Virus record (IMG/VR): IMGVR_UViG_3300037882_001482
Coordinates: 1-24,957 of that record
DNA from: a virus
Strand: one strand, 5' to 3'
DNA: 24,957 bases
Shown: positions 1 to 24,957 of the stretch, in pieces
Position numbering within the stretch: the stretch's first letter is position 1
Layout: each line of letters starts with the position of its first letter
The notes under the pieces: model-generated
What the model was told of the DNA's origin: nothing
The model's input: only the letters and a program-made list of their open reading frames with translations
The model's database searches: none
Position numbers and translations under genes: made by a program

Positions 1-118
1 ATTCTGCGATAATAGCCGCTTTACTTACCTGTCCAGTTGGCTGGATAATTTGCGAAACAGGCGGCGTTACTGACTGCTTTCTTCTTTGTAACTCTGCTAA
101 GATTTGCTCTCTACTCAT
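1..118 (-). CDS. Partial unknown protein, N-terminal 39 codons
   Basis: An open frame starts with ATG at 116-118 and runs off the left edge without a stop. It begins MSREQILAELQRRKQ and continues with Pro- and Gln-rich sequence. The start overlaps the stop of the upstream gene as ATGA, which indicates translational coupling within the late operon. It lies downstream of virion-protein genes, so an internal virion, ejection or late accessory protein is plausible, but only a short piece is visible and I do not recognise it. Confidence 0.6.
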   Translation of the reverse strand, partial: MSREQILAELQRRKQSVTPPVSQIIQPTGQVSKAAIIAE

Positions 119-1128
119 TCAGCCACCAATAACATTTGTTCTAATTCCGCATCAGTCTTAGTTGATAAGTCCAAATTATTAAATAAACTCTCTACGCTTA
201 TATCTCTTTTTAACCTTGCGATTAATGCATCTTGCTGTTTTAAAGAGGCTCCGTTTAAATCCGCTTCCACTACCGCATCAGATATTTGTTGTGCTTTTTG
301 GCTACTAGCTTTCATAAGGTTTGCCAACTCTTGAAGCGAAGCTTTACCTTGATTAACTCTACCGCTTATTTTTTGTGCAAAGTCTAAATCCTTGTTGGAG
401 GTGCTACCTTTTAAACTTTCTAACGTGCTTAACGCTCCTGTTGCTAGTACCCTTTCAACCGCTCTAACATCTTTTGCTTTCGTCAGTAGCTCTGGATTTA
501 AAGGAATTCCAAAACTATCAGCCAACTCAACTGCTAACGCTTTAATGTCCGATAAAGAGCCTACGTTTCCTCTGTCTACAGCTTGTTGCAATCTATCAGC
601 TCCAAAAGCAACAGTTGTTGCTGTGTCACCTAAATTTCTAATAGATGTAATACGTTCGGCACGTGACTTAGCAAGTTCTTTTTGCCCTGCGTCCTCCCCT
701 CCTGTATTTACATTTACTAACGGTGATGGTGGTGCAAGCTCTTTGTTTATAGCTTTTTGTGCTATATTTTCTGGCACTAAGTTTGCTAATTGGTCTGCGT
801 ATATCTTGCCTATAGTTGATAAAGGTGTATGTACGACTGGCTCTTTCAATAAAGGAGATTTTTTAGCAAGAATTGCTACCGCCTCGGGAGAGCCTAAAGA
901 TGCTAATTGTGCTAATTGTTGTTGCTCTATATTTTGGGGAGTGTCGGGCATAGAACCCCCTTGCCTTGCAAATTGTGGTATTGATTGACCAGAAAGAATA
1001 CCAGCCAACACCTTTCTTCCCTGCTCTTCCTTTTCTTGTTGAGCCAGTCTTTCGGAGAGCATAGGGTCGTTAAACCTCCGTGCATATTTAATAACGCTTT
1101 TTGATAAATTTGATAATATATTACTCAT
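115..1128 (-). CDS. Putative internal virion / ejection-type protein
   Basis: The protein has 337 residues, mostly predicted helix, with many Gln, Ala, Leu and Lys and no membrane segment or signal peptide. The N-terminus is basic (KYARRFNDPMLSERLAQQEKEE) and the C-terminal half reads as long helices (about residues 150-335). Helical, Ala/Gln-rich proteins at the end of a podovirus late operon are often internal virion or DNA-ejection proteins, but I see no family-defining motif, so the role is inferred from composition and position. The start is supported by the spacer AAAAAAGGAAATAAA before ATG. The stop overlaps the next gene's start as ATGA. Confidence 0.55.
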   Translation of the reverse strand: MSNILSNLSKSVIKYARRFNDPMLSERLAQQEKEEQGRKVLAGILSGQSIPQFARQGGSMPDTPQNIEQQQLAQLASLGSPEAVAILAKKSPLLKEPVVHTPLSTIGKIYADQLANLVPENIAQKAINKELAPPSPLVNVNTGGEDAGQKELAKSRAERITSIRNLGDTATTVAFGADRLQQAVDRGNVGSLSDIKALAVELADSFGIPLNPELLTKAKDVRAVERVLATGALSTLESLKGSTSNKDLDFAQKISGRVNQGKASLQELANLMKASSQKAQQISDAVVEADLNGASLKQQDALIARLKRDISVESLFNNLDLSTKTDAELEQMLLVAE

Positions 1129-1154
1129 TTTATTTCCTTTTTTAGATAACGCTC

Positions 1155-1880
1155 TTAGGCTAATGCCGCTATAATTTTCATAATATTATCTAGCTGTGAT
1201 TTTCTTTCTCCTGTTTCAACTCCAGAAGAATAAGTCCCTCCACCTGTCGGAAAGCCCATAGCTAATTGAGCTAAGTAATTATTTGCCGTTACAGGAGCTT
1301 GACGAGTTGCCGTGTTAATACCTCTTGATACTTCCCCGAGTCCAAATAAATTAGCGGCAGTATTTTGGCTTCTACCAATATCAGCCATAGTTCTATCGGC
1401 TGCTGATTGGAATCCTTGCGAACGTAATCCGCCTGATACAGTGCCTATATTTAAACCTAAGTTCTTTAATGCCTCGCTTTCTAATAATGCCTGCCTCTGT
1501 CCTCCAAAGCCCCCAGCTTCACTAGCTGCACTTGTTATATCTGATAACGTATCTTGCGTTCCTGTTTGTAAATCCCTAATCGCACTTTGAACAACCTGCT
1601 CCTCGTATGGATTGCTAAATGTATTTATACCAGCCTGAAAATCACTTACACTTGTCGGCTGCAACCCCTTTAATAGAGCTGCTAATGCAGTATTTTGCTC
1701 TCCAGTTAAGCCTGCAGGTGCGAACATGCCTGTATCGCCTGACAACGATGTGCCAGTTTCTAATGCTTTTAAAAATGCGTCTTGTGCTTGTTTTGGCAAA
1801 GAGTTAAAGCCTGTTGGCGTGCTTGAGCTTTGACTGCTTTTTGACGGAGAACCAAAAACAAACTCCATAAATTTAGGCAT
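1155..1880 (-). CDS. Putative virion structural / ejection protein
   Basis: The protein has 241 residues, with a low-complexity Ser-rich N-terminus (about residues 10-22) and a helical middle containing a GGFGGQRQALLESEALKNL-like stretch near residues 122-140. Small Ala/Gly/Gln-rich proteins with this kind of segment recur between tail genes and ejection proteins in podovirus-like genomes, usually annotated as hypothetical or structural. The ribosome site AAGAGGATATT lies directly before the ATG at 1878-1880. The Gly/Ser-rich C-terminus (about 210-225) suggests a flexible tail. I infer a virion component but cannot name a specific homologue. Confidence 0.5.
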   Translation of the reverse strand: MPKFMEFVFGSPSKSSQSSSTPTGFNSLPKQAQDAFLKALETGTSLSGDTGMFAPAGLTGEQNTALAALLKGLQPTSVSDFQAGINTFSNPYEEQVVQSAIRDLQTGTQDTLSDITSAASEAGGFGGQRQALLESEALKNLGLNIGTVSGGLRSQGFQSAADRTMADIGRSQNTAANLFGLGEVSRGINTATRQAPVTANNYLAQLAMGFPTGGGTYSSGVETGERKSQLDNIMKIIAALA

Positions 1881-1910
1881 AATATCCTCTTTTTTTTAAA
1901 TATATCACAT

Positions 1911-2213
1911 TTACCATGCAACATCTAGTGTTCTTCTGTCCCACTTTAACGTTCCGCTTATATTTAGTAGTTTATACTCATATGTTGCATCGTTTACTAT
2001 ATCGCCTTCCTCATCTGTTGATAAAACGTTAGTCGGTGAAGATGGGGCAGTCCTTTCTTGGAACCTAGCACGCCCTCGCACAAACCTTTGGTTTAAATTT
2101 GTAAAATCTGAAACATCTTCATGTTCTCTTAAACGCACTATTTCAGATAATATTTCTTTTACGTCTTCAAAAGATTGAATTTCAAACACGTCTGGATACA
2201 AGCTTGTTGTCAT
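1911..2213 (-). CDS. Small unknown late protein (100 aa)
   Basis: The protein has 100 residues: an acidic helical N-terminal part (DVKEILSEIVRLREHEDVSD) and a C-terminal part that looks beta-stranded and ends in an aromatic LKWDRRTLDVAW. Its start ATG overlaps the stop of the upstream large tail gene as ATGA, so it is probably translated together with that gene. A central APSSPTNVLSTDEEGDI segment resembles the linkers of short phage tail-tip or stabilising proteins, but this is weak. Function is not recognised; the placement suggests a small tail or virion accessory protein. Confidence 0.5.
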   Translation of the reverse strand: MTTSLYPDVFEIQSFEDVKEILSEIVRLREHEDVSDFTNLNQRFVRGRARFQERTAPSSPTNVLSTDEEGDIVNDATYEYKLLNISGTLKWDRRTLDVAW

Positions 2214-4258
2214 TTTTTACTTCCTTTATCCATAATTGCCGACCATAGCCCCGCACGCCAACTTTGCCCTAATTCTTCACCGCTAAACGTATATTGAATA
2301 TATCTACCTTGCGTTTTAAAATCTATCATTTCTGTATTAGGGCTTACAGTGATAGTTCTGGTATTATAAACATTTGTACTTTGCGGGTATTTGTAAGTTT
2401 CAATTTTTAAAGACACGTTGCCTACTTGCACGCTATCTGGTACAATCCCATTAATAGCAACTTCAAAATTTTCACCACCTGTTTTATTTGTTTTAAGACT
2501 CCATGCCATAGCTATACCATCTGCGTCCGTACCCTTTTCTTGAAAATATAAAGACGAAGTGTCGGAGTCGCTTGTATATTCTGCTGTATAAGGATATTCC
2601 CTTAAAGATGTTGGATACTCTCCAGCAGACCTATTCATCGTATCTAATACCCAAGTATCATCTTGTACATTAACACGAACTACTATATCAGGCTCATTTG
2701 AGCTGGTTGTCGGAATGTGAAACCATATTTCGTTAAATTTACGATTAAACCATGCAAATATTTTGCTTCTCTGACTTAAATTAATATTATTAAAAACTTT
2801 CTTTTTTAACGTTGTTTCTTTAGTGCTGTTTGAACGCATAATCTGCACGTTTCCACTTTTATAAACGTAAAAATTATTATTTCCCATAAAATATCCAGCA
2901 CCATTATGCTCTACCCTAGCATTTTTTGATATTATACCAGATTTATTATCTAAAAGTTTGGTTTCCCATACGAAAGGTCTACCTATATACCTAGAAGTAT
3001 AAACTTGTGAGTTTGTAAACTCTAAATTAATACCCTTAACATTCAAATGAGATATAAACTCGGCTGCTCCTTCTATATCATCACTACCAGCTTGATTAGT
3101 TGATGCAGGAGTCCAGATTGTTGAATCTCCTTGGTCGCTCCATTTCCTTCTATTACCCACGTTAGAATCGCCTAGCGTAACAATAATATTATTACTAACA
3201 TATAAATAATTTACAGCAGTTGGGGCGTTCGTCAAAGCAACTGGTGCAATAGCCGTGTCGCTATCCCACGAATAAACCCCTGTTTGACGACCCGGAGTCA
3301 TTATAATGTTATTTCCAAATCTATCAAAAACCCAAGAACGCACTGGCAATGCACCAGTAGAGCTGGTTAAAGCCGTGCCGTATAATCCAATACCGTATAA
3401 TCCAGCACCGTATCCTTGAGCGGAAGTTGCATTTGCTAATCCGTCTGCTATTTGACCCTGCACTGTTGTTGCAGCCCCACCCCCCCCTGTGACGCTAGAC
3501 GTTGCTATCGTGTTTACAACGATGTCGTAAGCGTTAGTTGAAGTATTGCGAATAATGTGCTCTATATTAATACCAGTATCGAGAATGCCTGCAAAAGTAG
3601 CAGCACTTTGTATCTTAATCCTACTGCCGTCTGAAAAACCATGTGCAGCCTGATTTACCGTAATGATTGGCGTTGCCTGAACTACGCTTCCTCCACCTCC
3701 AGAGCCACTTGATGTTGCCGAGGTAGTAACTTGAAATGTATAGCTATTAGCACTTTGCGACCTTACAAAATGAGTTGTGTTTATTTCTAAAGCAGGAACG
3801 CTATTAACAGCAGAAGAACCTGAAATTTGTATTGTATCTCCTGCTCGCACTTTGGTAGCCGTGTCTGTAACGGTTACGGTTTTGCTACCGCTAACTGTAG
3901 TTATAGGATTACTGCCTAGTGTTATATAATTAGAATCTAAGCTATTTGCTATTGTGGTTGTAGCAGTCACTAATGGGGAAATATTAGTAAGGACACTGCC
4001 TATAAAATAATACAAATTACTATGCGTTCCAATTAAATATCTTTCATTATTGCTTAAATTATAAGAAAATATAGAACGAGCAGAGCCATTAATCGGATTA
4101 TTGTCATTTATTATTATTGACTCCCAGCCCCCTATCTTTTCAGGGAAGCCATCTACAAACCTTATTTTATCAGCAGACACGTAATGCGGTGTCGAATACT
4201 CCGTAAAATCAGTTTCATACTGAACGCCTGCTTGTGATAAAATAGGCACTATTGGCAT
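2210..4258 (-). CDS. Large beta-rich tail protein, P22 gp10 / nozzle-like
   Basis: The protein has 682 residues. The N-terminus, with VSADKIRFVDGFPEKIGGW (about 27-45), matches a pattern common in podovirus tail accessory or DNA-stabilisation proteins of the P22 gp10-like beta-propeller group. The C-terminal two thirds, with repeated short strands and many aromatic residues (for example NLEFTNSQVYTSRYIGRPFV), fits a propeller closing the tail tube. Two similar insert domains lie at about 127-190 and 198-261, each ending in a Gly-rich stretch; they resemble FCCH-type small beta domains. A run of eight C on the top strand (3480-3487) encodes the second Gly stretch. The start shares one base with the stop of the collar gene (TAATG). 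The tail location is well supported, the exact family less so. Confidence 0.65.
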   Translation of the reverse strand: MPIVPILSQAGVQYETDFTEYSTPHYVSADKIRFVDGFPEKIGGWESIIINDNNPINGSARSIFSYNLSNNERYLIGTHSNLYYFIGSVLTNISPLVTATTTIANSLDSNYITLGSNPITTVSGSKTVTVTDTATKVRAGDTIQISGSSAVNSVPALEINTTHFVRSQSANSYTFQVTTSATSSGSGGGGSVVQATPIITVNQAAHGFSDGSRIKIQSAATFAGILDTGINIEHIIRNTSTNAYDIVVNTIATSSVTGGGGAATTVQGQIADGLANATSAQGYGAGLYGIGLYGTALTSSTGALPVRSWVFDRFGNNIIMTPGRQTGVYSWDSDTAIAPVALTNAPTAVNYLYVSNNIIVTLGDSNVGNRRKWSDQGDSTIWTPASTNQAGSDDIEGAAEFISHLNVKGINLEFTNSQVYTSRYIGRPFVWETKLLDNKSGIISKNARVEHNGAGYFMGNNNFYVYKSGNVQIMRSNSTKETTLKKKVFNNINLSQRSKIFAWFNRKFNEIWFHIPTTSSNEPDIVVRVNVQDDTWVLDTMNRSAGEYPTSLREYPYTAEYTSDSDTSSLYFQEKGTDADGIAMAWSLKTNKTGGENFEVAINGIVPDSVQVGNVSLKIETYKYPQSTNVYNTRTITVSPNTEMIDFKTQGRYIQYTFSGEELGQSWRAGLWSAIMDKGSKK

Positions 4259-4977
4259 TATAATACCCTTACAATAGCCGCTTCTGCTATACTAGGTTGA
4301 GCGTTTGAACCTGTTGTTCCTGTCCATGTTGAGCCAGAGTGAGAATGTGACGCACCAGAGCCAGTGTTGTTTAGTAATCCGCTATTAGATAAATCTGGTG
4401 TATTAGTGCTACCTAGATTAGTACCTGACCCACCTGATTGTCCGAATGCGAGAGACGTGCTTAAAGATGCACTATCAGCATTACCGCTTTTTATTTTAAC
4501 GCTGTGCGTATGCGATGGTAATTCCGACTCCGATAACGCATGTCCGCCAGTAGAACCATTTGTACCAGCATCAGTTTCACTACCAAAGCCTGTATTATTT
4601 AAACTATCCGCCTGTGGGCTTGTTATTCTGTTAGCACTAGAACCCCCAAGGTTATCAAGTCCTACTGGATTTCTTCCCCTGTAGTCAGGCATATTAAATG
4701 TTGTGCTGCCATCGCCAGAACCGTAAGCTGTAGATACTAGTGCAAAAAATGCCGAATATGTAGTACGACTTATTGCTTGCCCATAAGCTAATAACCAGCG
4801 TGAATTAGGGGCTGTAGTGCCTGTATATCCAATCCTAGCTCCTATAGGTGTTAAGGCATCAAGAATAGTGTCTACACTATCCCAGTTTGTATTTAATTGA
4901 CCACCCCATAAATCCTCATCAATCGGGTCATTTACTGATGGCTTGTTAAAACTAAAATTAGTTGTTAGATTTGGCAT
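4258..4977 (-). CDS. Phage tail collar domain fibre protein
   Basis: The protein has 239 residues. The N-terminus (FSFNKPSVNDPIDEDLWGGQ, about 8-27) is the type that precedes collar domains in short fibre proteins. A tail-collar domain (Pfam PF07484 type) covers about 44-105, with PIGARIGYTG, WLLAYGQAISR, and FNMPDYRGRNPVG. A His-containing knob motif LPSHTHSV follows (H156, H158), then SHSHSG near residue 215. In T4 gp12 and related fibres such His pairs bind a metal ion inside the trimer, so this is likely a trimeric receptor-binding or short tail fibre. Its start lies 20 bp inside the upstream 86-residue gene, in a packed late operon. Confidence 0.85.
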   Translation of the reverse strand: MPNLTTNFSFNKPSVNDPIDEDLWGGQLNTNWDSVDTILDALTPIGARIGYTGTTAPNSRWLLAYGQAISRTTYSAFFALVSTAYGSGDGSTTFNMPDYRGRNPVGLDNLGGSSANRITSPQADSLNNTGFGSETDAGTNGSTGGHALSESELPSHTHSVKIKSGNADSASLSTSLAFGQSGGSGTNLGSTNTPDLSNSGLLNNTGSGASHSHSGSTWTGTTGSNAQPSIAEAAIVRVL

Positions 4978-5218
4978 TCCAGTGTTCCCATAGTTTTATT
5001 GTTACAACATCTGCACAATCACGTGCAGAAATAGGCAATTGCCCTTTTGCCTTTGCGGTTTTACGTGCAGCTTCAATCATGTCAGGGTTAGGCAGGTTAA
5101 CACCTCTTATAGTGCCTTTCATGCGTCCTGTTACATCATCAAGCCGCACGTATTCCGAAACTTCAGAATTGTAATACCAAGTCCATTTACGCCTTTGCTC
5201 GTGACAAACTAATTGCAT
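4958..5218 (-). CDS. Small unknown late protein (86 aa)
   Basis: The protein has 86 residues, is basic in its central part (RMKGTIRGVNLPNPDMIEAA) and Trp-rich at both ends (KWTWYY and LWEHW). It has no signal peptide or membrane segment. The start directly follows the stop of the upstream gene (TAAATG), and the end overlaps the collar-fibre gene by 20 bp, so it is very probably translated. I do not recognise a family. Between two appendage genes it could be an assembly chaperone or a small tail component, but this rests on position only. Confidence 0.55.
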   Translation of the reverse strand: MQLVCHEQRRKWTWYYNSEVSEYVRLDDVTGRMKGTIRGVNLPNPDMIEAARKTAKAKGQLPISARDCADVVTIKLWEHWNAKSNN

Positions 5219-5998
5219 TTATAAATCATTTCTTACAAATTTAAGCACAATACCAATAAAGTCATAAACGCTTGTTGCCGCCGCATCAACAGTAACCTCT
5301 ATGACATATTTGGAATTAGCTGTATTATTAAATGCTAAAGAATTAATCGCAACGTTATCTATTTGAGGGTCTGCATCAACTCCTGTTCCTAACGCCCCTG
5401 TCAATCCAACGCTCGTGACAGTTACTACTTCGCTATCAGTATAAGATAGTTTATCAAGTGTTACAGAATGTGCGTCTAAAGCCTCTGTAGTGTTACGGAA
5501 TATATAATCAAAACTTACTAGCCCAAAGCCTTTTGTTGCTGTAGTTCTGATATCTTCGGTTATATCAATACCTATAATCGCAGTTTCGTTAGTTGCCGTC
5601 TTTCTATAAACATAATTCCCTTGTGCTACTCGGGTAATAGTCCACGTCCCAACTGATAACCGCAATACATCATTTATGCCTATAAATTTCTGAAAATCGG
5701 TTTTACCTGTTATTTGTGTAACAGTTCCTGCAAAATCAGCATTTCCCGAATCGTCAAGTTGTGACGAGCTATTTTGAAGAAGTTTTCCAGTTATAGAATC
5801 AAAACGAGCAAATGCATTATCTGTTGACGAAGCTGGTCCATCAACCGCACTCGCCCCACTTGCTATCTGGTCTGGCGTAAAGTAAATTATCTTACCTGTT
5901 GATGTGTCAAAACCCGGTATTTTATCATTACTGGCGGCATTACCACTTGCCGCTGTTAAGCGACCAATTTCTCCTGCTAAAAGTACTCCTGTAGGCAT
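5219..5998 (-). CDS. Putative tail appendage / fibre-like protein
   Basis: The protein has 259 residues, rich in Thr, Ser, Ala and Asp, with a predicted beta pattern. The segment VDGPASSTDNAFARFDSITG (about 52-71), followed by LLQNSS, is a repeat-type motif often seen in phage tail fibres and baseplate appendages. The C-terminal part (about 105-259) resembles a beta-sandwich, possibly a receptor-binding or trimerisation module. It has no visible enzyme motif. The ribosome site AAGGAGAATATT lies before the ATG at 5996-5998. It sits between the connector and the collar fibre, which agrees with a tail role. Confidence 0.6.
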   Translation of the reverse strand: MPTGVLLAGEIGRLTAASGNAASNDKIPGFDTSTGKIIYFTPDQIASGASAVDGPASSTDNAFARFDSITGKLLQNSSSQLDDSGNADFAGTVTQITGKTDFQKFIGINDVLRLSVGTWTITRVAQGNYVYRKTATNETAIIGIDITEDIRTTATKGFGLVSFDYIFRNTTEALDAHSVTLDKLSYTDSEVVTVTSVGLTGALGTGVDADPQIDNVAINSLAFNNTANSKYVIEVTVDAAATSVYDFIGIVLKFVRNDL

Positions 5999-6013
5999 AA
6001 TATTCTCCTTAGT

Positions 6014-6682
6014 TTAATAATTTATTCTATAATAATAATCGTTGTAATCAACTATGCTTTCTGGCACTATTTTTCCAGTTGCAGTTCGATTATATGTTTC
6101 GTTTTTAATCGTATCGTATTCTTCTTTTACTTTCATTGTGTAAGTCATTTGTCTTACATCTTCAGGCTTATAATCTTCTATCAAGTCAAGTAACGCTTTA
6201 TATTCAACTAATCTTTCAGCGTATGTTGTAAAGTCATTTGTATCTGCATCATTAACTAAATTAGCGTAGCTCTTGTAGTAGTAAAGATTTACAGTATAAA
6301 CAGCATCTGGTCGAGGAGTTACCTCAAACGCTCCGTTTCTGTATGTGTAATATCTTGGCAGTCCATTATCTACATCATTTGTAATCGCATCAAATTGGTC
6401 TGCACTTATGTGCAACAACTCATATCGGTAGTTATTGTTTAGCAATACTAGCGAATTAGGGTGGGCTTGAAATTTAAAATTACTAGGTATCGATGAAATC
6501 GTACTAGTATTAGCAACAGTTGCCAACACTGCTAAAGATTCTTGAAACCAAAAATATTTGTTTTCATAAAAATCAATAGCAGCATTGATAGCTTGGTCTA
6601 TCTGTGCACTCGATGGATAGAGCAACTCTCCATCGGAAATCTTTGAAGCTAATCTCGTGCGTAGTGCAGATAGTGTAGCCAT
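6014..6682 (-). CDS. Head-tail connector / adaptor protein
   Basis: The protein has 222 residues. The N-terminal pattern LRTRLASKISDGELLYPSSA then IDQAINAAIDFYENKYFWF (about 6-45) is what I recall from phage adaptor proteins that attach below the portal (P22 gp4 / T7 gp11 functional class). It is followed by beta-strand segments and a helical C-terminal part (LVEYKALLDLIEDYKPEDVR). It would form the ring joining portal and tail and act only in the virion. The gene starts directly next to the stop of the 156-residue gene, and lies after the capsid gene as in many podovirus maps. The family assignment rests on remembered pattern, not a search. Confidence 0.65.
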   Translation of the reverse strand: MATLSALRTRLASKISDGELLYPSSAQIDQAINAAIDFYENKYFWFQESLAVLATVANTSTISSIPSNFKFQAHPNSLVLLNNNYRYELLHISADQFDAITNDVDNGLPRYYTYRNGAFEVTPRPDAVYTVNLYYYKSYANLVNDADTNDFTTYAERLVEYKALLDLIEDYKPEDVRQMTYTMKVKEEYDTIKNETYNRTATGKIVPESIVDYNDYYYRINY

Positions 6683-7153
6683 TTAGTACCTGTCATATGT
6701 AATACGAGCTTCAAGCGTAACATCACCTGCGGTAGTAGTTGTGCCACCGCCTGTAGTAATTGCTATCCAACCATTAGCCTCTGCAACAAAGCTAAATCCG
6801 CCTGTCCCATTAAACGAAACTAAAGCAGCAGTAGACTGAAAAGCAGTACTACTTAGTATAAAAGCATCAGCATCATTCGTATAAGTGACGTTGTCATCAT
6901 ATACATAACCAAGAGTAAAAGTTACGCTAGTTCCAGTATCAAGGTCGGCAGTTAGTAGTACTCCAGAACCCATTTCAACACTTGCATTTTTGTTAAAAGG
7001 TATCAAGCCAATAACAGTTCCAGACGCTGTAGACGCTGGTATGGTTGCAGTAGCACGAACTGGACTAGATGGTATGCCCTGCCCACTTGGGGCGTTTAGA
7101 AAAGCATCAGCACTAGAAGTGTAGCCATTAGCAAATATAGTAGGTGTAGTCAT
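6683..7153 (-). CDS. Putative capsid decoration or small virion protein
   Basis: The protein has 156 residues, almost entirely small and hydroxylated residues in alternating beta patterns, with Thr- and Gly-rich loops (TTGGGTTTTAGDV near the C-terminus). It has no signal peptide or catalytic motif. It lies 12 bp after the major capsid gene in transcription order. Small beta-rich proteins in this position often decorate capsids, which is the reason for the call. The name is an inference from neighbourhood and composition. Its stop is immediately followed by the connector gene start. Confidence 0.5.
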   Translation of the reverse strand: MTTPTIFANGYTSSADAFLNAPSGQGIPSSPVRATATIPASTASGTVIGLIPFNKNASVEMGSGVLLTADLDTGTSVTFTLGYVYDDNVTYTNDADAFILSSTAFQSTAALVSFNGTGGFSFVAEANGWIAITTGGGTTTTAGDVTLEARITYDRY

Positions 7154-7165
7154 AATATATCTTCC

Positions 7166-8311
7166 TTATGCTGTATGGCTTGCACCATATGTTGAAATAA
7201 CAATAACATTAAGGTCTTCAGATTCAAAAGTCTGTTTCTTAACTCCGTAAATCATACGACCCTCTGTGGCTTCTACATATTGAAAATCCCTTTCTTCTCT
7301 AAAGAATTCTAAAGGTGCTTTACCTCCTATAGTTTCATCGCCAGTTAAAGCTCCTGAAAACTTAGAAGAGAATAACAACGCTCCTTTACCACAAAGGACA
7401 GCACGTCTTACTGTAGAAATAGCAGAGTTGTCAGCAGAAGAAACGCCAGTTGCAACATTATTAGAAGTGTAGATATTCACGTTTTGATACTTCCCAATAG
7501 GTTTGGTACCGTACGCACTACCTTGCATGATAGGATTATCGGTTATCATACCGCCTTCTGTTGCGGCTAAGTAATTTGTGTACCATTGAATTGAACCCGA
7601 AGTATCACGACGTAAATCAAGTGCCTGTTGATGAGAAAGAAATAAATCAAACTCATTTCCATCTAGTGGCTCGGCAGTGGGTTGAGTTGTTTGTAATTTT
7701 TCAAGTGCAACATCAATTAAATCTAACGTCATAGTGTCTGATGACGTAATTGATTGGTCATTTGCAGCAGCACCTGCACGGATTATGCGGTTTATTGATG
7801 GAGCTGATATAGCATTTAAACCTTGCACAAAAGTTCTCGAAGCTCCAGAATAAACCGTACCCTCAACTTCTATTGTAGTTGAGTTAACCCCAGCTAACTG
7901 ATTAAAGCATGAGGCATCAAGTCGTGAGCCGTGAAAGTTCCTTAATACTTCCTCTGCCCTTTCTTGATATTTTACACGACTTCTCATACCTTGCGAAGTG
8001 CTTTTGCCATAATAGGCAACGGCATGGCGGAATGTGTTAAATACCATTGAAAAGCCTTGTTGATTTAAACCTTCTTCATTACCTTCAAGTGTTCCGCCCT
8101 CGCCAATACCAGTGCCAGTTAAACGTCCGATTTGTTCTATTGTAATTTTATCCCCTGCCTCTGCACGGTCTAATTCGTCTGCACGAGCTAAAATGCCACG
8201 GGCTGCCATATGACCAAACTGAAAACGTTTCATCATCTCGACAAAACGTAACTGACTTGACCAAAGCTCCACATTAAGCACATCGCCCCTATTCATAGGA
8301 GTAACAGTCAT
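7166..8311 (-). CDS. Major capsid protein, N4 gp56 / DUF4043-like
   Basis: The protein has 381 residues, normal for an HK97-fold coat protein. The N-terminal part includes VELWSSQLRFVEMMKRFQF (about 14-32) and GDKITIEQIGRLTGTGIGEG (about 53-72). The centre has FDLFLSHQQALDLRRD (about 222-237), and the C-terminal part has ALLFSSKFSG and a Glu/Arg-rich strand. This order resembles the N4 gp56 / DUF4043 coat family. It follows the scaffold gene and precedes the decoration and connector genes, the usual head-gene order. The scaffold-capsid spacer holds a hairpin (8394-8427) that may raise its expression. A P22 gp5-like family is the main alternative. Confidence 0.75.
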   Translation of the reverse strand: MTVTPMNRGDVLNVELWSSQLRFVEMMKRFQFGHMAARGILARADELDRAEAGDKITIEQIGRLTGTGIGEGGTLEGNEEGLNQQGFSMVFNTFRHAVAYYGKSTSQGMRSRVKYQERAEEVLRNFHGSRLDASCFNQLAGVNSTTIEVEGTVYSGASRTFVQGLNAISAPSINRIIRAGAAANDQSITSSDTMTLDLIDVALEKLQTTQPTAEPLDGNEFDLFLSHQQALDLRRDTSGSIQWYTNYLAATEGGMITDNPIMQGSAYGTKPIGKYQNVNIYTSNNVATGVSSADNSAISTVRRAVLCGKGALLFSSKFSGALTGDETIGGKAPLEFFREERDFQYVEATEGRMIYGVKKQTFESEDLNVIVISTYGASHTA

Positions 8312-8393
8312 CTGTATATACCTTGTTTAAATTGTAAAATGATTTTATTCTTTTCTTAGATACGTCTTATATTTTACAACCGTAAGAGGCGGT

Positions 8394-8427
8394 GAGTGTG
8401 AAAAGATATTTTTATCTTAACACACTC
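8394..8427 (-). promoter_or_regulatory. Hairpin in scaffold-capsid spacer
   Basis: A 7-bp stem (GAGTGTG at 8394-8400 with CACACTC at 8421-8427) is continued by a 6-bp stem (AAGATA at 8403-8408 with TATCTT at 8413-8418) around a 4-base loop, with a 2x2 AA/AA internal loop. It lies in the 127-bp spacer before the major capsid gene, the longest gap within the head genes. There is no U-run on the minus-strand side, so a true terminator is unlikely. An RNA-processing or stability hairpin is a reasonable guess. Confidence 0.45.
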
Positions 8428-8438
8428 TTATATATAAA

Positions 8439-9368
8439 TCAACCATTTGCTTTCATTCTAGCGATAGCTAAAGCTTTTATTGCCTTTTTTAATTCTTTTG
8501 GATTGTCATGTAATTTTGCAATGTCAACAACTCCCATTCGTGCCATCTGATTCTGACTAAATCCTATATCCCCATTTGCAGAAGGTGCGTCATTTAAACT
8601 AGCACTCTTTGCCATATTGCGTTTTAGATTATTATTATCTTTCTTTGCGGTTGGTAAATCCTTATACCCCATTGCTACCGCCTGACCTTTAATAACGTTA
8701 AATATCGCATTACTATCTAATCCTGTTTGTGCTAAAGAGCTTACAATTTTGTACTCTTCCCCTTTAACCTCTTGCTGAATCTGCTGGTCGGTTGCAGTTG
8801 GATATTGTAAACGTAACGCTCTCATTCTTTCGCTTTTATAGTATTTTTTAGCGTCTGTATAAGAAGGGTCTAGCTCTATATACTTACTTTCTAAATCTTG
8901 GTATACACGCTCGGCATATGATACCGTTGCCTGTTCATTAATTGACTTGAACTGATTTTCTATAGCTTCAATTTTTTTATCACGTTGTTTTAGCTGGTAT
9001 TCATACCATTCTTCTGGCTCATAATCCTTGTCTGGAATCTTTTCAGCTTCAACCTTTTGTTCTTGCGGTTTTTGCATTGCCTCTTGAACGCCCTGAACAC
9101 GAGCAAGCTCTATTTTAATTTGGTTGTATTCTTCGTCACGTTTTTTAAGCTCATTACGCATTTTTTGGAAAGCGTTTTTTGCCTTTGGGTTTTTTGCCTT
9201 TTCATCATCAAGCTCTACATCTTCTACATCTTCTGCGTCTTCTGCATCTTCTGTGCCTTCTGCTTGCTGTTCAACTTCATCTTCAAGCTCTTGGGAGCCA
9301 TCGCTTTCAGCAATCTTCGCCCTTTCTGCTTTAATTTTCTCTCTTAATTCTTTTTCTAAATCACTCAT
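8439..9368 (-). CDS. Scaffolding protein
   Basis: The protein has 309 residues and is highly charged. A Glu/Asp-rich stretch covers about residues 26-55 (TEDAEDAEDVEDVELDDE), and long predicted coiled coils follow (about 65-100 and 120-160, for example MRNELKKRDEEYNQIKIELA). The C-terminus is basic (KELKKAIKALAIARMKANG), as in scaffold proteins whose C-terminal helices bind the coat protein. It would direct procapsid assembly and leave before maturation. Placement between portal and major capsid genes supports this strongly. The ribosome site TAAGGAGCAATT precedes the ATG at 9366-9368. Confidence 0.75.
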   Translation of the reverse strand: MSDLEKELREKIKAERAKIAESDGSQELEDEVEQQAEGTEDAEDAEDVEDVELDDEKAKNPKAKNAFQKMRNELKKRDEEYNQIKIELARVQGVQEAMQKPQEQKVEAEKIPDKDYEPEEWYEYQLKQRDKKIEAIENQFKSINEQATVSYAERVYQDLESKYIELDPSYTDAKKYYKSERMRALRLQYPTATDQQIQQEVKGEEYKIVSSLAQTGLDSNAIFNVIKGQAVAMGYKDLPTAKKDNNNLKRNMAKSASLNDAPSANGDIGFSQNQMARMGVVDIAKLHDNPKELKKAIKALAIARMKANG

Positions 9369-9385
9369 AATTGCTCCTTATGTGA

Positions 9386-11458
9386 TTAAATTGTAAATGA
9401 AATTTGGTTTAGTTTAGCTAATGCTAATTGGTCGTTTTCTATATCTAGCTTTTCAGCTTCTTCAATAATTTTAGTTGTGCTAGCCCTTGTATTGTCCATA
9501 TCAACAACAGTCTTGGCAATATCAGCCTTTAATTTTTCAGCCTCAACTTCACGCTTTACAACCTCTGCTGACTGACCTTTAAGTTCTAACATTTTATATT
9601 GTAATGCAATTTGCTGCTCTTGTTGCTGTGCTGCCACTTGTTCAGGTGTTAATTCTGGGTTAAACTTAGCTTTTAGTCTTTCTTTTAATAACGCAGATAT
9701 TGGCAGTTCTTCTATAAGTTCAGGATATATATTTTGTCCAGCCATAAGCATATTTTGTGCGACTGACAACATCATATTTAGATTTTCACGCTTTTGAACA
9801 GGCGTTATTGGAACCTCTTGTATATCAACGTCATATTCTGCAAATAATGCAGATTTGCTTATCTCACTCCAAACTTTAACTCCGTCCTCGCCTAAAACAG
9901 GCACGAGCCTTTGTGGGTTATTTTCGTAAAGAACACGCATAAATGTGAGATTTAAGCGTCCTATTTCTTTTTGAAATAATGTTATACTGTCAAAATACGT
10001 TGCTAAGGTTGAGGTAACTTGCTCAATCCTTTGGGATTCTAATAATGCCGATACTTGTTTGTTTTCGCTGGAACCTAAAAACTCTGGATTAATACCTGAC
10101 ACTTCAAACATGCCCGATTTAGCAGCCGCAAGAACATTCTCATATCCGCTAGGCAATGCACTCATCGCTTTAGGCTGTATCTTGCCTTGTCCTAACGCTC
10201 CTGAATTAACACACACAGCCGCATCAGTAGAAGCCCATTGTTGTTCAAATCTTTTAGGGTCTTGAACTGCGTCAATTTCATACATTACTCCACCTTTTGA
10301 ATTAGAGGCAATAACATATAGAATTTCAGTTAATGCCTTATTAGCGTAACGTGAGGGCTCTCGAAGCTGGTCAACTATACCATGCCAAATTCCCCTAACT
10401 TCATCATAATCACCAGTTTTAAATTTTATAGTAAATCCGTTCTGGTCTTTTGATTTAAACTTCTGAAAAACTTTCTTGCCTGAAATAATAGCAGTATAAA
10501 AAACTTGTCGTTTATGTTTTATCTCTTCAATCTCAATTCCGTATTGCTCAAATAATCCTGCTAATACATTTCTTATCTTAGGAGTAACAATTAACTCTTG
10601 CACATCTGGCTTAAAAACAAAAAGGTCGTCTAAGATATCCTCTTTTTCATTCTCTTCTTCTAAATCTAAAGCCATAAGCTCAAATGCCTGTGCAAGCTCC
10701 TGCTTTACAAGTGTATCAATAGTAGGGTCGTATAAAGGATTTTCTACACGGTAGTAGGTTTCATAATCCCACCATTGATAGTAAAAAACTTGTACTAAAT
10801 CCTCTTCTTCGTCCAAACCAACACGCAAGCTGCCTTTTAAACTTGTAGTTAATAAAGGGCTTTCCGCCTCCTCAAAATCTTCTGTATCGGCTTGAAATAA
10901 ACTAGCCGCATCTTCCCTATTCATTGTCTTTCTTCGATAAACCCATCTAGAGTCCAACAAGTTTACAGCCCTTGCTTGTGGGTCATATCCGTACTCATCG
11001 TATTTAAGACAGCAACTTACAACGTCACCATAAGGATTTTGGACATAAGATATACTTTCCTCAATCGCTCCAATACCTGTTATTAACATCTCTTTATCTT
11101 GTCGAGATTCTATTTGAGGGCTATTTGAATCTGCCCTAATATAATCGGAAAATGCATTAGTTGCTTGCGAAGCTATCTTTTGTTGCTCAATGTCTGGAAT
11201 TCTTGCTTGATACGAAGGCTCTCTTCGCAACTTCATCATAAATCCAACTATAGAATTTACAAACGGCTTTATTCTATTGAACACTACCATTTTTCTTCTA
11301 GAACCTTCCGTCACCTTGACAGCATAAGCCATTGCATCACCACTATAAAACTGATGATTTAATTCATTATTTTGATATTGCAAATCAAGCCCAGACTCGG
11401 TTATGCTTTTTCTTTCGTTAAAACTTTTTAGTAAATCTTCGTTATTTAACATTTTCAC
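9386..11458 (-). CDS. Portal protein
   Basis: The protein has 690 residues, in the size range of P22-like portal proteins. The N-terminal part (about 1-90) has YSGDAMAYAVKVTEGSRRKM then FNRIKPFVNSIVGFMMKLRR, the typical start of large podovirus portals. The C-terminal part is a long Gln/Glu/Lys-rich helical region (about 600-680), matching the barrel-type C-terminus of P22 gp1. It would form the dodecameric DNA gate at one capsid vertex. GTG at 11456-11458 overlaps the terminase TGA as GTGA; an ATG two codons later (11450-11452) is an alternative start. It lies between terminase and scaffold genes, as expected. Confidence 0.85.
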   Translation of the reverse strand: MKMLNNEDLLKSFNERKSITESGLDLQYQNNELNHQFYSGDAMAYAVKVTEGSRRKMVVFNRIKPFVNSIVGFMMKLRREPSYQARIPDIEQQKIASQATNAFSDYIRADSNSPQIESRQDKEMLITGIGAIEESISYVQNPYGDVVSCCLKYDEYGYDPQARAVNLLDSRWVYRRKTMNREDAASLFQADTEDFEEAESPLLTTSLKGSLRVGLDEEEDLVQVFYYQWWDYETYYRVENPLYDPTIDTLVKQELAQAFELMALDLEEENEKEDILDDLFVFKPDVQELIVTPKIRNVLAGLFEQYGIEIEEIKHKRQVFYTAIISGKKVFQKFKSKDQNGFTIKFKTGDYDEVRGIWHGIVDQLREPSRYANKALTEILYVIASNSKGGVMYEIDAVQDPKRFEQQWASTDAAVCVNSGALGQGKIQPKAMSALPSGYENVLAAAKSGMFEVSGINPEFLGSSENKQVSALLESQRIEQVTSTLATYFDSITLFQKEIGRLNLTFMRVLYENNPQRLVPVLGEDGVKVWSEISKSALFAEYDVDIQEVPITPVQKRENLNMMLSVAQNMLMAGQNIYPELIEELPISALLKERLKAKFNPELTPEQVAAQQQEQQIALQYKMLELKGQSAEVVKREVEAEKLKADIAKTVVDMDNTRASTTKIIEEAEKLDIENDQLALAKLNQISFTI

Positions 11459-13026
11459 CAGCTCATAAAATCACTGTTACTAAAATTACTATCACCTCTT
11501 GTAATAGTGTCACCACCTGCATAATAATTTATTTGCAACGCTGGGAATATCGGGTTAACATCGTATATTCTCGAAATAGCGTCTATAACATCATCATTCT
11601 TCCCCACCGGAAACAGCATTAACTCATCTTCGATAAGCTCTTGCGATAAATCCCTGATACTACCTTTGCAGTCACTATACAATAACTTATCAGCTATATA
11701 ATATTTATTATTTTCCCAATCAGGTATCATTCGCCTAATTCTATCTTCTTTATTTAACCTTCCCGCAACTTCTGTCAAACTAAATCTATAATTAATTTCC
11801 TCTTGTGCTTTCTTAATATAATATTGGTCTGTCATCATCCCGTATTGCTCAACTGCGACTTTTGGAGACTTCTTACTTTTTTCATTCCATTTTTTATGTA
11901 ACTTTATTAAAGCATCAACCCTTTCCGTGGGGTTTAATCTATCCCTTATAATATCCAAAATATAATAATTTGTATCGGGGGCAAGCCCGATAACCACCAT
12001 AGCCGTATAATCAGCATTTTCTTTTTTAGAATTTGCAGGGTCGTACATTATATATAAATTCATCGAATTAACACTAAAGTTTTTTGCGGTTGGACTAAAG
12101 AATTGAATATGCTCTTTTGCAAACTCTCCATTGCCAACAGGAGCAGGTTTTTGCATATACTGCCCATAAAATACATACTTTTCTTTTGCAGAACCTTCAT
12201 CACGCTGCTTAATAAGACTTTTTATAGGCTCTTTACTTTCCCAATACGATATATCATTACCATCATCATCTTGCAAAATTGCTGGTATCATGAAATGCTT
12301 TACAGGTAAACTTAATCCACCATTTAATATAAATCCTGTTGGGTCATTTTCATGAAGCCTTTGCATTATAAGGAGAATTGGGGTTGATGGTGATGCCTTT
12401 CTTGATTTTATCGTATTAACTAAAATCTGATTTATATTATTACGCTCAACCGTTGACTCTGCCATTTCTGGTGAAAGGGGGTCATCAATTATTATAGCCC
12501 CTTGAAATCCATGAGTCATATGTCCTGCACGAAAGCCTGTAATCTGCCCTCTCATCGAGGTAGCGTAAACGCCCCCAGCATTTTTATCTTCCTCGTTTTC
12601 TGTAAACGTAACGTTCCAACGTTTTTTCGACTTACTATCAGCCCTTATTTTTAAAGTCCAAAGTTCTTGAAACTCACTTGACATAATAATATCTTTTGCA
12701 GCTAAAGAATTCTGTTCAGCAAGCTGGTCCGAATATGATAGATGTAAAAATCTTACACGGGGATTTATAGCTAGACTTCTGGCTATCCAGTTCACTACAG
12801 CCATTTGCGTTTTACTTGAGCCGGGCGAAACATTAATAATTATAATATGACCGTCATATTTCCCGCTCTCGATATCCAGTAAAATTTGGGCAATCTTTTT
12901 ATGATGCCAATTAACGTTAAATTTAATTCCCTCCCGATGCTTAAAAAAATAACGTGTGAAAAATAATGGGTCATTTTCACAAGCTGTTTTAATAATCTTT
13001 TTTTTTAACTCTTCTTGCGAAGCCAT
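11455..13026 (-). CDS. terL: Terminase large subunit
   Basis: The protein has 523 residues and is the packaging ATPase-nuclease. A Walker A-type loop with SPGSSKT lies at 67-73 (K72, T73) and a Walker B-type strand GAIIIDDP at 176-183 (D181, D182). The motif FLHLSYSDQLAEQNS (about 93-107) is typical of this terminase group. The C-terminal RNase H-like nuclease shows D329 (MYDPAN), E393 (VEQYG) and D479/D482 (NDDVIDAISR). It would cut concatemers and drive DNA into the prohead through the portal encoded next to it. The stop TGA overlaps the portal start. The deviation from the usual G-K-S/T loop (S71 before K72) fits phage-terminase variants. Confidence 0.93.
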   Translation of the reverse strand: MASQEELKKKIIKTACENDPLFFTRYFFKHREGIKFNVNWHHKKIAQILLDIESGKYDGHIIIINVSPGSSKTQMAVVNWIARSLAINPRVRFLHLSYSDQLAEQNSLAAKDIIMSSEFQELWTLKIRADSKSKKRWNVTFTENEEDKNAGGVYATSMRGQITGFRAGHMTHGFQGAIIIDDPLSPEMAESTVERNNINQILVNTIKSRKASPSTPILLIMQRLHENDPTGFILNGGLSLPVKHFMIPAILQDDDGNDISYWESKEPIKSLIKQRDEGSAKEKYVFYGQYMQKPAPVGNGEFAKEHIQFFSPTAKNFSVNSMNLYIMYDPANSKKENADYTAMVVIGLAPDTNYYILDIIRDRLNPTERVDALIKLHKKWNEKSKKSPKVAVEQYGMMTDQYYIKKAQEEINYRFSLTEVAGRLNKEDRIRRMIPDWENNKYYIADKLLYSDCKGSIRDLSQELIEDELMLFPVGKNDDVIDAISRIYDVNPIFPALQINYYAGGDTITRGDSNFSNSDFMSW

Positions 13027-13094
13027 ATCAACGTTACACTATTTTTACTTGCTTTATCCGTATATTATCAATACATGATATGTTTAGGCGGTGG

Positions 13095-13131
13095 CAAAGG
13101 GGCATATTTTAGCTATTTTTCACCCCATTTG
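13095..13131 (-). promoter_or_regulatory. Weak hairpin in TerS-TerL spacer
   Basis: CAAAGGGG (13095-13102) can pair with CCCCATTTG (13123-13131) with one bulged base, enclosing a 20-base A/T-rich loop. The 115-bp spacer between the two terminase genes is otherwise featureless apart from AT-rich sequence. No U-run follows on the minus strand, so it may tune expression rather than end transcription. This is a low-confidence call. Confidence 0.3.
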
Positions 13132-13141
13132 TAACAAACGC

Positions 13142-13546
13142 TTAAAAATCTTCTTTTAACTTCAAAGCAATTTCTTTAGCAATTTTATCAATTTGACTTT
13201 CAGGAATATTATCAGATTTATCATCAAGCATTTTATTATAAACTGTTGATGTATCAGAATAATCATCTCTAAAACGACATGAAACTTGCTTATTCCAAAG
13301 TGCAGAATTGAATTTCTCTGCAAACAATGCTTCACGCCCAATTTTTTCATACCAAGCTTGGGCAAAACTCACTGCTACCCTCATTGCGTCCATAAATTCT
13401 GGGTGAATTTTCATGTATGAATAGATAGTTTGCTTACAAACTCCTAACTCCAAACCCATTTCAGCTATTGAATAACCTTGCTTTCCTAGCTCAATAACCT
13501 TTTCGCAAAATTCTTTTTTGTACAAAGTTGGGCACCCTGCTGGCAT
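13142..13546 (-). CDS. terS: Terminase small subunit
   Basis: The protein has 134 residues. An N-terminal helix-turn-helix (about 10-47, YKKEFCEKVIELGKQGYS then IAEMGLELGVCKQTIYSYM) is followed by HPEFMDAMRVAVSFAQAWYE (about 52-71), the typical sequence order in this terminase small-subunit group. It recognises packaging sites on phage DNA and feeds the large subunit encoded 115 bp downstream. The C-terminus (about 105-134) is Lys-rich and probably helical. The start is preceded by AAAAGGAGTTAAAAAA. The large subunit encoded downstream makes the assignment solid. Confidence 0.85.
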   Translation of the reverse strand: MPAGCPTLYKKEFCEKVIELGKQGYSIAEMGLELGVCKQTIYSYMKIHPEFMDAMRVAVSFAQAWYEKIGREALFAEKFNSALWNKQVSCRFRDDYSDTSTVYNKMLDDKSDNIPESQIDKIAKEIALKLKEDF

Positions 13547-13567
13547 TTTTTTAACTCCTTTTAATTT

Positions 13568-14077
13568 TTACAGTTTTGCAGTTATTGCAAATTTTTTCAT
13601 AGCTTCTTCTGGCGTATCACCTCCAGAATCTGGTGAAATTATAACATGTCCCACATACCGTATAGCTTCACGCAAAATAAGAACTTCACCAGCCGTATAA
13701 TTAATACACTCGGATTTTCTAGCACCTCCCTTAAAAACTATAGAATAGTTATTCTTAGAATTTTCTTGCAAATAAAATTGCACACGCCCAGCAAATATTA
13801 AACCAAGCTTCCTTTTCAAGCTCTCCCAATTTGTTAAAAAAATAGCTTCTTGTTCATTATCTGCAAGAATCTGGCTATTTTCTTTTGTAGGATTTTCTAT
13901 AACAATTAAATCAGGGGATAAGTTAGAGTTTTCTTGTTCCGCCGTATAAACTTTTTTTGATTGCTCACCTTTTTCATATCTTGTTAAACTATCTATCAGC
14001 TCATCTTTTGTGCCTCGAGCTCGCAAGCCTAGGTTTGCACATTTTACCTTTAACTCATTGTAACTTAATTCATTCAT
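13568..14077 (-). CDS. SAP-domain protein of unknown role
   Basis: The protein has 169 residues. The N-terminal 35 residues (LSYNELKVKCANLGLRARGT then KDELIDSLTRYE) match the SAP DNA-binding helix-turn-helix pattern. The rest (about 50-169) is not recognised: it has a Glu/Asn-rich linker and a possible alpha/beta domain (IVFKGGARKSECINYTAGEV). The gene is first in the late operon, immediately downstream of the strong minus-strand promoter at 14110-14137 and just before the terminase genes. This placement suggests a DNA-binding helper in packaging or late regulation, but this is inference. The ribosome site is weak (AAGG about 10 bases before ATG). Confidence 0.65.
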   Translation of the reverse strand: MNELSYNELKVKCANLGLRARGTKDELIDSLTRYEKGEQSKKVYTAEQENSNLSPDLIVIENPTKENSQILADNEQEAIFLTNWESLKRKLGLIFAGRVQFYLQENSKNNYSIVFKGGARKSECINYTAGEVLILREAIRYVGHVIISPDSGGDTPEEAMKKFAITAKL

Positions 14078-14109
14078 TTACTTTGCCTTATTTATTAAAA
14101 ATAATTATT

Positions 14110-14137
14110 ATTATAACACATCTGTATCTAGTTTCAA
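14110..14137 (-). promoter_or_regulatory. Late-operon sigma70-type promoter
   Basis: Read on the minus strand, TTGAAA (14132-14137) is followed after 16 bases by a consensus TATAAT (14110-14115). It faces the SAP-terminase-head gene block, starting 33 bp upstream of the first ATG. The match is the best I see in the window. It is seen directly in sequence but untested. Confidence 0.65.
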
Positions 14138-14175
14138 CAAAAAGAGTGAAATATACAAAAAGGCTATTTTTATAT

Positions 14176-14204
14176 TTGCTTATTAAACTTATAGTATATA
14201 TATT
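14176..14204 (+). promoter_or_regulatory. Candidate promoter for small-gene block
   Basis: TTGCTT (14176-14181) and TATATT (14199-14204) are 17 bases apart and lie 36 bp upstream of the first plus-strand ATG. The interval is extremely AT-rich, so a chance match is possible. It would drive the small membrane-protein and repressor genes divergently from the late promoter. Confidence 0.4.
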
Positions 14205-14240
14205 ATGTTTATCGACAATAATAAAAAGGAGTAAATAAAA

Positions 14241-14459
14241 ATGATGAAAACCAAAAGATACTTATTAGCAAGCTCCCCTACTCTTGAGGGACTTACTGAA
14301 ATGATATGTCAATTTTATGGTGGTGAAAAATATCATATCTCTTGGGGCAAAAGTGTTTGCCAAGAGTCTACAAACAGAATTATGAAAAATGTAGCTGTCC
14401 GTAAATTAAAGGGTAGATATAGATTTGAAGCTATAGAATACATTAGCCTAGTAACTTAA
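14241..14459 (+). CDS. Small unknown protein (72 aa)
   Basis: The protein has 72 residues, is basic, and has no signal peptide or membrane segment. It starts with MMKTKRYLLASSPTLEGLTE and contains an Ile/Met/Tyr-rich middle (MICQFYGGEKYHISWGKS). The start is set by the strong site AAGGAGTAAATAAAA before the ATG at 14241; a second in-frame ATG follows directly. It is the first gene of the plus-strand small-gene block. I do not recognise it. Coding is supported by the ribosome site, by the reading frame and by the similar spacing to other genes of the block. Confidence 0.55.
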   Translation: MMKTKRYLLASSPTLEGLTEMICQFYGGEKYHISWGKSVCQESTNRIMKNVAVRKLKGRYRFEAIEYISLVT

Positions 14460-14524
14460 TATTAACGATGTCAAACAACACTAAATAATACAACAATTAT
14501 ATAACCAATCAAGGAGAAGCTAGT

Positions 14525-14857
14525 ATGAGAGAAGATTTAGTTGAGCAAGAAATTATTGATATCATTAGTTACATAAAAGATGTAGCTGCTTTTTCAAAGG
14601 AGCAGCTACCGAGTGTTGCCTCGCAAATATTAGAATATGGTTATGTTAGTAATTTAACTGGGGTTATAGTACTAGGAATAATTAGTTTAGTTTCAGCTTT
14701 TACAGCTCTAGCTAACATTAAGGATATGCCATTTTTTAGCTGTGTTTGGACTCTCATATTTACTGTCTGGACGATTTGTTGTGTCGATTCATTAATTAAG
14801 GTGAGTTACGCTCCAAAGTTATATTTATTAACCTACCTGAAAGATTTTATATCTTAA
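14525..14857 (+). CDS. Two-segment membrane protein (110 aa)
   Basis: The protein has 110 residues: an acidic helical N-terminal part (1-30) and two hydrophobic stretches at about 44-65 (LTGVIVLGIISLVSAFTALA) and 70-90 (FFSCVWTLIFTVWTICCVDS). It has a short loop between them and a C-terminal tail. The topology suggests an inner-membrane protein. A holin is conceivable given the size, but there is no endolysin nearby, and an immunity or superinfection-exclusion role fits a repressor-linked gene block equally well. The site AAGGAGAAGCTAGT precedes the ATG. Confidence 0.6.
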   Translation: MREDLVEQEIIDIISYIKDVAAFSKEQLPSVASQILEYGYVSNLTGVIVLGIISLVSAFTALANIKDMPFFSCVWTLIFTVWTICCVDSLIKVSYAPKLYLLTYLKDFIS

Positions 14858-14878
14858 CGACTAAATAGAGAGGGAAAG

Positions 14879-14944
14879 ATGGTAGGTAGAGAATTAGAGC
14901 GAATTAACAAAGTAAAACAAGCACTCAAAGCAACTAAGGAGTAA
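14879..14944 (+). CDS. Possible 21-residue small protein
   Basis: ATG at 14879-14881 opens a 21-codon frame (MVGRELERINKVKQALKATK-type, Lys-rich), preceded by AGAGAGGGAAAG. It ends with AAG GAG TAA, and this AAGGAGTAA also forms the ribosome site for the next ORF. Coupled ends like this are typical in this phage. No homologue is recalled; a leader peptide or a chance ORF are the alternatives. Confidence 0.4.
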   Translation: MVGRELERINKVKQALKATKE

Positions 14945-14949
14945 ATAAA

Positions 14950-15072
14950 ATGCACACAGTCTTAAATTTTGTATTTAACCCCTTAGTTAATGGAAATATT
15001 AACTTATTTGCTATCGGATTTTATCTAACTATTTTAGCTATTTTTGTTACATATCAAATTGAGAAGGAGTAA
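14950..15072 (+). CDS. 40-residue small membrane protein
   Basis: ATG at 14950-14952 opens a 40-codon frame. The N-terminal half is MHTVLNFVFNPLVNG, and one hydrophobic segment lies at about residues 18-36 (NLFAIGFYLTILAIFVTYQ), followed by IEKE. The gene starts 6 bp after the 21-codon ORF, sharing the AAGGAGTAAATAAA module, and its own last codons again form AAGGAGTAA for the next gene. A single membrane-spanning small protein such as a regulator or exclusion factor is plausible; function is not recognised. Confidence 0.5.
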   Translation: MHTVLNFVFNPLVNGNINLFAIGFYLTILAIFVTYQIEKE

Positions 15073-15078
15073 ATAAAA

Positions 15079-15426
15079 ATGAGTAGAAAAAACGAAGAAA
15101 CGACAAAAATTAATAACGAAATTGGAACACGCATAAGAAACGCTAGGGTTAGAAACGGGATAACTATGGAACAACTCGGTAAAAAAATCCATATTACGCA
15201 CCAGCAAGTTGCAAAATACGAAAAAGGAACTAATAAAGTATCTGCTTGCAGGTTATATATGATTGCAAAAACTTTAAACGTACAAATTATAAATTTTTAC
15301 GAAGGCACGATAACAAGCGATTTTTCAAATGACCGTATGTTTTTAGAACTTTATAAAAACTTCAAAAAACTTAACGTTGAAAAAAGGGTCGCAGTTACTA
15401 ACTTAGTAAAAAGTTTAGTGGTATAA
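15079..15426 (+). CDS. XRE/Cro-type repressor with HTH
   Basis: The protein has 115 residues. An N-terminal helix-turn-helix domain covers about 14-72, with IGTRIRNARVRNGITMEQLG then KKIHITHQQVAKYEKGTNKV and SACRLYMIAKTLNVQIINFY. The phrase HQQVAKYEKGTNKVSACRLY resembles the LTFQQVQKYEKGTNR pattern of a repressor family common in Alphaproteobacteria. The C-terminal 40 residues are helical and Lys/Phe-rich, with no peptidase domain, so this is a Cro- or short-repressor type. It would bind operators near the divergent promoters. The strong site AAGGAGTAAATAAAA precedes the ATG, and a hairpin terminator follows 7 bp after the stop. Confidence 0.8.
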   Translation: MSRKNEETTKINNEIGTRIRNARVRNGITMEQLGKKIHITHQQVAKYEKGTNKVSACRLYMIAKTLNVQIINFYEGTITSDFSNDRMFLELYKNFKKLNVEKRVAVTNLVKSLVV

Positions 15427-15433
15427 AAAAGTA

Positions 15434-15470
15434 ACCCCCTAGGTTGAGCATATTAAGAGGCTTAGGGGGT
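15434..15470. terminator. Hairpin terminator after repressor gene
   Basis: ACCCCCTAGG (15434-15443) pairs with CTTAGGGGGT (15461-15470): ten base pairs with one G-U wobble, around a 17-base loop. It lies between a plus-strand repressor and, before the IS arrived, the converging 85-residue gene, so it may act on both strands. The T-run is short (TGTTGTCTT), so efficiency is uncertain. Confidence 0.6.
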
Positions 15471-15492
15471 GTTGTCTTAAAGAATATATAAC

Positions 15493-15500
15493 TATTTAAT
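15493..15500. repeat. 8-bp target site duplication, left copy
   Basis: TATTTAAT lies directly left of the IS left terminal repeat and is repeated at 18084-18091. Eight-base duplications are characteristic of the IS1595 family. The intact copies indicate a simple transposition event without later end loss. Confidence 0.9.
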
Positions 15501-15525
15501 GGGAACTATATACATAACTAGCCAA
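15501..15525 (+). repeat. IS left terminal inverted repeat, 25 bp
   Basis: The repeat begins GGGAACTATATACATAAC and ends with TAGCCAA. It is the exact reverse complement of 18059-18083. It is directly bordered by the target duplication, so its outer edge is fixed to the base. Confidence 0.95.
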
Positions 15526-15570
15526 GCAATATAATCATGTAGGTAATATTTGTTTTGAAAATTTTTACGA

Positions 15571-15608
15571 TTCTGGTCATAAGTTTGTTTTCACTATTTT
15601 GACCAGAA
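15571..15608 (-). repeat. Inverted repeat inside IS left end
   Basis: TTCTGGTCA (15571-15579) is the exact reverse complement of TGACCAGAA (15600-15608), with a 20-base spacer. It lies in the 145-bp stretch between the left terminal repeat and the stop of the PemK/MazF-like gene, i.e. downstream of the IS operon. Read on the minus strand, the 3' flank is TCGTAAAAATTTTC, with short T-runs, so a transcription terminator is possible; an RNA structure or protein site are alternatives. The same stretch has two smaller hairpin-like repeats near 15608-15620 and 15629-15652. No gene was found in it. Confidence 0.5.
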
Positions 15609-15670
15609 GCCCTTGTTAGGGTCTTAACGAGGATGACTTGAGCAGAGCCTCTTGTTTAAGGATAACCTAT

Positions 15671-16096
15671 TTATAGGTGCTTTGTCAATACAGATAATCC
15701 TAAGCCGTGCAACACGCACTTTTGGACATCCGTAAACATATCGTCTGGTAGCACCTGAGTTTGATAAATTCTTTTGCCGTTTTTATCTTTACCTAAATTC
15801 AGAAGGTCTACTCGATGAAAACCTACGGCGTTAACCATATCACCTTTTATCCATCTATTAGCGTTGCCCCATTTTACAGGAAGCTCAAACGGTATGTCAA
15901 TCCTGCCATGGAAAGGCATTACTTTATCTGGTGCGGTTAGACTCAACGGAACTATAGTAACAAGTTTTACTCTTGCTTTTATTGCAGGGGAAAGAACGAT
16001 TGCCAATCGTAGTTTGTCCATTTCAGGGTTTTTAAATCCTTTATCATAATTAACGGTTACGATACTGCCACGCTCAGGATGAAATTTTATTGCCAT
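15671..16096 (-). CDS. PemK/MazF-like protein (IS passenger)
   Basis: The protein has 141 residues. The N-terminal pattern HPERGSIVTVNYDKGF (about 6-21), then KLRLAIVLSPAIKARVKLVT and IVPLSLTAPDKVMPFHGRID (about 28-68) match the SH3-like barrel of PemK/MazF-type ribonuclease toxins (PF02452-like), in which an RG...V start and a Thr/Ser in the TIVPLS region are typical. If active it would cut RNA, acting as a toxin. It is the last gene of the IS operon, 3 bp after the P63C gene, with no obvious Shine-Dalgarno site, so it is probably coupled. No separate small antitoxin gene is visible; the P63C protein may have that role or the domain may be non-toxic. Confidence 0.65.
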   Translation of the reverse strand: MAIKFHPERGSIVTVNYDKGFKNPEMDKLRLAIVLSPAIKARVKLVTIVPLSLTAPDKVMPFHGRIDIPFELPVKWGNANRWIKGDMVNAVGFHRVDLLNLGKDKNGKRIYQTQVLPDDMFTDVQKCVLHGLGLSVLTKHL

Positions 16097-16099
16097 ATA

Positions 16100-17071
16100 T
16101 TAATCAATAATTTGGTTCATTTCGTCAAATAAATATGGGGCAATAGTAACTTTCTTTTGCTTTTCTGCCGCTTGTTTAAAATGTTTTATATCTTGCGACA
16201 TCTCCATTAACATTTGCACTCTTCCTATTTGATGCGACAGAATATTTCTACCGTCATAGGAAAGCCATTGATGAAAACGTCCTTTACGCTTTCCGTCATC
16301 TTTTATATTTAATTCATTTAATTTACTCTTTACATAGCCGTGTTCTATTTGGTCGTAAATGTATTTATTTATAAATTTTCCATAATATTGCGGTCTTTTT
16401 TGAGATGTTGTAGGCTCGTTATCGTATAATCTATCTAATTCAACAAAAAATGTGTCAGGAAAGGTATGAATCCACTTCTGCATTCCTTCGGCAATATATT
16501 TTGTAAGTAACAATCTTAATGCGTTATGTTTTCTGTCGTACTGATAGCCCGTTGCTTCATCTACTAAAGCGTCTATACCGACTTGAGCTAACGCAGAAAG
16601 TAGTATTTCAGATTTAACAGCCAACGGCTCTTGATTAGATGTTAAGACCTTATCACGTCTAGCTTGTAAGTATATCTCACACATTTTCGGTAATAAAGTT
16701 GCTATATAACCAACTTTTTCTTGTTTTCCATCGGTATATTTAATAGGCGTGATCCGCCTCAAAACATCTTGATTTATATATGGTTTTAAATTAGCAGCAT
16801 CCATAAAGGCAGGGACTTTGATCCCATCTATTTCTAATCTGGAATTAGCACGACGAGGTCTATCAAATGCAGTAAATACAGATGTAGCACTTAAAACTCT
16901 AGTGCCATCATCAAGTACGGCACAATCCAATTCTACGTCTGCAATAGGCAGTATTCCGGGATATAAAGCTTTTGGGATTTTCTGAATTTCTTGCGTTTTC
17001 AAGATTGAGGAAACAACATTGTTAAAACTATCATTAATCGGTTCAATTATTTTATCTGTTTTCTTAGGCAT
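16100..17071 (-). CDS. P63C-domain protein (IS passenger)
   Basis: The protein has 323 residues. The C-terminal part has WIHTFPDTFFVELDRLYD (about 200-217) and RPQYYGKFINKYIYDQIEHG (about 226-245), the pattern of the P63C domain (PF10546), found in phage proteins and IS passengers. The N-terminal part, with DDGTRVLSATSVFTAFDRPR (about 56-75), resembles the KilA-N-neighbour type region seen before P63C domains. The molecular role is unknown. Its ATG overlaps the transposase stop by 8 bp (ATGCCTAA), so it is co-translated with the transposase. It sits in front of the PemK/MazF-like gene and may be its regulator or antitoxin. Confidence 0.8.
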   Translation of the reverse strand: MPKKTDKIIEPINDSFNNVVSSILKTQEIQKIPKALYPGILPIADVELDCAVLDDGTRVLSATSVFTAFDRPRRANSRLEIDGIKVPAFMDAANLKPYINQDVLRRITPIKYTDGKQEKVGYIATLLPKMCEIYLQARRDKVLTSNQEPLAVKSEILLSALAQVGIDALVDEATGYQYDRKHNALRLLLTKYIAEGMQKWIHTFPDTFFVELDRLYDNEPTTSQKRPQYYGKFINKYIYDQIEHGYVKSKLNELNIKDDGKRKGRFHQWLSYDGRNILSHQIGRVQMLMEMSQDIKHFKQAAEKQKKVTIAPYLFDEMNQIID

Positions 17072-17993
17072 TGATTAAATCCTTATAAGTTAAACGTTTA
17101 TTGTCCATTCTAGCTACAGTCATATTGATAAAGTCCATAGTATTGGCTTTTGAAGTATTATGACGGAAAGAAAATTCATTCACATAGCGGTGTAAGTGCT
17201 TTTCGCTCATGTGGTGGTAGATTCCATAGTAACCACGTTTCAATAAAGCCCAAAAACTTTCAATGCCGTTTGTGTGAGCTTGGTCTTTGATATATTCACC
17301 GACTGAATGATTAACAGTCATGTGTTTATAACCTTTTAAACCCCTGTATGATGGGAAGCTATCAGTTACTACTGTTGAGCCTTCTTGCACATTGTGACGT
17401 ATGAAGCCTTGTAGCGTAGCTCTGTTGGTGCTTTGTATGGGGTGTGCAATAACGTTGCCGTTTTCATCTCTTGCACCAATCACTGGAGTTTTGCCAACTG
17501 AACCACGACCTTGATGTAATTTCTTATTAGCGTGTTTGTTCACTTCTTTACCGCCAATGTACGTTTCATCAACCTGAACATGATTACCCATGTTAGTATC
17601 ACTATTGCCTAACCAAGTTTCACGGATTCTTTGAGCTAAAAACCAAGCTGATTTTTGAGTGATTCCAAGCTCTCTTGCCATTTGTGTTGAAGGTATGCCC
17701 TTACGTGCCGTTGTCATCATGTATATAGCCATAAGCCATTTATGAAGGGGCAAACGTGATTCTGCTAATACTGTTCCGGTACGAACGCTAAAATGATTTC
17801 TGCAATCCCTGCAACGATAAGGCATAGGCTTGTGGTCTTTACACTCAACTATGTTAACACTTCCACAATGACCGCAATGTGGCGCGTTACCCCATCTTTT
17901 ACCTTCAAAGAAAAGTCTTGCAGATTCTTCATTTGGAAACTGTTGAAAGAACTGATAAAAACTGATAGTTTCCGGTTTGGATTCTTTTGTCAT
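17064..17993 (-). CDS. tnp: IS1595-family (ISXO2-like) transposase
   Basis: The protein has 309 residues. A zinc ribbon at the N-terminus has C40, C43, C61 and C64 (CGHCG and CRDC). A helix-turn-helix-like region follows (about 100-126, IPSTQMARELGITQKSAWFL). The catalytic core shows D142 (VDETYIGG), D211 (VTDSFPSY) and N242/E245 in HTNGIESFWALLKRG, the ISXO2 DDE/N-type pattern. It would cut and rejoin the IS at its terminal repeats. All motifs are intact and the frame is unbroken, so it is probably active. It is transcribed from a promoter next to the right terminal repeat (18022-18050). Confidence 0.95.
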   Translation of the reverse strand: MTKESKPETISFYQFFQQFPNEESARLFFEGKRWGNAPHCGHCGSVNIVECKDHKPMPYRCRDCRNHFSVRTGTVLAESRLPLHKWLMAIYMMTTARKGIPSTQMARELGITQKSAWFLAQRIRETWLGNSDTNMGNHVQVDETYIGGKEVNKHANKKLHQGRGSVGKTPVIGARDENGNVIAHPIQSTNRATLQGFIRHNVQEGSTVVTDSFPSYRGLKGYKHMTVNHSVGEYIKDQAHTNGIESFWALLKRGYYGIYHHMSEKHLHRYVNEFSFRHNTSKANTMDFINMTVARMDNKRLTYKDLINA

Positions 17994-18021
17994 TGTACAA
18001 GTCCGTTGTTGTTACGAACTT

Positions 18022-18050
18022 ATACTAGCCAAAAACATTTAGCTAGTCAA
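18022..18050 (-). promoter_or_regulatory. Candidate IS transposase promoter
   Basis: On the minus strand TTGACT (18045-18050) and TAGTAT (18022-18027) are 17 bases apart, upstream of the transposase start. The interval also holds ACTAGCCAA (18024-18032), an inverted copy of the inner end of the terminal repeat, so transposase binding there could repress its own promoter. That repression is an inference. Confidence 0.5.
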
Positions 18051-18058
18051 CAATTAAA

Positions 18059-18083
18059 TTGGCTAGTTATGTATATAGTTCCC
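18059..18083 (-). repeat. IS right terminal inverted repeat, 25 bp
   Basis: The repeat reads TTGGCTAGTTATGTATA on its inner side and ends AGTTCCC at 18083. It matches the left repeat (15501-15525) perfectly in inverted orientation and is followed by the 8-bp target duplication. Confidence 0.95.
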
Positions 18084-18340
18084 TATTTAATCCTTTTTGC
18101 AAGATAAGCATATTTATAATTTTTAATTTTTTCCTGATAAAGAATGAACTCCCCTGTACCTTCTCTAGCAGTTGAACGTCTATACAATTCATTTGCAACG
18201 TTATTTAAAATTATAGCTGCATCTGTCAACTTTTTAGGACTAATTTCCTTCGTCCTGTCCCTTGCCAGCAATCCAATATGATAGCAAGTTGCCCCACCTT
18301 TGGGCAGTTGCGAAAAGTTGTAATCAATCTCATACTTCAT
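18083..18340 (-). CDS. Unknown phage protein (85 aa), stop at IS junction
   Basis: The protein has 85 residues, begins MKYEIDYNFSQLPKGGATCY, and has a helical central part with KLTDAAIILNNVANELYRRS, then a Lys/Tyr-rich C-terminus. It has no membrane segment. The ATG is preceded by ACAGGAGGTTTTTT, a strong ribosome site shared with the upstream 96-residue gene. Its TAG stop takes TA from the target duplication and G from the IS end. Removing the IS and one copy of the duplication also gives TAG, so the protein is unchanged by the insertion. Function is not recognised; early-region location suggests an early accessory protein. Confidence 0.7.
   Translation of the reverse strand: MKYEIDYNFSQLPKGGATCYHIGLLARDRTKEISPKKLTDAAIILNNVANELYRRSTAREGTGEFILYQEKIKNYKYAYLAKRIK
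18084..18091. repeat. 8-bp target site duplication, right copy
   Basis: TATTTAAT directly follows the right terminal repeat and matches 15493-15500 exactly. It forms part of the 3' end of the 85-residue gene. Confidence 0.9.
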
Positions 18341-18353
18341 AAAAAACCTCCTG

Positions 18354-18644
18354 TTAATAAGTTTGTAGTATTTTTATCATTTTAATGTCACTTGGCAATT
18401 TATTAATGTCAATATACCACCCTTCGCCCTCATCCGTACGGAACTCCCTCACAGACTCGGTAGCCTCAGCAATAAAAAGCTCTACTTTTATACCGTTACA
18501 ATCAGGCTCTCCATCTTCAAAAAAGTCCGTAACTTCTTTGGGAATGCAAACACCTGCCTCACGACAAGCATCATGGATATTCTTCATCTTCTTGTATTTA
18601 TCATCTACTGGCTTAATGCCGTATATAAAAGTTGACATACTCAT
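18354..18644 (-). CDS. Unknown early protein (96 aa)
   Basis: The protein has 96 residues, begins MSMSTFIYGIKPVDDKYKKM and is acidic overall (EVTDFFEDGEPDCNGIKVEL). It has no membrane segment and two Cys at about 32 and 49. The site ACAGGAGGTTTTT precedes the start, which could be the first or the third codon (both Met). It sits 13 bp upstream of the 85-residue gene and points left, away from the replication genes. I do not recognise the family. The matched ribosome-site cassette supports it as a real gene. Confidence 0.65.
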   Translation of the reverse strand: MSMSTFIYGIKPVDDKYKKMKNIHDACREAGVCIPKEVTDFFEDGEPDCNGIKVELFIAEATESVREFRTDEGEGWYIDINKLPSDIKMIKILQTY

Positions 18645-18676
18645 AAAAACCTCCTGTTAAAAATATCATTATACAT

Positions 18677-18695
18677 AAGTGTTTTATCAAGTGTT
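18677..18695. repeat. Direct repeat AAGTGTT in early intergenic region
   Basis: AAGTGTT occurs at 18677-18683 and 18689-18695, a 12-bp period, with TTTATCAAGT between and across the copies (18683-18692). The repeat lies just upstream of the leftward small genes, where an operator for an XRE-type repressor would be expected. Operator identity is an inference. Confidence 0.35.
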
Positions 18696-18742
18696 AGTTG
18701 TAAGATTGCAACAGTTCTTACCTATTTTAGAATAAATACCGC

Positions 18743-18770
18743 TTGTAAATATATTTTATTGTAGTACTAT
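18743..18770 (+). promoter_or_regulatory. Candidate early rightward promoter
   Basis: TTGTAA (18743-18748) and TACTAT (18765-18770) are 16 bases apart, 127 bp upstream of the HNH endonuclease start. No better plus-strand match was noticed in this interval. It would drive the HNH, replication-protein and helicase genes. Confidence 0.45.
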
Positions 18771-18783
18771 GGGTTGAAATAAA

Positions 18784-18867
18784 AAGGATATGCTCCTTAT
18801 TTATCAAATGGCAAGCTCTTAGCGGAGTGGTGGGGGTTCATAGTCCCACCAGCCATGTTTATCAAAT
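18784..18867 (+). promoter_or_regulatory. Structured leader with paired TTTATCAAAT boxes
   Basis: The interval starts with a small hairpin AAGGA/TCCTT (18784-18788 with 18794-18798). Next comes TTTATCAAAT (18800-18809), then a nested hairpin: ATGGC (18808-18812) with GCCAT (18852-18856), and GGTGGG (18829-18834) with CCCACC (18845-18850). A second TTTATCAAAT follows at 18858-18867. It is downstream of the candidate promoter, hence in the leader RNA of the early operon. Operator, attenuator and regulatory RNA are all possible. It is not a tRNA (see rejected items). Confidence 0.4.
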
Positions 18868-18896
18868 ACTATGACCTACTATGAGGAATCTAAATT

Positions 18897-19274
18897 ATGA
18901 AACTTTTTGCCCAAAAAAGACAATCTTTGTCTGAAAAAACTCGTAAACAAGTATATAAAAAAAATAACGGTTTGTGTTATTATTGTGGTTGTAACCCTAA
19001 TAAATTATTTGCAGACCATTTTATACCTTCATATTTAAATGGTAAGGACACTTTAGACAATCTAGTCCCAGCTTGTCAAAGATGTAACCGTTTAAAAAGC
19101 AATCTTACAATAGAAGATTTCCGTGAAAGATACGTAAGAATGGAGATTCTCCAATATCCAACTTTTTCCTATAAACAGAAATCTTGGATGCTGTCTCGTG
19201 GTTTAGATATAGACAACGAAATCAATATAACAAAAAGCACTTTTAAATTCTTTTTTGAAAGGGGTGTATTGTGA
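18897..19274 (+). CDS. HNH endonuclease
   Basis: The protein has 125 residues. The HNH core spans about 24-70: NGLCYYCG (C27, C30), LFADHFIP (D40, H41), DNLVPACQRCNRLKSN (N55, C60, C63). The two CxxC pairs form the structural zinc site, as in McrA/HNH_5-type nucleases. It is expected to nick or cut double-stranded DNA. It lies first in the replication operon rather than beside the terminase, so a recombination, DNA-processing or homing role is more likely than packaging. A ribosome site GAGGAATC precedes the ATG. The stop overlaps the replication-protein GTG start as GTGA. Confidence 0.85.
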   Translation: MKLFAQKRQSLSEKTRKQVYKKNNGLCYYCGCNPNKLFADHFIPSYLNGKDTLDNLVPACQRCNRLKSNLTIEDFRERYVRMEILQYPTFSYKQKSWMLSRGLDIDNEINITKSTFKFFFERGVL

Positions 19275-20041
19275 GTTATCTTAAAGTTAAAGACTGGGAA
19301 CAGTTCCAACATTACAAAGACCGTAATCCACCATGGATAAAGTTATCAACTGATACTTTTCAAGATTATGAGTTTTCACGCTTGCAAGACGCTAGCAAGT
19401 TGCTAGCAATTTGTATCTGGACGCTAGCAAGTCGCTACAAAGACCCAAAAAAGGGCTTAGTTCCTGCTGATTTCAAGTATATAAAAAGCCAGTGTGGATT
19501 GGGTGATTTTGTAAAAGAAGAACATTTAAAAGAACTTATAGAACAAGGATTTGTAATAGACGCTAGCAACATGCTAGCAGACCGCAAGCAAAGTGCTATA
19601 CCAGAGACAGAGACATATAGTAAAGAGACAGAGGAAGAGAAGAAGAAAGATAATACTAACGTATTATCTAAAGAAAAAGATGTTTTGGAATTATATAAAA
19701 ACCTTGCCAAGAAAAAAACTTTATCAAAAAAAATAAAAACTGAACTGCCTTATAAAACTATTCCAGAAGACTGGTTAACATTCTGTCAAAAAGAAATGGG
19801 TTGGACAAACGCTCAAGCTGAATCTGCTTTTAATAATTTTAATTATTACTGGACATCGGACTTGCCAAAAGATAAACGTAAAATTAATTGGAAGGCAACT
19901 TTTGTAATATCTTGCAGGAATGGCTATACAAAACCAACCACGAATCTAAAACCTTCAAAGCCTGATGTTTTAACTAAAAAGCAAATAGCTGGTATTGAAG
20001 GGGCTAAACTTCTTGAAGAGGCGTTGTATGGAAAAGTTTGA
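19271..20041 (+). CDS. Phage replication protein (DnaT/O-like initiator)
   Basis: The protein has 256 residues. The N-terminal part resembles the winged-helix domain of phage replication initiators (PPWIKLSTDTFQDYEFSRLQ then LLAICIWTLASRYKD, about 20-58). The middle (about 105-150) is Lys/Glu-rich and flexible. The C-terminal part carries AFNNFNYYWTSDLPKDKRKI then NWKATFVISCRNGY, the DnaT-like primosome-loader pattern. It would bind the origin and load the DnaB-like helicase encoded next. The start codon is GTG at 19271, overlapping the HNH stop (GTGA). The gene itself contains candidate origin repeats (19388-19580). The 3' end overlaps the helicase start by 14 bp. Confidence 0.75.
   Translation: MSYLKVKDWEQFQHYKDRNPPWIKLSTDTFQDYEFSRLQDASKLLAICIWTLASRYKDPKKGLVPADFKYIKSQCGLGDFVKEEHLKELIEQGFVIDASNMLADRKQSAIPETETYSKETEEEKKKDNTNVLSKEKDVLELYKNLAKKKTLSKKIKTELPYKTIPEDWLTFCQKEMGWTNAQAESAFNNFNYYWTSDLPKDKRKINWKATFVISCRNGYTKPTTNLKPSKPDVLTKKQIAGIEGAKLLEEALYGKV
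19388..19580 (+). repeat. Iteron-like palindromic repeats GACGCTAGCAA...
   Basis: GACGCTAGCAA occurs three times, at 19388-19398, 19420-19430 and 19559-19569. Copy one continues as a perfect 17-bp palindrome GCTAGCAAGTTGCTAGC (19391-19407). Copy two has a decayed right arm (19423-19438). Copy three is GCTAGCAACATGCTAGC (19562-19578), with 7-bp arms. Together they hold five GCTAGC sites in 190 bp of an otherwise AT-rich gene. The repeats lie inside the replication-protein gene, as lambda iterons do in gene O. Confidence 0.7.
19388..19740. other. Candidate replication origin inside replication gene
   Basis: The iteron-like palindromes (19388-19580) are followed by a strongly purine-rich then AT-rich tract (about 19605-19740), which contains an 8-bp inverted repeat GATAATAC/GTATTATC at 19649-19668. 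Lambda and related phages place the initiator-binding iterons and an AT-rich unwinding tract inside the initiator gene itself. The order here (iterons, then asymmetric AT-rich tract, then helicase gene downstream) is alike. This is inference from structure and is not proof of function. Confidence 0.5.
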
Positions 20042-21272
20042 TGATGATAAATTTTACGACCAAAGAATTGAAGCTAGTATCTTGGGTTGTTTTTTAAGCT
20101 GGAGTAATGACTCTAAGCAATACGCTATAAAATGCAATTTGAGACCAGAACATTTTTATGTCCATGAACACGTTTTGATAATGGAACAGATTTTAAAGGC
20201 TGATGGTAACGTTACATGTTACACGTTAGGGCAAATCTTGCCAGAATCAAAGGAATATCTTGTTAAGCTTTCTGGTTACGGACTTGGATTAATGGTATTA
20301 CCAGAAACTATAAAAGTGTTAAAAGATTTATATAAACGTAGGATAATTAAAGAATTTTCTGCACGCTTTGAGTCCGTAATTTATAATAAAGATACTACAG
20401 CCGATGAAATAATTTTAAGCATGAGTAAACAATTTGATTTATCTTTAAAACAATCTGGTGATTATAATTTTAGCACGTCAACCGAGGTTTCTCAAGAGAT
20501 TGTACAAGACTTGCTTAAGGAAAATCAAGTTTCAAGTACTGGTTTAAATATCCTTGATAAAGCTATGTGTGGTGGATTTTACAGGGGTAAAGCTTATGCA
20601 ATAGCTGCAAGAAAAAAGACTGGCAAAACTGTCTTAGCTGCCACTATTTCTGCAAACTTAAATGACATAGGAAAGAAGCATTTATTTATAGCTGCTGAAA
20701 TGTCGGCAAAAGAAATACATCAAAGGGTGATAGCCAGAAAAATAAACAAAAACCCTATATCTTTCCTAGGTTACGAACGTACAAACCCTAGTTTTATTGA
20801 GAAAGTAGAATCTTATAAAGACGCTGGTAACGTGCTTTACTGTACCGAGGCTGGTATAAAATTCGACAGATTAAAAATGATTGTTAGTGCGGCTGTTTAC
20901 AAGCATAAAATAGAGGGTTTTGTGCTGGACTATTTCCAACTAGTAGGAGGGGCTGGTAGGGAGGGGCTTACAAGTCATTATGATGAGGTTGCTCAATGGA
21001 TAGCTACATTTTGCAGGGAAAATAATGTATGGGCTTTAGTTATGGCACAGATGAACCAAACGGATAACATAAGGGGCGGGGAGGGTATAAGGCTAGCATT
21101 TGACCAAGTTTACGAGCTGAAACGTTGCGGAAACGAGGAAGATGGATACTCAAATAACGGCTTCTGGCTTGATTTAATGGATACCAGATATACGCCATAT
21201 TGTGAAATGGGAAGTGAGAAGCAAGCAAGCTTAGATTTAGTGTCACAAGGATTATATTTTAAGGATTTTTAA
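20028..21272 (+). CDS. Replicative DNA helicase, DnaB-like
   Basis: The protein has 414 residues from ATG at 20028 (MEKFDDDKFYDQRIEASILG). A longer frame opens 33 bp upstream, but the DnaB-type start pattern fits ATG 20028. The N-terminal helical domain covers about 1-90 and the RecA-like core 165-400. A Walker A-type loop AARKKTGKT lies at about 193-201 (K200, T201). Walker B is FVLDYFQLV near 298-306 (D301), and the MAQMNQ sensor is near 339-344. It would unwind phage DNA and is loaded by the upstream replication protein. It is slightly shorter than E. coli DnaB, and its Walker A lacks the usual GRPSMGK residues. Confidence 0.85.
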   Translation: MEKFDDDKFYDQRIEASILGCFLSWSNDSKQYAIKCNLRPEHFYVHEHVLIMEQILKADGNVTCYTLGQILPESKEYLVKLSGYGLGLMVLPETIKVLKDLYKRRIIKEFSARFESVIYNKDTTADEIILSMSKQFDLSLKQSGDYNFSTSTEVSQEIVQDLLKENQVSSTGLNILDKAMCGGFYRGKAYAIAARKKTGKTVLAATISANLNDIGKKHLFIAAEMSAKEIHQRVIARKINKNPISFLGYERTNPSFIEKVESYKDAGNVLYCTEAGIKFDRLKMIVSAAVYKHKIEGFVLDYFQLVGGAGREGLTSHYDEVAQWIATFCRENNVWALVMAQMNQTDNIRGGEGIRLAFDQVYELKRCGNEEDGYSNNGFWLDLMDTRYTPYCEMGSEKQASLDLVSQGLYFKDF

Positions 21273-21300
21273 ATTAATTTAACAAAAAGGAGATTACTAA

Positions 21301-21624
21301 ATGTTATTATTCGGAGATTTTTTAAGAGACAAAAGACAAAAATCAGGTATTAGCCTAAGGCAACTAGCCATAAAACTGGATATATCGCCCTCTTACTTGT
21401 CAGAAATAGAGTGTAATAAATTTAAAGCACCTTCTTCTCAAATAATATTAACTTTAGGAAAGCTACTAAATTTTAATGGTGAGTTAGTTTGTTTAAAATA
21501 CGGCAGGATACCAGACCGTGTTGAACTTATACTACAACAAAACTCTTTAGAAGTGCTAGATGCACTAAATGAAATTGCAAAAAGAGATTTAACAAACACG
21601 TTAGATAGGTTAAAATCTCGATAG
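21301..21624 (+). CDS. XRE/Cro-type HTH regulator
   Basis: The protein has 107 residues. The helix-turn-helix lies at about 5-60 (DFLRDKRQKSGISLRQLAIK then LDISPSYLSEIECNKFKAPS), a good Cro/C1 match. The remaining 45 residues are helical (RVELILQQNSLEVLDALNEI). It has no peptidase domain. The site AAAAAGGAGATTACTAA precedes the ATG at 21301. It lies 28 bp after the helicase in the early operon and may switch early or late genes. Together with the repressor at 15079-15426 and the HTH protein at 22574-23023 it makes three HTH regulators in this window. Confidence 0.8.
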   Translation: MLLFGDFLRDKRQKSGISLRQLAIKLDISPSYLSEIECNKFKAPSSQIILTLGKLLNFNGELVCLKYGRIPDRVELILQQNSLEVLDALNEIAKRDLTNTLDRLKSR

Positions 21625-21730
21625 GGAGGTCGTGGGAGCGTAAGTTGGGGTTTTTTGATATCGATGGTGCTTTTAACAAACTTGATGCTCTAAGGGGCTT
21701 TAAAATCAATTTAAACAATATAGGGTAATT
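21625..21730 (+). other. Short interval, no supported gene
   Basis: An open frame reads KLGFFDIDGAFNKLDALRGF near 21645-21730 and ends in TAA, but its only start option is TTG and no good ribosome site stands in front. It may be the remnant of a gene or chance. No terminator or promoter is convincing in this stretch. Confidence 0.3.
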
Positions 21731-21870
21731 ATGAAAAACAAAGACGTAGTTAAACAATATAAAGATGCTTGTGAGATTTTAGCAAAGGCGTTGAGGAAGC
21801 CTATAAAAGCCCAGATATGTTTATAGGGGCTGCAAAAGAAAAGCCAGAGCAAGATAAGTTAGATATTTAA
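21731..21870 (+). pseudogene. Frameshifted small ORF (about 46 aa if repaired)
   Basis: ATG at 21731-21733 opens MKNKDVVKQYKDACEILAKA and stops at 21824-21826 after 31 codons. Near 21788-21792 the -1 frame continues with VEEAYKSPDMFIGAAKEKPE and then QDKLDI, ending at TAA 21868-21870. The two halves join naturally, so a one-base deletion in a small gene is likely. I see no slippery heptamer at the junction, which makes programmed frameshifting less likely. The protein is unknown, Lys-rich and soluble. Confidence 0.45.
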
Positions 21871-21913
21871 TATCACAATGGAAAGCAGAAATAACAAACA
21901 TAGAGGAAATATA

Positions 21914-22318
21914 ATGGAAAATAAAAGACTAGAACAAAACATAGGGGAACTTTGGAATAAATATCGAGAAAATTTAGAGCCTTGGGAAAAAGGGCAGCTT
22001 ACCAGGTTTATGAATAACTTAAAAAACGAAAGCAACGAATCACTTGCAATGTCAATTACAATATATGCACATGGTAATAGGGATTGTGCCAATGTATTTA
22101 AAAAAGGTTATTTAAACTCGTTAATTAATGACTTTCCAGAGCCTAACAGTAAGTTTGTAGCATTTTTTTCAGATGGTTCAGGGGCTGGTATATTTAAGGT
22201 TGATGTAGATGGTGTTGTTTACGGTCACGAAATGCCAGAGTTAGACCAAGATTGGCTCATAGAAGCTGGTTATCTATCTTGGCAGTATTTACCAGATGAT
22301 TATGATATATGGGCGTAA
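21914..22318 (+). CDS. Unknown early protein (134 aa)
   Basis: An ATG at 21914 with GAGGAAATATA in front gives 134 residues; a longer frame starts at 21878 but lacks a good ribosome site. The N-terminal half is helical and charged (RLEQNIGELWNKYRENLEPW). The C-terminal half has FVAFFSDGSGAGIFKVDVDG and many acidic residues, ending DYDIWA. No membrane segment, zinc motif or catalytic pattern is visible. It is in line with the early genes. I do not recognise the family. Confidence 0.6.
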   Translation: MENKRLEQNIGELWNKYRENLEPWEKGQLTRFMNNLKNESNESLAMSITIYAHGNRDCANVFKKGYLNSLINDFPEPNSKFVAFFSDGSGAGIFKVDVDGVVYGHEMPELDQDWLIEAGYLSWQYLPDDYDIWA

Positions 22319-22320
22319 TT

Positions 22321-22365
22321 ATGAAAAACTTTTATAATGCTAGAGAGGGAGTAGGAAATGAGTGA
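22321..22365 (+). CDS. Possible 14-residue leader ORF
   Basis: ATG AAA AAC TTT at 22321 opens a 14-codon ORF ending in TGA at 22363-22365. It overlaps the next gene's ATG (22358-22360) by 8 bp and might couple translation. The sequence TAATTATGAAAAAC also precedes the frameshifted ORF at 21731. No homologue is recalled; chance is a real alternative. Confidence 0.25.
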   Translation: MKNFYNAREGVGNE

Positions 22366-22573
22366 AGAAGGCATAGTTTTAATAATATTATTATTTTGCA
22401 TGTGCGGAACTGCTGTAGCTTTAGTTTGGCTTGTGTGTAAATCAGACGATAAAGCTATAGCTTTGTTAAAAGATATTATTAAGGATTTGGAAATCGAATA
22501 TGGCTTAGAAAATAAGCCTATAGATATTAATTTTGAAAACTTTGTAAAATATGGAAATAGAAGGAGTAAATAA
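22358..22573 (+). CDS. Small single-segment membrane protein (71 aa)
   Basis: The protein has 71 residues. The N-terminal hydrophobic segment covers about 6-27 (IVLIILLFCMCGTAVALVWL), followed by a charged, helical cytosolic part (SDDKAIALLKDIIKDLEIEY). It would be anchored by one N-terminal membrane helix. The site AGAGAGGGAGTAGGAA precedes the ATG. The last codons form the ribosome site of the next gene (AAGGAGTAAATAAATG). Function is unknown; small early membrane proteins in phages often affect host functions or exclusion, which is only a guess here. Confidence 0.6.
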   Translation: MSEEGIVLIILLFCMCGTAVALVWLVCKSDDKAIALLKDIIKDLEIEYGLENKPIDINFENFVKYGNRRSK

Positions 22574-23023
22574 ATGTGGAAAATAAATAAAGATAAACTC
22601 GACAAGATGATGGACGAAAAAGGCTATGGTTATAAAACTTTCATAGAAGCTGCTAAAATAAGTGGTAGCTGCTTTAAAACTTATAGATTAGGATTAGTTA
22701 AGAATGTTAAAGGGAAGCTACTTAATTTCTTAAAAGCTCTAAATTGCAAAGAAGAGGATATTTGTGATTGGATAGAGGAGTACTGTCTTGATTGTAATGT
22801 TATAATAGAAAGACATATATCTGTACGATGTGAAAGTTGTGTAAAAATTGACCAATTCAATAAAAGGCAAATTAAAAATCTTAAACAAAATCAAAAGAAC
22901 CAAAATAAAGTATTAAAAAGGAAAAATTGGTATGAAGGAGAATATCCGCCATGCTACAGAACTGAAACGTTAGTAGGGAAGCCTATCCAAGAAGAAGTTC
23001 CCAACCATTGCCAGTCTGCTTAA
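22574..23023 (+). CDS. HTH plus zinc-ribbon protein
   Basis: The protein has 149 residues. The N-terminal part (about 7-64) resembles a Cro/XRE helix-turn-helix (KLDKMMDEKGYGYKTFIEAA then ISGSCFKTYRLG), though somewhat divergent. A four-Cys zinc ribbon follows (C71, C74, C86, C89: CLDCNVIIERHISVRCESC). The C-terminal 50 residues are Lys/Asn/Gln-rich (KRQIKNLKQNQKNQNKVLKR). A DNA-binding regulator is likely. The start is preceded by AAGGAGTAAATAA. The end overlaps the GNAT gene by 41 bp tail to tail on the opposite strand, with no terminator visible between them. Confidence 0.65.
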   Translation: MWKINKDKLDKMMDEKGYGYKTFIEAAKISGSCFKTYRLGLVKNVKGKLLNFLKALNCKEEDICDWIEEYCLDCNVIIERHISVRCESCVKIDQFNKRQIKNLKQNQKNQNKVLKRKNWYEGEYPPCYRTETLVGKPIQEEVPNHCQSA

Positions 23024-23414
23024 ACCCCATTCTTTGGTAGAAGTTGTTACCTCTATCGTTTTGCTTGTTGCAATTCAGGCATATATTTGAATAGCCTTCT
23101 TCTTTTGTTTGGCTAACAACACGCCTCATTAACTCCCTAGTAGCAAAACCCCGATGCTCTGGAAGTGTGGCAACGTTATCAAGCTTTCTTGTAAGGTTAG
23201 GGGCTGCACCCATCACGAGGATATCTTGAGTGGCTATCAAAGATACTACGTCACCCTTATGCAAAATAACGTGTTGTTTATAATTAGAAACCTTAGTTAT
23301 ACGGTCTATTACGGATATATAGTCTTCCTCTGTCATCTTTGGATTTAGTAGCTTGGCAACCTCGTATGAGCGGTACATATCTTTTGGTGTATCAAATATT
23401 GCAATTTCATACAT
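22983..23414 (-). CDS. GNAT-family acetyltransferase
   Basis: The protein has 143 residues. The acetyl-CoA-binding motif A is at about 80-100 (NVATLPEHRGFATRELMRRV, with H87, R88, G89). Motif B follows with NNFYQRMGF (about 123-131). The family acetylates amines, from aminoglycosides and peptide N-termini to aminoacyl-tRNA and aminoacyl-nucleotide inhibitors; the substrate here cannot be read from sequence. Its start overlaps the stop of the tryptophanyl-tRNA synthetase by 8 bp, so the two are translated together and may work together. The end overlaps the HTH/zinc-ribbon gene on the opposite strand. Confidence 0.85.
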   Translation of the reverse strand: MYEIAIFDTPKDMYRSYEVAKLLNPKMTEEDYISVIDRITKVSNYKQHVILHKGDVVSLIATQDILVMGAAPNLTRKLDNVATLPEHRGFATRELMRRVVSQTKEEGYSNICLNCNKQNDRGNNFYQRMGFKQTGNGWELLLG

Positions 23415-24156
23415 GGCTGCTTCTTAACTCGTTAATTATTAAGTCCGTTACATGTTTTTTTAAAGGCTCGTTTTTACCGTTATAAAAATACTCACAACCC
23501 AAAGCTTTTGATATTTCTAAAAGGTTAGATATTCCCTCTGGTGAGCTCACAGCCATCTTTATTTTTCTTGAAATATCATCTTTATTATCATTTAAATAAA
23601 CACACCCATTCTCATCATCATCTGATTTGCTCATCTTTTTGAGTGGGTTTGACAATGACATTATACGCTTACCAACAGGAGACGTAACCGCAACAGGCTC
23701 TTTTCTGCCAGTTTTGCGAGCAAGCTCTCTAACAAGTTCTAAATGTTGGCTTTGGTCTTCTCCTATAGGCACATGAGTACCTTTGTGATAAAAAATATCG
23801 GCAGCCATCAAAACAGGATAAGCATATAATGCTAATGTACCGCCTTTTTGCTTGTACTGTGTCATATTATCAAGTCTGGAGGTGTTCGCATAAAATGATA
23901 GTTCATGCAGGATACTTAAAATACCTGCTTTTGATTGCGATTGTAACCATAAGCTAGATTGTGATAAGCCACAATTTTTTAAAGCTAATAGAGTATCAGC
24001 AATTTCTTGGTTGCTATGCTGCCCATGCATATTTGCAACAAAAAATACACATCTATTACCTGCATCTTGTAACTTTCTCCAACTCTTAATAGCTCCAAGA
24101 TAATTACCTAGATGCAACTTTCCGCTTGGGCGGATTCCAGAAACGTATTTATTCAT
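23407..24156 (-). CDS. trpS: Short tryptophanyl-tRNA synthetase
   Basis: The protein has 249 residues against about 330 in bacterial TrpRS. The class I HIGH-like motif SGKLHLGNY is at 11-19 and the KMSKS loop at 174-178 (LKKMSKSDD). The motif YPVLMAADIF (113-122) keeps the Asp (D120) that reads the tryptophan indole in known TrpRS. GEDQSQHLEL (132-141) and GISNLLEI (208-215) are also conserved. What is missing is most of the C-terminal helical part after about residue 245 and some of the connecting insert, which contributes to anticodon binding. It could charge tRNA-Trp or act as a modified binder. It lies 4 bp after the 70-residue gene. No tRNA gene was seen in the window. Confidence 0.9.
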   Translation of the reverse strand: MNKYVSGIRPSGKLHLGNYLGAIKSWRKLQDAGNRCVFFVANMHGQHSNQEIADTLLALKNCGLSQSSLWLQSQSKAGILSILHELSFYANTSRLDNMTQYKQKGGTLALYAYPVLMAADIFYHKGTHVPIGEDQSQHLELVRELARKTGRKEPVAVTSPVGKRIMSLSNPLKKMSKSDDDENGCVYLNDNKDDISRKIKMAVSSPEGISNLLEISKALGCEYFYNGKNEPLKKHVTDLIINELRSSHV

Positions 24157-24160
24157 ATCT

Positions 24161-24373
24161 TCAATTCATCGTTGGGTTGGTTAGTATTTTCTCTATCATA
24201 TGCTCCGTAGGGAATCCATCTTGTAGCGATGCCTCAAACACTCCTAGAACCATAGGCAATAAGTCATCTAGCAGATTTTCATTAAGTTTACGCCTTTTAA
24301 AGTACATCATAGTTTCTTCAAATGCTAAATCAAAATCAGATTGTTTTATTGTGTATTTTTTATCATTTATCAT
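24161..24373 (-). CDS. Unknown protein (70 aa)
   Basis: The protein has 70 residues, begins MINDKKYTIKQSDFDLAFEE and has mainly helical, charged sequence (TMMYFKRRKLNENLLDDLLP) without membrane segment. It is tightly packed: the ATG overlaps the stop of the leucine-rich-repeat gene as ATGA, and the TrpRS gene starts 4 bp after its stop. Function is not recognised. Operon placement suggests a partner of the neighbouring genes, but no direct evidence is visible. Confidence 0.6.
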   Translation of the reverse strand: MINDKKYTIKQSDFDLAFEETMMYFKRRKLNENLLDDLLPMVLGVFEASLQDGFPTEHMIEKILTNPTMN

Positions 24374-24957
24374 TGCTTGCCCCCTGTTGTTACTTGTTTA
24401 AAAGCCTTACCTTGATAACGTTCTTTTGTTTCAACTAAGATTTCTTCAAGTGTATATTTTTTCTTTAAACTCTTGGAATCCATAAACGATTTAACCCCAA
24501 GACGGCAAGCACCAGTTATTGCTCTGTAAATAAATGCCCATTCTTGGGGAGTTTTTTCTGTGGATAGAGGCATGTTTTTATATTCTTCAACATCACGCTC
24601 TGTTGTTTTAAACAAAAGCTCCTCTACAGCTTCTTTTACGCTATTTCCGTGAGCAAACTTACCTTCATTATTTGCAGCTATATAAACAAATTCGGTAGTT
24701 GCAATTTTACAGGTCTTATAAACAAAAACGTCGCCTTTTTTTCTTTTTGATATCATCTTTGTCAGTATATTATCTGCAAATATAAACCCCTTTTTTAAAA
24801 AACAATCAAACATATTTTCATAAGTTTTAGGGCAGCCAGATAATGAGGTTAGGTTGTTGTTGGAGCAATAAAAACCTCCACCCACATTCTCAGGGCAGCC
24901 AGATAATGAGGTTAGGTTGTTGTTGAAGCAATAAAAACCTCCACCCACATTCTCAGG
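24370..24957 (-). CDS. Leucine-rich-repeat-type protein, N-terminus off window
   Basis: The frame is open to the right edge, so the gene continues beyond the window; at least 195 residues are visible. The upstream part consists of 21-residue repeats with LTSLSGCPENVGGGFYC and NNN loops, a leucine-rich-repeat-like solenoid seen in phage and bacterial proteins. The C-terminal part (about the last 145 residues) has MISKRKKGDVFVYKTCKIAT, EGKFAHGNSVKEAVEELLFK and AITGACRLGVKSFMDSKSLK then YTLEEIL. This tail domain is one I recall from other phage LRR proteins but it has no name known to me. It probably binds another protein. The stop overlaps the 70-residue gene start as ATGA. Confidence 0.75.
   Translation of the reverse strand, partial: PENVGGGFYCFNNNLTSLSGCPENVGGGFYCSNNNLTSLSGCPKTYENMFDCFLKKGFIFADNILTKMISKRKKGDVFVYKTCKIATTEFVYIAANNEGKFAHGNSVKEAVEELLFKTTERDVEEYKNMPLSTEKTPQEWAFIYRAITGACRLGVKSFMDSKSLKKKYTLEEILVETKERYQGKAFKQVTTGGKQ
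24829..24957 (-). repeat. 63-bp tandem DNA repeats in LRR gene
   Basis: The unit beginning AGGGCAGCCAGATAATGAGG starts at 24829 and again at 24892, and a third copy starts at 24955 at the window edge. The two complete units differ at one base (TTGGAGC against TTGAAGC, changing Ser to Phe). The period of 63 bp equals 21 codons. This near-identity at DNA level points to recent duplication of protein repeats, and repeat number may vary between isolates. Confidence 0.9.

Follow-up and report, generated by a model that had tools for sequence, protein, structure and literature searches.

The segment 19377-19649 of the window, by which we mean the whole analysed stretch of 24,957 nucleotides of the viral record IMGVR_UViG_3300037882_001482, is very probably an iteron-type theta replication origin that is embedded in the gene for its own initiator and would be bound by the N-terminal winged-helix domain of that protein. 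The grounds for this reading, all of them found in the DNA itself, are the repeat arrays and their phase, the selection acting at the DNA level, the conservation of the layout, the purine tract adjoining the arrays, the helicase gene next to the initiator gene, and the change of iteron from one class of initiators to another. From these we infer the binding of the initiator to the repeat units, the firing of the origin and the place where the strands would be opened.

The initiator gene and its neighbours

The replication initiator gene (19271-20041, plus strand) begins with a GTG start codon and encodes a protein of 256 amino acids. This protein matches the replication protein profile phrog_26426 (E=1.3e-18), as do 65 of the 65 aligned relatives, and gives no Pfam match. 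It is composed of an N-terminal winged-helix domain (residues 1-105), a charged linker and a variable C-terminal domain. In the AlphaFold2 model the pLDDT exceeds 90 over most of residues 1-100, and the modelled N-terminal part, strand-rich at its start and helical further on, is read as a winged helix. The PDB look-alikes of the modelled domain include the RepA_N plasmid initiators (Z 5.5-5.9), these matches being weak and mixed with unrelated folds; Foldseek provided a weak link from the model to DUF1376 proteins, and the sequence search of solved structures returned ribosomal proteins only. As to the C-terminal domains, they appear to be variable, judging from the PHROG matches, which differ between relatives, and from the presence of Phg_2220_C in one of them.

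Directly upstream, overlapping the start of the initiator gene, there is an HNH endonuclease gene (18897-19274, plus strand; PF01844, E=1.1e-9), which is a neighbour and lies outside the origin. Directly downstream is the gene of a DnaB-like replicative helicase (20028-21272, plus strand; DnaB_C, E=9.3e-15; phrog_19, E=9.3e-31). The next gene was identified in part of the relatives, and DnaB-like helicases, DnaC-like loaders and other Walker-A proteins are the 3' neighbours in some of them; the calls relied on Pfam and PHROG in the window, and in the relatives on features of the sequence or on the annotation of the record.

The repeat arrays

Nine 11-bp units with the core GCTAGC form two facing arrays in the initiator gene, at 19377-19441 and 19559-19602, and spaced by 11 bp within each run. 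The left array starts with a run of three units (19377-19409, plus strand), CACGCTTGCAA at 19377, GACGCTAGCAA at 19388 and GTTGCTAGCAA at 19399, in frames 1, 0 and 2, and continues with a run of two (19420-19441, plus strand), GACGCTAGCAA at 19420 and GTCGCTACAAA at 19431, in frames 2 and 1; relatives also hold arrays at this position. The right array (19559-19602, plus strand) consists of GACGCTAGCAA at 19559, CATGCTAGCAG at 19570, ACCGCAAGCAA at 19581 and AGTGCTATACC at 19592, in frames 0, 2, 1 and 0. Five of the cores are perfect (19391, 19402, 19423, 19562 and 19573), and the other four are one or two letters off (GCTTGC at 19380, GCTACA at 19434, GCAAGC at 19584 and GCTATA at 19595).

The original prediction reported three GACGCTAGCAA repeats, and the three exact copies are indeed there, on the plus strand, as the only exact copies in the window of 24,957 bases and as a part of the larger array of nine units. 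The two 17-bp palindromes that it described exist as well (19391-19407 and 19562-19578), the second being perfect only in its 7-bp arms. With two or fewer mismatches allowed, GACGCTAGCAA has 14 matches in the window against 4.8 +/- 2.3 in shuffled sequences. The hexamer GCTAGC alone is not enriched over the whole window (7 occurrences, 5.2 expected). Within the initiator gene it occurs five times, against a maximum of 4 and a mean of 0.59 in 20,000 synonymous-codon shuffles, and the three copies of GACGCTAGCAA are to be compared with a maximum of 2 in such shuffles.

Relatives and selection at the DNA level

About 270 relatives of the initiator gene were gathered. They come from five cultured phages, from viral contigs and from prophages whose hosts belong to the Proteobacteria, Planctomycetes and Gemmatimonadota. 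The collection made by protein similarity, which is blind to the repeats, comprised viral loci (80 of 574 confirmed candidates listed) and 40 loci of bacterial genomes, including those of Alpha- and Gammaproteobacteria, Planctomycetes and Gemmatimonadota; a search of plasmids for close relatives gave no match. Relatives fetched by the DNA pattern were left out of the Ala-Ser codon test, the table of tract codons and the stop-slot test, and were partly included in the table of GCTAGC spacing and the positional profile of AGAG. Redundancy was cut by shared peptide words, without a phylogenetic model, and the ORF starts of the relatives were set by rule.

The 97 non-redundant genes contain 287 GCTAGC against 46.9 +/- 6.4 in synonymous-codon shuffles, and the 86 genes fetched by the protein search only contain 249 against 41.7 +/- 6.0. 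Per kb, the hexamer occurs 4.11 times within the gene and 0.12 times in its flanks, a 34-fold difference. Where the domain has an Ala-Ser pair, it is written GCT-AGC in 126 of the 241 cases (52%); codon usage for the remaining Ala and Ser residues of these genes predicts 4.4%. That the repeats are kept for their DNA sequence, as originally supposed, is thereby borne out, since the palindromes persist in relatives while codons and frames vary, far above the synonymous-codon null. The in-gene layout of repeats is conserved in more than 100 diverse phages and prophages, and we consider these data unusually strong signs that it is the letters of the DNA, not the protein, that are preserved. Weak arrays combined with a kept protein motif were seen in relatives L121, L126 and L129.

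Spacing and stop avoidance

The commonest spacing between GCTAGC cores is 11 bp (59 pairs), followed by 32 bp (28) and 21 bp (13). As the 11-bp step shifts the reading frame each time, every third unit would put TAG in frame, and for this reason the slots of every third unit are never perfect within the gene. In the window the frame-1 units are free of TAG: those at 19380 and 19584 are GCTTGC and GCAAGC, and in the one at 19434, two letters off, TAC replaces TAG. In the relatives the slots where TAG would arise hold a one-mismatch variant, mostly GCTTGC or GCAAGC, in 38-42% of cases; at control positions displaced by 3 or 6 bp the figure is 0-2%. In 26 viral contigs three perfect GCTAGC follow one another at intervals of 11 bp, and the DNA there is non-coding in every case, as it must be, since one of the three puts a stop in whichever frame is read.

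Runs of at least three perfect GCTAGC, spaced by 11 bp, are present in non-coding DNA of L273, L281, L267, L290, L011 and other loci, and some non-coding arrays adjoin DUF1376-like or family initiator genes. Arrays like those inside the genes may occur outside genes as well, to judge from these loci.

The purine tract

The right array is directly followed by a purine tract starting with AGAGACAGAG (19603-19649, plus strand), which is a conserved element: in most relatives it starts 20-30 bp past the last GCTAGC, and over +20 to +50, scored in 20-bp intervals, 77-90% of 146 relatives contain AGAG, against about 5-10% over most of the remaining gene. The codons of the tract are biased, with ACA used for 90% of Thr (28% elsewhere in the genes), AGA for 80% of Arg (15%) and GAG for 88% of Glu (52%). 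Five-base repeat units are also present in the tract, and the encoded peptide is sometimes ETETE and sometimes EEKRREEK. In five members the tract is inverted, being TCTGTCTCTG-like and read as SVSVS in some of them, which speaks for an element of the DNA that can function on either strand. The same inversion makes us disfavour the idea of a purely RNA-level (R-loop) signal.

According to the original prediction the purine-rich tract was followed by an AT-rich one with an inverted repeat. The purine tract is there, and so is the 8-bp inverted repeat GATAATAC-TAAC-GTATTATC (19649-19668), a DNA hairpin with z=-6.3 and of uncertain role. It is absent from the four relatives inspected (L028, L264, L004 and L031), and the family average over the 146 relatives aligned on the last GCTAGC displays no rise in AT after the arrays that would point to an AT-rich unwinding tract. 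Neither the AT-rich stretch nor the hairpin is a family feature; what the family conserves besides the arrays is the AGAG purine tract.

Iteron classes among the initiators

Some relatives are devoid of GCTAGC, and several have a different unit within the same gene. GATATC, mostly at 11-bp spacing, is found in L143, L144, L298-L309 and the cultured phages DC33 and PBR31, GTATCA in L145 and GCTTGC in L044. GATATC creates no stop in any frame, and its perfect units are spread across the three frames (14, 15 and 10 cases). The residues encoded at the unit sites differ, as exemplified by DDITVISPRYQDD in L144 of the GATATC class and DASNMLADRKQSA in the window. GATATC occurs in 16 of the 16 members with the QHFKDR motif and in no member with QHYKDR. 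This link is an association, short of proof of co-evolution, because the tree, built on few columns and with 84 of its 171 inner branches weakly supported, needs just one or two changes to GATATC. The record of the Limnohabitans phage DC33 (PQ492659.1, our L388) bears the taxonomy Inoviridae, which is at odds with its genome of 39 kb, and the label looks wrong.

Alternative explanations

The arrays could serve as operators, at which transcription of the initiator's own operon is regulated by the initiator itself or by another regulator, and not as an origin; we regard this as improbable. Palindromic sites are typical of operators, plasmid initiators commonly autoregulate through iterons, and sites inside a gene can block elongation. 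However, nine phased units in two arrays located 100-330 bp inside the gene, a purine tract at a fixed distance and an adjoining helicase gene fit an origin better, and the roles of operator and origin could coexist. Somewhat less probable still is a partition, incompatibility or packaging site serving another protein of the phage or the host. Arrays of palindromes occur at sites of these kinds too, but here they track the initiator family, with 115 of the 119 pattern matches falling in ORFs that have at least one family-like motif (an upper figure, because the motif test is loose), and the sequence of the iteron changes with the class of initiator. As for the supposition that the repeats and the tract merely reflect protein sequence (DASK/LLAS motifs and an acidic ETETE linker) and have no DNA function, some of the encoded domain residues are conserved, but we reject it as scarcely credible on the strength of the codon tests in the family (Ala-Ser codon choice among them) and the synonymous-codon shuffles of the window gene, together with the alternation of frames, the stop-avoiding variants, the different residues encoded at the same place by the GATATC genes and the inverted tract, which encodes SVSVS and not ETETE.

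Comparison with known origins

The location of iterons inside an initiator gene is already known from lambda (PMC7466680) and SPP1 (PMC6316719). In oriLambda, the layout of which inside gene O has been described (PMC7466680), dyad-symmetric iterons occupy the middle of the initiator gene, as the arrays at 19377-19602 do in the gene 19271-20041; in both cases the iterons adjoin a one-sided purine-rich tract, and a helicase-recruiting gene lies downstream. The differences are that lambda has a single array of four iterons of about 18-20 bp, whereas the window has 11-bp units in two arrays, and that an AT-rich tract comes after the iterons of lambda, whereas the tract of the family is AGAG-rich and not AT-rich. 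Similarity of the initiator to lambda O is not detectable (BLASTP E=0.88; hhalign probability 0.1%); some relatives match, somewhere along the protein, PHROGs named O-like. The origin was initially called lambda-like, and this holds for the layout only, because the proteins are not similar and the iterons differ in length. Comparison with lambda O and with Rac ydaU disclosed no shared iteron.

In the Bacillus phage SPP1, oriL has its gp38-binding repeats inside gene 38, and replication also requires a phage helicase loader and a DnaB-type helicase (PMC6316719). SPP1 differs in having AT-rich unwinding regions and a second origin, oriR. In the RepA_N initiators (those of the staphylococcal plasmids pSK41 and pTZ2162 and of the satellite PLE) the N-terminal domain binds semi-palindromic iterons, and the C-terminal domains vary with the host genus (PMC7145576). 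An N-terminal domain proposed to bind palindromic iterons and apparently variable C-terminal domains are points in common with the family described here, whose weak fold matches include RepA initiator structures, while the spacing and sequences of the iterons are different and the PLE iterons are in a non-coding region; Pfam RepA_N was not detected in the window protein or in nine relatives.

As for the DUF1376 initiators, such as YdaU of the Rac prophage, a DUF1376-like phage gene (L239/L378) has GCTAGC units spaced by 11 bp, and GCCAGC takes their place in the frame where a stop would arise. This gene is on the reverse strand of L239 (9750 bases), from about 4916, L378 being the same locus, and is outside the family of the window by sequence motif. 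The GCTAGC iteron may, to judge from L239, be shared between initiator families. The ydaU gene of K-12 has no GCTAGC, nor do the DUF1376 genes that were read in an order-wide sample of 150 genomes. In the DUF1376 gene of L390 (ORF bases 378-411) there are four GAAAAC repeats exactly 11 bp apart, which suggests that other in-gene 11-bp arrays exist.

Proposed mechanism and its implications

In the origin that we propose, the N-terminal winged-helix domain would bind the 11-bp palindromic units, which are about one helical turn apart, and an initiator complex would be built up on the two facing arrays, about 150 bp from each other. Strand opening by this complex would take place beside the right array, at the AGAG tract, and the helicase, a product of the next gene, would be recruited by the C-terminal domain. 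In its way of working the origin would resemble those of lambda O and SPP1 gp38. Cumulative GC skew, which was to serve as a check on the origin, reaches its minimum in the window at 18,674, some 0.7 kb short of the repeats; the support is weak because the gene orientation switches near the same place. In the Vibrio phage phiV208, a cultured member with GCTAGC, the minimum is 2.1 kb from the array, again a mild support, whereas the phage DC33 gives none, neither GC-skew extreme being at the initiator gene.

More tentatively, and with considerable doubt, we suggest that the family consists of self-addressed initiators, the gene of which would hold the address read by its product, threaded through three frames around the stops, with the class of address (GCTAGC, GATATC or GTATCA) changing together with the domain. 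The AGAG tract, in either orientation, could then be a sequence-specific element for strand opening or helicase loading, with a role like that of the bacterial DnaA-trios, and not a plain AT-rich region.

The iteron family is unreported in the papers searched, most subscription journals being outside our reach. Within the searchable papers, the iteron family, the plan of two arrays, the stop-avoiding grammar, the class switch and the reversible tract appear to be new. The origin would become predictable from sequence alone for a large family of phage and prophage initiators, and the iteron classes would allow the recognition of origins by initiators to be decoded. The arrays also provide a natural experiment on overlapping codes, as the DNA signal is perfect where no stop arises and is bent by one letter where a stop would, and the AGAG tract raises the testable question of strand opening without an AT-rich region.

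Other genes of the window

Several genes on the minus strand of the window deserve mention. An IS1595-type transposase gene (17064-17993, 309 aa) lies beside a P63C-domain gene (16100-17071), and a gene of a PemK/MazF-like toxin is located at 15671-16096. The gene at 23407-24156 encodes a protein of 249 amino acids whose match to class I (Trp/Tyr) aminoacyl-tRNA synthetases covers most of the profile; such a gene is unusual for a phage and is possibly host-derived.
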